From positions 806,001 to 870,000 of the forward strand of contig JAHXHN010000003.1 of the NCBI GenBank assembly GCA_025656675.1: 64,000 bases of DNA, written 5' to 3'. The stretch is from Candidatus Thiodiazotropha sp. (ex Codakia rugifera) (GTDB lineage Bacteria; Pseudomonadota; Gammaproteobacteria; Chromatiales; Chromatiaceae). A program made the position numbers and the translations under genes. Under the pieces are notes generated by a model. That model worked only from the letters and a program-made list of their open reading frames with translations, made no database searches and had not been told where the DNA came from. Of the stretch, positions 1-64,000 are shown in pieces; the stretch's first letter is position 1, and each line of letters opens with the position of its first letter.

Positions 1-1
1 A

Positions 2-16
2 GGACCTGTTAACACT
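2..16. repeat. Possible end of a MITE-like repeat at the window edge
   Basis: The 15 bases GGACCTGTTAACACT match, with one mismatch, the terminal bases of the MITE-like element at 11110-11380 (GGGCCTGTTAACACT). The match lies just beyond the stop codon of the response regulator gene, as the complete element does next to the gene at 11377-12459. The rest of any such element would lie outside the window, so this could be coincidence. Confidence 0.3.
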
Positions 17-51
17 CGTCCATCCGGTTTAGCCCAATCAGGGCGCAGTCA

Positions 52-2403
52 TCAGTCGCTATAGTCGGCTTGAACATAGTCGGCTACCTCTGACCAGTTC
101 AAACTGATTTGGCCAAATTCATCTACTCTCGGGAGTATAATCTTTGCATGGAGAGAATGGACATGTGTTGCAATATTTTGAACCGTCCCTGCATCGGCCT
201 GCAATAAGGATGGATGAGGCCTTATGGCATTAGCCTTCAGATAAGCAAGTACTTTGTAGGCCGTATCGTTACAGGCAAAATTACCAAGCAGGGTACTGAT
301 TCCCAATGCGGACAGCTCTCCAAGGAAGTGTCTTGCCTGCTTCAAATCAGAAGCCAGTGAAGGCAGGTTGAACTCAATCATCAATCCGGTGCCCACGACC
401 TGTAACCTTCTCAGTTCAGATTGTATCAACTCGAGAATTGTCTCATCTTTGGCAGTCTGTGCTGAAAGACGGATAATCAATCGGGTCATATTTCCCTCAA
501 GCGAATATTCACCAAGTCTGTTAATCGCATGTTTACAAATATAATGATCGAGGGCTTCACCGATACCATACTGCTCAACGGTGAGGTAGATATCATTCCC
601 AACCAGTACTATATCTGTCGCTGGTTCGGGCAGTGGTATCTGCTCTCTTATCTCCACATCACTATCATACGAGGAGGTAAATCGTTGCTCATGAAAGGAT
701 ATAAGACCGGTATGTATGGCATTCAGAAACTGTTTTTTCTGGAAAGTATCCTCCTCACTTTCATTATCAGGAGATGCGCTCACCTGCTCCTGATAGCGGA
801 TATACCCAGAATAGGTTTGCTGCAATGCCTGTACGGCACTTATTTCCGCGTGTTTGAGGTAAATATACGCACCGAATGGTTTGCTATCGATCAATTCCAA
901 CCCAATCCCCAATCCTCTTTCGTCATCTGTTGCAGAACCTCTAATAAGCCCTTCGCTAAGTTGCACATAGAGCCTTACACCCAAATCTTCAATCTCTTCT
1001 TTAGAACGGCGCTGAAGTAATATTGCCAGGCTTTGATTGCCGGTTCGTGCGATGTAATCACGTTTGCTGAATAGTGCTTCTATAAGATCGGCTGCATCCC
1101 TGATACGTTTGCTTTCCACTTTATGCTGGTTACTGCCATGACCGAATGCCTGATCACCCAGTACAATTGAAAAAACTGCACAAACAGATCCCGTTAGCTG
1201 TATATCGTTACAGCTCATGTCCAGTTGCTGTAATAACTGCCGCCGGTTATGCAATCCGGTGGAAGCATCGATTAAACCTTTTTTTCCTGCTGAAAAAATT
1301 GCTTTCGCTCGGTTGATTCGTGTTTTTACTGTGGCTAACAGATGCTGTGGGCGTACCGGTTTCGTTAAAAAATCATCTGCGCCTGAGTAGAGGGCCAACA
1401 ACTTTTTTTCCAGGTCATCTTCACCTGAGAGAAACACAATAGGAATGGTCAGCGATTCCTTTCTTTCCCGAATCACCTGAGTCAATTCAATACCATTCGC
1501 TCCGGGCATATAGAGGTCCATTAAAATAAGATCTGGCTGGAACCCTTGAACCGCATCCATTACGTTAAGTGGATCGGTTATTATTAGGGTCTCAAGCTCA
1601 CCTTTACGTAATAAACTACTCGTGAATTGTGCCTGTGACTCATCATCCTCTACAATCAGAACACGGAAATGGGGTTTGGCACCGGGTGCGATGATCTGCT
1701 TGATACTCAACATCAAATCGTTGATGTTGATCGACTTGGATAAACACTGGGTAGCACCTGTGCGTAACACTTCGAGGCGGATCTCGATATCACATTGATT
1801 TGATAGAAAGATCAACTCCGGTCGGCTTTTCTTAAGGAGGCGCAACTCATCAAGAAGCTGGGGCACTATACTCATCTCCTGCAGATATTCCGTATCGATC
1901 AGGACAACCTTCGCTTTCTCACTTGCCAGGGCGACACTCAGTGCGGCTGCGTCCGTCAGGCTTAGGACCTGCCAACCGTTATTTTCAATAGCACGGGAGA
2001 TTTGATCCTCTTCACCACTGTGCCGGTGCAGATAGATCACGTCATAGGCGACAACTTCGCCAGGTACAGGTGTTTCAGATGGTTGTGATGCTTCAATAGC
2101 CTGCTTCAATTTGCTGAAGAGACTATTCAGTTTTTCTATCTCTTCCACATCCGGCTGCGTGTTCTCCTCAAAAACGTCATTGATCAGCTTATCAATCGTA
2201 CGACTCAGTTCATATATATTGACCAGGCCTGCCTGTTTACTTTTTCTTGCCAGTACCTGGAGATGGCGTAGAACAGACCTTATGCCTGAACCATTCCATA
2301 TCCCGGAAGGCAAAACAGGCCAGTTACCCTCAATACTCGCTAGTAGTTCAGGGAACTCTGCCGGCATTTCGCTTTGTAGCGAACTCTCAGTGGACGTCAT
2401 CAC
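52..2403 (-). CDS. Dual-receiver response regulator with degenerate GGDEF and EAL domains
   Basis: This 783-residue cytoplasmic protein has a helical N-terminus (about 1-110), a degenerate receiver-like domain (about 120-240) and an intact receiver domain (about 249-370). The intact receiver shows VLIVEDDE, the probable phospho-acceptor Asp296 in LILMDLYMPG, and a conserved KP near 352. Next comes a GGDEF-type fold beginning DASTGLHNRRQLL, but the catalytic GGDEF signature is replaced by GNQSL. The C-terminal third resembles an EAL fold but lacks the EAL, DDFG and other metal-binding motifs. I infer a phosphorylation-controlled scaffold or c-di-GMP effector rather than a cyclase or phosphodiesterase. 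It is transcribed divergently from dsrA, across 267 bases that must hold both promoters. The start is the first of two adjacent methionines; no strong ribosome binding site is evident. Confidence 0.8.
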   Translation of the reverse strand: MMTSTESSLQSEMPAEFPELLASIEGNWPVLPSGIWNGSGIRSVLRHLQVLARKSKQAGLVNIYELSRTIDKLINDVFEENTQPDVEEIEKLNSLFSKLKQAIEASQPSETPVPGEVVAYDVIYLHRHSGEEDQISRAIENNGWQVLSLTDAAALSVALASEKAKVVLIDTEYLQEMSIVPQLLDELRLLKKSRPELIFLSNQCDIEIRLEVLRTGATQCLSKSININDLMLSIKQIIAPGAKPHFRVLIVEDDESQAQFTSSLLRKGELETLIITDPLNVMDAVQGFQPDLILMDLYMPGANGIELTQVIRERKESLTIPIVFLSGEDDLEKKLLALYSGADDFLTKPVRPQHLLATVKTRINRAKAIFSAGKKGLIDASTGLHNRRQLLQQLDMSCNDIQLTGSVCAVFSIVLGDQAFGHGSNQHKVESKRIRDAADLIEALFSKRDYIARTGNQSLAILLQRRSKEEIEDLGVRLYVQLSEGLIRGSATDDERGLGIGLELIDSKPFGAYIYLKHAEISAVQALQQTYSGYIRYQEQVSASPDNESEEDTFQKKQFLNAIHTGLISFHEQRFTSSYDSDVEIREQIPLPEPATDIVLVGNDIYLTVEQYGIGEALDHYICKHAINRLGEYSLEGNMTRLIIRLSAQTAKDETILELIQSELRRLQVVGTGLMIEFNLPSLASDLKQARHFLGELSALGISTLLGNFACNDTAYKVLAYLKANAIRPHPSLLQADAGTVQNIATHVHSLHAKIILPRVDEFGQISLNWSEVADYVQADYSD

Positions 2404-2670
2404 TATTCACTCAACGGTTAATCATTTCCCTTCGTATAGCCACACATTATTGATGGTTATATGTAGATTAGCTGAGGAATTATCTTTAGTCACCTGAAAT
2501 ATATAGAAAATATAACTGTTGTTAAGTCAATTCTATACCATTGGTGATATTAACTTACTAAATCCATCAACTATTTTTATTAATACGGATAAGAATCATT
2601 CACATTAATTTTGCATTCAACCCGTAAATCTATCCCTACTATCAATCCTGGTCCTGAGGAGAGATATCGA

Positions 2671-3933
2671 ATGAAAAAACACCAGACACCGATGCTTGAC
2701 CAATTGGAGAGTGGCGAGTGGCCAAGCTTTATCACTGGCATTAAACGTCTGCGAGATCATCATATCAACCAGCGTATTCGTGAAACCAATAACGATCTGC
2801 TTGGGCAATTGGAGCATTCCTATCAGACGATCAAAGGTTATTGGAAAGGTGGAACAGTCAGTGTATTTGGTTATGGTGGCGGTATTATTCCCCGTTTCTC
2901 TGAAGTAGGTGAGTTATTCCCTAAATCGAAAGAGTTCCATACCTTACGCGTGCAACCTCCTGCCGGTAACTACTACACAACCGATTCCCTGCGACGCCTG
3001 GCTGACAGTTGGGAAAGATGGGGATCGGGTCTGGTCACCTTTCATGGTCAGACTGGAAACATAATGTTCATCGGCGCGAGCACGGAAAATACCCAACATT
3101 TTTTTAACGAGATCAACGATTATGGTTTTGATTTGGGTGGCGCTGGTCCCTGTGTTCGTACTGCTCAATCCTGCGTGGGTTCAGGACGTTGTGAGCAGTC
3201 CTGTACCAATGAACACAAAATCCACCGCAAACTGATCAACAATTTCCTTGATGAGATGCACCGTCCTGCCCTGCCCTATAAATTTAAATTCAAGATCTCA
3301 GGATGTCCCAATGATTGCATGAATGCCATTGAGCGCGCCGATTTTGCTGTGATAGGTACCTGGTGTGATGAGATGCAGGTGGATCAGCACGAGGTCAAGG
3401 AGTATGTCGCAAAAAAAGGACGTAAGTACATTATTGACAATATCATAACCCGTTGTCCAACTCGTGCATTGTCTTTGAATGATAATGACACGCTGAGTGT
3501 AGACGATCGCAACTGCGTACGTTGCATGCATTGTTTGAATGTCATGCCCAAGGCACTCTCACCAGGAAAGGACAGGGGCATCAGTATACTGATTGGCGGC
3601 AAACGCACCCTGAAAATCGGTGATCGCTTCGGCACCGTCATTGTGCCTTTTATGAAGCTGGAAAATGATGAGGATTATGAACGCCTGGTTGAACTCTCTG
3701 AGGAAGTCATCGATTTCTTTGCTGAGAATGCCCTGGAACATGAGCGCATTGGAGAGATGATAGAGCGAATTGGACTGGTTAATTTTCTTGATGCACTGAG
3801 TATTGAAATGGATCCCAACATGATCGTACATCCAAGGGAAAACTCATACGTCCGCACCGACGGCTGGAATGAAGAGGCTGCCAAGTGGACTGAACGCCAG
3901 GCACGCGACAAGCATAGCGCTGATGCAGCATAA
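2671..3933 (+). CDS. dsrA: Dissimilatory (reverse-type) sulfite reductase alpha subunit
   Basis: DsrA is the alpha subunit of the cytoplasmic siroheme sulfite reductase; in sulfur oxidisers it works in reverse, turning sulfane sulfur into sulfite. The 420-residue product shows the siroheme-[4Fe-4S] cysteines as CX5C (C168, C174) and CX3C (C212, C216 in SGCPNDC). It has an inserted ferredoxin domain with C262 and C282/C285/C288 (NCVRCMHC followed by VMPKAL, as in purple sulfur bacterial DsrA). The ATG at 2671 is chosen because GAGGAGAG lies about 8 bases upstream; an in-frame ATG at 2611 has no ribosome binding site and no family-like sequence after it. dsrB follows after 12 bases. The usual downstream dsrEFHCMKLJOPN genes are absent here. 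Confidence 0.96.
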   Translation: MKKHQTPMLDQLESGEWPSFITGIKRLRDHHINQRIRETNNDLLGQLEHSYQTIKGYWKGGTVSVFGYGGGIIPRFSEVGELFPKSKEFHTLRVQPPAGNYYTTDSLRRLADSWERWGSGLVTFHGQTGNIMFIGASTENTQHFFNEINDYGFDLGGAGPCVRTAQSCVGSGRCEQSCTNEHKIHRKLINNFLDEMHRPALPYKFKFKISGCPNDCMNAIERADFAVIGTWCDEMQVDQHEVKEYVAKKGRKYIIDNIITRCPTRALSLNDNDTLSVDDRNCVRCMHCLNVMPKALSPGKDRGISILIGGKRTLKIGDRFGTVIVPFMKLENDEDYERLVELSEEVIDFFAENALEHERIGEMIERIGLVNFLDALSIEMDPNMIVHPRENSYVRTDGWNEEAAKWTERQARDKHSADAA

Positions 3934-3945
3934 GGAGAATTATTC

Positions 3946-5022
3946 ATGCCACACATTGAACGCAGGACCCCGATCGAAAGCGGTTGCCCGGATGGCATTC
4001 AGTACATGCATCCTGTCATGCAGAAAAACTTTGGTCAGTGGAAATACCATGACGATCCGAAACCTGGTGTGCTGCGACATGTTGCAAACAGTGGTGATAT
4101 GATCTGGACAGTACGTGCCGGGACTCAGCGGATACTGGATCTTTTTACCCTGCGTAAACTCTGTGAAATCGGTGATCAGTTTGCTGACGGTTATGTACGC
4201 TTCACTATTCGTAGCAATATAGAATTCATGGTGGCGGATGGCGAAAAAGTTGAGCCACTCATTCAAGCACTGGAGCAACATGGTTTCATTGTTGGCGGCA
4301 CCCGAAACGCCATCACGTCCATTTCACACACACAGGGCTGGTTACATTGTGATATTCCAGCCACTGACGCTTCCGGTGTGGTTAAATCGATGATGGATCA
4401 ACTGATTGGAGAATTTCGTAACTGGAATATGCCGAATCGTGTCCATATCACAACCTCATGCTGTCAGATCAATTGTGGTGGACAGGGCGATATCGCAATC
4501 AATATCCAGCATACCAAGCCGCCGAAAATCAATCATGACCTGGTAGCCAATGTCTGTGAGCGCCCATCTGTCGTAGCGCGCTGTCCGGTTGCCGCAATTC
4601 GGCCCGCAATGGTCAACGGCAAACCGTCATTGGAAGTGGATGAACGAAAGTGCGTCTGCTGTGGTGCCTGTTATCCACCTTGCCCACCGATGCAGATCAA
4701 TGACCCTGCACATTCAAAATTAGCCGTTTGGATCGGAGGTAACCACTCAAACGCCCGCAGCAGGCCTACCTTCCAAAAACTTGTCGCAGCAGGGATACCC
4801 AACAATCCACCACGTTGGCCGGAGGCAACAGCCATCGTCAAGCAGATAATATCAACTTATCAATCAGATGCTCGTGATTGGGAACGGATAAATGACTGGG
4901 TTGAACGCATTGGCTGGCCTCGCTTCTTCGAATTGACCAAACTCCCCTTCACCAAGTTCCATATCGACAACTGGCGCGGTCAGCAAAAAAGCTTGAATGC
5001 TTCGAGTCATTTACGGTTTTAA
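3946..5022 (+). CDS. dsrB: Dissimilatory (reverse-type) sulfite reductase beta subunit
   Basis: DsrB pairs with DsrA in the alpha2beta2 sulfite reductase. The 358-residue product carries SCCQINCGGQGD (C172, C173, C177), the later C204 and C213, and a ferredoxin domain with KCVCCGACYPPCPP (C236, C239, C242, C246). All of this is typical of the oxidative, proteobacterial DsrB. TAAGGAGA overlaps the dsrA stop and sits 7 bases before the ATG, so the two are clearly co-translated. Nothing recognisable as dsrE or dsrC follows: the next gene, 144 bases on, encodes an EF-G. The pair looks intact, with no frameshift or missing cluster ligand. Confidence 0.96.
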   Translation: MPHIERRTPIESGCPDGIQYMHPVMQKNFGQWKYHDDPKPGVLRHVANSGDMIWTVRAGTQRILDLFTLRKLCEIGDQFADGYVRFTIRSNIEFMVADGEKVEPLIQALEQHGFIVGGTRNAITSISHTQGWLHCDIPATDASGVVKSMMDQLIGEFRNWNMPNRVHITTSCCQINCGGQGDIAINIQHTKPPKINHDLVANVCERPSVVARCPVAAIRPAMVNGKPSLEVDERKCVCCGACYPPCPPMQINDPAHSKLAVWIGGNHSNARSRPTFQKLVAAGIPNNPPRWPEATAIVKQIISTYQSDARDWERINDWVERIGWPRFFELTKLPFTKFHIDNWRGQQKSLNASSHLRF

Positions 5023-5166
5023 GAAAAGTGTCTGCACGATGCTCAGTGCACAATTCTAGCGGCTATTAATTCATCAATAATGACCTTGAGGCTTTCACAC
5101 AGGCTAAATAGGTCTAAAATGTGTGGTGTTCCAAGTACTACACATTGATAAAGTTATTGGTATTTT

Positions 5167-7239
5167 ATGACCTCCAAGGCCACCCCCATCGAACGATTGC
5201 GCAATATCGGCTTGATTGCTCATATTGATGCAGGCAAGACGACAACCACGGAACGTTTTCTCTACTACGCGGGCCGCACCCATCAACTCGGTTCAGTCGA
5301 TAGCGGTACCACCGTCACCGATTGGATGGACCAGGAGCGTGAGCGAGGTATTACCATTGTCGATGCTGCAGTATCCGCTTTCTGGAACGATTATCAGATT
5401 AACCTTATTGATACACCGGGACACATCGATTTCACAGCAGAGGTGCAACGTGCTCTGCGTGTACTGGATGGGGCTGTGGTCGTGTTCGATGCTTCACAGG
5501 GTGTTGAACCCCAGAGTGAAACTGTTTGGCGACAGGCAGATAGATACAATGTCCCCCGACTTTGCTTCATTAACAAGATGGACCGCATCGGTGCCGATTT
5601 CCATCACTCGGTCGTCACTATTCGTGAGCAGCTTGGCGCCAACCCGGTCCCCCTTCAACTCCCTCTTGGAAAAGAGTCGGAATTCGAGGGCGTCATCGAT
5701 CTGATCAGTATGCGTGTCATTCGATGGCGTGATGAATTAGGTGCACACAGAGATTTCGATGAAATCCCTGTCAGCAGTCTCGACACTGCCCGGTCCGCCC
5801 GGGCATCAATGATTGAGATGATCGCCGAACAGGATGATGCGCTGCTCGCAATCTGGTTGGAGGGGAATGAGGCTGATGAGGATGCCATCAACTCAGCACT
5901 GCGTCGTGCCACCCTGAAAAACAGCATTGTACCGGTTCTATGTGGCAGTGCATTGAGAAACAGAGGCGTTCAACCACTGTTGGATGCGGTCATCAACTAT
6001 CTTCCCTCTCCTCTCGATATTGGAGAAATCGAAGCCAGCCACCCGGAAACGGGTAAGCCAATAATCTGTCATCCTAATGATGATGAACCTTTAAGTGCAC
6101 TACTCTTTAAGACAGTGACTGACGCTTACGCCGGTCGACTCTGTTATGTACGTGTCTACTCCGGTTCCCTGAAATCAGGCACAAACATCCTCAATCCGCG
6201 TCATAAGCGACCTCAACGTGTCGGCCGCCTCGAGCGGATGTACGCTGAACGCAGAGAGGATATCGACACCATCCATGCTGGTGATATTGCCGCTGTACTC
6301 GGTATGAAAGAGGCTGTTACTGGGGACTCGCTCTGTGACACCCACCATCCACTTATCCTTGAATCAATCAGTTTTCCGGAGCCGGTCATTCAGATTACCG
6401 TAGCACCCGTCACTGCACAGGACAACGACCGGCTTGCCGACGCTCTACACCATCTTGCTGAAGATGACCCGACCTTCAAAGCCGACACCGAGGAGGAGAC
6501 TGGACAGACAATCCTGTCCGGGATGGGAGAGCTGCATCTAGAGGTTCTGTTGGAACGATTGAAACGGGAACAAGGTGTCAATGTCCGCACCGGAAGACCT
6601 AAAGTTGCCTATAAGGAGACGATTACCCGCCCAGCTACAGGTGTTGAAGGGCGTTTTGTTAGACAGACCGGTGGCCATGGACAGTATGGCCATGTTGTTA
6701 TCGACATCGCACCCGGAGAGACCGGCCAAGGCCTTTTTTTCGAAAACAGTATCTCAGGCGGTGCCCTATCAAAGACCTATATTCCAGCTATCGAAGAGGG
6801 GATCCGGGAAACTGCCAGAAGTGGCGTCATTGGGGGATATCCAGTAACCGATTTAACGGTGACTTTGATTGATGGATCTGAGCATAGCGTGGACTCCAAC
6901 CCTCTGGCCTATAAAGTGGCTGCCGGGATGGCCCTACGCAGTGGTCTGGAGGAGGGTATCCCCGTCCTTCTGGAACCGATTGTTCGAAGCGAGGTCATTA
7001 CACCCGAGGAACATTTAGGTGATGTTCTGGGACAGCTGGCCAACAGACGGGCTGAAATTGAAGGTGTCACTGATCGACCCGGCCAAATCAAAGCGATACG
7101 CAACCTGGTCCCCCTTTCTGAGATGTTTGGATACGCTACAGAATTGCGTTCTGCAACCCATGGCCGGGGCTCGTTCACCATGGAGCTTAATCATTTTGCT
7201 GCAGTACCGGCAGCGATCATGAAATCAATGGGTCGGTAA
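5167..7239 (+). CDS. fusA: Elongation factor G (FusA2-type second EF-G)
   Basis: This 690-residue translational GTPase catalyses ribosomal translocation or, as a second copy, may serve recycling or stress roles. G1 is AHIDAGKTTTTER (about 18-30), switch I is QERERGITI, G3 is DTPGHIDF, G4 is NKMDR and G5 is GSA; EF-G domains II-V follow at full length. The switch I region (DSGTTVTDWMDQERERGIT) and the Ile in DTPGHIDF depart from the usual DTPGHVDF of main FusA. It is not next to rpsL, rpsG or tuf, so it is probably a secondary EF-G. It lies 144 bases after dsrB on the same strand; whether it is co-transcribed is unclear. Confidence 0.88.
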   Translation: MTSKATPIERLRNIGLIAHIDAGKTTTTERFLYYAGRTHQLGSVDSGTTVTDWMDQERERGITIVDAAVSAFWNDYQINLIDTPGHIDFTAEVQRALRVLDGAVVVFDASQGVEPQSETVWRQADRYNVPRLCFINKMDRIGADFHHSVVTIREQLGANPVPLQLPLGKESEFEGVIDLISMRVIRWRDELGAHRDFDEIPVSSLDTARSARASMIEMIAEQDDALLAIWLEGNEADEDAINSALRRATLKNSIVPVLCGSALRNRGVQPLLDAVINYLPSPLDIGEIEASHPETGKPIICHPNDDEPLSALLFKTVTDAYAGRLCYVRVYSGSLKSGTNILNPRHKRPQRVGRLERMYAERREDIDTIHAGDIAAVLGMKEAVTGDSLCDTHHPLILESISFPEPVIQITVAPVTAQDNDRLADALHHLAEDDPTFKADTEEETGQTILSGMGELHLEVLLERLKREQGVNVRTGRPKVAYKETITRPATGVEGRFVRQTGGHGQYGHVVIDIAPGETGQGLFFENSISGGALSKTYIPAIEEGIRETARSGVIGGYPVTDLTVTLIDGSEHSVDSNPLAYKVAAGMALRSGLEEGIPVLLEPIVRSEVITPEEHLGDVLGQLANRRAEIEGVTDRPGQIKAIRNLVPLSEMFGYATELRSATHGRGSFTMELNHFAAVPAAIMKSMGR

Positions 7240-7272
7240 TCAGTCAAAACGCTGAATCACGCATCCAATTAT

Positions 7273-7824
7273 TCAACCAATAAATGCTTCCTTAGAACTC
7301 AGATAGGTAAGTTCTTCAGTGGAGCTCTCTCGACCCAGTAGGGTGTTCCTGTGAGGAAAGCGACCGAATCTTTGTATCAGGTCGCGATGATGCTTTGCCC
7401 ATTTTAGATTATCGTTCAATCCTGCAGATTCAAACAACGAGACTGACCGCTCCTGATCAGACAGGGATTCGCTGTGCATAAAAGGAAGATAAAGAAAGGC
7501 TTTCTGATCCAAAGGTAATTGAGCATCGAATCCACAGGCAATAGCATGTTCCGCCACATCTCGGGACTGCTGTTCCGTGGAAAATGATTCTGCCTGATTA
7601 CGAAACATGTGCAGAGGAAACTGATCAAGAACAATCACTAATGCGAGACAACCCTCTTTTGTTTCAAGCCAATGATCTAACTGTCCGTTTTCAGCGTTCT
7701 GCCACAGAGGAAGATAGTTATCGCTTACCTCCTGGTCAAACGCCGGTGTTGAATTAAAACGTAGTGGTGCAACCCGCTTTGAAAACCAAAACTCGATGAT
7801 TTGATGTGGATATATAGCTGTCAT
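7273..7824 (-). CDS. DUF924 family protein
   Basis: The 183-residue product matches the DUF924 family, all-helical proteins of unknown function. Features seen are IIEFWF near the N-terminus, LALVIVLDQFPLHMFRN in the middle, a YLPFMHSESL segment, and RFGRFPHRN followed by LGRESS(T)E near the C-terminus. I prefer the ATG at 7824 over an upstream in-frame start at 7854: it gives the family's usual length and begins just before the conserved HQIIEFWF segment. An AGG lies a few bases upstream. It converges on fusA with only 33 bases between the two stop codons. No biochemical role can be read from the sequence. Confidence 0.85.
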   Translation of the reverse strand: MTAIYPHQIIEFWFSKRVAPLRFNSTPAFDQEVSDNYLPLWQNAENGQLDHWLETKEGCLALVIVLDQFPLHMFRNQAESFSTEQQSRDVAEHAIACGFDAQLPLDQKAFLYLPFMHSESLSDQERSVSLFESAGLNDNLKWAKHHRDLIQRFGRFPHRNTLLGRESSTEELTYLSSKEAFIG

Positions 7825-8025
7825 TATTACCTGTCTTATACGCGATCTGGTCATATCATTTTACTGACATCATGAAGTTCATTCGCCTCGTCTTTTTACA
7901 AATTTTATCAATTACCATCACGATTAAACTATAGCATTTTGATAGACTGAATCTATTCAGTCAGATCATTAATACATAATAAATAGATCGCTGGGGAATG
8001 TTGTTAAATCAAGAGGCTGATATCG

Positions 8026-8205
8026 ATGAAAATCATGAAAACAATCATTCCATTAAGTCTGACAGGTGTTTTCCTTGTGACACTGTTGGGTTGTTCTGCA
8101 AAAGTAGGCAGTGAGCAGTGGTGTGATGCCATGAAGGAGAAAGCAAAGGCGGATTGGACGGCTAATGAAGCAGCCGACTTTGCCAAACACTGTATTTTCA
8201 AATAA
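8026..8205 (+). CDS. DUF3012 family small lipoprotein
   Basis: The 59-residue product has a short signal peptide with a lipobox (LVTLLGC, Cys22), so it should be lipid-anchored in the envelope. The mature part carries the DUF3012 signature: WCDAMKEKAKADWT followed by NEAADFAKHC, with two conserved cysteines. AAGAGG precedes the ATG by about 9 bases. The function of DUF3012 is unknown. The next small membrane protein begins 10 bases after the stop, so the pair probably form a transcript. Confidence 0.87.
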   Translation: MKIMKTIIPLSLTGVFLVTLLGCSAKVGSEQWCDAMKEKAKADWTANEAADFAKHCIFK

Positions 8206-8215
8206 GGAGACTATG

Positions 8216-8464
8216 ATGGATTTAACATCACTATTGATATTCCTCGCGATTGGTGCTGTTGCTGGATGGATAGCTGGCACCCTGATGAAAGGTGGCGGCT
8301 TTGGCCTTCTAGGAAATATTTTGGTCGGTGTGGTTGGTGCCATTATCGGTGGCTGGGTATTCGGTCTGCTGGGATTGTCAGTGAATGGCCTGATTGGTTC
8401 TCTAATTACGGCAGTTGCAGGTGCTTCGCTGCTTCTTTTTATTGTTGGTTTAGTGAAAAAATAG
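8216..8464 (+). CDS. GlsB/YeaQ/YmgE family inner-membrane protein
   Basis: The 82-residue hydrophobic protein has three predicted membrane helices rich in Gly and Ala, with the family pattern GAVAGWIAGTLMKGGGFGLLGNI and a second Gly-zipper helix IIGGWVFGLLGL. Family members are small stress-associated membrane proteins (transglycosylase-associated/GlsB) of uncertain function. There are two adjacent ATGs at 8213 and 8216. AAGGAGA at 8204-8210 has better spacing to 8216, giving the common MDLTSLL start. It follows the DUF3012 lipoprotein closely. Confidence 0.87.
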   Translation: MDLTSLLIFLAIGAVAGWIAGTLMKGGGFGLLGNILVGVVGAIIGGWVFGLLGLSVNGLIGSLITAVAGASLLLFIVGLVKK

Positions 8465-9126
8465 ACCTGTCACAAAGCTCACTCGGTGGTGAAAAAAGCG
8501 ATACTGGTCGTTCTATCCACCTTTGCTACCGAGTGACCTGCATCCTATCATGAGATGATGCTTGACAAACGTGTTGTATAACGCACCTCTGAAGATCCCT
8601 CTCACTGAGCCCTAAATACACTGACTGCTACCATTACATTGGTTGACATCACACGCATCTTATCGAACAACCCACTACTAACCCGCGGGTTAAACGCTTA
8701 ATCGAGCCAATCATTCAAATATCTAGCCCTGCTTGATAGGGACATTGTTCTGCTTTTTGCAACAAAAGGGAGCAGAATCCTTTTACCCTGCACATCTGAT
8801 ATCCATACCCAACCAGAACCAAGACACCATTGATCGGTCTATTATCAAACAACGGCGGGTAACCTCTATTGAATGAGACAGATAACCGTTTCTGGAATCA
8901 GCATAACCTTCTCAATACTCGAGATATCCTGATATATTCTATTTCCTGATCTTGAAAAGAATGAACATTCATTCTATTATGCCTTAAAAACAGGACCAAT
9001 CGATGCATCTTCTTATATCTTATTGTTTTTAAGGGTGTTCTTGTTGTAGGCGGCTATCACCCAGTCAATAGGATATGGCATGGTCCCAGGGTACGTATCA
9101 TGATCAGAGCATTAAGGAATCCATCC
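8465..9126. other. Intergenic region upstream of gshA
   Basis: These 660 bases hold no convincing gene. An 8-bp inverted repeat (CACTCGGT at 8480-8487, ACCGAGTG at 8528-8535) follows the GlsB-type gene. It has a long loop and no T-run, so it is a weak terminator candidate. The AT-rich part before 9050 probably carries the gshA promoter, but I cannot identify -35/-10 boxes with confidence. Confidence 0.5.
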
Positions 9127-10710
9127 ATGACCCTATCTATTGAGCAATTACCAGTTGAATGCTTGATTGGCAGTAAAGTCGGATTAGAAAAAGAGGGTCT
9201 CAGAGTCACGCCTAACGGCCGATTGTCAACGGCTGATCATCCATCGGCTCTTGGTGCATCCCTGACACACCCATGTATTACAACTGATTTCTCCGAATCC
9301 CTGCTTGAGCTGATTTCACCACCTTTTGAAAACAGTCTAGAGGCACTCAATTTTATCAGCGAGGCTGAAGCCTTTGTTCACAGACATTTAGGTGATGAAT
9401 TGATCTGGTCTGCAAGCATGCCTTGCCCCATCGAAAATGAGGACGATATACGTATTGCAGAATATGGTTCCTCCCACCCGGGAATGCAGAAAACAATTTA
9501 CCGACGCGGATTGGCCCATCGGTATGGTAAACAGATGCAGATTATTGCCGGGGTGCATTTTAACTTCTCATTTTCTAATGAACTGTGGTCATGGCTCCAG
9601 ATGGAGTCAACTACTTCAAAGGGTAGTACAACTGCATATATTGCAGAACGAACCCTGTCAGCGATACGCAATGCACAGCGTCATGATTGGTTGTTACTCT
9701 TTCTGTTTGGCGCCTCACCTGCGACCAGCCGCTCATTGTCCGGTGCAAATGGACGCCTGATTCCCTATGACAAGCACACGCTCTACCTACCCTATGCAAC
9801 GTCATTACGTATGGGCGATATTGGCTACACCAATTCACCACTGATCAATCGGGAAGTCGTTATAAACCATAATTCACTATCGGGTTATATTGACAGCCTT
9901 CGAAGCGTTATCAATACACCCTACTTGGCCTATGAACAATTTGACGGGCTGGGTGGTAGTGATCAGCAACTCAGCAATACATTGCTACAGACAGAGAACG
10001 AGTACTATTCCACAGTACGACCGAAGCAAGTCACCGAGTCAGGTGAATCCTTGCTGGATGCCCTACAGCATCGAGGCATCAGTTATATTGAATTACGCTC
10101 AATTGATATAAACTCATTTGTACCTTCCGGTATTGAGCCCACTCAATTACACTTTCTTGAGCTCTTCATGTACCACTGTCTATTCTCTGAGAGTCCCTGT
10201 TTTGACAATCGGGAAATGGAGACAATCCGATTCAATCGCAATGAAACAGCCTATCGGGGTCGTGACCCGTCTTTGAAGCTGATCCATCGACAGGAAAAAA
10301 TCGCACTCCATCAATGGGCCAGTCAACTTATCGACGAGATGCAGCCTCTGGCCGAAAAGCTCGACCAGGCTCACCACACAAATCACTATTCGAAAGCACT
10401 CTCCCACTATAGAGAGCGGGTATATCAACCGAATCTGACTCCCTCTGCGCAAATGCTGGACACGATGCAGCGTACAGAAAAAAGCTTTTCCAGCTTCACC
10501 CTGGGCAGGTCGCAGCTACATCATCAGCACCATCTTGCGTTAAAACTTGCAGATGAGCGAATTGCATTTTTCAAAGCCATGGCAAGACAGTCTTATCGTC
10601 AGAAAAATGCCCTCGAAGGCTGTAAAAAGTGTCAAGTAGATAAAAACAGTTTCTGTAAAGATGGTCATGGATCCTACAGAGCTCAAGCAATTCGGTGTGC
10701 CTGTAACTGA
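9127..10710 (+). CDS. gshA: Glutamate-cysteine ligase (proteobacterial type)
   Basis: GshA catalyses the ATP-dependent joining of glutamate and cysteine, the first step of glutathione synthesis, in the cytoplasm. The 527-residue product matches the E. coli-type family in length (about 520) and motifs: GLEKEGLRVTPNGRLS near the start, TDFSESLLELISPP, WSASMPCP, RRGLAHRYGKQMQ and IIAGVHFNFSFS. The ATG at 9127 is chosen because AAGGA lies about 10 bases upstream; an in-frame ATG at 9100 has no ribosome binding site. The C-terminal tail is cysteine-rich (CKKCQVDKNSFC and CACN), which I do not recognise from the family. The gene stands alone. Persulfidated glutathione is a plausible carrier in sulfur oxidation, but that link is inference. 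Confidence 0.93.
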   Translation: MTLSIEQLPVECLIGSKVGLEKEGLRVTPNGRLSTADHPSALGASLTHPCITTDFSESLLELISPPFENSLEALNFISEAEAFVHRHLGDELIWSASMPCPIENEDDIRIAEYGSSHPGMQKTIYRRGLAHRYGKQMQIIAGVHFNFSFSNELWSWLQMESTTSKGSTTAYIAERTLSAIRNAQRHDWLLLFLFGASPATSRSLSGANGRLIPYDKHTLYLPYATSLRMGDIGYTNSPLINREVVINHNSLSGYIDSLRSVINTPYLAYEQFDGLGGSDQQLSNTLLQTENEYYSTVRPKQVTESGESLLDALQHRGISYIELRSIDINSFVPSGIEPTQLHFLELFMYHCLFSESPCFDNREMETIRFNRNETAYRGRDPSLKLIHRQEKIALHQWASQLIDEMQPLAEKLDQAHHTNHYSKALSHYRERVYQPNLTPSAQMLDTMQRTEKSFSSFTLGRSQLHHQHHLALKLADERIAFFKAMARQSYRQKNALEGCKKCQVDKNSFCKDGHGSYRAQAIRCACN

Positions 10711-11109
10711 TCCTGTTCGTCCCAGACAGTCACTAAAGCAGTCGATTATTTTCTGGCTTATCTCCCGATATTGGGAGTAAGTATGGCCATACATAATATA
10801 TTTATTCAACAACCCGCTATTATGCGTCCATGAATCAACGCAGTGTCCTATTTGACGGTATAACAGGGTTAGGAAAGACTATGTGCGCTTGGCTATATCA
10901 GACTGATATGATGAATTTTATATGAAATATTTGCAGTAGTAATTTTATTGAATAAACCAAGATGCCGCACGAAAGGAAATCCCTATTCATAAACGCATTT
11001 GCTTACATTCATTTACGGACAAATTCACTGGGCTTGCAAAATAACTCGCTATGATTCTTATGATCCACCCAAACGCAGCAAGATATCAATATTTGAATGT
11101 CACCATACG
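10711..11109. other. Intergenic region with a partial palindromic-repeat arm
   Basis: No gene is supported here. A short hairpin (CTCCC-GATATT-GGGAG, about 10758-10774) lacks a T-run. The bases 10994-11020 (GCATTTGCTTACATTC and on to ATTTACGGAC) resemble one arm of the inverted repeat pair at 25694-25855, suggesting a solitary copy of the same interspersed repeat. Confidence 0.45.
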
Positions 11110-11380
11110 CTAGGGCCTGTTAACACTAATTTGATTGCCACTGTTGTGCCTGAAAAAGCACCCATCAAGGCACGAGGAGAGAGGTTTGGTTGCTCCAAAT
11201 GAACAACGAGTAACGCTGAGGGGTGCTTTTTCAGACGCAACCCGAAGGGCCAAGGCCATTTTTTTGTTCAGCAAAGCAGAAGGAGTGCGGTGTAGCTCAT
11301 CTACATAAGCGACTGATAACGCCGCTGGGCGAAAAAATGGTCTTGGCAGTGACGATCAAATTAGTGTTAACAGGCCCTAG
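11110..11380. mobile_element. MITE-like element with 26-bp perfect inverted ends
   Basis: The ends are perfect 26-base inverted repeats: 11110-11135, beginning CTAGGGCCTGTTAACACTAA, and its complement at 11355-11380. The outermost CTAG could be a 4-bp target duplication, because it is palindromic. Two further complementary pairs lie inside: 14 bp perfect (11150-11163 with 11221-11234) and 15 bp with one mismatch (11250-11264 with 11332-11346). There is no plausible transposase, so it would depend on an enzyme acting in trans. Its right end contains the stop codon of the minus-strand gene that follows. Confidence 0.8.
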
Positions 11381-12459
11381 AAACCCTGCTCCATCAGAAC
11401 ATCCATAATAGCACTCACACGCTCATCGATCTTACGTGCAACATCTTCCAGGTTATCTCCCTGTCCAAGCTTTTTATCAGACAACTGTTGTGCCTCCTGT
11501 AGTAAGGGGACCAATGTCAGAGCAAGGTCTGTTGCATGGCCGTGTTCCAGTGCCTGCAACAGAGACTGGTCAGCATTTTGGTAATCCTTCAGCATGCAGT
11601 AACTACAGGATGAGCGTAAATACACTGCACAATTCTTCTTTTCAGCTTCTTTGATGCCATGATCAAGAACTGCATAGTGCTCCTTTGCTTGATAGTAGTC
11701 AGCTGATTTGAAAGAGGTATCCGCTTCTTCAAGTAATCGAGTATTACACTTCTTTATCCAATATATTATTCGGTCACCGTACAGATTGGATTTACGATTT
11801 CTAAATTCCGCTTTTCTCAGCCACTTCCGGGCATCCAAATAATTCCCCAGTCGCATGTAGTGCCGCCCGATGATATAAGCACTTTGCGCATATCTCATCT
11901 TATCCTGTTCAAAATTGTCGATCAGGATGTTAATGATTCCGAGGAAGTTTCTTTGTTCCGCCTCCAACTCCAAATCGGTAATCATATCCCGATATTTACG
12001 AAAGTTAGCACGCATTTCATGTAACGCTTCTCTGGCCGCCTTGTGAACCGCCTCGGCCTCCTCTTCATCTAAGATGATATCCACCAGAACCAGAAGTGCA
12101 CCAGCATCTTTTGACTCACCAAGGGCTGTAGCAAAAGCGCATCGCTCCGCCTCATCTTCGGATCGAAGTAGATACTTCATGCAAAAGTGCATCATCTCAC
12201 CAATATGTTCTTGTTTTCGTCCCCAGTGGACGAGTCCGATGATGAGCAAAGCCCCCAGCGCAACAGCCACAAGCAGGGCAGTGGCTAACGCAGTTGCTAA
12301 CCCACCATTGTCCTGGCTGGCTACAGATTCCGCAGCTGCAACTTGGGCCGGAACCGTCAGGGATACAATCAAACCCATTGTTAGAAATATTGGGTGCGCC
12401 GAGTCCAGGCACAGCTTAGAGTGGGTGGAAGGATATGGATAGAACATAGTCGTTATCAT
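11377..12459 (-). CDS. Membrane-anchored helical-repeat protein of unknown function
   Basis: The product is about 360 residues. It has a signal-like hydrophobic stretch (FLTMGLIVSLTVPAQVAAAE), then a second membrane helix (ATALLVAVALGALLIIGLVHW). A long, charged, all-helical region follows with TPR/HEAT-like periodicity, for example YAQSAYIIGRHYMRLGNYLD followed by ARKWLRKAE. I infer a membrane-tethered scaffold or assembly factor. I prefer the ATG at 12459 over 12522 because a signal peptide follows it more directly. The stop codon TAG is formed by the CTAG at the outer edge of the adjacent MITE-like element, so the insertion may have trimmed or replaced the original C-terminus. I recognise no family. 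Confidence 0.7.
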   Translation of the reverse strand: MITTMFYPYPSTHSKLCLDSAHPIFLTMGLIVSLTVPAQVAAAESVASQDNGGLATALATALLVAVALGALLIIGLVHWGRKQEHIGEMMHFCMKYLLRSEDEAERCAFATALGESKDAGALLVLVDIILDEEEAEAVHKAAREALHEMRANFRKYRDMITDLELEAEQRNFLGIINILIDNFEQDKMRYAQSAYIIGRHYMRLGNYLDARKWLRKAEFRNRKSNLYGDRIIYWIKKCNTRLLEEADTSFKSADYYQAKEHYAVLDHGIKEAEKKNCAVYLRSSCSYCMLKDYQNADQSLLQALEHGHATDLALTLVPLLQEAQQLSDKKLGQGDNLEDVARKIDERVSAIMDVLMEQGF

Positions 12460-12783
12460 TGTTGTTCTGCCTTCATTTTTTTTCGCTAGCGTGGCTGGTA
12501 ACTTGAGCAAGATCACCAACAAGCTAAGTACAAAGCGCCAGACTAGTCAAACTGGGCTTTGATCCTGACGTATCATAAAAAATCATCCTGTGTAACCTGA
12601 ATCTCCTCATGGAAGGTTAGGTAGCGCCATTCCTGAAGCAATTTTTTTGGACATTTGCCAACCCGGCACCTGCTGCAATCCATGGAATTCAATGACTTAC
12701 TGGATTCCAACATGTACTGGAGTGACAGTAACTGTTGTTTCTGGATGGATACCCGTACTCCATCTAGGTGATATTGAGGAATA

Positions 12784-13950
12784 CTAGCCAGCTGACCAGT
12801 AGTCTGTCGCTATCCCCTCCCCCAAATCCGCTTCAGCAAGACGACGCCTGACTTCCAACAGCTTTTCGAGCAGCGCAGGCTCAGCATCTTTGTAGGTATC
12901 TGCATCAGGTACGCGCTTCACCACCACACCCAGTAGTTCAGTGATTGCATTCCCAATTGAGTTCTGACTGATGGTAACAATCAGTTTTCCCGCCTCGTTT
13001 CGATAAATAAGCTGTTTAAAAGCAGGCTGCCATCGTATTGAGTTAGCGTACTTTGCATCGACGATACATTGATCCCTTACCTTCTTGGCCGTACCAAGAA
13101 AATCATTATTGAACAGTAACACGCTCTCGACCTGCTTAGGATAATAGACATCCCTTGGCATGGGTGCGTTACGGGTTGATACCTGGCTGAAAAAGGTTCT
13201 GTAAAAATCGATAAAACCCTCAAGTATTGCATCATATTCATGCCAGAAACGAATATTTTTCAGTGCTTCCACACCACCCCGAATTTCCCAACAGGGTAAG
13301 CCATGAGGATAGCCGGTGAGTTCAATACCCGACTCATCGGAGCTGATCGGCTTCAGCACCTTGAGTTCCAGGGCTCGATCGAAAAAATCCCTGTAGACAT
13401 CCCGCATGTAGGATTGAAAAAGGCTGTGTTGGCCACCATCAGACAGGTTGGGGTTTTTTGGATCAGCCAATGCTGCCTGCCTGAGCTGCTGCATGGAAAA
13501 AACAATGAAGTGGTTGTGCAGCATGCGAATACTCGGGACACCCGGCGAAGTCAATGGCCAGGTTGCATCGAGACTCGCTTCACCCGCCAGCAACAAGTGC
13601 GCATCAGGATTCGGAAACTGCTCTAACATAAACTCAATGATAATCTGGTTCATACGATTCCAGACATGTCGCACATCGTCCGGTACCTGGGTACGACGTA
13701 CCGGTCGCCCCAGCGGATTGAGTATCACCTTGGAAGTGTTGTAGATAATGGATGTATCGAACACATTGCTATGGCCCAACGCCTTCCGGTAGAGCAGAAG
13801 ATTCTCCGGATTCATCAAAAGGCCATTATTATGGACCAGGTCATTGAGGTTTTCCGTGCTGTTGAAAAACTCATTGGGCTTCATCCCCTCCGGTACTTCC
13901 AAAGGTATGGGACGAAAGGGTGTGGTGATTTCACGTGGACCGTACTCCAT
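12784..13950 (-). CDS. Conserved protein of unknown function near carbohydrate genes
   Basis: The 388-residue soluble protein has no signal peptide or membrane helix. Visible features are a PLGRPVRRTQVPDDVRHVWN segment, a conserved-looking central MLHNHFIVFS, and PHGLPCWEIRGG. The HNH/H-x-H pattern vaguely recalls nucleotidyl-transferase or hydrolase active sites, but I cannot assign a family. An AGGAGG-like stretch (minus strand of 13959-13964) lies about 8 bases before the ATG. It is divergent from the gluconokinase fusion across about 190 bases, so the two may share control with the sugar-oxidation genes beyond. Confidence 0.72.
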   Translation of the reverse strand: MEYGPREITTPFRPIPLEVPEGMKPNEFFNSTENLNDLVHNNGLLMNPENLLLYRKALGHSNVFDTSIIYNTSKVILNPLGRPVRRTQVPDDVRHVWNRMNQIIIEFMLEQFPNPDAHLLLAGEASLDATWPLTSPGVPSIRMLHNHFIVFSMQQLRQAALADPKNPNLSDGGQHSLFQSYMRDVYRDFFDRALELKVLKPISSDESGIELTGYPHGLPCWEIRGGVEALKNIRFWHEYDAILEGFIDFYRTFFSQVSTRNAPMPRDVYYPKQVESVLLFNNDFLGTAKKVRDQCIVDAKYANSIRWQPAFKQLIYRNEAGKLIVTISQNSIGNAITELLGVVVKRVPDADTYKDAEPALLEKLLEVRRRLAEADLGEGIATDYWSAG

Positions 13951-14144
13951 AAAAAAACCTCCTATTGATGAAGTGCGTGCAGGACCTGTTGTACCACCAC
14001 CCTAAACAGACCTATGGTCGAAAGCAATACTATCCCTGCAAGACCCGCCAAATGTTACATAAGCTATGACGAGGTACACTAGCCGCTTCTCGGCTATGAT
14101 GGCACCAAGATGTGTATCGGTATGCATAAATCAAGGTGGTCGCT

Positions 14145-15455
14145 GTGGTAATCATTGTTATGGGGGTCTCAGGCTCTGGAAAAACCACCATCGGTCAATT
14201 ACTGGCTCATCAGTTGGGATGGCGGTTTATCGAGGGTGACGACTACCATACGGCAAACAACAAGGCGAACATGTCAGCCGCCATTCCTCTTGATGATATC
14301 GATCGTCAGCCATGGCTTGACAGACTCGCGCTTGTGATCGATGCGCATTTAAGAGCAGATCGTGACGCGGTACTCTCCTGCTCTGCCTTGAAGCACCAGT
14401 ATAGGGTAGAACTTCTGCGTGATGCCGAGCAGGTTCGCCTGGTCTATCTCTACGGATCGTTTGACCTGATATTGGAACGGCTGAAACAGCGTCGTGGTCA
14501 CTTCATGAATCCAGCACTTTTAAAAAGCCAGTTTGAAACGATTGAACAACCCGATGATGCCCTGACAATCAAGATCAGCCAACCAGCTGAAGCCATCGTT
14601 ACGTACATCATTGAGCAGTTTAATCTGTCACCCTCCCGCATCGACACCCAGGTATTGCTCGATGAACTGATGTTCCCTGAAGCGCCTCGTTGGCGAGCAG
14701 GCTGGCTCTGGTTTACCGATCAGCATGCTCAGCGGGTGGTTCGAGTCAATCCACAGGGGGTCTCAGAGACTTTGGCGATACTGGATGACTTGCCGGGTGG
14801 ATTGGGTTGGTTACCGGATGGTCGCTTACTGGTAGTCTCGATGACAAAACGACAACTCCTTGTGATGGAGCATGCAGTGCTAAGCACCTATGCCGACCTT
14901 TCACACCTTGCCTCATTCCACTGCAACGATATGCTTGTAGATTATCAGGGGCGTTGTTATGTCGGTAACTTTGGCTTTGATCTCCACAGCGGTGCTGGGC
15001 AACTTCCTGCCGAACTCATCCTTGTGGACACACGGGGTAAGTCAAAAATTGTGGCCGATAAGCTGATCTTCCCCAATGGCTGTGCATTGTCCCGGGATGG
15101 AAAGACCCTGTTAGTCGCAGAAACCTTCGCTTCCCGTATCACTGCCTTTAATGTCGAATTGGATGGATCATTGAGTAATCGGCATCTATGGGCAACCCTT
15201 GACGGCGCCTATCCGGATGGGATATGTCTCGATCCGGAAGGCAATCTCTGGATTGCAGCACCTAATCTTTCAAAATTGCTGCTTGTACGGAAGGGTGGAG
15301 AGATACTTCGCACCGTAAAACCCTTGGGTGACCCCTATGCCTGCATGCTGGGAGGCGATGATGATAACGTGCTGTTTATCACCAGCTCGGAGACTGACAA
15401 TCCGGAACAAGCCCGGCAACAACGCAGTGGCCGTATTGAAATACTGGCCCTATAA
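14145..15455 (+). CDS. Gluconokinase fused to SMP-30/gluconolactonase
   Basis: The N-terminal half (about 1-165) is a GntK-type gluconokinase: Walker A GVSGSGKTT, EGDDYH followed by NKANMSAAIPLDD, CSALKHQYR, and the RRGHFMNP lid motif. It phosphorylates gluconate to 6-phosphogluconate. The C-terminal half (about 170-436) is an SMP-30/gluconolactonase beta-propeller, with FPEAPRWR (metal-binding Glu), FHCNDM, and FPNGCALSRDGKTLLVAET, expected to open gluconolactone to gluconate. One chain would therefore catalyse two consecutive steps. The GTG at 14145 has AAGGTGG 5 bases upstream and gives the usual short lead into the P-loop; an in-frame GTG at 14136 overlaps that site. It converges on the glycosidase gene. 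Confidence 0.86.
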   Translation: MVIIVMGVSGSGKTTIGQLLAHQLGWRFIEGDDYHTANNKANMSAAIPLDDIDRQPWLDRLALVIDAHLRADRDAVLSCSALKHQYRVELLRDAEQVRLVYLYGSFDLILERLKQRRGHFMNPALLKSQFETIEQPDDALTIKISQPAEAIVTYIIEQFNLSPSRIDTQVLLDELMFPEAPRWRAGWLWFTDQHAQRVVRVNPQGVSETLAILDDLPGGLGWLPDGRLLVVSMTKRQLLVMEHAVLSTYADLSHLASFHCNDMLVDYQGRCYVGNFGFDLHSGAGQLPAELILVDTRGKSKIVADKLIFPNGCALSRDGKTLLVAETFASRITAFNVELDGSLSNRHLWATLDGAYPDGICLDPEGNLWIAAPNLSKLLLVRKGGEILRTVKPLGDPYACMLGGDDDNVLFITSSETDNPEQARQQRSGRIEILAL

Positions 15456-15532
15456 GGGACTCACACTGATCAGGAACCATGTCTGGCAGGGCTTGATCAT
15501 ATTATCGACTCCAATGTACGCATGGATGATGG

Positions 15533-18235
15533 CTATCTCGCCATTGACTCATCCTCATGTCCGAGAAAGACCGGTATATCCTTGCGATAGTGGCGCATTA
15601 CCAGATTGGCCAATAGCCCGGTCCAGCCAGTTTGATGCGCTGCACCAAGCCCCTGGCCCGTCTCTGCATGAAAATATTCATAAAACAGATTGAGATCACT
15701 CCAGGCTTCATCAGATTGAAACGGGCTGTCACGACGTAGTGCGGGAATATATCCCTGCTCATCCCGTCGGTAGAGGTTGACCAGACGCTCAGAGATCAGG
15801 GTAGCGATCTCTTGCAGGGTCAGGGATTGATCGGTTAAACAAGGTACTTCGTACTTGAACTCATCACCCAGAAAACGGTGGAATTTCTCCAGTGCCTGAA
15901 CCAGGGCGTAGTTGGTGGGTATCCATACCGGACCACGCCAGTTGGAGTTTCCGCCAAACAGGCCACTCTCCGATTCACCAGGTAGATAATCAATACCTGT
16001 CTGCCCTATTCCCGGCAGATTGCCAAGATCCTGGTAGTGTTCATGCAGCTTGCTGAGACTGCGCACCCCATAGGGAGAAAGAAATTCATCTTCATTTAGG
16101 AGACGTTTAAGGATACGCGGCAGCATTGTGTGATCGACCAGTGCCAGGAGGTGTTCTCCTTGATCATTTTCCCAATCGGGACAGGCACAGACATAACTGC
16201 CTTGGAACAATCCTTTCTTATGCTTTTTAAGCAACTGTTGAAAACGGGGCACATTTGCCAACAAGCGTTTGTCCACCACCTCGGTAGCAAATAACGGGAT
16301 CAGGCCAACCCATGAGTAGACATTGATACGGTGATGGGTACCGTCTGGTGTAATCAGCAGATCCTTGAAAAAACCGGCATCAAGGTCCCATAGCGAGGGA
16401 CCGTTTTCATCACCACCGCCAATCGCCTTGGCAATGGAAAGAAACTGTTCATAGCACTGGATGGCGATATTCTCATAATCGGCATCCTCTATTGCAAGCT
16501 CCAATGCCATCACGGTCATATTCAGTGCAAACATGGCCATCCAACCCGTGGCATCAGCCTGCTTGAGCGTATGACCAGGCGGTAAGGGTTTCGATCGATC
16601 GAAGACGGAAATATTATCCAGCCCCAGAAAACCGCCTTCAAACAAATTCTGGCCCTGTCTATCCTTGCGATTGATCCACCAGGCGTAGTTAAGCAACAGT
16701 TTATGGAATATCCGCTGCAGGTAGCGTCTGTCCCCCTCCCCTCGTTGAACACGTTCCGCACGATAGACCTTTAATGCCCCCCAGGCATGTACGGGCGGAT
16801 TGACATCGCCAAAAGCCCATTCGTAGGCAGGTATCTGGCCGTTAGGATGAAGGTAATGTTCACCCAATAGCACCTCGATCTGTTGCTTAGCAAAGTCCAC
16901 ATCCACCAGGGCCAGTGCGACGCAGTGAAAAGCCAGATCCCAGGCAGCAAACCAAGGATACTCCCAGGTATCCGGCATTGATAGAATATCCGCAGCTCGC
17001 AGATGTCGCCATTGATGATTGCGGCCACCCTTGCGTGTTGCAGGCGGCACCTGCTGGTCGCCCATCAGCCAACGCTGCACATCGAAGTGGAAGAACTGTT
17101 TACTCCAGATCATACCGGCTAGTGCCTGGCGCATGATCTTATGATCCTCCAATCCACCCTCCGGCAGCAGCTCATCGTAAAAGATATCCGCCTCCGAACG
17201 GCGCAGAGCAAACACCTTTTCGAACGCTTTGAAGGGATGATCCAGGGAGTCCGCACTAAGCACAAGATCGATCTTTTTCGTTTCGCCAGCACCCACGTTG
17301 AATCGATACCAGGCTCCAACCTTGGTCCCGCATCTGTCTGGATTGATTGCGTTGGATTGTCCGTTAACGATCAAGCGATGAAAGGCATCTTTTACATAGG
17401 GGGTGGTTAGAGGCTGACCCCAAAGTCTCTCGGTGTTGGACTCGTTCTCTGTAAACAACAGCTCTGCCTGCTGTTCACCGTATAGCTGATAGTTTCCCAG
17501 CGCACTGTGTTCAACCTTGACAGACCAGTTTGCCCCGGCAGGGGGTTCATCAAGATACAGCTTTGGCTTGTCGATGGCGTCTCCCCATGACCAGGTATTG
17601 CGAAACCATAATTGGGGTATCAGATGCAGTTCAGCGCTTTCACTGGAACAATTCAGAAGAGCTATACGTATCTGAATCCGATTTGGGGAGACCTTGGCAT
17701 AGCAGACATCCACATCCCAGTAGCGGTGTTCGTTAAAGACAGCACTATCGAGCAAATTGAAAGGGGGCTCGAGCCGACTACGATGGCGGTTTTCCTCAAC
17801 CAGCCGTGTATAGGGATAGGCTGATTGGGGGTATTTATAGCGATAACGCAGCCAGCTATGGCTCGGCAATGCATCGGTGTAAAAATAGTACTCTTTAACA
17901 TCCTCGCCCCGATTACCCTGATTACCCGTCAGGCCAAAGGCACGCTCTTTGAGAATCGGATCGTTACCATTCCACAGTGCCAGCCCAAAACAGAGTTGCT
18001 GTTTCTCATCGCTGATACCACCGAGTCCATCTTCATTCCATCGATAGGCACGGGAGCGGGCCTGGTCGTGGTCAAAATGTTCCCATGATGTACCATTGGG
18101 GCTGTAATCTTCACGGACCGTGCCCCAGGCACGTTCAGAGAGATAAGGCCCCCATAGTCGCCAATCCGCCACCCCCTGCCGCTGTTGTTCAAGTCGTTTG
18201 CGTTCTTCATTGAGCTGCTGATGATTCAGGCTCAT
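15533..18235 (-). CDS. GH63/MGH1-like glycoside hydrolase
   Basis: The 900-residue protein has no signal peptide and is probably cytoplasmic. The second half forms an (alpha/alpha)6-barrel-like region with typical segments AAWDLAFHCVALALVD, GFLGLDNISVFDRS, SLWDLDAGFFKDLL and NWRGPVWIPTNYAL, the last being a hallmark of GH63/MGH1-like enzymes. The N-terminal half is a beta-rich domain, as in glucosidase relatives. The likely reaction is hydrolysis of alpha-glucosyl oligosaccharides or glucosyl-compatible solutes; the exact substrate cannot be read from the sequence. The start ATG at 18235 is preceded by AGGAG at 5-7 bases, better than the GTG two codons upstream. It lies downstream of the debranching enzyme after 324 bases. 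Confidence 0.85.
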   Translation of the reverse strand: MSLNHQQLNEERKRLEQQRQGVADWRLWGPYLSERAWGTVREDYSPNGTSWEHFDHDQARSRAYRWNEDGLGGISDEKQQLCFGLALWNGNDPILKERAFGLTGNQGNRGEDVKEYYFYTDALPSHSWLRYRYKYPQSAYPYTRLVEENRHRSRLEPPFNLLDSAVFNEHRYWDVDVCYAKVSPNRIQIRIALLNCSSESAELHLIPQLWFRNTWSWGDAIDKPKLYLDEPPAGANWSVKVEHSALGNYQLYGEQQAELLFTENESNTERLWGQPLTTPYVKDAFHRLIVNGQSNAINPDRCGTKVGAWYRFNVGAGETKKIDLVLSADSLDHPFKAFEKVFALRRSEADIFYDELLPEGGLEDHKIMRQALAGMIWSKQFFHFDVQRWLMGDQQVPPATRKGGRNHQWRHLRAADILSMPDTWEYPWFAAWDLAFHCVALALVDVDFAKQQIEVLLGEHYLHPNGQIPAYEWAFGDVNPPVHAWGALKVYRAERVQRGEGDRRYLQRIFHKLLLNYAWWINRKDRQGQNLFEGGFLGLDNISVFDRSKPLPPGHTLKQADATGWMAMFALNMTVMALELAIEDADYENIAIQCYEQFLSIAKAIGGGDENGPSLWDLDAGFFKDLLITPDGTHHRINVYSWVGLIPLFATEVVDKRLLANVPRFQQLLKKHKKGLFQGSYVCACPDWENDQGEHLLALVDHTMLPRILKRLLNEDEFLSPYGVRSLSKLHEHYQDLGNLPGIGQTGIDYLPGESESGLFGGNSNWRGPVWIPTNYALVQALEKFHRFLGDEFKYEVPCLTDQSLTLQEIATLISERLVNLYRRDEQGYIPALRRDSPFQSDEAWSDLNLFYEYFHAETGQGLGAAHQTGWTGLLANLVMRHYRKDIPVFLGHEDESMAR

Positions 18236-18559
18236 GATCACTCCTGCTTATCCATTGATAGGGGTAAATTGCTGTTATTCATTGCCTGATGTTTAGCTGG
18301 TAAACTCAAGCCGCCTTCTCAAAGTGTTGTCAACATCGCAAAGTCAGTCTAGGTGATACGCACCTGTTGATGGATCAGATGCTCATAGTTGGCGTATCTC
18401 GTACACATAAGGTTTATATATTTAAGTACCATCCAGAAACACCGCAATCGTCACCTGGTAAATACTGAAATCCGGAATGCCATAGAAATCACTGGATCCC
18501 TGCCTATATCGGGACGACATGGCTTTGCTATAAATACAATTGCAGACGGGTACTGTCGA
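18236..18559. other. Gap between debranching enzyme and glycosidase genes
   Basis: These 324 bases separate two same-strand genes of the sugar module. I see no gene or clear terminator hairpin. The gap is long enough to hold a separate promoter for the glycosidase. Confidence 0.5.
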
Positions 18560-20575
18560 TCAGCTTCTGTCAATTGCCTTACTTCGCTTCGCCTGCTCAA
18601 GCCGCCACCAGGCTTCCAATATGCAGGCTACCGACCAAGCCTGGGATGGTGCACCTCTGGGCTCATGTGGTGGGTCACCATCGAAGATTTCACTGATAGT
18701 GCCAATACCCGCATCGCGTATGTGATCGGCCAATGGTGACAATCGTTGCTGGGCTGCAGCTGCATCGCCGCTCACACGATATTCCGCTAGTGCGTAGTGT
18801 CCCAGCAGCCATGCCCAGGCCGTACCCTGATGATAGGCACCATCACGATCGGCAACCCCACCTTTGTAGTGACCACGATAAGCCTTGTCGCGGGGACTCA
18901 ATGAACGTAGTCCATAGGAGGTGAGCAGTTCACGACCACACAGTTTGACGATATCCCGACAGGTTGATAGGGCAAGCGGTGTATGCGACAAACTGACCGC
19001 TAGGATCTGGTTAGGACGCACTGTTGCGTCATTCCCCATCGGCCCGTCAATCAGATCATAGAGCCCCTCACCCTTGTCTCGCTGGAAACGTTGAAAGCTT
19101 TTGTACGCAGCCTCTGCTAACCCGCGATAGGGCTGTTTCGGTTTAGACAGGCGCTTCGAAAAGTCAGCCATGATACAGAGTGCATTGTACCAAAGTGCAT
19201 TGATTTCAACCGGTTTGCCAATCCGGGGTGTAACGACCCACTCACCTACCTTGGCATCCATCCAGGTTAACTGCACACCGGGTTCACCTGCACTTAGCAA
19301 ATAATCCGCCGGGTCCATACCAATCCCATAACGAGTCCCCTTGAGGTGACAGTCGATTATCTCCTGCAGTACCGGAAAGACTTTTTTAAGGGTACGTTGA
19401 TCCTGTGTGGCTTCTATGTAGATTCGCCAAGCCTCAAAGTACCAGAGGGCAGCATCGACAGTATTGTATTCCGCCTTCTCACCTGATCCCGTAAAGCGGT
19501 TTGGCAATTGTCCACGGTCAGCAAGATCCGCGTAATTGAGTAGGATCGAACGGGCGATATCACGACGCCTGGAAGCAACCGCCAGACCAGGCAGGGAGAT
19601 CATTGTATCTCTGCCCCAATCACCGAACCAGGGATAACCGGCAATGACCGAGTCCCCTGTTTTTCCCGAAGGTAGGGGGCGTTGTATCAGAAAGTCATCT
19701 GCTACCAACAACAATTGGCGAACCCAGTCGGGGGCAGCAGTAAAAAGATCACCATCCCCTCCATTAATAAGCAATGCATCCCGATCGAAAAAGCGCTGCA
19801 TGGATGCTGCCAGATCGAAGTTGGCAGTAGGCTCCAGCGTCACGGCAAAGCCACTCCACTCCCCAGGTTCAAGTTGATAGAACAGACGACCGACCGAAAG
19901 ATTATTATCAACAGATGCAAGTCCACGCTTCTCTTCGCTTTGCAGTTGAAAACCCTCGTACCAATGTTGCCATGGCTCAATGCTGGCCGGTGTGGTGTGT
20001 AGATAAAGGCTATCGCCTTCAGGCCATTCAATGCTTAGGCCGTTATCCGATTCAGTTACTGAGGCGGTTGTATCTCTGATGTGCATATTGCCATGGTGAT
20101 CGCGCCGATTCGCCAACAGATTGATACTTAAACTGGCTGCCTCATCACCACCTGTCATACGATAGGCCACGTAGGTAGTCATCTGCCCCCACTCCATCCA
20201 AATTCGCATTTCAAGGATTAAATGACCAAAGGCAAAGCGCCACACCGGCATGCGACCCTCTAAATGAAAACTTTCTATGTTGCGATAGCCGGGAGGATCA
20301 ATCACATCACCAAACCAGCGATTCGTAAACAGTGGCCATTCTCGGCCCTCAACACGCAAGGTCGCATCAGCCTTAGCCATCATAAGGTGACGATCGAGTG
20401 CACCAGACAGTGGGGCAACCAGCAAGCCGTGGTAACGACGTGTCAGACTGGTAGCGATATTGCCGGCTGCATAGCCTCCCTTGCCATTGGTCAATAGCCA
20501 TTCACGACGTTCAGCTTGCTCTAAATCACCGCAACAATCACGTCCAAACCTGATTTGTTTCAATCTATTAGCCAC
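18560..20575 (-). CDS. Amylo-alpha-1,6-glucosidase (glycogen debranching-type)
   Basis: The 671-residue protein has the N-terminal GDE domain (EWLLTNGKGGYAAGNIATS, RRYHGLLVA) and a C-terminal (alpha/alpha)6 GDE_C domain (GYPWFGDWGRDTMISLPGL, EYNTVDAALWYFEA, RPNQILAVSL, YHQGTAWAWLLGHYALAEYR). The GDWGRDT and NTVDAALW segments mark the bacterial/archaeal amylo-1,6-glucosidase family, which cleaves alpha-1,6 branches of glycogen or maltodextrins and releases glucose. Translation starts at a GTG that overlaps the end of the SDR gene by 8 bases, with AGAGAAG just upstream, so the two are translationally coupled. Coupling to a glucose dehydrogenase suggests that the released free glucose is oxidised. 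Confidence 0.9.
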   Translation of the reverse strand: MANRLKQIRFGRDCCGDLEQAERREWLLTNGKGGYAAGNIATSLTRRYHGLLVAPLSGALDRHLMMAKADATLRVEGREWPLFTNRWFGDVIDPPGYRNIESFHLEGRMPVWRFAFGHLILEMRIWMEWGQMTTYVAYRMTGGDEAASLSINLLANRRDHHGNMHIRDTTASVTESDNGLSIEWPEGDSLYLHTTPASIEPWQHWYEGFQLQSEEKRGLASVDNNLSVGRLFYQLEPGEWSGFAVTLEPTANFDLAASMQRFFDRDALLINGGDGDLFTAAPDWVRQLLLVADDFLIQRPLPSGKTGDSVIAGYPWFGDWGRDTMISLPGLAVASRRRDIARSILLNYADLADRGQLPNRFTGSGEKAEYNTVDAALWYFEAWRIYIEATQDQRTLKKVFPVLQEIIDCHLKGTRYGIGMDPADYLLSAGEPGVQLTWMDAKVGEWVVTPRIGKPVEINALWYNALCIMADFSKRLSKPKQPYRGLAEAAYKSFQRFQRDKGEGLYDLIDGPMGNDATVRPNQILAVSLSHTPLALSTCRDIVKLCGRELLTSYGLRSLSPRDKAYRGHYKGGVADRDGAYHQGTAWAWLLGHYALAEYRVSGDAAAAQQRLSPLADHIRDAGIGTISEIFDGDPPHEPRGAPSQAWSVACILEAWWRLEQAKRSKAIDRS

Positions 20576-21383
20576 CTTCTCTGAATCCTGGGTAGAGCGT
20601 CATGCCTCCATCGACAAAAAGGGTTGTGCCTGTCACATAGTCCGACTGGTCGGATGCAAGCCATACTGTTGCCTTTGCAATGTCGGCAGGCTCACCGATA
20701 CGCTCATAGGGAATCAGTTTCAACAGAGATGCTTCAGCTTCAGGCGTTTCCCAGGCATTCCGGTTAATCGGTGTACGAATCGCACCCGGAGCGATACCAT
20801 TGACCCGAATTTTCAGATGAGCCAACTCCTGGGCGACGCTCTGCATAAACATCATCACTCCTCCTTTAGAGGTGGCATAATTGACATGCCCGGCCCATGG
20901 AATGACCTCGTGTACAGATGACATGCAGACCACCTTACCCGCCGCACAAGAGAGTTCCGGGACTACCCCGCGTCGTGCAAACTCTCTAGCTGCTTCACGG
21001 GTACAGAGAAATTGTCCGGTTAGATTGACTGCTATCACCTTATTCCATTGAGAGAGTGTCATATCAACAAAAGATGCATCACGTTGGATGCCTGCATTGT
21101 TAACGAGAATATCGATGCTCCCCCATGCCTCGATCATCCGGCGAAACATCGATTGCACGTCACTCTCACTACTCACATCCGCGTAGAGCGCCATGGCCTG
21201 ACCACCCGACTTTTCAATTTCATTGACCAGCTTTATCGCATCAGATTCATTAACAACATAGTTTATTACAACCTTTGCACCTGCCATCGCCAAGCCACGC
21301 GCCACGGCAGCACCTATACCGGAATTTGCGCCAGTAACCAACGCCCGCTGTCCCGCTAAAAGTCCTTTGTTCACCTCACTCAT
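20568..21383 (-). CDS. SDR-family oxidoreductase, glucose 1-dehydrogenase-like
   Basis: The 271-residue protein is a classical short-chain dehydrogenase. It has the cofactor motif TGANSGIG, NNAG, the catalytic Ser156, Tyr169 and Lys173 (YATSK), and a PGAIRTPIN loop. The N-terminal half resembles Bacillus-type glucose 1-dehydrogenase (INYVVNESDA, ADVSSESDV). The probable reaction is NAD(P)-dependent oxidation of glucose to gluconolactone, which agrees with the gluconolactonase-gluconokinase fusion nearby. AGGAG lies 7 bases before the ATG. It is the first gene of a minus-strand series with the debranching enzyme (8-base overlap). The substrate is inferred from context; other polyol or sugar substrates remain possible. 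Confidence 0.85.
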   Translation of the reverse strand: MSEVNKGLLAGQRALVTGANSGIGAAVARGLAMAGAKVVINYVVNESDAIKLVNEIEKSGGQAMALYADVSSESDVQSMFRRMIEAWGSIDILVNNAGIQRDASFVDMTLSQWNKVIAVNLTGQFLCTREAAREFARRGVVPELSCAAGKVVCMSSVHEVIPWAGHVNYATSKGGVMMFMQSVAQELAHLKIRVNGIAPGAIRTPINRNAWETPEAEASLLKLIPYERIGEPADIAKATVWLASDQSDYVTGTTLFVDGGMTLYPGFREGG

Positions 21384-21721
21384 ATCTGCTCCTATGCCGT
21401 TTTTTTGGTTATCGCTATCCTAGCCAGATTAGATACTTAAGACATGCCCCGACTGGCTTTCAGGATATAAAAAAAGAACAGCTTGTGGCAGGTCAGTTAG
21501 CCCTACTCATAGTCATGAGCATTATTTCCCTTAGATAGTAGGCGATAGGACTCCTACCTTATACCCACATTATTAGTAAAAGTGACTAGAATTAAATACT
21601 TAAGATACAGACCTCAATGCCGTTAACATCATAGGTCTCATGGTTATTTTATTTTTATATATAAAATCAATTAGTTACGTTTATTGCCATGAATAAGTCA
21701 GCACATCAAAAAGGGTCTGGC
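21384..21721. other. Divergent regulatory region between SDR and PhnD-like genes
   Basis: This AT-rich stretch separates divergent genes and should contain both promoters. I cannot pick out defined -35/-10 boxes or an operator with confidence, and no RNA structure stands out. Confidence 0.5.
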
Positions 21722-22567
21722 ATGGGAACTGTGAGAATCCTGCTCATACTGTTAACGCTCACCGCCAGTTTTGTGACCAGCGCATTTGCCGATCCACTCT
21801 TGATTGGAATTTTCCCACGCCGAGATGCTGCAGTAACGGCCAGGTTATTCCGTCCACTGTCGCGCTACCTGGAAAAAAATCTACAAAGACCTGTAGCGCT
21901 GGAAATGTCTCCAAATTACGATGTCTTCCTACAACGTCTGGAAGAACGGCGATATGATTTGGTTCATTTCAATCAGTTCGAGTATATCAATGCCCATGAT
22001 AAATTGGGTTATGATGTCCTGGTCCAAAATGAAGAGCTTGGAGAAAAAACGATTCGCGGAGCAATTTACGTTCATCGGGATTCAGGTATCAAACGGATTG
22101 AACAACTACGTGGGAAAAAAATACTTTTCGGTGGCGGACCCAGAGCAATGATGAGCTATATTGTCCCCACTTATCTTTTACGTCAGGCGGGTCTCAACAA
22201 GGGTGACTATCAGGAATCCTATGCGGTAAACCCACCCAACGCTGTATTGGCTACCTTTCTCAAACGGGCAGATGCGGGAGGAGCTGGTGAAGTTATCCGT
22301 AAATTACCCATTGTAACTTCTAAAATCGATGTTAAAAAATTGGATTTGATTGCCATCAGTCAACCTTTGCCTCATCTGCCCTGGGCTGTGAAAGTGGAGA
22401 TGGCAGAAGCATTAAAGCAGCGAATTAGAGGCCTGCTCATTGGCCTCAGTGACTCACAAGAGGGTAAGGAGATTCTTCAACAAGCTCGACTCAGTGCCTT
22501 AAATCCCGTAGCTGACCGGGATTACGACGCCCACCGAGAGATTGTTAACACAATATATGCCCACTAA
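21722..22567 (+). CDS. PhnD-like periplasmic substrate-binding protein
   Basis: The 281-residue protein has a signal peptide (RILLILLTLTASFVTSAFA) and a type 2 periplasmic-binding fold of the phosphate/phosphite/phosphonate (PhnD) family: LLIGIFPRRDAA, RPLSRYLEKNL, YDLVHFNQFEYI, and RGKKILFGGGPRAMMSYIVP. No ABC permease or ATPase is adjacent. Its stop overlaps the start of a membrane GGDEF/EAL protein, so it probably feeds a ligand signal to that sensor rather than to a transporter. The ATG at 21722 has AAGGG six bases upstream; an in-frame ATG at 21689 has none. The ligand is unknown. Confidence 0.83.
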   Translation: MGTVRILLILLTLTASFVTSAFADPLLIGIFPRRDAAVTARLFRPLSRYLEKNLQRPVALEMSPNYDVFLQRLEERRYDLVHFNQFEYINAHDKLGYDVLVQNEELGEKTIRGAIYVHRDSGIKRIEQLRGKKILFGGGPRAMMSYIVPTYLLRQAGLNKGDYQESYAVNPPNAVLATFLKRADAGGAGEVIRKLPIVTSKIDVKKLDLIAISQPLPHLPWAVKVEMAEALKQRIRGLLIGLSDSQEGKEILQQARLSALNPVADRDYDAHREIVNTIYAH

Positions 22568-25061
22568 CGAAGACAATCCCAAACAGCAAAGGACTCCTCT
22601 CATTTATAGAGGGAGTCTTCGTTTCAGATTTATCTTTTGGATCAGCATCGTTCTGCTTTTCACCCTGGGAGGAGCTGCCCTCTATATCTATAACACCCAA
22701 CAGGATCTCCTTGAAGGAAGCCTTCGCAGTAAGGCAAATGCAATCGGCCGCTTCATAGCTCTGATCAGTCCCGATGCCATTTATGCCTATGATGTCACTA
22801 TGCTGGACCGATTTGTCAAGCAGATCACGAATGATGTCGATGTTCGCTTTGCTCAGATACGCTCATTTGAGGGTCAGCCAATAACAACCTATCTGCCTGA
22901 TAACGTTAACACTGAGCAGATTGATCAATGGGTCAAGCAAAGGGATACCGTCTTTAAACAGCCGGATGGAATCACTGCAAAACTCATCACTCTGGAATTT
23001 GCTATCAGGGACAATGAAGAGATCATGGGGTGGGTATTAGTAGGCCTGGATACGTCACGCATGACCCTGATCACTCGTGATGTCCTGGTTCATCTATTTA
23101 GCATCTATGGTGCTATCGTACTTTTTCTCGGAAGTATTATTTTTGTCATCTTCAAACTTCAGGTGCTTCATCCTGTCGGGGCTCTAACACGAGGAGCCTC
23201 ACGTGTAGCAGAGGGCATTCTTGATCAGGATGTACCGGTCTATACCAATGACGAAATTGGTCATCTTGCACACAGTTTTAACGACATGATGGATGAGATC
23301 AGTCTCGACCGGGAAGCACTAATAGGTACAAACAAACGCCTTGCTGAAGAAATTGAGCATCGACGTGAAGCCACGGATGAGTTAAAAAAGCTCTCACTGG
23401 CTGTTGAACAAAGTCCCGCTTCTGTTGTAATCACAGATCTCAAGGGATATATCGAGTATGTCAACCCGAAGTTTACTGAAGTGAGTGGCTACTCGTCACA
23501 CGAGGTTATCGGTGAGCATACCCGCATGTTAGGTGCTCGTGACAAGGATAAGACGCAATTTGAAGGCATGTGGGATAAAATTCTGGCAGGTGAAGTATGG
23601 AAAGGAGAATTCTGTAATCAGCGTAAGAATGGGGATAGATACTGGGAATCAGCAGTTATTGCACCTATTCGAAGTGAGAATGGCGTCACCACCCACTATC
23701 TTGCCGTCAAAGAGGATATCTCTGATCGAAAAGCCTTTGAGGAGAGACTTCTTGAGCAGGCAACTCACGATCAGCTCACAGAACTTCCCAACCGCTTTCT
23801 AGCCTTTGATCGCCTCAAACAACTACTGCAGCATGCCAAGCGGCATCATCAACATGTTGCGGTCATCTATATTGACCTCGACAACTTCAAGAATATTAAT
23901 GACTCTATGGGACACCCTGTCGGTGATCAATTGCTGATACAGGTTGCAAAACGAATCAAGGATCAATTGCGTTCCGAAGATACACTCGCACGCTTGGGTG
24001 GAGACGAGTTTCTGGCATTGATCCCTGATGTGAAAAGCATTTCAATCGATCTTGAACGCGTTGTGACCCGACTTCTTGCCGCTACGGAAACGCCTTTCTT
24101 ACTCAACAGCCGGGAAGTCAACATTACTTCGAGCCTGGGAATAGCAGTGTTTCCAGACGATGGTACAGATGTCAGCACCTTAATGAGTAATGCGGACATG
24201 GCTATGTATGAGGCCAAGCACGCAGGCCGTAACACCTTCAAATTCTTTACACGAGAAATCAATAAGAAAGTCTCTGAACGGATGGCACTCGAGTCTCAGC
24301 TAAGTCATGCACTGGAAGCTGGAGAACTCTACCCGGTATATCAACCTATTGTACGTGTTGAAGATGGCAGTCTTGTTGGCGCCGAAGTCTTACTGCGTTG
24401 GGACAATAAGGAATTGGGGATAGTACCACCATCTGAGTTTATACCGATTGCGGAACAATCGGGTCTGATCAGACCTATCACTGATTGGTTATTCAGTGAA
24501 ATCCTCGGGCATGCCAAAGCCTGGTATCAAAGACCTGAACAATTCTGGTTATCGGTGAATGTACCACCCATCTATTTCTGTGATGTAACATTCAACAAAA
24601 CCATCTCACAAATTGCCCGACAGGCAGCAAAGGCAGAACTAGGACTTTGTGTAGAGATAACTGAAAACCTTCTGTTACATAATGATAAGGAGGTAATACA
24701 CAACTTCCACCATTTGGAAAAGCTTGGAATAGATTCGGCAATAGATGACTTCGGCACTGGATACTCATCATTAGCTTATGTCAAGCGCTTCCCGTTGAAC
24801 CATCTAAAGATTGACCGCTCTTTCATCAACGGCCTACCGGATGATGCAGATAACAGAATACTGACAGAGACGATTGTACTGTTGGGTAAAAAGCTGGGAA
24901 TGACTATCATTGCAGAGGGCGTTGAGACCCAAGCACAGGCAAGCTTTCTAAAAAGACTCAATGTGGAATTTGCGCAAGGCTACTACTATGCAAAACCGAT
25001 GCATCGTAGCGATTTTGAAACCTATTTATCGGGCTCTCCTCAACAGCAAGTAGGTAGCTGA
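22557..25061 (+). CDS. Membrane PAS-GGDEF-EAL c-di-GMP signalling protein
   Basis: The 834-residue protein has a membrane helix (about 25-47), a periplasmic sensor domain (about 48-180), a second helix (about 182-202), then HAMP, PAS (about 285-400), GGDEF (about 405-565) and EAL domains. The GGDEF signature is intact (RLGGDEFL) with DLDNFKNINDSMGH. The EAL signature reads AEVLLRW, keeping the catalytic Glu, with DDFGTGYSSLAYV intact, so both synthesis and breakdown of c-di-GMP are possible. The ATG at 22557 overlaps the end of the PhnD-like gene by 11 bases, indicating coupled translation. The likely role is converting a periplasmic signal sensed with that protein into a change in c-di-GMP. 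Confidence 0.88.
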   Translation: MPTNEDNPKQQRTPLIYRGSLRFRFIFWISIVLLFTLGGAALYIYNTQQDLLEGSLRSKANAIGRFIALISPDAIYAYDVTMLDRFVKQITNDVDVRFAQIRSFEGQPITTYLPDNVNTEQIDQWVKQRDTVFKQPDGITAKLITLEFAIRDNEEIMGWVLVGLDTSRMTLITRDVLVHLFSIYGAIVLFLGSIIFVIFKLQVLHPVGALTRGASRVAEGILDQDVPVYTNDEIGHLAHSFNDMMDEISLDREALIGTNKRLAEEIEHRREATDELKKLSLAVEQSPASVVITDLKGYIEYVNPKFTEVSGYSSHEVIGEHTRMLGARDKDKTQFEGMWDKILAGEVWKGEFCNQRKNGDRYWESAVIAPIRSENGVTTHYLAVKEDISDRKAFEERLLEQATHDQLTELPNRFLAFDRLKQLLQHAKRHHQHVAVIYIDLDNFKNINDSMGHPVGDQLLIQVAKRIKDQLRSEDTLARLGGDEFLALIPDVKSISIDLERVVTRLLAATETPFLLNSREVNITSSLGIAVFPDDGTDVSTLMSNADMAMYEAKHAGRNTFKFFTREINKKVSERMALESQLSHALEAGELYPVYQPIVRVEDGSLVGAEVLLRWDNKELGIVPPSEFIPIAEQSGLIRPITDWLFSEILGHAKAWYQRPEQFWLSVNVPPIYFCDVTFNKTISQIARQAAKAELGLCVEITENLLLHNDKEVIHNFHHLEKLGIDSAIDDFGTGYSSLAYVKRFPLNHLKIDRSFINGLPDDADNRILTETIVLLGKKLGMTIIAEGVETQAQASFLKRLNVEFAQGYYYAKPMHRSDFETYLSGSPQQQVGS

Positions 25062-25081
25062 TCAGCGCTGATCAACACTTG

Positions 25082-25420
25082 TTACTTCTTCGGCTTTCTC
25101 AATTCTGGCACTTCACGAAATTTATCCAACAGGTGGTAAAAGCTCAGAACCGGATGGCGTGACATCATCCTTGGACCGGCATAGCGCATCACCTGTTGTA
25201 CGCTTTCACGCATATCCTTGGAATAGCAATGTACAGTACAGTGATTACAGGCTGGTTTCTCCTCCTGAAACGGGCAGGTATCCAGACGCCGTCTCGCATA
25301 ATCCAGTAGTTGAGAACATTCACTGCATAATACACCATTCGTAAGGTGATGATCCGTGCAATAAATAGCCATCATAGCTGCAATGGTCTGTTGTTCTCTC
25401 TTGATTCTATTATTACTCAT
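25082..25420 (-). CDS. Nitrous oxide-stimulated promoter / YgbA family protein
   Basis: The 112-residue protein carries the YgbA_NO family cysteine pattern: MAIYCTDHH, LCSECSQLLDYARRRLDTCPF, and KPACNHCTVHCY followed by SKDMRESVQQVMRYAGPRMM. The many Cys and His residues suggest a metal or Fe-S site. Family members are linked to nitrosative stress regulation (NsrR/NorR regulons in enterics); their biochemical role is not settled. It converges on the GGDEF/EAL gene with 20 bases between the stops and stands alone on the minus strand. Confidence 0.85.
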   Translation of the reverse strand: MSNNRIKREQQTIAAMMAIYCTDHHLTNGVLCSECSQLLDYARRRLDTCPFQEEKPACNHCTVHCYSKDMRESVQQVMRYAGPRMMSRHPVLSFYHLLDKFREVPELRKPKK

Positions 25421-26323
25421 AGTTTATTAATCCGGCAACCCAAAATATATTGGATTCAGCCCATGTGAACCTGCCTACAACAATGCATCGAAGCGTCACT
25501 GTAGCACGCCTACAGTCAGATCTGATAACCCGATCCATAAGCAGGTACACATCGCTCTATCTTGTTCAAATCAATCGGTTGGGTAGTTCAAGAATGTATT
25601 TTCTACCCACTGGAATATTCACTTGGCTCTTCCCCTGATCGAGTGGGTAAGCGTCGATACTCACTGCGGCTTTATTCAACAGCTCAGTTGAGTGTCCGCA
25701 AATGAATGCAAATGTTTTATTTACCTCAAGTTACAGCGTTTAACTACAGAATATAGGTCAAACAACCGTGATTTAAGATTTCTCCTTTCGGTCAAAATGA
25801 CACATGTGAGTAAGTCCCTATACCTATTTGCGTGCATTCGCGTTCATTTGCGGACATATCCCATTAACTGACGAAATGACTTGTTATGGTTTTCACGGCT
25901 CACCCACTCTGTCAGGTGAAGAGCCGCTTACTTGATAATCGCCATTAGTTGTAAGCCACACCTATATAAAGGGCATGCTTAAAGTCCTGAATGGATTGTA
26001 TTGAGATACCGGGTTAATACAGTTCAGAAATATATTTTCCTGGTTGGCGGTCCGCTCGTGAAACAATAGACTTACAAAGTGCGAACATTTTTTCCACTGT
26101 TGTGAGAGATATCACAATATGCATATGACCGGCTTCCGCTTATTTAAAAAGCCTCCACAGTCCCTGTAATTTATTGACTATAACACAGTGGTAAACACCA
26201 AATAACCTGGGTAGTAAAGGTTATTATTATTGAGTGTTGCCTCAATCGAAATCATAGTTGATAGAAGTAGGCTGCAATAGCTTATCTTAATCATAATGGA
26301 AAGTTTTTTAATGGAGTAATTCA
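25421..26323. other. Long intergenic region with an inverted repeat element
   Basis: These 900 bases hold no supported gene. An inverted repeat pair spans 25694-25855 (listed separately). The AT-rich last 200 bases precede the secreted protease and should hold its promoter; GGAG lies about 8 bases before its ATG. Confidence 0.5.
25694..25855. repeat. MITE-like inverted repeat (GTCCGCAAATGAA family)
   Basis: The arm GTCCGCAAATGAATGCAAAT at 25694-25713 is complementary, with three mismatches, to the arm at 25835-25855 (CATTCGCGTTCATTTGCGGA followed by C). The roughly 160-base unit has no gene. A similar single arm occurs at 10994-11020. Repeats of this look are scattered in some gammaproteobacterial genomes, but whether they move is not shown here. 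Confidence 0.6.
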
Positions 26324-28408
26324 ATGAACAATCCCTTTAGTCATTTTTGCTGTTTTCCACTCTACCTGTTCGCCTTGGTAACAACTTTCACAGATAGTTC
26401 AATATCAGCTGAGATAAATGACAATACTCTGTCGCAACCAGTTCGGCATATACCTCAACAACAACATCAATTTGCTCATTCTACAGACCGTATCATCGTT
26501 AAGTACAAAGCAAGTGAGCTACCATCACCAGGCCTTAATGAAATGACACAATCGGTCACAGAAAGTACCGGAGAAAACTTTGCTTACGTCAAAGAGAGTT
26601 TCAATGGTGCACAAATTATCAGGCTTGATCAAAAAAAATCTCTTGAGGAAATAGATGGGATTATTCAGGAAATCAGACAGTTTTCACAAGTGGAGTATGT
26701 AGAACCGGACTTGATGATCTACCCTCTCTATACGCCGAATGATTCTAGATACAGTGAACAATGGAATTTCTTCGAGGAAATTGGAGGTATTCGTCTTCCC
26801 CAGGCCTGGGATTCGAGCCAGGGTGAAAACACCATCGTCGCCGTGGTGGATAGCGGTTACCGACCTCATCAGGACTTACTTCCTAACATACTTCCAGGCT
26901 ATGACATGATCAGCGACCTGTATGTTGCCAATGACGGTAATGGGCGAGACAGCGATGCTCAAGATCCCGGTGACTATGCGCCTGAATGTGATACCTATAT
27001 CAGTAAGTGGCATGGGACCCAAGTGGCCGGTATTGTAGCTGCAGTCGCTGATAATAATCGGGGTATAGCAGGTACGGCATTTCAAGCCAAGCTCTTGCCA
27101 GTACGTGTCATCGGCAGATGCGGTGGCTATTTGTCAGATATCTCTGACGGCATCATTTGGGCTTCGGGAGCCAATCTAGCAGGACAGCCGGTCAACCAAA
27201 ACCCAGCCAAAGTGATCAACCTCAGTTTGGGAGGAGAGGCTCCGAGTTGTCCACAAACAATGGCCCAGGCCATAGACACTGCCCGGCTGCAGGGCGCCAC
27301 CATTATCGCAGCTGCCGGAAATTCTGCTCAAAACGTCTCAGGCATCACACCTGCAAACTGTGATGGTGTGATCGCAGTAGCTGCGTCCACCCGAGCAGCC
27401 GCACCTGCCGTGTATTCGAATCATGGTGGTGGCATCGATGTGTCCGCACCAGGAGAATGGATTCTATCCACCCATAATAGTGGCCTGATCACCCCAGGTA
27501 GCGATACTTACACTGTCACAAGCGGTACGAGCATGTCAGCACCTCAGGTCAGTGGTGTGTCTGCATTACTCTATGCAATAAAACCTGATATCACACCTGA
27601 CGAGGTTGAGCAGATCATAAGCGATACAGCCCGTTCCTTTCCTGTCGATTGTACAGGTTGCGGAAGTGGAATATTGGATGCCTCAGCCGCTGTGGCGCAA
27701 GTCGGAATCATTGATCCTGTCGATCCTGATCTCATTCTCTTACAGAATGGTATCCCTGAAACAGGACTCTTTGGTGAAGCAGGCGCAATGTTACGGTTTG
27801 CTATCGACATACCGATTGATGCGAACGACCTCTCGTTTACGCTCAACGGGGGAAATGGCGATGCTGATCTGTATGTTCAATTTGCCACTGAACCCTCACT
27901 GCACAGCTATGACTGTAGGCCCTACCTTTACGGTAATGCAGAACGTTGCAGGATACGCAGCCCTCAGCCAGGCAGATACTACGTAATGCTGCACGGTTTT
28001 AGTGCGTTCTCAGATACCAACCTGGTTGCGAATTACTTCCGTGAAACTGACCGGCCAGACCTAAACAACACCTTCGAAAACCAGAATGATATACCCATCC
28101 CTGATTCAATTCTCGATGGTATATCCAGTCCCATAACCGTTTCCCGCATTGGCGAATCCGGACAAATCGAAATCAGCATAGCTATCCGACATCCGGCAAT
28201 TCGTGAAATCCTAGTGGAGCTGATTGATCCCAATGGTGGCATCCACACCCTGAAAAGACTCGGTGGATACAACGGTGAAGATTTTATTGAGAATATCAGA
28301 CTGGATTTAGCCACCTTGCCGTCGCAAGGCATCTGGCATCTACGTGTGAAAGATTTCGGTGTTACAGGTAATGGCTATATCGACAACTGGCGAATACGGT
28401 TTCCCTGA
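26324..28408 (+). CDS. Secreted S8 (subtilisin-like) serine protease
   Basis: The 694-residue protein has an N-terminal signal region and an inhibitor-like propeptide (to about 135: RIIVKYKAS, VEYVEPDLMIY). The S8 catalytic domain has Asp176 (VVDSGY), His230 (KWHGTQVAG) and Ser403 (GTSMSAPQVSG). It is followed by a pre-peptidase C-terminal domain (about 480-570, GNGDADLYVQF) and a C-terminal P/proprotein-convertase domain (about 585-694, ending GYIDNWRIRF). This is the layout of exported broad-specificity proteases of the Vibrio/Alteromonas type. It is monocistronic, with upstream and downstream gaps of several hundred bases. Confidence 0.92.
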   Translation: MNNPFSHFCCFPLYLFALVTTFTDSSISAEINDNTLSQPVRHIPQQQHQFAHSTDRIIVKYKASELPSPGLNEMTQSVTESTGENFAYVKESFNGAQIIRLDQKKSLEEIDGIIQEIRQFSQVEYVEPDLMIYPLYTPNDSRYSEQWNFFEEIGGIRLPQAWDSSQGENTIVAVVDSGYRPHQDLLPNILPGYDMISDLYVANDGNGRDSDAQDPGDYAPECDTYISKWHGTQVAGIVAAVADNNRGIAGTAFQAKLLPVRVIGRCGGYLSDISDGIIWASGANLAGQPVNQNPAKVINLSLGGEAPSCPQTMAQAIDTARLQGATIIAAAGNSAQNVSGITPANCDGVIAVAASTRAAAPAVYSNHGGGIDVSAPGEWILSTHNSGLITPGSDTYTVTSGTSMSAPQVSGVSALLYAIKPDITPDEVEQIISDTARSFPVDCTGCGSGILDASAAVAQVGIIDPVDPDLILLQNGIPETGLFGEAGAMLRFAIDIPIDANDLSFTLNGGNGDADLYVQFATEPSLHSYDCRPYLYGNAERCRIRSPQPGRYYVMLHGFSAFSDTNLVANYFRETDRPDLNNTFENQNDIPIPDSILDGISSPITVSRIGESGQIEISIAIRHPAIREILVELIDPNGGIHTLKRLGGYNGEDFIENIRLDLATLPSQGIWHLRVKDFGVTGNGYIDNWRIRFP

Positions 28409-28445
28409 GATCTATAGCATTTTATTTTAATCCAGTGACTTAACG

Positions 28446-28480
28446 ATTAATCCGACAGCCTAACAAGTTGTCGGATTAAT
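28446..28480. terminator. Inverted repeat after the protease gene, possible terminator
   Basis: A perfect 12-bp stem (ATTAATCCGACA, 28446-28457; TGTCGGATTAAT, 28469-28480) encloses an 11-base loop, 38 bases after the protease stop. It is followed by A residues and a G-run rather than a T-run, so it is not a textbook intrinsic terminator. Confidence 0.5.
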
Positions 28481-28569
28481 AAAAAATGGGGGGGGTAGTG
28501 AACTCTATTTTTGATGATCGATATTCATATATCCAGCTCATTGGACTAACAAACTAATGTTGTGAGTTA

Positions 28570-28716
28570 CGGGATATTGTCAGTCCAAGCCCTATTCCAG
28601 TATCAATAAAAGGAAAAATGTAAATAACTTACTTGTCATATCAATTATAACTGTAAGATGGATACATCATTCTTGTGCTTTCTAACCTGACTGGATTAAA
28701 CATATTGTCTATGAAT
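28570..28716 (-). pseudogene. Decayed fragment of a hybrid-kinase ATPase region
   Basis: Read on the minus strand, this stretch resembles pieces of the hybrid kinase gene at 36602-39496. ATAGACAATATG (encoding IDNM) and AGCACAAGAA align with its segment near 37460-37510. CATTTTTCC and ACTGGAATAGGG align with its DTGIG box (near 37255-37290), and GGGCTTGGACTGACAATATC with its GLGLAIS box (near 37150-37175). The intervening parts are deleted and the frames are broken. The DTGIG and GLGL boxes have collapsed together, as expected from deletion between similar sequences. It is a relic, not a gene. Confidence 0.7.
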
Positions 28717-29136
28717 TGTTATGTTGGAATCGGTTATTGTAGTTCGATGCGCTAGAACCGGGAAGAATTCCAGCTGCGGTGACAGATCATCATCCAACAC
28801 CGTGAGTACTTGAAAAGAGCAATCTAGGTATTGTCACCATGACAATCATGACATAGATCAATATTTCACTTATTGACAACCATTTCACATACATTTTCAA
28901 CCACGAACCCAGATTATCGCCTTCAAAATAATTCTACCAAAAGCTACCATATAGATAGTTGCTCTGGCTTTCATTAGCATAGTGACTCAAACAGAAGCGC
29001 TAGGGGTCTATCAACATTACTCTAATCTTCTCCTCCTACTTTAAAATAACCAATAATTACTTATGTTTATACATGGGTATTTATCACCAAATCCACTGGG
29101 CTCAAACTATCAGGTCGCTATGAAAGCAACCATCCC
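28717..29136. other. Intergenic region before the multi-PAS kinase
   Basis: These 420 AT-rich bases hold no supported gene. They lie beyond the kinase relic and presumably contain the promoter of the large sensor kinase; no defined sites are recognisable. Confidence 0.45.
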
Positions 29137-32100
29137 ATGAACAAGCGTCCCATTCGATCTCCGCTCAGTATCGTCTTCATCTACGCTGTGCTATCCACCT
29201 TATGGATATTGTTGTCCGATAAAGTGGTTGAGATAATTTCCAGCACCCCCAGCCAGATTACACTGATCAGCACCGCCAAGGGTTGGTTATTCATTGCCGT
29301 GACCTCACTGTTGCTGTACTGGCTGATCAAACAATATCTAACTCCTGTAGATACCCAACCGAATGCCACTAGACAGAATGTCCGTTCGATATGGTTGCCT
29401 GTTACTCTATTGACTTTTTCAATAATCACCCTGACCACAACCCTTATATATTTCACATTTCAAGAAAAAAAAGCATTCGAGATTAGAAGCCTACAGACCA
29501 TAGCAGATCTTAAAGTCGAGCAATTAGGCAATTGGCTCCAGGACCGCCAATTTGGTTCAAGGTTCATACAACTCAGCCAAGACATCCCTACAGCATTTCT
29601 TGCATGGCGAAAGAGTAATGATCCATCCGATTTACAGAAACTGGTTAGCCGCCTACAGAAGATAGAAAAAATGGGTCTGTTTGAGGGTGTCAGACTTTTA
29701 GATGGAGAGGGTAATAGTGTTTGGCGCAGTACAATGCTTCACTCACAAATAAGCACCACATCACGCAGTACTTACTTAAGCATCGCAAAATCCAACAAAA
29801 TTACACGGTTTGGTCCTTATCTGGATAAACAAGGAAAGATCTACCTGGATTATGTTGTACCATTCAATGAAGGTCCGCTAAATTTCAGTCCAATTCTGAT
29901 ATTGCATTTGGACCCCGCTTCCTCCATTTTTTCATCAATCAGCGAATGGCCAGTACCGAGTAGTAGTGGCGAGATTGTACTATTCCGTCGCGACGGGTCG
30001 GATGTGGAGTTACTGAATGCTTTGAGGCATGCGCCTCATTCCGCGATGCAGCTGCGCTGGCCTCTTTCTGATGAGAAGCATCTCGCCGTACAACTGGCTC
30101 GTGGGGATTTAGGCGTAGCCCAGGTTATCGAAGGTACGGATTACCGTGATATAGCGGTCATTGGTGTTGGCCGTAGTATCCCAAATTCCAATTGGTATCT
30201 CTTGGCAAAGATGGACTGGTCAGAACTCTATGGTGACGCACTTAGCAGTTCCGCCTGGATTGCATTAACCGGGTTGCTGGCATTATTCATGAGCATCTTC
30301 GGGCTCTATCTAATGCGCCAACGTGAGCAGCTCGCCCTGGTAAACGAATTACACGAGGCCCAGACAGAGCGATTGCAAGCAATGAGTCTAATGACCTCTA
30401 TTGCTAACAGTTCAATGGATGCCATTTATGCCAAAGACGGTGAGGGGCGGTACACCCTCTTCAATAGTCGAGCTGAGCAGATCATCGGCAAATCCAGAGA
30501 TGAGGTACTGGGTCATGATGATACGCTGCTCTTTCCTCCTGATCAGGCTGAAATGATCAAGGAGAATGACAGATCACTGGTCGAACAAGACACTATAACC
30601 ACCTTCCAGCAGGGACTGGATACCGATGAAGGCCCCGTTACCTTTTTGACGACAAAAGGTCCCCTGCGTAATGAAACCGGTGAAGTGATTGGTGTCTTTG
30701 GCATCTCTCGAGATATTACAGCGGTACACAAGATCGAGGAAGAACTTCGTGAGAAAGAGTCGCGTCTGAGAACCCTGTTTCATACCCTACCCGATCTGAT
30801 ATGGTTAAAAGATCCACAAGGTGTCTATCTTGCCTGCAATCCAGCGTTTGAACGTTTTTTTGGTGCTGCAGAAGCAGAAATACTTGGTAAAACTGACTAC
30901 GATTTCGTCGATAAAGAGCTGGCTGACTTCTTCCGTGCCAATGACCAGGCCGCCATAGCGTCAGACGGTTCCCTATCGAACAAAGAGTGGGTCACTTTTG
31001 CAGATGACAGTCGTCGCACCCTGTTGCTGACGACTAAAACCCCCTTCTTTGATGATGAGGGTACATTGATAGGCGTGCTTGGGATCGGTCGGGATATCAC
31101 ATCTCTGCATCAGACAGAAGTGGCACTGCGAGAAAGTAACGAATATTTTCGCCTCTTTTATGAGCAGGCACCTATTGCGTATCAATCACTCGACGCTGAT
31201 GGCTCAATACTGGATATTAATCCCGCATGGCTTGAGCTATTGGGATTTAGTCGAAATGACCGTGAAAAAGTAATCGGACGATCGATCAGTGATTTCATCA
31301 TCCCTGATCAACATACACTACTGGATAAGCGTTTTGGCGATTTTCTGTCAAACGGCAAGGTACATGATACTGAATATGATCTCCAGCGCATTGATGGTCG
31401 TTTGGTGACGGTCTCTGTTGATGGACAAACAGGGCATGATGCAAAGGGTAATTTCCAGCAAACCCACTGCGTACTGCATAACATCACAGAGCGTAAACAA
31501 CACGAGAGGGATGCTGAGATTCAAGCCCGCCGTGCGGCAATATTGTTGGAACTACCCCAGATTGCCGATCAGCTTGATGAGACAGCGTTCATGCAACATG
31601 GCCTTGAATTGGCAGAAGAACTGACCAGTAGTCCGATTTCCTTCATTCACTTTGTCACACACGATGAACAAAACATCGAACTGGTTACCTGGTCTAAACG
31701 TACACTGCAGCAGTATTGTCAGACCGTTCATGACAAGCACTATCCGGTCAATGAGGCCGGCATCTGGGCCGATGCATTGCGTCAACGCAAACCAGTCGTG
31801 TTCAATGACTACCAAAGCTATCCGAACAAGCACGGTTTACCTGAAGGGCATGCAAAGCTGACACGCATCATCAGCATGCCTGTAATCGAGAATGATAAGG
31901 TGGTGATGCTGGTTGGTGTGGGTAATAAGCTGGCCAATTATTCAAACCTTGACGTGGAGACCATTCAACTGATTGCCAACGAGATCTGGCACATTGTACA
32001 GAGCCAGAGATATATGGATGCATTGGCTACCAGTGAAGCTCGCTACCGCGAGCTGATTGACAATATGAGTGATGGTGTTGCGGTTTATGAAGCAGTCGAT

Positions 32101-33903
32101 GATGGACAGGACTTCATCTTCAAGGAGTATAACAAGTCAGGTGAGCGCATCGGTAAAAACTGCCGTGAAGACGTGATCGGCCGCCGCGTCACCGAGGTTT
32201 TTCCCGGTGTAAGGGAATTAGGGCTACTGACCGTTTTTCAACAGGTATGGGAGACCGGTAAGGCTGAGTACTTTCCCAGCAATGCCTACCAGGATGAACG
32301 ATTGCTAATCTGGGTTGAAAACTATGTCTACAGACTTCCCGGTGGTGAAATTGTTGCTGTTTTCAACGACATTACAGAACGCAAACAAGCCGAGGAGGCA
32401 CTCAAGGAGAGTGAGGAGAAGTATCGACTGCTCATCGAAAACCAGACAGACCTGGTGGTAAAAGTGGACTTGGATGATCGCTTTCAATTCGTCAGTCCAT
32501 CCTTTTGTAAGCTATTCGGAAAAACAGAGGATGAGCTGTTGGGTCATCCCTTTATGTCACTGGTGTATGACGATGACCGGGAAAAGACCGCAAAAGCCAT
32601 GAAGGCACTTTATCAACCGCCCTATACTGCATACCTGGAGCAGCGCGCGATGACCAAGCTGGGCTGGCGCTGGCTGGGCTGGATGGATACTGCGATACTT
32701 GATGATGACGATAAGGTAACAGCGATCATCGGTGTCGGACGTGATATCACTGATCGAATCCAGGCAATGGAAGCGCTGCAGGACAGCCAGCAACGCTATC
32801 GTTCTGTGGTAGAGGACACGCCACTCCTGATCGGCCGTTATCTGCCGGATGGAGAGATCACTTTTGTCAATAAAGCATATAGCGACTATTTCGACAGTAC
32901 ACCTGAAGTGTTGGTCGGTACGAGCTTTCTAGACCTGATCCCGAAGCAGGATCAAGAACGAGTAATGGCCAACATTCACGCACTCTCCCCGGAGGCACCC
33001 ACTCAATCCCATGAGCATCAGGTTTTCTCCCCCAGCGGTGAAATCCATTGGCAACGCTGGACTAACCGCGCCCTGTTCAGTATCCAGGGTGACGTGGTCT
33101 CATATCAGGCGATCGGGCAAGACATCACCGATCGTAAACTGGCTGAGATTGAAATACATCGCCTCAATTCCGAATTGGAAGAGCGTGTAGCCGATCGCAC
33201 CGAAGAGTTGGAGTCGGCGAACAAGGAGCTGGAGGCATTTGTCTACTCCGTCTCCCACGATCTGCGGGCACCCTTGCGGGCAGTCACCGGTTTTGCACAC
33301 ATTCTCGCCAATCGTCACCGTGACAATCTCAACGATGAAGGCCAACACTACATGGACAATGTCGTGGAAGCCGGCAACCGGATGAGTACTTTGATCGAAG
33401 ACCTCTTGCAGTACTCCAGAACCGGTCGTGGTGCTTTACAGATGCAACCGGTAGAACTGTTACCGATCATTCAAGGATTGGAAGTCACCTTTACCGAACA
33501 GATACTGACAAACCATGGAAAATTGATTGTCGATGAACCCCTCGCCGTACCGCTGGGTGATGCCACCCTAGTCGGACAGCTGTTCAGTAACTTGATTGAA
33601 AATGCGCTGACATACCACGAACCCGACACTAAACCGGTGGTAAAAGTGGCTGCGAAACGACAGGCAGATCAGGTTGTCATCACAGTCAGCGATAATGGCC
33701 TCGGTATCGCTCCGGAATACCATCAAAAGATCTTTCAGGTATTCCAGCGGCTACACAGTCAGGAGGAGTACCCAGGCACTGGGATTGGTCTGGCTATCGT
33801 GGCCAAGGCAGTACGTATGATGAATGGTGAAGTTATGGTTGAATCCACTCTGGGCGAAGGCAGCCGATTCACTATTCTATTGCCGATAGCTGAGATTCAC
33901 TGA
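29137..33903 (+). CDS. Multi-PAS/GAF membrane sensor histidine kinase
   Basis: The 1588-residue protein begins with two membrane helices (about 12-30 and 50-67), then another near 85-105, an extracytoplasmic cache-like sensor (about 110-370) and a helix near 372-392. The cytoplasmic part has three PAS domains (about 410-790), a GAF_2-like domain (about 795-965), three more PAS domains (about 970-1345), a HisKA domain with phospho-acceptor His1374 ([14 protein letters not shown]), and an HATPase domain ([25 protein letters not shown]). It has no receiver of its own. The stand-alone receiver encoded 100 bases downstream is the obvious partner. The stimulus cannot be read from sequence; the many PAS domains suggest several inputs, possibly redox or oxygen. 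Confidence 0.9.
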
Positions 33904-34003
33904 ATATCTGTAGGGTGAACACAGGAAGCTTCTCAGTTGACAGTCAGGGCAAGGATACTACAGGCTACCAGTGTAACAGCGCTTAACAAGAAAGGGTTCG
34001 GAT

Positions 34004-34468
34004 ATGAGTAAATCCGCAACAATATTACTGATTGATGACAGTCGTATGGACGTCGAGCTCACACTCGACGCCTTCAATGAAGCACGCCTTTCCAATCGGG
34101 TTGAAGTGGCCTACAACGGTCAACAGGCACTGGACTATCTGTACGGTGTGGATGCCTATGTTGATCGTGCTCAATACCCGCTGCCTGATCTGATTCTGCT
34201 GGATTTGAAAATGCCGGGTATCGATGGTTTTGAGGTGTTGAAGAGGATCAAGGATACACCATTGATAAAACGCATACCGGTGGTTATTCTTACCTCTTCA
34301 AAGGAAGAGGGTGATCGGGCACTCTCCTATGACATCGGCGCAAACTCCTATCTGGTCAAACCGGTAGCATTCACAGGTTTTGTCGATGTAGTCCGCCAGA
34401 TTGAAGACTATTGGCTTACACTCAACGTAGGAGCAACGATGATGGATACCGGATCACCCGGATCCTGA
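34004..34468 (+). CDS. Single-domain response regulator (Rcp1/CheY-like)
   Basis: The 154-residue protein is a lone receiver domain: ILLIDDSRMD at the start, phospho-acceptor Asp67 (LILLDLKMPG), VVILTSS and the conserved Lys in VKPV. The insert LYGVDAYVDRAQYPLPD is typical of Rcp1-type receivers that partner phytochrome-like or multi-PAS kinases. It has no output domain, so it should relay phosphate from the upstream kinase to another protein or act by protein contact. The next gene starts two bases after its stop, forming a kinase-receiver-effector operon. Confidence 0.92.
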   Translation: MSKSATILLIDDSRMDVELTLDAFNEARLSNRVEVAYNGQQALDYLYGVDAYVDRAQYPLPDLILLDLKMPGIDGFEVLKRIKDTPLIKRIPVVILTSSKEEGDRALSYDIGANSYLVKPVAFTGFVDVVRQIEDYWLTLNVGATMMDTGSPGS

Positions 34469-34470
34469 TT

Positions 34471-36543
34471 ATGACAATACAGGTATTGATCGTCGAAGAT
34501 TTGTCCTATGATGCGGAACTGATGGCTCTGCGTCTCAAGGATGAGGGCATCGACCTCAACTACCAGCGTGTACAGGGAGAGGCCGCCTATCTGGAAGCCC
34601 TCACCAATCGCCCTGACCTGATCCTCTGTGACTGGCACCTACCCCAATTCAGTGGTCAACGTGCATTGTCACTGCTCAAAGAGCGTGATCTGGAGATACC
34701 CTTCATCATCGTTTCCGGCGGTATCGGTGAAGAAGCTGCCATCGATGCCCTGCGCCAGGGTGCTAATGATTATGTGTTGAAAGACCGCCCTGCCCGCCTG
34801 GGTGAAGCGGTAAGACGAGTCCTGGACGACCAGCGACTTAGAAAGGACCACGAGCAAGCCCAGGAAATGCTGCGCCTGGCTGAGCGGGCATTTCAGAACA
34901 CTGCCGAGGGAATTTCCGTTACGGATGTGGATGGTCACATTGTTTCAGTGAATCCTGCTTTTGAAAGCATCACCGGTTACAGTGCTGCAGAAGCGTTAGG
35001 TGAAAATCCCCGGATACTTAAATCGGGTCATCACGATTCAGCCTTTTACAGGGATATGTGGAGCACCTTGATAAAGACCGGACATTGGCGGGGTGAGATC
35101 TGGAATCGGCGCAAAAACGGGGATGTTTATCCTGAGTGGCTCACCATCAGTGCAGTCAAAGACAAACTTGGACAGACAACCCACTATGTGGGTGTCTTCA
35201 GCGACATAACCCAAATTAAAGAAGCACAGGACCAGATCAATTTCCTGGCCCACCATGATGCCTTGACACAGTTACCCAACCGAGCCTTGTTCCATGAGCG
35301 CTTCAATCATGCCTTGACACATGCGCAACGGGAAAAGGGTTCGCTAGCCTTGCTGTTTATAGATCTGGATCGTTTTAAAACAGTCAACGATTCTCTCGGG
35401 CACCCAATCGGCGACAAGGTGCTACTGGAAGTCAGTAAACGCATGAATGATGCAATACGTGCCAGCGATACACTGGCACGCTTAGGAGGTGACGAATTCA
35501 TACTGCTGCTGGAGGAGGAAACCAGTGTCCAGCACGCCGCAGTGGTGGCGCGAAAATTGATGGACATGTTCTCAAATCCAATGATGATTGGTATACATGA
35601 GTTGGTGGTAACCGCCAGCATCGGTATTACGCTATATCCCAATGATGGTGATGATCCCGACATCCTTATTCGCCACGCAGACCGAGCCATGTATGAGGCG
35701 AAACAGCAAGGCAGAAATACCTATCGATTCTTCACAAAGGCGTTGACTGAGGGTGCATTTGAACGCCTGATGATGGAAAACGACCTGCGTCGCGCAGTCT
35801 GTCGAGGAGAATTGAAGTTACACTATCAGCCTCAGGTGGATTTAAACAACCAACAACTGCTGGGGGTTGAAGCCCTGGTTCGCTGGCTACACCCCAAGCA
35901 GGGCTTGATCACACCAAATCTTTTTATCGAACTGGCTGAGGAGATAGGTATTATTGGTGAAATTAGTACATGGGTTCTGCACACCGCCTGCCATCAAATA
36001 GCTAAATGGGATCAGATTGGTTTTAATGTACCCCGTGTTGCTGTCAATCTTTCGGTACAGCAGATTGATCGCGAAGGACTTGTCACGACGGTATCAGATG
36101 AGTTAAGCAAGGCCGGCTTACTGCCAAAACGCCTGGAATTGGAAGTTACTGAATCGATGTTAATGAGAGATCCAGACCTGAGTCGATCAGTACTCAGCGA
36201 ACTCAGAGATTTAGGTGTAAAGTTCTCGGTAGATGACTTCGGTACCGGTTACTCAAGTTTGGCCTATCTTAAACTCCTCCCCTTGGACAGACTAAAAATC
36301 GATCAATCTTTCGTTCGTGACATTGGTCATGATGAGAATGACGAGACCATCGTCCGCGCAGTTATTGCATTATCAAAAAGTTTGGGACTGGAAGCGATTG
36401 CTGAAGGGGTGGAAGAAGAAAGTCAGGCCAATTTCCTGCTACAGGCGGGTTGTAATCTTGCTCAGGGATTCCTCTATAGTCGTCCCCTCCCTGCCGATGA
36501 AATCTATCAAAACTGGGCTCATAAGCAAGAGACTACCACATAA
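34471..36543 (+). CDS. Response regulator with PAS, GGDEF and EAL domains
   Basis: The 690-residue cytoplasmic protein has a receiver (about 1-120: VLIVEDLSYDAELM, LILCDWHLPQFSG), PAS (about 135-260), GGDEF (about 265-425, RLGGDEFILL intact) and EAL (about 440-685, GVEALVRWLHP, DDFGTGYSSLAYL, AEGVEE intact). It can probably both make and degrade c-di-GMP under control of phosphorylation. The receiver has Lys in VLKDRP rather than the common VxKP. The ATG at 34471 directly follows the stop of the receiver gene, indicating coupling; a longer in-frame start would overlap that gene without a ribosome site. Confidence 0.92.
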   Translation: MTIQVLIVEDLSYDAELMALRLKDEGIDLNYQRVQGEAAYLEALTNRPDLILCDWHLPQFSGQRALSLLKERDLEIPFIIVSGGIGEEAAIDALRQGANDYVLKDRPARLGEAVRRVLDDQRLRKDHEQAQEMLRLAERAFQNTAEGISVTDVDGHIVSVNPAFESITGYSAAEALGENPRILKSGHHDSAFYRDMWSTLIKTGHWRGEIWNRRKNGDVYPEWLTISAVKDKLGQTTHYVGVFSDITQIKEAQDQINFLAHHDALTQLPNRALFHERFNHALTHAQREKGSLALLFIDLDRFKTVNDSLGHPIGDKVLLEVSKRMNDAIRASDTLARLGGDEFILLLEEETSVQHAAVVARKLMDMFSNPMMIGIHELVVTASIGITLYPNDGDDPDILIRHADRAMYEAKQQGRNTYRFFTKALTEGAFERLMMENDLRRAVCRGELKLHYQPQVDLNNQQLLGVEALVRWLHPKQGLITPNLFIELAEEIGIIGEISTWVLHTACHQIAKWDQIGFNVPRVAVNLSVQQIDREGLVTTVSDELSKAGLLPKRLELEVTESMLMRDPDLSRSVLSELRDLGVKFSVDDFGTGYSSLAYLKLLPLDRLKIDQSFVRDIGHDENDETIVRAVIALSKSLGLEAIAEGVEEESQANFLLQAGCNLAQGFLYSRPLPADEIYQNWAHKQETTT

Positions 36544-36601
36544 ACCAATCAGGTTAGATTCGGAGAGATGCAAATTATATGGCCTGCTTTTTTTGGCTGG
36601 A

Positions 36602-39496
36602 CTATGAGTAAGTATCAGACTTTATCCATTTAGCCATAGTCACGAACATATCATCAGGATCGACCGGCTTGGCAATATAATCATTCATGCCAACTGCCAG
36701 CGCTTTTTCCTTATCCCCCCGCATGGTATTAGCCGTCATGGCAATGATAGGTAAAATACCATACTTTTCCTGCTGGCGAATGATAGCCGTTGCTTCATAA
36801 CCATCCATGACAGGCATCTGACAATCCATTAATATGCCATCAAAGTGTTGGTCTGCAAGCAAGTTCAACGCTTCCTTCCCGTTACTGGCTGTTTCCACCA
36901 AAATGTTATTGATTACACACAGCTCCTTAGCAAGTTCCTGGTTGAGCTCGTTATCTTCAACAAGCAGTATTTTGACACCACGAAGCTGGGCAATAGCCCG
37001 GTTAACCAATTCAGCCTGATTATCATCTGTTTTCTTGTCTTGAACACTATCCATCTGTTTTTGCAAACAAACCGTAAAATGAAAAGTACTTCCTGTATTC
37101 TCGCTACTTTCGGCCCATATTTTTCCTCTCATCAACTCAGTGAGCTTTTGGGAAATTGCCAATCCTAGCCCTGTTCCGCCATATTGTCTTGTTGTAGAGG
37201 CATCAGCCTGATTGAAGGAACGAAACAACATTTTCTGCTGCTTCGGCGACATCCCTATTCCAGTGTCATTTACGGAAAAATGTAAAATAGCTTCCTGCTC
37301 ATACTCCTCTTGTAATGCAATATATACAGATACAGTACTTCCTTCATGACTAAATTTTACGGCATTATCGGCAAGATTGGTTAAGACCTGACTAAGGCGC
37401 AATTGATCTCCAATAAGTTTTTTCGGAACATTCTGGTCAATTTTTACGGCAAGGTGGATGCTTCTTTCTTGTGCTTTTAACCTGACCAGGTTAACCATAT
37501 TGTCTATGACTTTTTTAAGTTGAAAATTGTTTTCTTCAAGCTCAATTTTTCCGGCTTCTATTTTTGAAAAATCGAGAATATCATTAATGATACCAAGTAG
37601 ATTTTTAGCTGATTGATGAGCCTTTGTGACGTAATTCTTTTGCTTGTCATTCAGTTCAGTTTGCAATGCCAGATGCGTCATCCCGGTAATGCCATTCATA
37701 GGTGTACGTATTTCATGAGACATATTGGCAAGAAATAAACTTTTGGCCTGATTGGCTTCTTCTGCTTCCCTCTTAGCCACTTCGAGCTCAAACGTACGTT
37801 TAGTAACTAGTTCCTCTAGCCTTAGTCTGTGTTGGTTGAGTTCATTTTCGGAATGTACACGTTCCATGATAATACCCGCTAACCTTGCTGCTGATTTAAG
37901 GTCGAATAATTCATTTTCATTGGGTAGTACAGGATAATTGTGGTACATACCGAATGCACCCAATACTTTACCTGATGAATTTTTAATCGGCTCAGACCAG
38001 CAGCTTCGCAAACCATGCGGAATGGCAACATGCTTGATCTTTGCCCATTTAGGATCAGTATCAATATCCTCGACAAGCACACGTTTTCCGGTATATGTGG
38101 ATGTTCCACATGAGCCAACACTGGGACCGTACTCAAGGCCATGTATGGCATCACAATACGCCTTCGGCAGACTTGGCGCACCGCCATGCAAAAGCTTATT
38201 GTGATGTAATTCAAGCATTGAACATCGCATCCCTGGATGACGTTCCTCATACATTAATGCGATTGCATCGTAGATTTCCGATGCAGGTCGCCCCGTTGCA
38301 ATCATTTCAAGAATCTCATTATTTCTTTGGATAAAATTCTCTGTTTTTTTGCGTTCGGTAATATCAACATGAGTACCAATCAGGCGATCAGGTTTACCAT
38401 CACGATATGTCAGATAAGCCCGGGACAAAACAACAACTTCATGGCCTTCTTTGTGATGCATACGCATTTCTACTTCAAATGCTTCAGACTTACCCGTTAA
38501 ACAATCTTCTACCTTGTCAAGCACCCAATCCTTATCATCTTGATGAACCAGGGTTTTCCAGGTATCCAAACTATTATCCAGTTCAGACTCTTCGAAACCC
38601 AGCATGTTTTTCCAGCGGGGTGAGTAATAGACTTTATCTGTTTCCAAGCTCCAGTCCCATAACCCATCATTGGCACCACACATTGCGAGCGAAAACCGCT
38701 CTTCACTTTTTTTAAGATTCTCCTCTGCTTCCCTCCGTTCAGTAATATTATGTCCAATTCCGAGTACGCCAATCAGCCCTCCTGTATCATCGAGCATGGG
38801 TGTCTTGGTTGTTTCCAACAGCTCTCTATGGCCATCATTTGCAAATGTAATACACTCTTCATTAACTGAAGGTGCGCCCTTCGCCATCGCCTTTTTATCG
38901 TGCTCTCTGAAAGAATCCGCAAGATCTGAATCAACAAAATCATAATCGGTCTTTCCCACAATATCTGCTTCTGACGCACCAAAAAATGCTTCAAATCGAT
39001 CATTGCAGGCAAGATAAATTCCATCCGGATCTTTTAACCAAACCAAGTCGGGCAATGAGTGAATAATTGTGTTTCGAAAACCGATTTCTTTTTTTAGTTC
39101 ACGTTTAACTGCTTCAGCAGTAGTGACATCTCGAAAACTCCAGACCCTTGCACATACCTTGTCACTCAGGTACATCGGCCGAGAAAAGCGTTCAAAAACA
39201 CGTCCATCCTTAAATGCCAATGTATCGAAGCTTTCGGCATTCGGGGTGTTATATAATTCGATAACCTTGTTGAGGAACTGTTGAGGATCGGATATTTGAT
39301 TGAGTACGAAATTCAGAAGCGCATCATCATCATCAGTCTCAAGCAGCGTAGCAGGTATATTCCATAACTCTGCAAAACGGGAATTATGCTTGATGACTTT
39401 TCTGTCTGTGTCTATTACCAGTATTCCGTCGTCAGTTGCTTCAAGAACAGCCTCAGCTAATGACTCAGAAAACAATTTTTCAGAAAACTCGCCCAA
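36602..39496 (-). CDS. Hybrid sensor histidine kinase with PAS, GAF and receiver
   Basis: The 964-residue protein has no clear membrane helix. It carries three PAS domains (about 10-125, 140-260, 265-390), a GAF domain (about 400-560, with GSCGTSTYTGKRVLVEDIDT), HisKA with His594 (MSHEIRTPMNG), HATPase (NLADNAVKF, DTGIGMSP, GTGLGLAIS) and a C-terminal receiver with Asp891 (LMDCQMPVMDG) and KP. No phosphotransfer (HPt) domain is fused, so a separate HPt or phosphorelay partner is likely. It converges on the c-di-GMP operon at 29137-36543. A degraded homologous fragment lies at 28570-28716. Confidence 0.92.
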   Translation of the reverse strand: MGEFSEKLFSESLAEAVLEATDDGILVIDTDRKVIKHNSRFAELWNIPATLLETDDDDALLNFVLNQISDPQQFLNKVIELYNTPNAESFDTLAFKDGRVFERFSRPMYLSDKVCARVWSFRDVTTAEAVKRELKKEIGFRNTIIHSLPDLVWLKDPDGIYLACNDRFEAFFGASEADIVGKTDYDFVDSDLADSFREHDKKAMAKGAPSVNEECITFANDGHRELLETTKTPMLDDTGGLIGVLGIGHNITERREAEENLKKSEERFSLAMCGANDGLWDWSLETDKVYYSPRWKNMLGFEESELDNSLDTWKTLVHQDDKDWVLDKVEDCLTGKSEAFEVEMRMHHKEGHEVVVLSRAYLTYRDGKPDRLIGTHVDITERKKTENFIQRNNEILEMIATGRPASEIYDAIALMYEERHPGMRCSMLELHHNKLLHGGAPSLPKAYCDAIHGLEYGPSVGSCGTSTYTGKRVLVEDIDTDPKWAKIKHVAIPHGLRSCWSEPIKNSSGKVLGAFGMYHNYPVLPNENELFDLKSAARLAGIIMERVHSENELNQHRLRLEELVTKRTFELEVAKREAEEANQAKSLFLANMSHEIRTPMNGITGMTHLALQTELNDKQKNYVTKAHQSAKNLLGIINDILDFSKIEAGKIELEENNFQLKKVIDNMVNLVRLKAQERSIHLAVKIDQNVPKKLIGDQLRLSQVLTNLADNAVKFSHEGSTVSVYIALQEEYEQEAILHFSVNDTGIGMSPKQQKMLFRSFNQADASTTRQYGGTGLGLAISQKLTELMRGKIWAESSENTGSTFHFTVCLQKQMDSVQDKKTDDNQAELVNRAIAQLRGVKILLVEDNELNQELAKELCVINNILVETASNGKEALNLLADQHFDGILMDCQMPVMDGYEATAIIRQQEKYGILPIIAMTANTMRGDKEKALAVGMNDYIAKPVDPDDMFVTMAKWIKSDTYS

Positions 39497-40053
39497 ACCA
39501 TTACCCCTTTTTTGCTAAGTATATATTAAATATTTTATGCGCTTAAAAGTATTAATAAATAAGAAATAAAGTTTTGAAAAAGACTATTGTGAAATCGCTG
39601 GAATATTCATCTCTAAACTGACTGCTGAGTTTTGAACTGTATGCTATGGGTTTGGGACTGCCTTAACTGAATTAACTTCAGCTACCCACGCTTTACGCCG
39701 ATCGTACTCATACCTTGCCTGTCAGCCCGGACTCTGTTCAGTCGGGATGGCTTTAGTCCAGAGGCGGGAACAGGCCACATCGCCTTGACTGATGAGCATA
39801 GCAATAAGCCAGACTGTACTCTCAACAAAAGCGCCTATCACCTAGTTCATTGTAGCTGATTTGACCTTCTCGTTAGCTGATTGAGGGGGTATTCGGAAAA
39901 TCGATGAAGTTAGTACACCGTGCGATTTTTTCTTATGTGTCTTTAACACAGCGCTTTACTGATTGCAGACAAAAAAGGGCTCAATGAAGGAGAATGGCCA
40001 TTCCTACCGATATGTACTGGGTAACGAGAATCAAACATTCGAATGGCTGCCAC
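39497..40053. other. Intergenic region without recognised genes
   Basis: These 557 bases between the hybrid kinase start and the tRNA-Val terminator hold no supported gene. The middle part (39660-39900) has a GC content and composition unlike its AT-rich flanks and could be remnant coding DNA, but I cannot identify a source. Confidence 0.4.
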
Positions 40054-40079
40054 AAAAAAACCCCACTGTGACAGTGAGG
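40054..40079 (-). terminator. Rho-independent terminator after tRNA-Val
   Basis: On the minus strand an 8-bp stem (CCTCACTG/CAGTGGGG, one G-T pair) with a 3-base loop is followed by seven T residues. It lies about 40 bases beyond the CCA end of the tRNA-Val gene and should terminate that transcript. Confidence 0.85.
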
Positions 40080-40121
40080 CCTTTTGAAAGGAAGCTAGTC
40101 AACCTAACTCCTTGATTTATT

Positions 40122-40198
<77 letters not shown>

Positions 40199-40273
40199 GT
40201 AAGACGGCGAATCATACAGGCTGCTCCATGCCAATTGCAACCCTGGCCCTGCTGAAATCGGAAGGTTCCTAGC

Positions 40274-40927
40274 TCAACGATCCCCGGTGAGGGGTACGAA
40301 GGTGACAGGCAATAGCCTGGATGTATGAAGATGACCGGAATGGTCTTTCGTTACAAGAATCAGATCCTGGCTATAGAGAAGCTTGCCTACAGGCAATACA
40401 AGCCGTCCGCCGGGCGCAAGTTGATCAAGCAGAGGCTGAGGGATCTCTTCAGCCGCAGCTGTTACCAAGATGGCATCAAAGGGGGCCTCTTTAGGCCAAC
40501 CGAAATAGCCATCATCCACCCGATACGAAATATTCTTATAGCCCTCTTTTTCTAGTCTGCGGCGGGATTTCTGGGCCAGTTTGGGGATGATTTCAACGGT
40601 ATAGAGATGCTCGACCAATTCAGCCAGTACTGCAGTCTGATAACCTGAGCCTGTACCCACCTCGAGGATTTTGTCACTCCTTTGCGGTGCCACCAGATCG
40701 GTCATCAGCGCGACAATGAAAGGTTGGGATATGGTCTGTCCCTTACCAATGGGTAGCGGGCTATTATCGTAGGCGTGGGAGCGGAAGGTTTTATTGACGA
40801 AACGCTGCCTGGGCACACGACCCATGGCATCCAGAATGTGGTCATTTAAATGAGTTCTACCCGTCATGCGGCAAGCATAATTCGCCTCCGCCTGGATATC
40901 ACTGAGCATACCTTGAATATCACTCAT
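40274..40927 (-). CDS. pcm: Protein-L-isoaspartate O-methyltransferase
   Basis: Pcm methylates isoaspartyl residues in damaged proteins using S-adenosylmethionine, in the cytoplasm. The 217-residue product has the family motifs: PRQRFVN, the substrate loop GKGQTISQPFIVALMTDL, the SAM-binding motif LEVGTGSGYQTAVLAEL, VEIIPKLA, DGYFGWPKEAPFDAILVTAA, and PGGRLVLPVG. The length fits the bacterial family (about 210-225). It is downstream of uvrB on the same strand after 156 bases and upstream of tRNA-Val. The common pcm-nlpD-rpoS arrangement is not seen. Confidence 0.95.
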   Translation of the reverse strand: MSDIQGMLSDIQAEANYACRMTGRTHLNDHILDAMGRVPRQRFVNKTFRSHAYDNSPLPIGKGQTISQPFIVALMTDLVAPQRSDKILEVGTGSGYQTAVLAELVEHLYTVEIIPKLAQKSRRRLEKEGYKNISYRVDDGYFGWPKEAPFDAILVTAAAEEIPQPLLDQLAPGGRLVLPVGKLLYSQDLILVTKDHSGHLHTSRLLPVTFVPLTGDR

Positions 40928-41083
40928 ATTCAGTACTACCCGCCGTAGCGTCTTCCAAAAAAGTTTAGAATAAATTTAATTCTAGGATAATCCAGGGATA
41001 ATAAAAGATTTTTATCTAAATACTTTATATTTCATCACTCAATTCTACTCAAACCACCGTTTCTCAGTGATGAGATGTATCGA

Positions 41084-43090
41084 TCATACTGCCAGCCCTC
41101 TATCCTGCAGACTTTTTATCTGATCCCTGACCTTCGCTGCTTCCTCAAACTCCAGATCCTGGGCATGACGATACATCTGCTCTTCCAACTGCTGGATTCG
41201 CTTGGCCATCTGCTTAGGCGACAAGCTGGCATATTCAGCCTCCTCCTCTGCCACCTTCGCATATCGCTTGGCACTCATCTGCCCACCGGGATATGCCCCT
41301 TCCATGATATCAGCAATCGATTTCAGAATTGTCTGTGGTGTGATGCCGTGAGCCTTGTTGTATTCAATCTGCTTCTCCCGTCGTCGGTTAGTCTCATCCA
41401 TGGCCCGTCGCATCGATCCGGTGATTTGATCCGCATAGAGGATCGACTTGCCGTTGGCATTACGTGCAGCTCGACCGATGGTCTGAATTAACGAACCTTC
41501 AGAACGAAGGAAACCCTCCTTATCGGCATCCAGGATCGCAACCAGGGAGACCTCCGGCATATCAAGACCTTCACGCAACAGATTGATACCAACCAGCACA
41601 TCGAATTCGCCCAGTCGAAGATCGCGAATGATCTCAACTCGCTCCACCGTATCAATATCGGAGTGGAGATAGCGTACACGGATATCATGGTCGCCAAGAT
41701 AATCAGTCAGATCCTCCGCCATGCGCTTGGTGAGTGTTGTAACCAGCACACGTTCATGCTGCGCCACCCGCAGGTGAATCTCAGAAAGCAGATCATCGAC
41801 TTGACTGCTGGCAGGTCTGACCTCGAGTTGGGGATCGACCAACCCTGTAGGACGTACTACCTGCTCGACAATGGCGCCGGCATGCTCGATTTCATAGTCA
41901 CGGGGTGTTGCGCTCACATAGACAGTCTGAGGCGAACGTCGCTCAAACTCTTCGAATTTGAGCGGTCGATTATCCAACGCTGAGGGGAGCCGAAATCCGT
42001 ACTCCACCAATGTCTCCTTGCGTGAACGGTCACCACGGAACATGCCGCCAAGCTGGGGAATGGTGACATGACTCTCATCCACAACAAGTAGCGATTCATC
42101 CGGTAGATAGTCAAAAAGCGTGGGCGGCGGTTCACCCGCTGCCCGACCTGACAGGTAACGAGAGTAGTTCTCAATGCCGGAGCAATAACCCAATTCCGTG
42201 ATCATCTCTATATCAAAGCGGGTTCGCTGACCGAGGCGTTGTGCCTCCACCAGCTTATTCACAGATTCCAGCTGTGTCAGACGCTGTTGCAACTCAAGCT
42301 TGATCTGGTCAACCGCCTGCAGCAGCGTCTCCCGTGGCGTGACATAGTGGCTCTTGGGAAAGATCGAGTAGCGTGGCACTTTGCGCAGTATCTCACCAGT
42401 AAGTGGATCAAACACAGATAGCTTTTCGATCTCATCATCAAACAACTCCACCCGTACTGCCTCTGCATCCGATTCTGCTGGATAGATATCGATCACCTCA
42501 CCACGTACACGGAAGGTAGCACGGTGCAATTCGACATCATTTCGTTTGTATTGCAACTCTGCAAGACGGCGGAGAATAGCGCGTTGATCGATGATTTCTC
42601 CACGGCTTAGGTGTAACATCATGCCCAGATAGGAGCGTGGATCACCCAAACCGTAAATCGATGAGACCGTCGCCACAATAATGGTGTCCTGGCGTTCCAG
42701 AAGGGCCTTGGTGGCCGACAGGCGCATCTGCTCGATATGGTCATTGATCGAGGCATCCTTTTCGATGAAAGTATCGGATGCAGGCACATAGGCCTCTGGC
42801 TGGTAGTAGTCATAGTAAGAGACAAAATACTCAACCGCATTGTTGGGAAAAAACTCCTTGAATTCGCCATATAATTGGGCAGCCAGGGTCTTATTCGGAG
42901 CCAATATCAAGGTCGGACGTTGCAACTGTTGAATGACATTGGCGATTGTGAAGGTCTTGCCGGAACCGGTCACTCCAAGCAGTGTCATCCCTGCCTCACC
43001 GTCGGTCAGACCCTCCATAAGACGGCTGATCGCCTCCGGCTGATCGCCTGCAGGATCGAATTTTGAGGTTAATTTAAACGCTTTATTCAT
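41084..43090 (-). CDS. uvrB: Excinuclease ABC subunit B
   Basis: UvrB is the damage-verification helicase of nucleotide excision repair, handing DNA lesions from UvrA to UvrC. The 668-residue product has Walker [11 protein letters not shown], the beta-hairpin region [21 protein letters not shown], helicase motif [34 protein letters not shown], and a C-terminal UVR motif ([24 protein letters not shown]). All domains are full-length. Its 128-base upstream region is shared with divergent aspC. No clear LexA box is visible there. Confidence 0.98.
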
Positions 43091-43218
43091 TTTGGGGATT
43101 CTTCATCGTGCGTTAATTGGCTATTATGACACCCCGACAGCGCCATCATCGAATGGCATTTACCCACCCTTTGATCAGCCAGTGTGCTGATGTTTGAGAA
43201 TCAGGGATCAAAACCGTA

Positions 43219-44406
43219 ATGAACTCACAACTCTCCAGTCGCGTCAAAGCCGTCAAACCTTCTCCCACCCTTGCAATCACTGCCCGCGCCGCCGAGATGC
43301 GCGCCGCAGGAAAGGATGTCATTGGACTGGGTGCAGGAGAGCCGGATTTCGATACACCAGACCATATCAAGGAAGCCGCCATCAAGGCCATCAACGATGG
43401 ATTCACCAAATACACCGCAGTGGATGGTACGCCCGCATTAAAGCAGGCGATCATTGAAAAATTCCAACGAGACAACGGTTTCGATTATGCGCTGAACCAG
43501 ATCCTCGTCTCATGTGGCGGCAAACAGAGTTTTTACAATCTGGCTCAAGCGGTTCTTGACCCGGGTGATGAGGTGATTATTCCAGCCCCCTATTGGGTCT
43601 CCTACCCCGATATGTCAATCCTGGCCGGTGGTGTACCGGTACTGGTCTCCGCAGGTGCTTCGCAGAATTTCAAGATCAATGCCCAACAACTGGCTGCAGC
43701 CATCACCGAAAAGACCAAGCTGTTCGTCATCAACAGCCCTTCCAACCCCACCGGTATGGCCTACAGCCGTGAAGAACTGGTGGCCCTGGGTGAGGTGTTG
43801 AAAGAGCATCCACGGGTGTTGATCGCAACCGATGATATGTATGAACACATCCTCTGGCCCGGCAACAGCTTCGTCAACATTCTCAATGCCTGCCCAGAGC
43901 TCTATGACCGTACCCTGGTACTGAATGGTGTCTCCAAAGCCTACTCCATGACAGGCTGGCGTATTGGCTATGCCGGCGGTCCGGCAGAGATCATCAAAGC
44001 GATGAAGAAGATCCAGTCGCAGAGCACATCCAACCCCACTTCCATCTCTCAAGTAGCCGCTCAGGCAGCATTGGAGGGCTCACAGGCCTGTATCAGCGAA
44101 ATGCTGACTGCCTTTAAAGAGCGTCATGACTATGTTGTCGAACGTCTCAATGGGATGCCCGGGATCGACTGTCTTCCCAGCGATGGAACCTTTTACTGTT
44201 TCCCCAGGATAGAGGGAGCTCTGGAGGCATTGGACGGGGTCACCAACGATCTTGAACTCTCTGAGTACCTGATCTCTGAAGCCGGCGTTGCCCTTGTACC
44301 GGGAACCGCATTCGGACTCGCTGGACATGTACGCATCTCTATCGCTACCAGTCGACAAAATCTTGAACAGGCTCTGGATCGCATTGAGGGGGTACTTCAA
44401 GCCTGA
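43219..44406 (+). CDS. aspC: Class I aspartate aminotransferase
   Basis: This PLP-dependent enzyme exchanges amino groups between aspartate and 2-oxoglutarate (possibly also prephenate in this subgroup). The 395-residue product has GAGEPDFDTPDHI, the cofactor-binding YWVSYPDM, NSPSNPTG, the PLP lysine Lys240 in VSKAYSMTGWRIGY, and the C-terminal substrate arginine region VRISIATS. This matches the Igamma/Ib subgroup found widely in bacteria rather than E. coli AspC itself. AGGGA lies about 9 bases upstream of the ATG. It is divergent from uvrB. Confidence 0.92.
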   Translation: MNSQLSSRVKAVKPSPTLAITARAAEMRAAGKDVIGLGAGEPDFDTPDHIKEAAIKAINDGFTKYTAVDGTPALKQAIIEKFQRDNGFDYALNQILVSCGGKQSFYNLAQAVLDPGDEVIIPAPYWVSYPDMSILAGGVPVLVSAGASQNFKINAQQLAAAITEKTKLFVINSPSNPTGMAYSREELVALGEVLKEHPRVLIATDDMYEHILWPGNSFVNILNACPELYDRTLVLNGVSKAYSMTGWRIGYAGGPAEIIKAMKKIQSQSTSNPTSISQVAAQAALEGSQACISEMLTAFKERHDYVVERLNGMPGIDCLPSDGTFYCFPRIEGALEALDGVTNDLELSEYLISEAGVALVPGTAFGLAGHVRISIATSRQNLEQALDRIEGVLQA

Positions 44407-44428
44407 TAAGCTGATTATCTGACTCAAC

Positions 44429-44445
44429 GGGCGCAGGATGCGCCC
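44429..44445 (+). terminator. Short hairpin after aspC, possible terminator
   Basis: GGGCGC-AGGAT-GCGCCC forms a 6-bp GC-rich stem 22 bases after the aspC stop. Only two T residues follow, so termination would be weak or partial. Confidence 0.5.
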
Positions 44446-44472
44446 TTCAGCCACTCCAAGGAGGGATCACCC

Positions 44473-45036
44473 ATGCAGACGCCTGCCACCCCATTTCCGC
44501 CCAAAGAAACGGGTTTAACCCTCATTGAATTGGTCATAACAGTGACTATCCTGCTGACTCTGATCAGTTTTGGTGTCCCATCTTTCCGCAATATGATCAT
44601 AAAAAACCAACAGAGAAGTGAAATCAACAGCTTCGTCCAACACTTCCACCTGGCCCGCTCCCAGGCGATCACCAAAGAGACTCATCATATACTCTGCCCC
44701 AGTGTTGACGGTGAGACCTGCCTTGCAACGACTGATTGGAAAAGGGGTTTTATCCTCTTCGAGGATAGGAACAGGAATAAGATAAAAGATCGGGATGAAC
44801 TGTTACAAGGCAGTCATCACCCCGGGGAATGGGTGGGGATCAACATTCACTCCAGCAGTGGTCGTAATCGGGTAGTCTACCAGGGTGATGGACGACCAAG
44901 TGGCTATAATCTCACGCTCACATTCTGCGATCCCGATAATCTCATTCCGCCCAAGGCCGTCATTGTAAACAACGTAGGACGTGTCAGGGTATCAGAAGTC
45001 GGCCCCAGCGACTCTCCACTCAGCTGCAACAGGTGA
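44473..45036 (+). CDS. GspH/FimT family type IV pseudopilin
   Basis: The 187-residue protein has a prepilin cleavage site (KETG followed by LTLIELVITV, with the conserved Glu at +5) and one membrane helix, then the GspH/FimT globular domain (FVQHFHLARSQAITK, WKRGFILFEDRNRN, RVVYQGDGRPSG, and a C-terminal disulfide-type Cys pair). Such minor pilins prime type IV pilus or type II secretion assembly. AAGGAGG lies 8 bases before the ATG. It is an orphan here: no other pilin genes are adjacent. Confidence 0.92.
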   Translation: MQTPATPFPPKETGLTLIELVITVTILLTLISFGVPSFRNMIIKNQQRSEINSFVQHFHLARSQAITKETHHILCPSVDGETCLATTDWKRGFILFEDRNRNKIKDRDELLQGSHHPGEWVGINIHSSSGRNRVVYQGDGRPSGYNLTLTFCDPDNLIPPKAVIVNNVGRVRVSEVGPSDSPLSCNR

Positions 45037-45099
45037 TTTTGTCAGAGAAACTATTGACGCTAAGGCTCAGTCTCATTAATATGCGCCCTCCTAAACAAT

Positions 45100-45175
45100 T
45101 CCCCGGTAGCTCAGTCGGTAGAGCGGGTGACTGTTAATCACTAGGTCGGCAGTTCGAGCCTGTCCCGGGGAGCCA
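45100..45175 (+). tRNA. tRNA-Asn (GTT)
   Basis: The 76 bases fold as a tRNA. The acceptor TCCCCGG pairs with CCGGGGA, followed by G and encoded CCA. The D-arm is AGCTCAGTCGGTAGAGC, the anticodon loop CTGTTAA holds GTT at 45133-45135, and the T-loop is GTTCGAGC. tRNA-Asn is a frequent integration target, and the DNA beyond it here is gene-poor and accessory in character. Confidence 0.96.
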
Positions 45176-45184
45176 TATAAATCA

Positions 45185-45216
45185 AAGGCTTGCATCTTAT
45201 GGATGTAGGCCTTTTT
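45185..45216 (+). terminator. Rho-independent terminator after tRNA-Asn
   Basis: AAGGCTTGCATC (45185-45196) pairs with GATGTAGGCCTT (45202-45213), allowing two G-T pairs, with a 5-base loop, followed by a run of T residues. It lies just beyond the tRNA-Asn CCA end. Confidence 0.8.
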
Positions 45217-45219
45217 GGT

Positions 45220-45250
45220 TTGGGGTAGCAGTTGGGGTAGCGATGCTACC
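45220..45250. repeat. Direct repeats and palindrome beside tRNA-Asn
   Basis: TTGGGGTAGC occurs at 45220-45229 and again at 45232-45241. The second copy runs into a perfect palindrome GGTAGC-GAT-GCTACC (45236-45250). Repeats of this kind next to a tRNA end are seen at integrase-mediated insertion sites, so they could be arm-type sites or an attachment-site remnant. No integrase gene is present. Confidence 0.45.
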
Positions 45251-45600
45251 TATGACATACCCTCATGTGCTGATTTGAGCCTTCCGGGGAAATTCCTTGG
45301 TACGCTTTAGCAGGATCATTTTTTTAGGGACTTGGGAAATTCAAATCCATACCCACTGCACTCTCTTTTTTTTTACTGTCGTAAAGAAAAGAGTTGTTCC
45401 CAGTGTACCTATTGCTGATAGGTAGCAGTTTTAAAAAATGCACCCATGTTGAGCCATTTTCACATTGATGGTGGATGGTTCAGAAATGAAAGCCAATCTA
45501 TGAGAATACAGTTCTTTTCACTGGTGTAGTACATACACTAAACACATTTCAGAATCTGCTTTCACCCCATATTACTACCGCTAAATACGGGGCATTTTAT
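45251..45600. other. Intergenic region in tRNA-Asn-proximal accessory stretch
   Basis: No gene, RNA structure or repeat is supported in these 350 bases. Confidence 0.4.
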
Positions 45601-46059
45601 TTATTTAGTCTGTGATTCAAAGATGTTAGATATTTCATGAGAGAGATCACTCAATTTCCATTGGACGTACCGTTGCAGGCCTCTGAACTTTTTTCTCGCC
45701 CTTGACCAAAGCAGCTGAGATATATCCTTATCATGTAAATTGCTCAGTTTTCGGTAACATTCTGTTTGCTTCTTGAAAAAAGCAGCCATCCATTTTCGAG
45801 CCTCACGGACCTGAAAATACCATGCCTTAACCTCGAGTGCTTGATCATATGGATCGGGGCCCCTATCTTTAATAGCTATCCCCCTATTGTATTCAGTGAT
45901 ATGCAGGATCTCTGCTATCTGCTCGTGGTATGCGATATCCGAAGGCCAGTAGAAAATATCACCGGTCGCTTTGTCTTCAATCCACTTAGCAGAGTCTTCA
46001 CTCGATAGGAAAATCAGCTCTTTGATCGTAGCGTTAGAGGGGTTTTGAGTAATAAGCAT
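45601..46059 (-). CDS. Hypothetical helical protein of unknown function
   Basis: The 152-residue protein is soluble, charged and largely helical, with a basic, Trp/Arg-rich second half (WMAAFFKKQTECYRKL, LLWSRARKKFRGLQRYVQW) that could bind nucleic acid. I recognise no family. An acidic N-terminal half contains KWIEDKATGDIFYWPSDIAYH. It is alone on the minus strand in the accessory stretch downstream of tRNA-Asn. GAGGA lies about 8-12 bases before the ATG, which supports it as a real gene. Confidence 0.6.
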   Translation of the reverse strand: MLITQNPSNATIKELIFLSSEDSAKWIEDKATGDIFYWPSDIAYHEQIAEILHITEYNRGIAIKDRGPDPYDQALEVKAWYFQVREARKWMAAFFKKQTECYRKLSNLHDKDISQLLWSRARKKFRGLQRYVQWKLSDLSHEISNIFESQTK

Positions 46060-46560
46060 GGTTGAAATCCTCGTCAGTTAACTGCGTGATTCCTGAAAGT
46101 AATTATCTCAATCGCAGACAGATCAAACTAGTGAATATTACCTATCATGATGGGTGGTTAGGGCGCTTTCGAGGTGATTTGAATGGCTGGATCAATACCT
46201 GTTCAAATCCATCGCTCGTTCCCAGGTTACAGCGAACCAATGGTAATGGTGCACAATAATGAACGACCCATAAATTGTGCTGGGTGGTATAACTCAAGCA
46301 CAAAAACAGACCCAGGCCGTTTAATTGCTACGTAGGTTGGCAACAGATACTAAAAAATTCTACGCGTGGACAGGAATGCGTATCCAGCCTGTCAGGCTTA
46401 GGAATTAATGTCGGATATTTTAACAGACCATAATACTGGGTAATTTGTATCTATCTGTTTTTAAAGTGTTTTATATTTTAGGTATGGATATTGCCTCGAT
46501 TACTCTATTCAAAGAAATAAACAGAATAATTTTTAAATAGCTTTTCACGATAGCTATTTT
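46060..46560. other. Intergenic region in accessory stretch
   Basis: These 500 bases contain only a weak 65-codon reading frame (46062-46259) with no ribosome binding site or family resemblance. The AT-rich end (46430-46560) may hold the promoter of the following gene. Confidence 0.4.
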
Positions 46561-47133
46561 ATGTTGGCCTGCTTGGCGTATTTGTTATGTGTGGGTGCTA
46601 TTCGAACTATGTTGGCCTATTACACATTTGAGGGTTCTATAGATAGAATTGGCGATGACGCTGGTGCGGTCGCGAACGCTGGCTTATCAATCAACGACCC
46701 AATCTGTTATGTCTTTCTGATCGATCGTGAACGACCAGGTACACGCGTGATAAAAGATGGCTCTATCTTTACCTACAACGATGACATGAATAGAGCTTAT
46801 TTCTTCACCGATCTAATAAGCGGCAGTATGATTCACGAAGTGGACGGAGGCTGTTTCAATGGCCCCACCTCAATTGTTAGGTTCAATCGGGGATTTGAAT
46901 CAAACAGCCGTTTTGATCTGTTAACAGGCTCCAGTGATCATTTTATCAATATTTGGGGCACGTCTATGAGCAAATGGGGGATTGGTACGCCATTAAAGGC
47001 TATAGAGGGTGCTTATGATGAACATAAAAACTCATCCATTTACTTATCAAACCTGTCACTCACTTCAATCTCTGATATCAATTTAGAACCCGGGAAGCGT
47101 TTATCACAACATGGAGGATTAAATTCATCGTGA
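46561..47133 (+). CDS. Exported protein resembling PEP-CTERM substrates, sorting tag missing
   Basis: The 190-residue product has a short hydrophobic N-terminus (LACLAYLLCVGAIRTMLA) that could be a signal peptide. The mature part, YYTFEGSIDRIGDDAGAVAN through VFLIDRERPGTRVIKDG and SIYLSNLSLTSI, resembles the body of many PEP-CTERM surface proteins. It ends without the expected PEP motif, membrane helix and basic tail. This could reflect truncation, a frameshift near 47133, or a genuinely untagged paralogue. No clear ribosome binding site precedes the ATG, which weakens the gene call. Confidence 0.5.
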   Translation: MLACLAYLLCVGAIRTMLAYYTFEGSIDRIGDDAGAVANAGLSINDPICYVFLIDRERPGTRVIKDGSIFTYNDDMNRAYFFTDLISGSMIHEVDGGCFNGPTSIVRFNRGFESNSRFDLLTGSSDHFINIWGTSMSKWGIGTPLKAIEGAYDEHKNSSIYLSNLSLTSISDINLEPGKRLSQHGGLNSS

Positions 47134-47349
47134 TTAGACAGCCACCCACAAAGAAGGCATAGATAAAATAAATGAGATCCTGATGCTTTCCACATACCAA
47201 GTATGCTTGTGCCTTTTTTACAAGTACAGAACCCATTATGAGAATGGCATGTTTTCTTAAATTGATCCTTGTTATTGAGCAGTAGTTGGACAAAGTTCTA
47301 TACTACAAAACAGCATAAACATGTTTGTTTATACAAGGAGATGAGTGTT

Positions 47350-47601
47350 ATGGATAACATCAAAAAATATGATATTGACCTAGCAATCATTAATCAAGCT
47401 GATCAGTGTAAAGCATGCCACCGCTGCCTCACTGATCCTGCATACAAGCTTTGCAAAATCGATTATGTCACCGCCGATGGCGCCCTGCTGTTTGTCTTTA
47501 ATGACCAGTGTAAAGACTGCGGATATCAAATCTCTTTCGGTGGAGGAACAGTCTGCAGTTGCCCCGTTCGCAAAGAGATTATGAATCGATACAATCGCTA
47601 A
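47350..47601 (+). CDS. Small cysteine-rich protein, probable metal or Fe-S binder
   Basis: The 83-residue protein has eight or more cysteines in motifs QCKACHRCL, LCKIDYV, QCKDCGYQ and VCSCPVRKE. The pattern CxxCxxC plus CxxC plus CxC suggests a zinc ribbon or an Fe-S site, with no signal peptide. AAGGAG lies 9 bases before the ATG at 47350; a second ATG at 47341 is too close to that site. It stands alone in the accessory stretch. I recognise no family. Confidence 0.65.
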   Translation: MDNIKKYDIDLAIINQADQCKACHRCLTDPAYKLCKIDYVTADGALLFVFNDQCKDCGYQISFGGGTVCSCPVRKEIMNRYNR

Positions 47602-47943
47602 GGAGCATCACATGATCGCATAACAGACCTGGATCCTCCGGCAATACACTTTTTCACACCAAATATCGAGCATGAGAGCGTGCTTTTAGCCGCTCACATA
47701 GAGCTAGCGCATAAACCAAACATACGCCATTCCAAAACACCTGAGACTATCTGATAACAGTTACTTATAGCTGGAAAAACCATAAGAATAATTTTTATCT
47801 GAAACTACCATCCCCAGGAGCAACTAATTTATATAATTAGACTATGATTTCGGAAGGGAGGTGTTTTGCAAGACTGTGGGGGCCAGATACCACAATGAAT
47901 CAGCCATCCCTTGCTCAAAAACCTTATTCATTGAGGTGTCTTC
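47602..47943. other. Intergenic region before the first paralogue
   Basis: No gene is supported in these 340 bases. A GGGAGGTG stretch near 47855-47865 lies too far upstream to serve the next gene. Confidence 0.4.
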
Positions 47944-48195
47944 ATGTCAGATGACAAACGTTTAGGATTAGGACCAATTCCTATTTCACCTGAAAATTAC
48001 ATCAACGAAAAACAGGTCGAAGGGATGTTAATCCTAAAAAAGTTTGGCTGGAAGCTGGTATGCATAAGAAGACCGTTTAGGGGAGACACAAGAATGCTCC
48101 TGAAAAATGGCCATGAACATGCGGTTGGTATCCTGGGAGAGGACGGCATACTTAGAATTCATCCCGAAATCAGAATACGACAGTCTCGCGGTTGA
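47944..48195 (+). CDS. Small paralogous protein A (unknown family)
   Basis: The 83-residue soluble protein shares its whole length with the product of 48544-48807. Common segments are P(E)xYINE(K/R)QV(E/D)GM, ILKKFGWKLVC(I/V)RRP, LLKN, VG(I/V)LGEDGILRI and IRIRQ. The pattern suggests a small folded domain with a conserved KKFGWKL core. There is no signal peptide. TGAGGTG lies about 6-12 bases before the ATG. The function is unknown; duplication and conservation show the reading frame is real. Confidence 0.75.
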   Translation: MSDDKRLGLGPIPISPENYINEKQVEGMLILKKFGWKLVCIRRPFRGDTRMLLKNGHEHAVGILGEDGILRIHPEIRIRQSRG

Positions 48196-48543
48196 TCATC
48201 AATTCATACAGCACAATATTTTGTGTTGTTTCACCCTTACCATTTCACTGATCCAAAAGGCTGAATTTTTACGGTTTCCCGCAAATAACCAAGGGATTTC
48301 ACTCATGGACCCAGCGGGATACCTGGCTTAGACTTGAGTGAGGTATTGGAGTGAGATGAATAACTATACTGACATAGTAAGACACTCAGTATCTGCCCAT
48401 TAGGTCCATTGATCGGCTGGTTTCTGTAAATTAGCAGCGTGTACTACTCGGGGAATTCATTTTTTTCGCAAGCAATAGATAAAATAATAAGCCTACTTGT
48501 GATTTCTTTCTCCGATTGCTGATCCATTTTTAGGAAAACGATT
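48196..48543. other. Spacer between the two small paralogous genes
   Basis: These 348 bases between the paralogues contain no convincing gene. The spacer does not resemble the region upstream of the first paralogue, so the duplication, if recent, did not carry long flanks. Confidence 0.4.
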
Positions 48544-48807
48544 ATGCCTGAAGAAAAAAGATTTGGGATGAATGCCATTCCTACCGCACCCGAATTATAC
48601 ATCAACGAAAGACAGGTCGATGGAATGACTATATTGAAGAAATTCGGCTGGAAGCTGGTGTGCGTCCGAAGACCGACAATAGGTGAGGCGATAACCCTCC
48701 TGAAAAACAGCCATGAAAAGTCAGTTGGGGTGTTAGGGGAAGACGGCATTCTTAGAATTCAGCCAGATATTAGAATACGACAACCTCTGGAAGCTGGCTT
48801 TGTCTAG
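48544..48807 (+). CDS. Small paralogous protein B (unknown family)
   Basis: The 87-residue protein is a paralogue of the product of 47944-48195, with about 60 percent identical positions by eye. It includes YINERQVDGMTILKKFGWKL and VGVLGEDGILRIQPDIRIRQ. The N-terminus (MPEEKRFGMNAIPTAPE) parallels MSDDKRLGLGPIPISPE. It has a short extra C-terminal tail. No family or function is recognised; it may be a small regulator or adaptor. Confidence 0.77.
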   Translation: MPEEKRFGMNAIPTAPELYINERQVDGMTILKKFGWKLVCVRRPTIGEAITLLKNSHEKSVGVLGEDGILRIQPDIRIRQPLEAGFV

Positions 48808-49367
48808 CACACCCGCTCATTCATAGGATTATCCAAAATCTGATTTTAGCAATTGCGTAAAAGACAGCACTCGTCTCAGACTGGTCATGATCCATAGACC
48901 AGTTCTGAAGCATCGTAGTTAATTGTACGGCAAATATCGCTTTCACAATAAGACCAGATGACAAGCACCCCAGTATTCCACTCAAAAAACTAAGGTTTCA
49001 TAAACCATCCGGCTCGCTGAATTGCAGTCTGAGCTGGTTTGTATCTTTACGCAGGCAGTCCAACACAGGTTTTATGTGCTTGAACAAGAATATGTCGCCT
49101 ACACATTTTCACAGTTCATCCAATCATTTCAGCTTTTTATCCTTGAAACAGACAGAGACTTTCGTCACAGAGATATCCCTGGAACAGATGGAAAATCATG
49201 GCTGGCAGGATTGAGCGGTCAAATATAGATACTTCTGGATAATCAACACGATATGATACCAGGATGGCGCTTACTTTCAGAGATTGAGTTAAGCGGCATG
49301 ATTGACATGACACAGTAACAAAAAAATGTTGATATACCCTGTCTTAGATTGAGGTAAGCATAAAAGT
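48808..49367. other. Intergenic region upstream of the Mrp/Mbx-like operon
   Basis: These 560 bases hold no convincing gene; a 68-codon frame at 49022-49228 lacks a ribosome site and any family pattern. The promoter of the 12-kb operon that follows is presumably in the last 150 bases. AGGTAAG lies about 10 bases before the first gene. Confidence 0.45.
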
Positions 49368-49895
49368 ATGGCAACGAAATCAGAAACAGAAGAAGGCTCG
49401 GGCCTGGCTAATGGCCTGTTCCTATTTGTTGTTCTTCTCCTATTCTGGATGCTTCTGACGGGCAGCCTGGACCCTAGTGAAATCATTACAGGTGCTGTCG
49501 TAGCACTGGTCGTCACTTTGACCAGCCGCCCTCACCTCGCTATCTACTCGGGACTGCGCCTCACTCCGAAGGCCATTCTTCCCATAATCAACTATCTTGG
49601 CGTCTTCTTTTGGGAACTGATACTTGCCAATATCGATATGGCAAGGCGGGTACTTTCTCCCTCTTTGCCACTGCGTCCTGCCGTCGTTGAAGTCAGAACC
49701 GATTTACGTTCCCCACTTGGCCGATTGGCCCTGGCCAACAGTATTACACTGACCCCGGGCACACTGACTGTCGATGTTCAGGACCAGACACTCCTGGTCC
49801 ATTGGGTCGACACCCCACCCGACATTGATATTGAAAATGCCACCCGCAAAATCACAACCAAGTTTGAACGGCATCTGAAAGGCTTTCTGAAATGA
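49368..49895 (+). CDS. mnhE: Mrp antiporter subunit MnhE / MbxA-like
   Basis: The 175-residue membrane protein is an MnhE/MrpE family subunit, with N-terminal helices (LFLFVVLLLFWMLLTG, ITGAVVALVVTLT), a FWELILANIDMARRVLSP segment, and a cytoplasmic tail with LALANSITLTPGTLTVDV. It opens a tightly packed operon: its stop overlaps the next start (ATGA). In stand-alone Mrp antiporters MrpE comes mid-operon with MrpA before it. Here the order E-F-G first, with no MrpA, matches the MbhA/MbxA position of archaeal membrane-bound complexes. Confidence 0.9.
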   Translation: MATKSETEEGSGLANGLFLFVVLLLFWMLLTGSLDPSEIITGAVVALVVTLTSRPHLAIYSGLRLTPKAILPIINYLGVFFWELILANIDMARRVLSPSLPLRPAVVEVRTDLRSPLGRLALANSITLTPGTLTVDVQDQTLLVHWVDTPPDIDIENATRKITTKFERHLKGFLK

Positions 49896-50158
49896 CATTG
49901 ACCCTGATGGAAACAGTCGCCTTGGCAATACTAGGCAGCGCAATCGTATTGAGTCTGTTGCGATTACTGCTCGGCCCAACCGCACCCGACCGTGTTGTAG
50001 CGGCTGATACGCTGGCAGTGATCACCACTTCCGGATTGGTGGTATTGGCAGCCCTGTTGGCAAGCCCCCTCTATCTGGATGTAGCGCTGATATACGGCAC
50101 TCTGGCCTTTGTCGGTGTTGTCGCCATCGCTCGAGCCATTGAGGGCAATGGCTCATGA
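49892..50158 (+). CDS. mnhF: Mrp antiporter subunit MnhF / MbxB-like
   Basis: The 88-residue protein has three membrane helices with the MnhF pattern LGPTAPDRVVAADTLAVIT and YLDVALIYGTLAFVGVVAIAR. It is part of the Na+/H+ antiporter-like membrane module. It overlaps the neighbouring genes on both sides by 4 bases, indicating translational coupling. Confidence 0.92.
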   Translation: MTLTLMETVALAILGSAIVLSLLRLLLGPTAPDRVVAADTLAVITTSGLVVLAALLASPLYLDVALIYGTLAFVGVVAIARAIEGNGS

Positions 50159-50475
50159 GAATACTGGCGGATATATTTCTACTCATCGGCGCAACTTTCA
50201 CCCTGTTCGGATCGATAGGGCTGATACGTATGCCGGATGTCTACAACCGAATCCAGGCTGGCACCAAGGCTGTCACCCTTGGCTCGCTCTCTCTGCTAAT
50301 CGGTATTGGCCTGCTCTATCCGCAGTGGTGGCCAAAGCTATTGATCATTGGCCTACTGATTTTAATCACCAACCCCCTGGGCTCATCCACCATAGCCAGG
50401 GCCCTGCTGAAATCGGGTGTACAGCCATGGAAAAAGGCCGAAGCCAAAACCTCAGAGGATAATAGCAATGGGTGA
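50155..50475 (+). CDS. mnhG: Mrp antiporter subunit MnhG / MbxC-like
   Basis: The 106-residue protein has three membrane helices and the MnhG signature FGSIGLIRMPDVYNRIQAGTK. It is followed by TNPLGSSTIARALLKSGV near the C-terminus. It overlaps mnhF by 4 bases and the next gene by 8. It belongs to the antiporter-like sub-module (MbxC position). Confidence 0.92.
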   Translation: MRILADIFLLIGATFTLFGSIGLIRMPDVYNRIQAGTKAVTLGSLSLLIGIGLLYPQWWPKLLIIGLLILITNPLGSSTIARALLKSGVQPWKKAEAKTSEDNSNG

Positions 50476-50779
50476 ACTGGAAATCTGGATTGCCCTATTG
50501 CTGGGATTGATGATGCTGAGTGCGGCGATATTGGTGCTGCTGGTCAAGAATCATATTGCAGCCGTAGCTGCAGCCTCTGTTGTCTCTCTTGGGCTCGCCC
50601 TGCTGTTTGTACTGATGAGGGCACCTGATGTGGCCATGACTGAAGCTGCTGTTGGCGCCGGTCTAAGCAGTTTGATTCTCGCGCTTGCAGTAAAACGACT
50701 GGGCCTCTGGCGAATTGAGGGAAAAATAACCCGTTCCAGCCTTTTAGCGACTAACACCAGGAGGGAGAAGGATGCGTAA
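50468..50779 (+). CDS. DUF4040 subunit (MrpA C-terminal / MbxD-like)
   Basis: The 103-residue protein has three membrane helices. Its pattern, NHIAAVAAASVVSLGLALLF followed by MRAPDVAMTEAAVGAGL, marks the DUF4040 domain, found in the C-terminal part of MrpA and as free MbhD/MbxD in membrane-bound hydrogenase-type complexes. The PDVAMTEAAVGAG segment holds the conserved polar residues of this proton/sodium path. The ATG at 50468 overlaps mnhG by 8 bases. A free DUF4040 subunit without the rest of MrpA argues against a simple antiporter. Confidence 0.87.
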   Translation: MGELEIWIALLLGLMMLSAAILVLLVKNHIAAVAAASVVSLGLALLFVLMRAPDVAMTEAAVGAGLSSLILALAVKRLGLWRIEGKITRSSLLATNTRREKDA

Positions 50780-51458
50780 CCTAACCGGCCTGCTGTTTGC
50801 CGGTGGCCTTGGCTTCATGTTGTTGTCGATCGCGATCAATCTCGATTTCGGTACACCGACAATGCTGATAGGCGGTGCCATCCAATCCAAGGCATTACAA
50901 GAAACAGGGGCGACCAATATTGTCACCTCAGTGGTGTTGGGTTATCGCGGAATCGATACCCTGGGAGAACTCTCCATCCTGTTTGCTGCAGCGGCCTCTG
51001 CAGGATTGATACTGGGCCGTCGACACACCACTGCAGGCACTCAGACTGCAGGAGGTTTCGTGTTGCGGCATGGTGGATCCATGCTCTTCCCCCTATTGAT
51101 GACCATTGGTTTCTACATCATTTTTCATGGCCACTTGTCGCCTGGTGGTGGCTTTCAGGGTGGCGTCATTTTGGCAGCTGCCTTCTTTCTGCCTCTGCTG
51201 GCGCGTCCTGGCGCACAATTGCATCACGGCACCTTGAGTCTGATCGAGGGTTTTGCCGGAGCCAGCTTTGTCCTGATCGGACTGATCGCCCTGCAACAAG
51301 GCAAAGCCTTTCTGCAGCCCATGTTGATTCAGGACACATTAGGGGTATTGCTTTCAGCAGGTACCCTGCCATTACTCTATTTGGCGGTAGGTTTGAAGGT
51401 AGGCGCGGAACTGGCAAGTCTGCTATCCCATCTTGCTCAGACGGAGTCGGATGTATGA
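50772..51458 (+). CDS. mnhB: MbhE-like domain fused to MnhB (MbxF-like)
   Basis: The 228-residue protein joins an N-terminal MbhE-type region (about 1-85, with TNIVTSVVLGYRGIDTLGE) to a C-terminal MnhB domain (about 95-228, with FYIIFHGHLSPGGGFQGGVI). In Mrp both parts belong to MrpA/MrpB; in Mbh they are separate subunits E and F. A strong AGGAGGGAGAAGG precedes the ATG, the best ribosome site in the operon. It overlaps its neighbours on both sides. Confidence 0.87.
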   Translation: MRNLTGLLFAGGLGFMLLSIAINLDFGTPTMLIGGAIQSKALQETGATNIVTSVVLGYRGIDTLGELSILFAAAASAGLILGRRHTTAGTQTAGGFVLRHGGSMLFPLLMTIGFYIIFHGHLSPGGGFQGGVILAAAFFLPLLARPGAQLHHGTLSLIEGFAGASFVLIGLIALQQGKAFLQPMLIQDTLGVLLSAGTLPLLYLAVGLKVGAELASLLSHLAQTESDV

Positions 51459-51934
51459 TCCCAGACCTTACGCTTGAACTGATCCTCTACAGCACAGCTT
51501 TGGGGCTGGTCTCTATCGGTTTGGCCGGTTTAGTGCTATCCCGCCACTCGTTTCGAAGGGTGCTTGCACTGGTGATTGCTGAAGCGGGTGCCAATCTGAT
51601 GCTGGTATTGGCTGGCTATCGCTGGGATGCAGTGGCTCCGATCGTGACTACGTTAGGTAAACAGCCGCAAATGGTCGATCCTGTACCTCAGGCCATGGTA
51701 CTCACAGCCATTGTTATCGGTGTGGGCATTCAGGCATTGGCTGTCAGTATCCTGATCCGCATCCACCAACGCTACCACACCCTTGATCGTAACGAGATGG
51801 CTGAATTGATGGATGCTGAGATCGCAGCCACAGCAGGTACGGCACGTGATGTCAGTCAGGAATCACCGCTGGGTGAACGTCCGATACCACCCATCACGGG
51901 TAGCGCGGTTCAAGCACGTGGAGGCAGGTCATGA
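51455..51934 (+). CDS. mnhC: NuoK/MnhC-like subunit (MbxG-like)
   Basis: The 159-residue protein has three membrane helices typical of NuoK/MnhC, including the conserved acidic position in VIAEAGANLMLVLAGY and the helix AMVLTAIVIGVGIQALAVSI. A 45-residue hydrophilic tail extends beyond the usual length. NuoK-type subunits form part of the proton path in complex I. It overlaps mnhB and the next gene by 4 bases each. Confidence 0.9.
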   Translation: MIPDLTLELILYSTALGLVSIGLAGLVLSRHSFRRVLALVIAEAGANLMLVLAGYRWDAVAPIVTTLGKQPQMVDPVPQAMVLTAIVIGVGIQALAVSILIRIHQRYHTLDRNEMAELMDAEIAATAGTARDVSQESPLGERPIPPITGSAVQARGGRS

Positions 51935-53406
51935 ATGAGCACCTGATGCTGACCATTGCGCTGCCGCTACTGGGTGCATTTCTCCTGCCGATCATCATGC
52001 GCAGCAGCCTGGCAATGGGCGTGTGGATCGGTCCTGCCATTCTTGGCTATGGTTGCTGGATATTGGGCAATCTGTGGCTGCATGGAAATGGGCAACCCTT
52101 CTCGATTGCCATCGGCGGATTTGCACCGCCGATAGGCATCAACCTCTATGTGGATGCAATGGCCCTCCTGTTCGCCTTTGCCACCCAGCTGTTGGGCCTC
52201 ATCTTCTGGCCCTTCAGGCTTGACCAGGACACACCCAAACGCCAGGCACTGATGCTGCTGCTTGTCGCCTCTTCCACAGGACTTGCGCTATCCGGCGACC
52301 TCTTCAATTTGTATGTCTTCTATGAACTGGTAGCCGTCTCAACCTTTGGCTTGATAGCCGCCTCTTCGAGTGGTGCTGCCTATGTTGCGACTATTCGCTA
52401 CCTGATCCTGAGCGGAATCGGTTCGGTATTGACACTTTTCGGCATCGCATTGATCTATGCCCAGACAGGCACACTCAATTTAGCGCATCTGGCACAACTT
52501 GCACCGGATCAACTCAACAATGACCTGGGCCTTGCTGCATTCCTCGCCATACTCATCGGTATCGGCGTCAAAGCCGAGCTTTTCCCGGTAAACACTTGGG
52601 TACCTGAAGTCTATGCTACTGCGGCTAGCCGCCTCTCGGCATTTCTTGCCGGACTGGTATCAAAGTTGGCGATGCTGGTTATCCTACGACTGCTGCTACT
52701 CATCTTCCATCAGCCCGAAGCCACCCAAGTGATCCTGATCCTCGGTATTCTCGGTGTGATCAGTGGCGAGTTTGCAGCCTGGCGCGCCAAGGATATGCGT
52801 CGCATGTTGGCCTTTTCTTCAATCGGGCAGCTGGGTGTCATCTTCATTGCTGTGGCCTTACCTGACGAACGGGGTGTTTTAGCCGTTCTGGCACTCTCTC
52901 TTCACCATATGCTGATAAAATCGGGTCTGTTCATGCTGGCGGATCACTGGGGAGGCTCTTTAGATCGCCTACGTGGTCTTGCCGCCACTTCACCGCTGGC
53001 AGGCGGACTGTTCGTGCTGTTCGCTCTGTCACTCGTCGGTATGCCACCGCTCCCCGGTTTCTGGGCCAAGTTCACCCTGATTACAGAACTGGCAGGACAG
53101 ACCGACCCCCTCTATATGATTGGCCTGTTGGTGTTTCTTCTCGCTACCGTGATTGAAGCCAGTTATCTGTTTCGGGTGGCAGCTAAAATGTATCAGACAA
53201 AACCCACTGAAAATGTTCGTATCAACGCACCTGATTCAGGTGGTCTGTCATTGACCACCGCCTCCCTGTTCGGTGCAGGACTGATCGCTGTCACGGTGAT
53301 GGTATCACCCCTTGGTGAAGCGTTGCAGGCGGTTGCTGCACAGGCACAAGACGTGGATCTTTATATCCAAACCGTCTTACAGCAGCCCCTGGGAGAACGT
53401 CAGTGA
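51931..53406 (+). CDS. mnhD: Antiporter-like subunit MnhD/NuoN-type (MbxH-like)
   Basis: The 491-residue protein has about 14 membrane helices of the proton-translocating antiporter family (NuoL/M/N, MrpD). Visible are NLYVFYELVAVSTFGLIA with the conserved Glu, IGIGVKAELFPVNTWVPEVY with conserved Lys, and KDMRRMLAFSSIGQLGVIF followed by LHHMLIKSGLFML. These carry the central charged residues of an ion channel. It is the first of two such subunits in this operon, as in MbxH and MbxH'. It overlaps both neighbours by 4 bases. Confidence 0.9.
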   Translation: MNEHLMLTIALPLLGAFLLPIIMRSSLAMGVWIGPAILGYGCWILGNLWLHGNGQPFSIAIGGFAPPIGINLYVDAMALLFAFATQLLGLIFWPFRLDQDTPKRQALMLLLVASSTGLALSGDLFNLYVFYELVAVSTFGLIAASSSGAAYVATIRYLILSGIGSVLTLFGIALIYAQTGTLNLAHLAQLAPDQLNNDLGLAAFLAILIGIGVKAELFPVNTWVPEVYATAASRLSAFLAGLVSKLAMLVILRLLLLIFHQPEATQVILILGILGVISGEFAAWRAKDMRRMLAFSSIGQLGVIFIAVALPDERGVLAVLALSLHHMLIKSGLFMLADHWGGSLDRLRGLAATSPLAGGLFVLFALSLVGMPPLPGFWAKFTLITELAGQTDPLYMIGLLVFLLATVIEASYLFRVAAKMYQTKPTENVRINAPDSGGLSLTTASLFGAGLIAVTVMVSPLGEALQAVAAQAQDVDLYIQTVLQQPLGERQ

Positions 53407-55280
53407 TTTTGACACCTTTGGATGAACTTCTACTCTTTTCCGGTGCCACCCTGCTGGTGGCACTGATACTGGGTCGGGGCCTCGCCGCTGGCTGGATGGT
53501 GACCATCCTGTATGGTGGGCAGCTGCTTACGCTGATAAAAATGGCAGCACTGGGATACAGTGACACCATCATCCACGCCAGCATCAACTTTGAAATCATG
53601 GGTCAAAGTCTCTCCTGGCGCTTCGATGCCTTAAGCTGGTTTTTTGCCCTCATCACTGTGGCATCCGCGTTACTGAGCAGCTGGTTTTCATGCGGTGAAT
53701 GGGAACGCAGTTTTAAACAGCATGGTGGCAATATCTGGCTGTACCATAGCGCCATGGCACTGAACGTGTTCACCATGTTGATTCTGTTGGCCAGCGGTGA
53801 CCTACTATCGCTCTTCATTGGTTGGGAGCTGGTCAGCTGGGCAGGATTTTTACTGATGGCCATGGCCGGTGGTGTCGCCACCCGCGCCGCCATGCGTTAT
53901 ATCACCTATGCCATGGCCGGAGGCATGGCAGTTTTTGGTGGTATTGCACTGGTCTACGTGGCAGCCGGTTCACTCCAATATGAAGCCATCCTCACCGCTG
54001 TAGATCAGATGAGTACGACCCAGCTCTGGATGCTGGTGGTGATGTTCGGAAGTGGCTTCGGCATCAAGATGGGGCTTCTCCCTTTCCATCTATGGCAGGC
54101 GCCGGCCTATGCAGAGACACCAGGCCCTGGTAGCGCCTTTCTAGGCGCTATCTCGTCACGGATGGGATTGTTCGCAATACTGCTGGTGCTGGTAAAACTG
54201 TTCGGTATCGTCAATATCGATAGCCTGAAGATACCTTTTACACTGATCGATGCACGGGATCTGCTCGCCTGGATTGCAGTATTTACCATCATACTCCCCA
54301 CCTTCACAGCCATGAAGCAGAATGACGCCCGTCATCTTCTGGCTTGGCACGGTATCGGTCAGGGTGGTTATATGCTGCTGGGAGTGGTCGTCGCCGATGC
54401 GATGGGCGGTGCTGGCGGATTACTGCATGTCTTCAATCATGCAACTTATCAGGCAGCGCTGTTTATGGCGGTCACGGCCGTGATCCATCGTACCGGCACA
54501 TCGGATCTCAACAAGCTCGGCGGACTTGTCGTACGCATGCCGCTCTCTTTCGTGGTGCTACTGGTCGGTATCATCGGCTTGGCCGGTCTACCGCCGATGA
54601 ACGGTTTTGTCTCAAAGTGGCTGGTTTATCGATCGTTACTCAATGAAGGTATGCCCTTGCTGTTCCTTGCAGCCGTCATCGGTACCTTGGGTACCATCCT
54701 TTCAGTCTACAAACTGATCCACAATATCTTTCTGGGACAACTCAGAATCGAACATGAACAGGTAAAAGAGGCTCCCTGGAGCATGATGGTCCCGATGTTG
54801 ATTCTTGCTGCAATCATCTTCATCACCGGCTTGTTTCCCGGTATTCCACTGGCCTGGGTGGCTTCGGTTCAGGAAGTGATCGGCTTACCCGTTACTGACT
54901 ATACCCTGGGTGGCGTCGAGTCGGTCAGTGGCTCACTCGACATGATCTGGGTGATCGGTGTGCTTTTTGCCGGCTTTGGTATTGGCGCAGTGATCTTCTA
55001 CTCCGCCGGTCGCAGCAAGCGGGTACACCAGTTGGATAACTATGCAGGCGGCCACTTTCTCTCCGCCGATGTACGTTATCAGTACAGTGATAATTTCTAT
55101 GCGGGTCTGATGCATCTTATTGGTGGCTGGTACCGGGGTAGTTTCCTCTGGCTGGAGAAGAGCGTTACATCACTGGTCGATTTTATCTCCCTGGTCATGC
55201 AGGGCCTCTATCGACGAGCCAATGCTGAATTCTATCTATTGAGTACAGCACTCTTTGTGATTGCATGGGTGGTGATCTGA
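53403..55280 (+). CDS. Second antiporter-like subunit, NuoL/MbxH'-type
   Basis: The 625-residue protein is a second antiporter-family subunit: SLFIGWELVSWAGFLLMAMA (conserved Glu), GSGFGIKMGLLPFHLWQAPAYA (conserved Lys), and KQNDARHLLAWHGIGQGGYM followed by LLHVFNHATYQAALFMAV. A long C-terminal extension (about 500-625) ends in further helices and could form the lateral helix that ties the antiporter subunits together, as in NuoL and MbxH'. Translation starts at a GTG in a GTGA overlap with the previous stop. Two MrpD-like subunits plus NuoH favour an Mbx/MBS-like complex over Mbh, which has one. Confidence 0.9.
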   Translation: MILTPLDELLLFSGATLLVALILGRGLAAGWMVTILYGGQLLTLIKMAALGYSDTIIHASINFEIMGQSLSWRFDALSWFFALITVASALLSSWFSCGEWERSFKQHGGNIWLYHSAMALNVFTMLILLASGDLLSLFIGWELVSWAGFLLMAMAGGVATRAAMRYITYAMAGGMAVFGGIALVYVAAGSLQYEAILTAVDQMSTTQLWMLVVMFGSGFGIKMGLLPFHLWQAPAYAETPGPGSAFLGAISSRMGLFAILLVLVKLFGIVNIDSLKIPFTLIDARDLLAWIAVFTIILPTFTAMKQNDARHLLAWHGIGQGGYMLLGVVVADAMGGAGGLLHVFNHATYQAALFMAVTAVIHRTGTSDLNKLGGLVVRMPLSFVVLLVGIIGLAGLPPMNGFVSKWLVYRSLLNEGMPLLFLAAVIGTLGTILSVYKLIHNIFLGQLRIEHEQVKEAPWSMMVPMLILAAIIFITGLFPGIPLAWVASVQEVIGLPVTDYTLGGVESVSGSLDMIWVIGVLFAGFGIGAVIFYSAGRSKRVHQLDNYAGGHFLSADVRYQYSDNFYAGLMHLIGGWYRGSFLWLEKSVTSLVDFISLVMQGLYRRANAEFYLLSTALFVIAWVVI

Positions 55281-56176
55281 TGGCACCGATGGAACTTATT
55301 CTCGAACTCACCCTGATGCCACTGATCGCCTTTCTGGTGGGTATGATGATGGTCTTGATGATGCGTCGTATCGCCGCCAAGATACAACGCAGGGTGGGTC
55401 CACCTTTACTGCAACCGCTGTATGACATCGTCAAGTTACACAGTAAACGTACCCAGATTTCCCACGGCCTGATACATGACATCGGTATTATCATGGCAAT
55501 GGGGGGCTATATTGCAGCAGAAACCCTGCTACCTGTGCCGGGTATGAATGGAATTGCTGAGAAGGGAGGCATCATTACCCTGCTCTATCTAATGATGATC
55601 CCCTCTTTGGGCTTGGCTCTGGGTGTCGGTCAGTGCGCTAACCCCAATGGTTCCATTGGTATCGCCCGTGCACTGACAGCCATGCTTGCTTACGATATAC
55701 CGCTGGTAATCGTCATATTCGGCGTTGCCTATGCAGCAGGAACAACCAATCTGGTTGACATCATCGCTCAACAGCAGGCAGGTGGATTTGCAGCCTGGGG
55801 GGCAGTAGAGATGCCGCTACTGGCTATTGCCGGTCTCATTGCGATGCATGCCTCACTGGGCAAGCAACCCTTTGAGATCTACATTGCGCCAGCGGAGATT
55901 GCAACCGGCCCGATGGTAGAGATGAGCGGGAAATACCTGGGTGGCCTGTTTGTCATGCAGTGCTTCCAGCTCTATACCACATCGGTACTCTACGTCAGTC
56001 TGTTCCTGGGCGGTGGCACTACCTGGTTCGATTTTCTGTTGAAAAGTTTCCTGGTACTCGCCATCCCGGTCAGCATCGCCTATCTATTTCCCCGCTACCG
56101 CACCGAAGACCTACTGAGACTGATGTGGAAATGGCCGGTGATGCTGGGACTGATTGGGGTAGCGTTTGTTCTATAG
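55280..56176 (+). CDS. NuoH/HyfC-like membrane subunit (MbxM-like)
   Basis: The 298-residue protein has about eight membrane helices of the NuoH/complex I subunit 1 family, which anchors the peripheral arm and forms the quinone or substrate cavity. It shows KIQRRVGPPLLQPLYDIVKL, then ALTAMLAYDIPLVI, and PFEIYIAPAEIATGPMVEMS. The Glu-rich loop of the family is retained in part (EIYIAPAEI, EMSG). The ATG at 55280 overlaps the previous stop (TGATG). The gene is followed by a 144-base repeat-filled gap, the first break in the otherwise overlapping operon. Confidence 0.9.
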   Translation: MAPMELILELTLMPLIAFLVGMMMVLMMRRIAAKIQRRVGPPLLQPLYDIVKLHSKRTQISHGLIHDIGIIMAMGGYIAAETLLPVPGMNGIAEKGGIITLLYLMMIPSLGLALGVGQCANPNGSIGIARALTAMLAYDIPLVIVIFGVAYAAGTTNLVDIIAQQQAGGFAAWGAVEMPLLAIAGLIAMHASLGKQPFEIYIAPAEIATGPMVEMSGKYLGGLFVMQCFQLYTTSVLYVSLFLGGGTTWFDFLLKSFLVLAIPVSIAYLFPRYRTEDLLRLMWKWPVMLGLIGVAFVL

Positions 56177-56320
56177 AGTTTTGAATTTTGAATTTTAAGT
56201 TTTGAGTTGATTTGTGTGCTATGCACACGTTTGTTTTTATAATAAGCGTGAGTGAAGCGAACACCGACACTCAAAACTAAAAACTCATAACTCAAAACTC
56301 ACCACTCTTTGGTGAAAACG
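56177..56320. repeat. Palindromic intergenic repeat, copy A
   Basis: The gap is filled by imperfect GAGTTTT/GAATTTT units on the left, a core with GTGTGCTATGCACACG and GCGTGAGTGAAGCGAACACC, and complementary AACTCAAAACT units on the right. Related copies fill the gaps at 57601-57736 and, inverted, 61187-61290. Confidence 0.75.
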
Positions 56321-57034
56321 ATGAGTTCAATAAACCAGATCCCGGTGATCGAGGCGAAGAGAGGCAACCCACTGTCGAAGGTATTCGACGAACTGGTGCG
56401 TTTCTGCCGCTCACGTTCGCTTTTCATACTGCACTACTGCACCGGTTGTGGGGCTATTGAACTGCCCCCTGCCATGACCTCCCGTTTCGATATGGAACGG
56501 CTGGGTATTCAACCGATGGTCTCACCGCGCCAGGCGGACATATTGCTGATTACCGGCTATGTATCGATCAAAACCCTGAAGCGTGTAATCCTGACTTATG
56601 AACAGATGGGATCGCCAAAATACGTTATCGGGATCTGTTCATGCACTGTCAATGGCGGTATGTATTGGCAAAGCTATGCGACCGCAAAGAAACTGGATGA
56701 ATATATGCCGGTCGATCTCTACATCGCCGGCTGTATGCCACGGCCAGAAGCGGTCATCGCCGGCCTGCAACAACTGATGAACAGAATCCAATCAGGGGAA
56801 GCTAACAGCTGGGAAGATTATTTTCGCAACTATGATTATTACCTGGGCAATCAACAAAAGCTGTTTGGCGATAATTGGCAGACCCCTACCGATATCATTA
56901 CGGAAGCTAAACACTATAACCTGATGGGTGAAGGCACATTTGGTGAACATACCCGCCTGCTGGAGCAGCATCAGAAGCCTCTGGAAGCCCTGGATATGCG
57001 CTTGGGCCACAATTTAAAGGAGCCTACTGAATGA
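56321..57034 (+). CDS. NuoB/hydrogenase small-subunit-like protein (MbxJ-like)
   Basis: The 237-residue soluble subunit carries the proximal [4Fe-4S] cluster ligands as HYCTGCGAIE (C40, C43), GICSCTVNGG (C106) and AGCMPRPEA (C138). CxxC at the first position is the hydrogenase/Mbh/Mbx form; complex I NuoB has two adjacent cysteines instead. The ATG at 56321 is preferred to one at 56309 because it begins closer to the conserved region. Its stop overlaps the NuoC-like start (ATGA). Confidence 0.9.
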   Translation: MSSINQIPVIEAKRGNPLSKVFDELVRFCRSRSLFILHYCTGCGAIELPPAMTSRFDMERLGIQPMVSPRQADILLITGYVSIKTLKRVILTYEQMGSPKYVIGICSCTVNGGMYWQSYATAKKLDEYMPVDLYIAGCMPRPEAVIAGLQQLMNRIQSGEANSWEDYFRNYDYYLGNQQKLFGDNWQTPTDIITEAKHYNLMGEGTFGEHTRLLEQHQKPLEALDMRLGHNLKEPTE

Positions 57035-57600
57035 GTCAGGAGATCGCCCACTGGTTGGATAATCTGCTGGAAGAGATCGAGGGCATCGAGATACGACGCA
57101 AGAGCAGCCGCCGGGTGCGCGTGGATGTTCCTGCAGACGCCCTGCCCGCCCTGCTTGAGCTCTTGCAGGGCCGCGCAGGTTATATCCATCTCTCCGCCAT
57201 CAGCTGTGTCGACTGGATCGATGATGAAGAATTCGAACTGGTCTACCATGTCTGGTCTTATGAAAACCATTCTCTCGTATCTGCACATATACGTATTGCT
57301 CGTGAACCGGGTGTCTATCTGTCGGTCTACGATCTCTATCAACCGGCAGCTTTTTTTGAGCGCGATATCCATGAGATGTACGGCATCCATTTCGAAGGCA
57401 GTCCCAACATGGGCAAATTCATTCTCACTGAGTGGGATGGCCCTCCTCCTATGCGCAAAGAGTTCGACAGCGAGGCCTACATCAATGAACATCTTAGCTG
57501 GCAGGAGTACAACCCGCCTTGGCTGCAAGCACTGATCGCTGAAGGTGGCGGTGTGGTGATTCCGCCGGAAGAGCAGCGGTTCAGTCGAAAAAAGAGTTAA
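57031..57600 (+). CDS. NuoC-like 30-kDa subunit (MbxK-like)
   Basis: The 189-residue protein belongs to the complex I 30-kDa (NuoC/HycE N-terminal/MbhK) family. It has ISCVDWIDDEEFELVYHVWS, LSVYDLYQPAAFFERDIHEM followed by YGIHFEGSPNMGKFIL, and PPMRKEFDSE. It stabilises contact between the NuoB- and NuoD-like subunits. It overlaps the NuoB-like gene by 4 bases and is followed by a 136-base repeat-filled gap. Confidence 0.92.
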   Translation: MSQEIAHWLDNLLEEIEGIEIRRKSSRRVRVDVPADALPALLELLQGRAGYIHLSAISCVDWIDDEEFELVYHVWSYENHSLVSAHIRIAREPGVYLSVYDLYQPAAFFERDIHEMYGIHFEGSPNMGKFILTEWDGPPPMRKEFDSEAYINEHLSWQEYNPPWLQALIAEGGGVVIPPEEQRFSRKKS

Positions 57601-57736
57601 TTTTAAATTATGAATGTTGAATTTTTAATTAACGAGTATGCAATACGCACAGCCTCATTTACAAAAGCGTAAGCGAAGCGAGCACCGAAATGCATAATTC
57701 AAAATTCAGCATCCAAAATTAACGAGCAACACGAGC
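57601..57736. repeat. Palindromic intergenic repeat, copy B
   Basis: Copy B has TTAAATTATGAATGTTGAAT-type units on the left, a core with GTATGCAATACGCAC and GCGTAAGCGAAGCGAGCACC, and TAATTCAAAATTC-type units on the right. The core parallels copy A at 56177-56320. Confidence 0.75.
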
Positions 57737-58879
57737 ATGAGACCCGAGAACTACGAAGCCCAACGCCAGCCACCGAGTAACGAGTATGAACTCAACTTCG
57801 GCCCCAACCATCCCGGTATCGAGGGCAACTATGCACTGAAGGTTAAACTGCACGGTGATGTGGTGATCGAGGCCAACGCCGACGGTGGATACCTGCATCG
57901 TGGTTTTGAAAAGCTGATGGAACAGCGACTGTGGATACAGAATATCGCCCTGGTGCCACGTATCTGTGTGCCTGATCCCTCACCCATGGAGCTCTGTTAC
58001 TCTATGGCGGTAGAACAACTCTGTGGTCTGGTGGTGCCTAAGCGTGCACAATGGATTCGAGTCCTCCAACTGGAACTCTCTCGTATAGCTGCTCATCTGT
58101 TCACATTTGGTGGGCATGCCGCCACTACCGGCATGTACAGCACCATGTATTGGGGTGTCACTGATCGCGATCTACTGCTTGACCTGTTCGAGGAGTTTAC
58201 GGGTGGTCGGGTCTACAGTATCTATAACATTCCTGGGGGTGTACGTCGGGAACTGCCACCAGGATTCCTGCAGCGTGTCACAGAGACACTCGATTATATC
58301 GAATCGCGCCTCCCCGACTATGACAACCTCTTTTTCAAAAATCAGGTATTTGTCAGACGCGCCAAGGGGGTTGGTGTCATGACCCGGGAACAGGCCCTGG
58401 CCTGGGGGGTTACCGGACCAAATCTACGGGCTACAGGGTTGGCATTCGATGTACGTCGGGACGATCCTTACCAGGTCTACGACCAGCTTGAATTCGAGAT
58501 TCCCACCGAAGAGAGCGGCGATGCGTGGGCACGCACACTGGTTCGGCGCCACGAACTGATGGAGAGTATTCGCATCCTACGGCAGGTTATCGATGCGCTG
58601 CCTGATATCCATGGTTCAATCCGCGCACCGATCCCCAATCCGCTGGCCTGGAATGTCCCTGCCGGGGAGACCTACACCCGGGTTGAATCGTCCAAGGGCG
58701 AGCTTTGTTACTACGTGGTTTCAGACGGAGGTCCAAAACCTTACCGGGTACATGTACGTGGTCCATCCTCCATGCATGCGGTTCAGGTACTGGAAAAACT
58801 CGCCATAGGATCGCGCATTGAGGATATAGCGCAGACGATGTTTTCCCTGGATGCCTGTCCACCTGAAGTGGATCGGTGA
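57737..58879 (+). CDS. NuoD/[NiFe]-large-subunit-like protein, Mbx-type (MbxL-like)
   Basis: The 380-residue protein belongs to the NuoD/[NiFe] hydrogenase large-subunit family (LNFGPNHPGIEGNYALK, YLHRGFEKLMEQRLW, GRVYSIYNIPGGVRRELP, and YVVSDGGPKPYRVHVRGPS). In hydrogenases each end has a CxxC pair binding NiFe. Here the N-terminal motif is RICVPDP with only Cys77, and the C-terminal motif is LDACPPEVDR with only Cys374, the second cysteine being Glu. Complex I NuoD lacks all four. One cysteine per pair is the pattern I recall for archaeal MbxL, the sulfane sulfur reductase catalytic subunit. A NiFe site cannot form, so hydrogenase activity is excluded. The actual substrate is open: sulfane sulfur, a quinone or another acceptor. 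Confidence 0.88.
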   Translation: MRPENYEAQRQPPSNEYELNFGPNHPGIEGNYALKVKLHGDVVIEANADGGYLHRGFEKLMEQRLWIQNIALVPRICVPDPSPMELCYSMAVEQLCGLVVPKRAQWIRVLQLELSRIAAHLFTFGGHAATTGMYSTMYWGVTDRDLLLDLFEEFTGGRVYSIYNIPGGVRRELPPGFLQRVTETLDYIESRLPDYDNLFFKNQVFVRRAKGVGVMTREQALAWGVTGPNLRATGLAFDVRRDDPYQVYDQLEFEIPTEESGDAWARTLVRRHELMESIRILRQVIDALPDIHGSIRAPIPNPLAWNVPAGETYTRVESSKGELCYYVVSDGGPKPYRVHVRGPSSMHAVQVLEKLAIGSRIEDIAQTMFSLDACPPEVDR

Positions 58880-58932
58880 GTTTTGAGTTTTGAGTTTTGA
58901 GTTTTGAGTTTTGAGTTTTGAGTTTTGAGTTA
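58878..58932. repeat. GAGTTTT heptamer tandem repeat, left end of insert
   Basis: More than seven tandem copies of GAGTTTT begin inside the stop codon of the NuoD-like gene (TGA at 58877-58879). They are complementary to the AAAACTC copies at 59332-59364, so the pair bound the four-helix-bundle gene as inverted ends. Confidence 0.92.
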
Positions 58933-58958
58933 ACAGAGTATTGCAGGGAGGCAACTGA

Positions 58959-59324
58959 ATGAGTAATGAAAAACATATTACCAAGAGAAAAAGGTTTGAA
59001 CTTGCAGTTAGAATTATACAACTTGCAAGATATTTACAGACTGAGAAGGACGAGTATATATTGTCCAAGCAAATTTTACGATCTGGTACTAGTATCGGTG
59101 CAGATATTGAAGAAGCAAGCGCGGGGCAGTCGAGAAGGGATTTCAGGTCCAAAATGTCAATTGCATCAAAAGAGGCTCGTGAAACTATGTATTGGCTTCG
59201 ATTAATGAAAAAGACAAGATTCGTGGAGAAAAAGTTGGCAGATTCTTTATTTCATGATTGCAGCGAACTGGTTTCCCTCTTGACATCAATCGTTAAAACT
59301 ACTGCACAGAGATGTGAAGCATGA
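58959..59324 (+). CDS. Four helix bundle protein (IVP/S23 family)
   Basis: The 121-residue protein matches the four-helix-bundle family first described as 23S rRNA intervening-sequence proteins, also related in fold to the accessory protein of diversity-generating retroelements. It shows FELAVRIIQLARYLQTEKDE, LSKQILRSGTSIGADIEEAS, KMSIASKEARETMYWLRLM, and a final LVSLLTSIVKT helix. GGGAGG lies 8 bases before the ATG. It sits inside the Mbx-like operon, bounded by inverted heptamer repeats, and its stop overlaps the next start (ATGA). It has no obvious role in the complex. I infer insertion as a repeat-bounded cassette. Confidence 0.9.
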   Translation: MSNEKHITKRKRFELAVRIIQLARYLQTEKDEYILSKQILRSGTSIGADIEEASAGQSRRDFRSKMSIASKEARETMYWLRLMKKTRFVEKKLADSLFHDCSELVSLLTSIVKTTAQRCEA

Positions 59325-61186
59325 AGGACCCAACTCAAAACTCAAAACTCAAAACTCAAAACTCTGTACTCATTGAGCACAGTGATTCCGGTTCGATTCT
59401 CAGCCCACTAAAGGCACTACAATTCTTAGCCCGCAAACCTGTCACCGTCCCTTTGGAACCCAGACCAGCTGCCGCCAACTATCGCGGCTTTCATCTTAAT
59501 GACAATGAAAAGTGTATTGGTTGCAGTTCCTGCCAAAAAGTCTGTGACAATGCCGCCATCACTATGGTCAAGGTTCCTCATCTGCCAGAAGATCCGGTTA
59601 ATGGCATTCGCAACCTGCGTCCAGCCATCGATTACGGACGCTGCTGCTGGTGCGCTCTGTGCGTCGATATCTGCCCAACCAGCGCCATCTCCCTGTCACG
59701 TGAGTATGTCCATATCTGCACACAGGAGGAGATTGACAGTTATTTCATCCTGCCCGATGAAACCGGTATCCACGGTGAATTCTACGGCCAGGGTTGGCAA
59801 AAAAGCGTTGACTCGGATCTACTCGATTTGGAACGCCAGCCAATGGCCGAGGTAGAGCCAGCAGCACGCATCGATAACTTCGATGAGATTGTCAACGGGT
59901 ATACAGACCAGCAAGCATTGATCGAAGCTTCCCGTTGCGTGCAATGCGGTATGTGCCACGATGCCTGCCCTACCCATATGGATGCACCAGAATACATTCG
60001 CGCCATCTGGCAGGGGAAGCCCGAAGAGGCAGTACGCTGGATCTATCAAAGCAATCCTTTTTCACATGTCTGTGGTCGGGTCTGCACCCATCGTTGTGAA
60101 GATGCCTGCTCCATCGGCAGACGTGGACAACCGGTCTCTATCCGTTGGCTGAAACGTTATGCGATGGATTCAGTGGATCATCAGCGTGTAAAAGAGATTG
60201 CGGCAGAGGGTAAGGTGGATTATTTGAGTGGCCGTCGAATTGCTGTTATCGGTGCGGGTCCTGCTGGGCTGACAGCAGCATACGATCTGGTCCGCAAAGG
60301 CCATGAGGTCAGTGTCTTCGAAGCCAGGAGTCATGCAGGGGGGATGCCACGCTACGGTATCCCGGAATACCGTCTGCCCTATGAAATACTCGATCGGGAT
60401 ATTGACGTGATCACCTCACTCGGGGTGAAGATACAGACCAATACCCGGGTTGGTAACGATATCGGCATGGATCAGTTACAGGCTGATTTTGATGCCGTTG
60501 TACTCGCAATCGGCCTCCATCTGGGGCGTTCCACCCGGATTCCCGGTGCTGAACACAAACAGGTCAGTAAGGCTGTCGATCTGCTGCGCAACATCACAGA
60601 TGGCGAGAAGTTCAAACTACCCAAGCAGGCAGTGGTGATTGGTGGTGGCAATGTCGCTATGGATATCGCCCGCAGTATAGCCCGCCTGCAGAAGCAGCGT
60701 TTTGGTGAGGTAAAAGTCACCGTCACCGCACTCGAGGATAAGGCGCATTTCCTGGCCGACCCAGTGGAGATCAAAGAGTGCAGTGAAGAAGGCATTGAGA
60801 TCTTCGATGCCCGTGGTCCTCAGGAGTGTATTGTCGAAAAAGGCCAGCTCAAGGGTTTACGAACATGGAAGGTTCGCTCCATTTTTGACGAACAGGGAAG
60901 ATTCGCTCCTGCTTATGATGAGAGTGACGAGCTTGTCCATGAGGGCGACATGATCATCGAGGCCATTGGCCAAATGTCGGATGTCAGTATACTCGGGGAA
61001 CAATTGACCGAGGAATTGGAATGGAACCGAGGCCGTATTCAGGTGGATGATAATGGCCATACCTCAGTCGATTGGTTGTGGGCCGCAGGAGACTGTGTCA
61101 AAGGTCCGGATGTAGTGCATGCTGTTGCGGATGGGCACAGGGTAGCAGCCAGTATTGAGCGGTGGCTGTCTGGAAGACAAAAATAA
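59321..61186 (+). CDS. Fusion: Mbx/NuoI-type ferredoxin plus GltD/NfnB-type NAD(P)H flavoprotein
   Basis: Residues 1-16 are encoded by the right-hand AAAACTC repeats (QNSKLKTQNS) and are not family sequence. Residues about 60-125 hold two [4Fe-4S] motifs (CIGCSSCQKVCDN, C65-C75; CCWCALCVDICPT, C108-C118), as in NuoI or MbxN. About 200-280 is a GltD-type Fe-S domain (CVQCGMCHDACPTH, HVCGRVCTHRCEDACSIG). FAD (VIGAGPAGLTAAYDL, about 307) and NAD(P)H (VVIGGGNVAMDIA, about 438) binding folds follow, and a C-terminal GDCVKGPDVVHAVADG. It should pass NAD(P)H electrons to the complex, or the reverse. No other start codon lies between the repeat and the conserved LSPLKALQFLARKP, so the insert seems to have supplied the start. 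Confidence 0.87.
   Translation: MKDPTQNSKLKTQNSVLIEHSDSGSILSPLKALQFLARKPVTVPLEPRPAAANYRGFHLNDNEKCIGCSSCQKVCDNAAITMVKVPHLPEDPVNGIRNLRPAIDYGRCCWCALCVDICPTSAISLSREYVHICTQEEIDSYFILPDETGIHGEFYGQGWQKSVDSDLLDLERQPMAEVEPAARIDNFDEIVNGYTDQQALIEASRCVQCGMCHDACPTHMDAPEYIRAIWQGKPEEAVRWIYQSNPFSHVCGRVCTHRCEDACSIGRRGQPVSIRWLKRYAMDSVDHQRVKEIAAEGKVDYLSGRRIAVIGAGPAGLTAAYDLVRKGHEVSVFEARSHAGGMPRYGIPEYRLPYEILDRDIDVITSLGVKIQTNTRVGNDIGMDQLQADFDAVVLAIGLHLGRSTRIPGAEHKQVSKAVDLLRNITDGEKFKLPKQAVVIGGGNVAMDIARSIARLQKQRFGEVKVTVTALEDKAHFLADPVEIKECSEEGIEIFDARGPQECIVEKGQLKGLRTWKVRSIFDEQGRFAPAYDESDELVHEGDMIIEAIGQMSDVSILGEQLTEELEWNRGRIQVDDNGHTSVDWLWAAGDCVKGPDVVHAVADGHRVAASIERWLSGRQK
59332..59364. repeat. AAAACTC heptamer tandem repeat, right end of insert
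   Basis: Five copies (AACTC then four AAAACTC units) are the reverse complement of the left-hand heptamers at 58878-58932. They are translated as the N-terminus of the ferredoxin-flavoprotein fusion. Confidence 0.9.
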
Positions 61187-61290
61187 TTTTGAATTATAAA
61201 TTATGAATTCTGGAGTTCGCTACGCTCATATTATATTTAATTAAGCTGTGCGCAAAGCACATGCTTCAATTCCAAAATGTTTATTGGAGG
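61187..61290. repeat. Palindromic intergenic repeat, copy C (inverted)
   Basis: Copy C has TTTTGAATTATAAATTATGA on the left and TTCAATTCCAAAATG on the right. Its core, GGAGTTCGCTACGCTCATAT with GCTGTGCGCAAAGCACAT, is the reverse complement of the core in copies A and B, with differences. It fills the gap before the rubrerythrin-like gene. Confidence 0.7.
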
Positions 61291-61295
61291 ATTGC

Positions 61296-61799
61296 ATGAC
61301 AGAAGGCCACAGTAGCGGTTACGAAAGACTGCAATCGAAAAAAAGCCTTGCAGAGATCCTTGAGATCGCGGTTGAGTTCGAACGCACTGCACGTGATTTC
61401 TATACTGACTTGATTCCCAAAGTCAGTAAACAGATCCGTTATCTGGTGGAGGAGCTGGCCGAAGAGGAGCAGCACCATTTTAATCTGTTCAACGAACTCA
61501 AGTCCCGACCCGATATTGAACAGTATATCCATGCCATGGTCGACACACCCGCCAGCGACCAGCGATTTTCCGACGCCATACAGCTTCCCGATTTGGGCGA
61601 AAAACCAGACGACCAGGCAGTCCTGCAATTTGCCTTGGGACGTGAGCATGCCGCTATGGAACAATACCGCTCACTGGCTGAAAGCACTGACGAGGGACCG
61701 ATCAAGGCGTTATTTCTGTTTCTCGCCAATGAAGAGACCCTACACAAAAACCAACTGGAAAAACTCTATTACGAGACTATCCACAGCGGTGGTGTTTGA
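61296..61799 (+). CDS. Rubrerythrin-like diiron ferritin-family protein
   Basis: The 167-residue protein has the ferritin-like four-helix fold with diiron ligands: EFERTARDFY, EELAEEEQHHFNLF (ExxH), GREHAAMEQYRSL and NEETLHKNQLEKLYYE. The C-terminal rubredoxin domain of classic rubrerythrin is missing, as in COG1633-type proteins. The likely role is peroxide or oxygen detoxification near the oxygen-sensitive Fe-S complex encoded upstream. TTGGAGG lies 5 bases before the ATG at 61296; an upstream in-frame start at 61248 lies within repeat sequence. Confidence 0.87.
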   Translation: MTEGHSSGYERLQSKKSLAEILEIAVEFERTARDFYTDLIPKVSKQIRYLVEELAEEEQHHFNLFNELKSRPDIEQYIHAMVDTPASDQRFSDAIQLPDLGEKPDDQAVLQFALGREHAAMEQYRSLAESTDEGPIKALFLFLANEETLHKNQLEKLYYETIHSGGV

Positions 61800-61977
61800 T
61801 CAGGCTCAATAAATCTTATGAATTTTCTTATTTGTAGTGGCGCCACAGCTACATTAGGCTACTCTTATGTAGTAATGGAAACTACCCTATTTTCTTGGTT
61901 GGCAAGCTAAGAAAGTACTCTGTTAACACAATGTATAGTGTGTTCATGGCAGAACCCTATGCCATGCAGAGGACTGA

Positions 61978-63408
61978 ATGAAAAAGCGACACTTTTTGGG
62001 TGCAGTCCAGCACCCCGTGCACTTCTTGGTCTTTGATTTACACTTTCTAGCACCCATACTTTTATTCCTATTTCTTTGGCCTGGTATGGGCAATGCCAAC
62101 CCTCAAACCAAATCATTCGATCTTGATCAGGCCATTGCCACTGCATTGGAAAACAATCGCCTTAGAACCATCTCCCAGCAATCGCTGGAAATTGCTGAGG
62201 CCCAATATCAGCAGGCGCAATCCACCTTCTGGCCCTCATTGAGCCTCAATGCCAGTTTCATGCGCCGGGATGAAACGGCCATCTTTGAATATCCAGAACA
62301 AAATTTCGATGTTGCACCCGGAATGTTGCCGCCAGTGAACGTACCCGCACAAGATATCGATATGCTAGGCCGGGACACCTCACTCTACTCCCTTGAAATG
62401 AGCTATCCCATCTATACCGGCGGGAAAAGATCCAGCCTGATCGAGCAAGCGCGCATTGGCGTCGATATCGCCGCAAAGGAGGTCCGTAGAACAGACCTGC
62501 AGGTGGTTCAGGATGTAAAGCGCTATTATTATGCCGCACTCTATACTCAGCAATTGAGAGACCTGGCGGAAGACATCACCATCTCATTCGAGGTATTGAG
62601 GGACATCACTCAAGCCTTTTATGAGGGAGGATCCGATTCAGTCAACAAGCTTGATCTTTTACAGAGCAGACTTGCCCATGCACTGGCAGAGGCAACCTAT
62701 GAGGAACTCGCTGGAAAACACAAATCGGCACTTGCTGCCCTCACTTTTACAATGGGTCTGGGCTGGCGTGACCAGATCCATCTCAGTGCACAGTCTTATC
62801 CTGAGTCGATTGACAGCTTAAAGCTGGACCAATTGATCGAACAGGCATTGAGCTTCAACCCCCAGATCGAGCAACTGTCTTTGGCCGTGGAGGCCTACGG
62901 CGCAAAGATCGATGAGGCGAAGAGTGACCACTACCCCACTATTGGTTTACGTGCTTCCTACGATGTTTTCGATAATGAGCTGAATGGCGGCCTCAGTGTC
63001 GATGAAAATAAGCGCTCCTGGCAGTTGGGTATAGGTATGCAACTCAAGCTATTCAACGGTGGGCGCACCAAACATCATGTTTCGGCAGCCAAGGTTGGGC
63101 AGGCACAAAAAGAACAACAGAAACTACTGATCAGTGAAAGTATCGCCACACAGGTTAAACACCTTTTTCTGCAAACAAAATCCGCGAGAAAACAGATCGA
63201 GATCACTCAACAGGCGGTTGCCACTTCACAAGAAAATCGCGATCTGAGTAATCGAGCCTACCAGACAGGTGCCGTAAAAACAGAAAAGGTCATCGAGGCA
63301 AACCTTTTAGATGCCTTGGTTCGGGCCAACCATTCCCGTGCATTGCACGATCAGGCGCTTCATTTAGCTGAAATTGCCTATTTGCTGGGTAAAGAGGTAG
63401 TTGAGTAA
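61978..63408 (+). CDS. TolC-family outer membrane protein
   Basis: The 476-residue protein has a signal region (ILLFLFLWPGMGNA) and the two TolC/OEP repeats (LDQAIATALENNRLRTISQQ, GGKRSSLIEQARIGVDIAAK; LIEQALSFNPQIEQLSLAVE, FNGGRTKHHVSAAKVGQAQK), with long coiled-coil helices. It forms a trimeric outer membrane exit duct. No membrane-fusion or inner-membrane pump gene lies upstream; one may follow outside the window. GAGGA lies about 6 bases before the ATG. A PhnD-like gene starts 18 bases after its stop. Confidence 0.9.
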   Translation: MKKRHFLGAVQHPVHFLVFDLHFLAPILLFLFLWPGMGNANPQTKSFDLDQAIATALENNRLRTISQQSLEIAEAQYQQAQSTFWPSLSLNASFMRRDETAIFEYPEQNFDVAPGMLPPVNVPAQDIDMLGRDTSLYSLEMSYPIYTGGKRSSLIEQARIGVDIAAKEVRRTDLQVVQDVKRYYYAALYTQQLRDLAEDITISFEVLRDITQAFYEGGSDSVNKLDLLQSRLAHALAEATYEELAGKHKSALAALTFTMGLGWRDQIHLSAQSYPESIDSLKLDQLIEQALSFNPQIEQLSLAVEAYGAKIDEAKSDHYPTIGLRASYDVFDNELNGGLSVDENKRSWQLGIGMQLKLFNGGRTKHHVSAAKVGQAQKEQQKLLISESIATQVKHLFLQTKSARKQIEITQQAVATSQENRDLSNRAYQTGAVKTEKVIEANLLDALVRANHSRALHDQALHLAEIAYLLGKEVVE

Positions 63409-63426
63409 CATATTAATAGGTAACTC

Positions 63427-64000
63427 ATGGCTAATCAGTCCCTCAGTAGCGTCATATTAACGTTATTTTTACTAGTGACGCTTTGTTCCTCATCCACTGT
63501 TATAGCTACAGAGCATAGTACGATACGGGTGGGTGGCAGTGCTGAATCCATATATGAGATTAAAACATCAGATGTGGAGATTGTTTTTACTCTGCTGTTT
63601 AATGAAATGTTCAAAGATCTGGATGAGCAATTTGCAATTAAGATCTACGATACAGATGCCGATCTAGCTTCGAATGTCAGCAACCGCAATCTCGATGTTG
63701 TTTTTACAAATACTACACATTTTCTTGAAATAGAAGATCACCTACGCAGCAATGCATCTTTTGCTGTACAGCATGGTGCATCAATCAAACCCAAAATCTT
63801 TCTGCTGGTTAGAAAAGATAGTGGTATAGCGCAATTGAAACAATTAAGGAACAAGAAAATTGCGATTCCAACGGGACATAATGTTGGAGAGCTTTTTCTC
63901 GATGTTGAATTACTGCGTTTAGGCCTGCCCGTTTCGGAAAACTATTTCTCTGAGATCCGTCGATCCAAAGAATCCAATGCGGCAATCGTAAATCTTTTTT
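63427..64000 (+). CDS. PhnD-like periplasmic binding protein (partial, runs off the window)
   Basis: At least 191 residues are encoded before the window ends. A signal peptide (SVILTLFLLVTLCSSSTVIA) is followed by a PhnD/type 2 binding fold: IRVGGSAESIYEIKTSDVEI, LDVVFTNTTHFLEI, and LKQLRNKKIAIPTGHNVGEL. The domain plan parallels the PhnD-like protein at 21722-22567, though the sequences are divergent. It is 18 bases downstream of the TolC-family gene, so co-transcription is likely. Whether a GGDEF or kinase partner follows cannot be seen. Confidence 0.78.
   Translation, partial: MANQSLSSVILTLFLLVTLCSSSTVIATEHSTIRVGGSAESIYEIKTSDVEIVFTLLFNEMFKDLDEQFAIKIYDTDADLASNVSNRNLDVVFTNTTHFLEIEDHLRSNASFAVQHGASIKPKIFLLVRKDSGIAQLKQLRNKKIAIPTGHNVGELFLDVELLRLGLPVSENYFSEIRRSKESNAAIVNLF

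Follow-up and report, generated by a model that had tools for sequence, protein, structure and literature searches.

An MBX/MBS-type operon with a predicted NAD-linked flavoprotein in Candidatus Thiodiazotropha

Which of the related membrane complexes does a long run of antiporter-like and complex I-like genes in Candidatus Thiodiazotropha encode, and between what substrates might it carry electrons? The genes lie in a 64,000-nucleotide stretch of DNA, which as a whole we call the window. Positions 49368–61186 hold a complete 13-gene MBX/MBS operon in which all frames are open; the order, mbxABCD(E)FGHH'MJKLN, is the one that defines membership of the MBS/MBX group.

The operon and its genes

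A sequence-only reading of this DNA had given an order, strand and coordinates for the subunits, all of which were correct when checked against Pfam profiles and ORFs. The features are:

49368..49895, + strand: MnhE/MbsA-like subunit (PF01899, E 3.8e-43)
49892..50158, + strand: MnhF/MbsB-like subunit (PF04066, E 5.2e-16)
50155..50475, + strand: MnhG/MbsC-like subunit (PF03334, E 2.2e-24)
50417..50779, + strand: MbhD (DUF4040)-like subunit (PF13244, E 2.3e-18)
50772..51458, + strand: MbhE+MnhB fusion (PF04039, E 2.5e-21; PF20501, 5.9e-6, 26.7 bits, just under the Pfam cut-off of 27)
51455..51934, + strand: MnhC, NuoK-like (PF00420, E 2.5e-19)
51931..53406, + strand: MnhD/MbsH-like antiporter subunit (PF00361; top PDB chain 6u8y_H, 215 bits)
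53403..55280, + strand: second antiporter, MbsH'-like (PF00361; top PDB chain 6u8y_X, 173 bits, residues 60–620)
55265..56176, + strand: NuoH/MbsM-like membrane anchor (PF00146; 6u8y_M 174 bits, next chain 73)
56309..57034, + strand: NuoB/MbsJ-like subunit of the proximal [4Fe-4S] cluster (PF01058; 6u8y_J 226 bits, next 123; CTGCG, SC and GC motifs)
57031..57600, + strand: NuoC/MbsK-like subunit (PF00329, E 1.4e-25)
57737..58879, + strand: NuoD/MbsL-like large subunit (PF00346; 6u8y_L 396 bits, T. thermophilus Nqo4 264; MBX clade in tree)
58877..58931, strand unassigned: TGAGTTT x7.9 heptamer array beside the inserted ORF
58959..59324, + strand: inserted ORF for a 23S-rRNA-intervening-sequence protein (PF05635, E 1e-24)
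59332..59364, strand unassigned: heptamer array, AACTCAA x4.7, read through into the next ORF
59321..61186, + strand: NuoI-like ferredoxin fused to an NfnB/GltD-type FAD/NAD(P) iron-sulfur flavoprotein
61248..61799, + strand: rubrerythrin/ferritin-like di-iron protein (PF02915, E 3.8e-11)

Apart from the MbhE half of the fusion, the listed subunits score above the cut-off of their main family, and the same gene order recurs in loci from many phyla, far above chance. A scan for promoters and terminators gave no clear excess above shuffles.

Between the NuoD-like and flavoprotein genes sits the ORF for a 23S-rRNA-intervening-sequence protein, flanked by heptamer arrays that are inverted relative to each other. 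It is found in only some Thiodiazotropha loci and is probably not part of the complex. A heptamer array supplies ~15 residues at the N-terminus of the flavoprotein ORF, whose start is therefore uncertain.

Relationship to MBS, complex I and group 4 hydrogenases

Six subunits were searched against the PDB, and for five of them the top hit is P. furiosus MBS (6U8Y). The sixth splits: its NuoI part is closest to 6u8y_N, and its flavoprotein part hits relatives of NfnB/GltD. In a NuoD tree made by a quick method and with long reference branches, the large subunit falls in an MBX clade of 89 of the 110 rows (SH-aLRT 99) that includes P. furiosus MBS and lies apart from complex I and the group 4 hydrogenases. 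The sequence-only reading had proposed an Mbx/MBS-like complex in a proteobacterium and named such a phylogeny as the way to refute it; the tree bears the proposal out, with the large subunit inside neither rival group. Missing subunits in relatives had likewise been held to count against it: the set is complete in the window, and it is in Thiotrichales-like relatives that subunits are absent or scattered.

Diagnostic residues were compared across the alignments. Equivalents of MbsL C85 and C385, which are two of the four Ni cysteines, are kept in 40/40 clade rows, and in the same number of rows the complex I quinone-headgroup residues are lost, Nqo4 H38 being replaced by E and Y87 by V. The window's NuoB-like subunit keeps the MbsJ proximal-cluster cysteines (the C28, C93 and C123 ligands, with the shortened CxxC loop). 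Across the clade, CTGCG/C/C is found in 50 of 55 NuoB rows, the remaining five having gaps; the tandem CC present in 9/9 Nuo rows is absent from the clade rows that cover it. Among antiporter residues, MbsH E138 and K250 and MbsH' H336 are kept, MbsH H330 is L, and MbsH' K248 is R, the last change being common to 28/28 clade and spirochaete rows. With these two substitutions, pumping may differ from that in P. furiosus.

The fused flavoprotein, its neighbour and its carriers

The last gene of the operon had been called NuoI-like, which is right for residues ~24–140, where two CxxCxxCxxxC motifs lie; residues ~170–620 form a fused NfnB/GltD-like iron-sulfur flavoprotein that had gone unseen. 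Among 64 loci whose NuoI-like ORF is whole, 58 show this fusion. The other six have a short NuoI ORF (L076, L080, L084, L086, L102 and L110; three are archaeal, and that of L110 may be frameshifted). Of 80 loci in total, three more are cut at contig ends and 13 are without a usable NuoI (7 Thiotrichales-like, 6 at contig ends).

The NADP-binding YRR motif is absent from the flavoprotein in 32/32 clade rows, and the window has an NAD-type ALE in its place. Measurements on the related protein DsrL link YRR to NADP and non-YRR to NAD (PMC7596348); given the absence of YRR throughout the clade rows, we therefore predict use of NAD(H). Spirochaete MBX rows are likewise non-YRR (4/4), as are some in other lineages, and the Thermotogae are split (non-YRR in L099 and L106, YRR in L081, L088 and L094). 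In the second-lineage operons L027 and L148 the flavoprotein is nested in the NAD-type clade, while their relatives L149 and L150 retain YRR. The split could allow cofactor use in the MBX family to be predicted simply from sequence.

The conserved unit extends past the flavoprotein to the ferritin-like gene, which probably starts at Met 61296. A di-iron ferritin-like gene follows the flavoprotein in all 25 clade loci with at least 600 nt downstream, and for the proteobacterial clade we reject a chance neighbour on this count. Elsewhere it is only scattered, lying downstream in L082, L099, L148 and L149 and upstream of the operon in L088. Several comparisons hint, tentatively, that the C-terminal extension of spirochaete flavoproteins is a fused ferritin-like domain. 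Specifically, a profile of the separate genes matches the L070 flavoprotein (E 7e-9) and not those of L068, L071 and L072; profile-profile comparison with the extension (14 vs 4 sequences) gives a probability of 86% and E 5e-6; and a model of the extension (pLDDT 74) aligns with E. coli YciF at TM 0.70. Against this, the best structural-search hit of the extension is a DUF305 fragment (E-value 0.008); Pfam gives no ferritin match in the four spirochaete C-terminal domains.

MBX was found in 17/369 sampled gammaproteobacterial genomes. In 16 of these dsrA passes the cut-off, and in the remaining one a dsrA fragment lies at a contig edge; with dsrA as the sole gene tested, Fisher p is 3e-8 in this sample. 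Of the 112 sampled genomes whose dsrA passes the cut-off, just 16 have MBX, and rDsr metabolism therefore does not need it. In the window, dsrA lies at 2695–3903, ~45 kb before the operon. Among 21 other members of the genus, one (G017) is without the complex, and three tubeworm symbionts (L039, L040 and L042), which we take to be kin of the Riftia symbiont, have the same operon with a NuoD identity of 81–82%.

Electron flow and comparison with known systems

The MBX reading draws on the full gene set, the MBS-type catalytic subunits, the lost quinone-headgroup residues, the non-YRR flavoprotein and the ferritin-like neighbour. Our preferred account, on which we place about half of our confidence, is that this bacterial membrane-bound MBX would exchange electrons between NAD(H) and sulfane sulfur, coupled to translocation of H+ or Na+. 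The sulfane sulfur would be polysulfide or persulfide from stored S0. Electrons would pass from NADH to FAD, through the [4Fe-4S] clusters of the flavoprotein and those of NuoI, to an MbsJ-type proximal cluster with three Cys ligands, where the S-S bond would be cleaved; conformational coupling would run via NuoH to the two antiporter-like subunits and the Mrp E/F/G/B module. Such a complex, reversible in principle, could let the cell unload NADH onto sulfur globules when O2 or nitrate runs low, and in anoxia stored sulfur would probably take up its electrons. The ferritin-like protein might keep O2 or peroxide away from the open catalytic cluster, perhaps using electrons from the neighbouring flavoprotein. 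The overlap of MBX with dsrA and the network neighbours that the Riftia symbiont's complex has in common with rTCA (PMC11636981) also favour this account. Against it stand the little energy that reduction of S0 by NADH yields at standard potentials, enough for few ions, the many dsrA genomes without MBX, the non-YRR pocket of the spirochaetes, the two antiporter substitutions and the lack of the complex in G017.

The same complex might instead run mainly in reverse, with the ion gradient driving electrons from sulfide or persulfide to NAD+ past the quinone pool, which would give an autotroph NADH without that pool. We think this unlikely. It would suit the NAD-type pocket of every clade row, the nesting of the L027 and L148 flavoproteins, the confinement of MBX in sampled Gammaproteobacteria to genomes with dsrA or a fragment of it, and the finding that NAD-type DsrL accompanies sulfur oxidisers, YRR-type DsrL mostly reducers (PMC7596348). 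However, MBX without YRR is also seen in spirochaetes and further lineages, and for both P. furiosus MBS and T. maritima MBX the published direction is the reducing one. Moreover, in the Riftia symbiont the "putative Mrp-Mbx complex" and the sulfur globule proteins both have network neighbours in common with rTCA, and the complex does not group with CBB or most sulfur oxidation genes (PMC11636981). A fuller version is somewhat more doubtful still: sulfur-oxidising Proteobacteria would have made an NADPH- or ferredoxin-driven sulfur-reducing pump NAD-linked (by fixing an NAD-type flavoprotein, one that a second MBX lineage would have gained by exchange), added a ferritin-like guard, and run it backwards, the gradient pushing sulfide electrons to NAD+. 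If true, this would be quinone-independent reverse electron transport serving autotrophy.

An ion-translocating, Rnf-like ferredoxin:NAD+ oxidoreductase is improbable. The NuoI-type ferredoxin domain and flavoprotein do share a single chain, and earlier work named Mbx a ferredoxin:NADP oxidoreductase (PMC4596419), but sulfane sulfur reduction by MBS was shown later (PMC7684303), and this scheme gives no task to the MBS-type proximal cluster, chamber and coupling subunits. We consider an NADH:quinone oxidoreductase, in effect a second complex I, very unlikely: NuoB/C/D/H resemble complex I, an NADH module is present and the MBS chamber is similar to that of complex I (PMC7684303), yet the NuoD tree, the H38/Y87 loss and the missing tandem CC reject complex I membership, and a NuoBCD locus is present elsewhere in the genome. 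The earlier proposal that NAD(P)H is coupled to sulfane sulfur or quinone gains support for its first half from the fused flavoprotein; its second is weakened because E and V replace H38 and Y87. A group 4 [NiFe] hydrogenase or formate-hydrogenlyase-like complex, which has a module in common with MBH, can be set aside, with just two of the four Ni-ligating cysteines of the paired CxxC motifs and a large subunit outside the hydrogenase rows.

Under the preferred NADH-sulfane sulfur account, a widespread bacterial MBX with an NADH module on an MBS core would be a second way of linking NADH to this kind of pump, with carriers that include organisms fixing carbon for animal hosts. It makes testable the electron flow between sulfur and NAD+ in chemolithoautotrophs and the use of stored sulfur by symbionts without oxygen.

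The system is not, as had been suggested, undescribed: Mbx has been reported in Thermotoga and Caldanaerobacter, besides the Riftia complex. What appears new, as far as we have looked, is a form with a predicted NADH link, and its association with sulfur oxidisers. The characterised MBS is archaeal and ferredoxin-driven, and MBS is viewed as an intermediate between hydrogenases and complex I (PMC7684303). The P. furiosus complex shares with the window its subunit order, two MrpD-like subunits, the MbsJ cysteine motif, MbsL C85/C385 and the absence of quinone-site residues; its MbsE also spans the MbhE and MnhB modules, like the window's joined subunit (PMC7684303). It differs in that its MbsN chain (208 aa) matches just the NuoI part of the window protein, whereas the window has the fusion to an NAD-type flavoprotein and then the ferritin-like gene. 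T. maritima MBX is also a 13-subunit bacterial complex, tied to sulfur reduction by transcription, but with ferredoxin as proposed donor (PMC9431562). The Riftia symbiont is, like the window's organism, a sulfur-oxidising symbiont, and the evidence considered from that report is co-expression. DsrL and NfnB share the FAD/NAD(P) iron-sulfur flavoprotein core and the pocket rule; in DsrL the ferredoxin domain is C-terminal and the partner is DsrAB (PMC7596348), whereas in the window protein the extra ferredoxin domain is N-terminal, NuoI-like and part of a membrane complex.

Composition and phylogenetic position of the operon

The sequence-only reading had proposed a complete MBX/MBS-like complex of 13 subunits, and this was borne out: 13 plus-strand genes at 49368–61186 match those subunits. 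Six (the NuoD-, NuoB- and NuoH-like subunits, both antiporter-like subunits and the fusion protein encoded by the last gene) were compared with PDB sequences; the remaining seven were identified by Pfam alone, except that MnhE, MbhE+MnhB and NuoC were also compared with NCBIfam. The top PDB match is the P. furiosus MBS (6U8Y) for the NuoD-, NuoB- and NuoH-like subunits (396, 226 and 174 bits, versus 264, 123 and 73 for the next chain) and for the two antiporter-like subunits (215 and 173 bits, versus 138 and 134). The following features also lie inside the operon:

56176–56307: second inverted pair of the heptamers listed below, in the NuoH–NuoB gap, enclosing none of the listed ORFs of at least 70 aa
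58877–59364: ORF for a 23S-rRNA-intervening-sequence protein, with flanking inverted arrays TGAGTTT x7.9 and AACTCAA x4.7

Among Thiodiazotropha loci, some carry related intervening-sequence ORFs at this position and others do not; L033/L006 have three copies in tandem. The pair at 56176–56307 looks like an empty or decayed element, and a 24-base heptamer array is found at two further genomic sites, C2:787304 and C3:607955.

A NuoD search found at least 565 stretches encoding a relative; among the best 80, which were kept, those at 93–95% identity come from Candidatus Thiodiazotropha or from symbionts of lucinid clams. In a 110-row NuoD tree (short rows L101 and L111 left out), made by a quick method with SH-aLRT support without bootstrap and containing several long reference branches, 89 MBX rows including the P. 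furiosus MBS group together (SH-aLRT 99), apart from 9 complex I, 3 hydrogenase and 9 hydrogenase-related rows, the last so labelled from missing motifs. The window’s NuoD sits in a 40-row proteobacterial clade (support 100; hereafter the clade) that adjoins spirochaetes. The phylogeny against references suggested as a check thus places this subunit with the P. furiosus MBS, outside complex I and the hydrogenases.

In a second, separate MBX lineage in Gammaproteobacteria (the second gamma lineage), a single ORF of 1044–1152 aa joins both antiporter subunits (L148–L150). On Thiomargarita/Thiotrichaceae-like contigs (L060–L065, L067) the MBX genes look scattered, with NuoB-NuoC-NuoD, or a lone NuoD, separate from the membrane genes within contig reach; L067 has RnfC directly after NuoD, and L060 an extra NuoD C-terminal piece.

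Catalytic residues and the fused flavoprotein

C85 and C385 (MbsL numbering) are retained in all 40 clade NuoD rows, and the quinone-headgroup residues of complex I Nqo4, H38 and Y87, are E and V in the same 40 rows and H and Y in 9 of 9 Nuo rows. The 43 other MBX rows compared all have V at Y87, and three have an H aligned with H38. The NuoB-like CTGCG and two further cysteines occur in 50 of 55 clade rows, which include some genomes fetched twice; the other five have gaps there. The second gamma lineage is devoid of both the first cysteine of this motif set and C385 (5/5 each). For MBS itself, the available parts of PMC7684303 describe a catalytic cluster held by three cysteines (C28, C93 and C123), the absence of H38/Y87, and the dispensability of C25, C85 and C385.

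The last gene had been called NuoI-like, which holds for residues about 24–140 of its 621-aa product, where 6u8y_N is the top PDB match; overlooked was the rest, a fused NfnB/GltD-like module (residues about 170–620) with Fer4_20, FAD and NAD(P) domains. The nearest NCBIfam model, PRK13984 ‘putative oxidoreductase’, scores 829 bits, under its 946 cut-off. Among the best 80 of at least 565 relatives, 64 loci have a whole NuoI-like ORF, and 58 of these carry the fusion.

At the site of the NADP-binding YRR motif of NfnB, the clade flavoproteins read ALE (30), AME (1) or ALQ (1), so that all 32 are without YRR. In the related DsrL, the same site tracks NADP(H) versus NAD(H) use, as seen in kinetics on three enzymes in the accessible text of PMC7596348. 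Outside the clade YRR is found in 18 of 27 other rows, and in none of four from spirochaetes; the YRR rows form one clade, except for the unlabelled duplicate row L116. The second gamma lineage, with NuoD 47–48% identical to the window’s, has YRR in L149 and L150 and ALE/AME flavoproteins in L027 and L148. The latter two nest within the window’s clade (fork 99/98), a pattern that would most simply reflect a swap of the flavoprotein module. L028 was left unscored because its ORF is split. Downstream of four YRR-type MBX loci on Thermotogae/WOR-3-like contigs (L081, L088, L093 and L094) lie an ORF of ~280 aa, presumably NfnA-like, and a GltD-like ORF of ~470 aa, possibly an NfnAB pair beside MBX.

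Of 29 clade loci inspected, 25 contain the complete flavoprotein gene with 600 nt or more of sequence after it, and in all 25 it is followed by a rubrerythrin-like gene (Pfam). The E, ExxH, E and ExxH residues of the rubrerythrin-like protein, which we take to be iron ligands, are invariant in 14 aligned sequences. The spirochaete flavoprotein C-terminus has no Pfam match to ferritin; weaker evidence suggests that it is a degenerate ferritin-like version.

Association with dsrA and direction of electron flow

In a class-level sample of 369 genomes, the window’s own included, 17 carry MBX (E <= 1e-90) and 112 have a dsrA match over a curated cut-off. All but one of the 17 MBX carriers are among these 112; in the exception, G297, dsrA is a fragment at a contig edge that falls below the cut-off (Fisher p 3e-8, ignoring kinship and with dsrA the sole gene tested; the carriers come from 15 families). 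Of the 112 genomes with dsrA over the cut-off, just 16 carry MBX. Within the genus, MBX is present in 20 of 21 other genomes and absent from G017. Two dsrA matches in the window’s genome exceed the cut-off, one at window 2695–3903 and the other at G000:C2:508770-509969.

The complex may operate toward sulfur reduction, for which there is the precedent of MBS (PMC7684303), a 4.36-fold rise of T. maritima mbxA with S0 (PMC9431562), and a Riftia symbiont network that ties Mrp-Mbx, like sulfur globule proteins, to rTCA (PMC11636981), each as given in the available portions of these papers. It may instead run in reverse, as the NAD-type pocket and the link with dsrA would favor. MbsH H330 is L in the window, and MbsH' K248 is R in all 28 rows compared from the clade and the spirochaetes; these changes could lower the ion yield, which would fit the drop from NADH being smaller than that from ferredoxin.

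Relation to described systems

The literature matches listed, mostly outside subscription papers, make no mention of the NuoI-flavoprotein fusion and its NAD/NADP split, of the ferritin-like partner, or of Mbx in Thiodiazotropha. Bacterial Mbx itself is described in the accessible parts of PMC9431562, PMC11636981 and PMC4596419; the matches listed include further reports, such as PMC4595116 on Thermoanaerobacter. The fusion protein differs from P. furiosus MbsN (208 aa), whose match is confined to the NuoI part.
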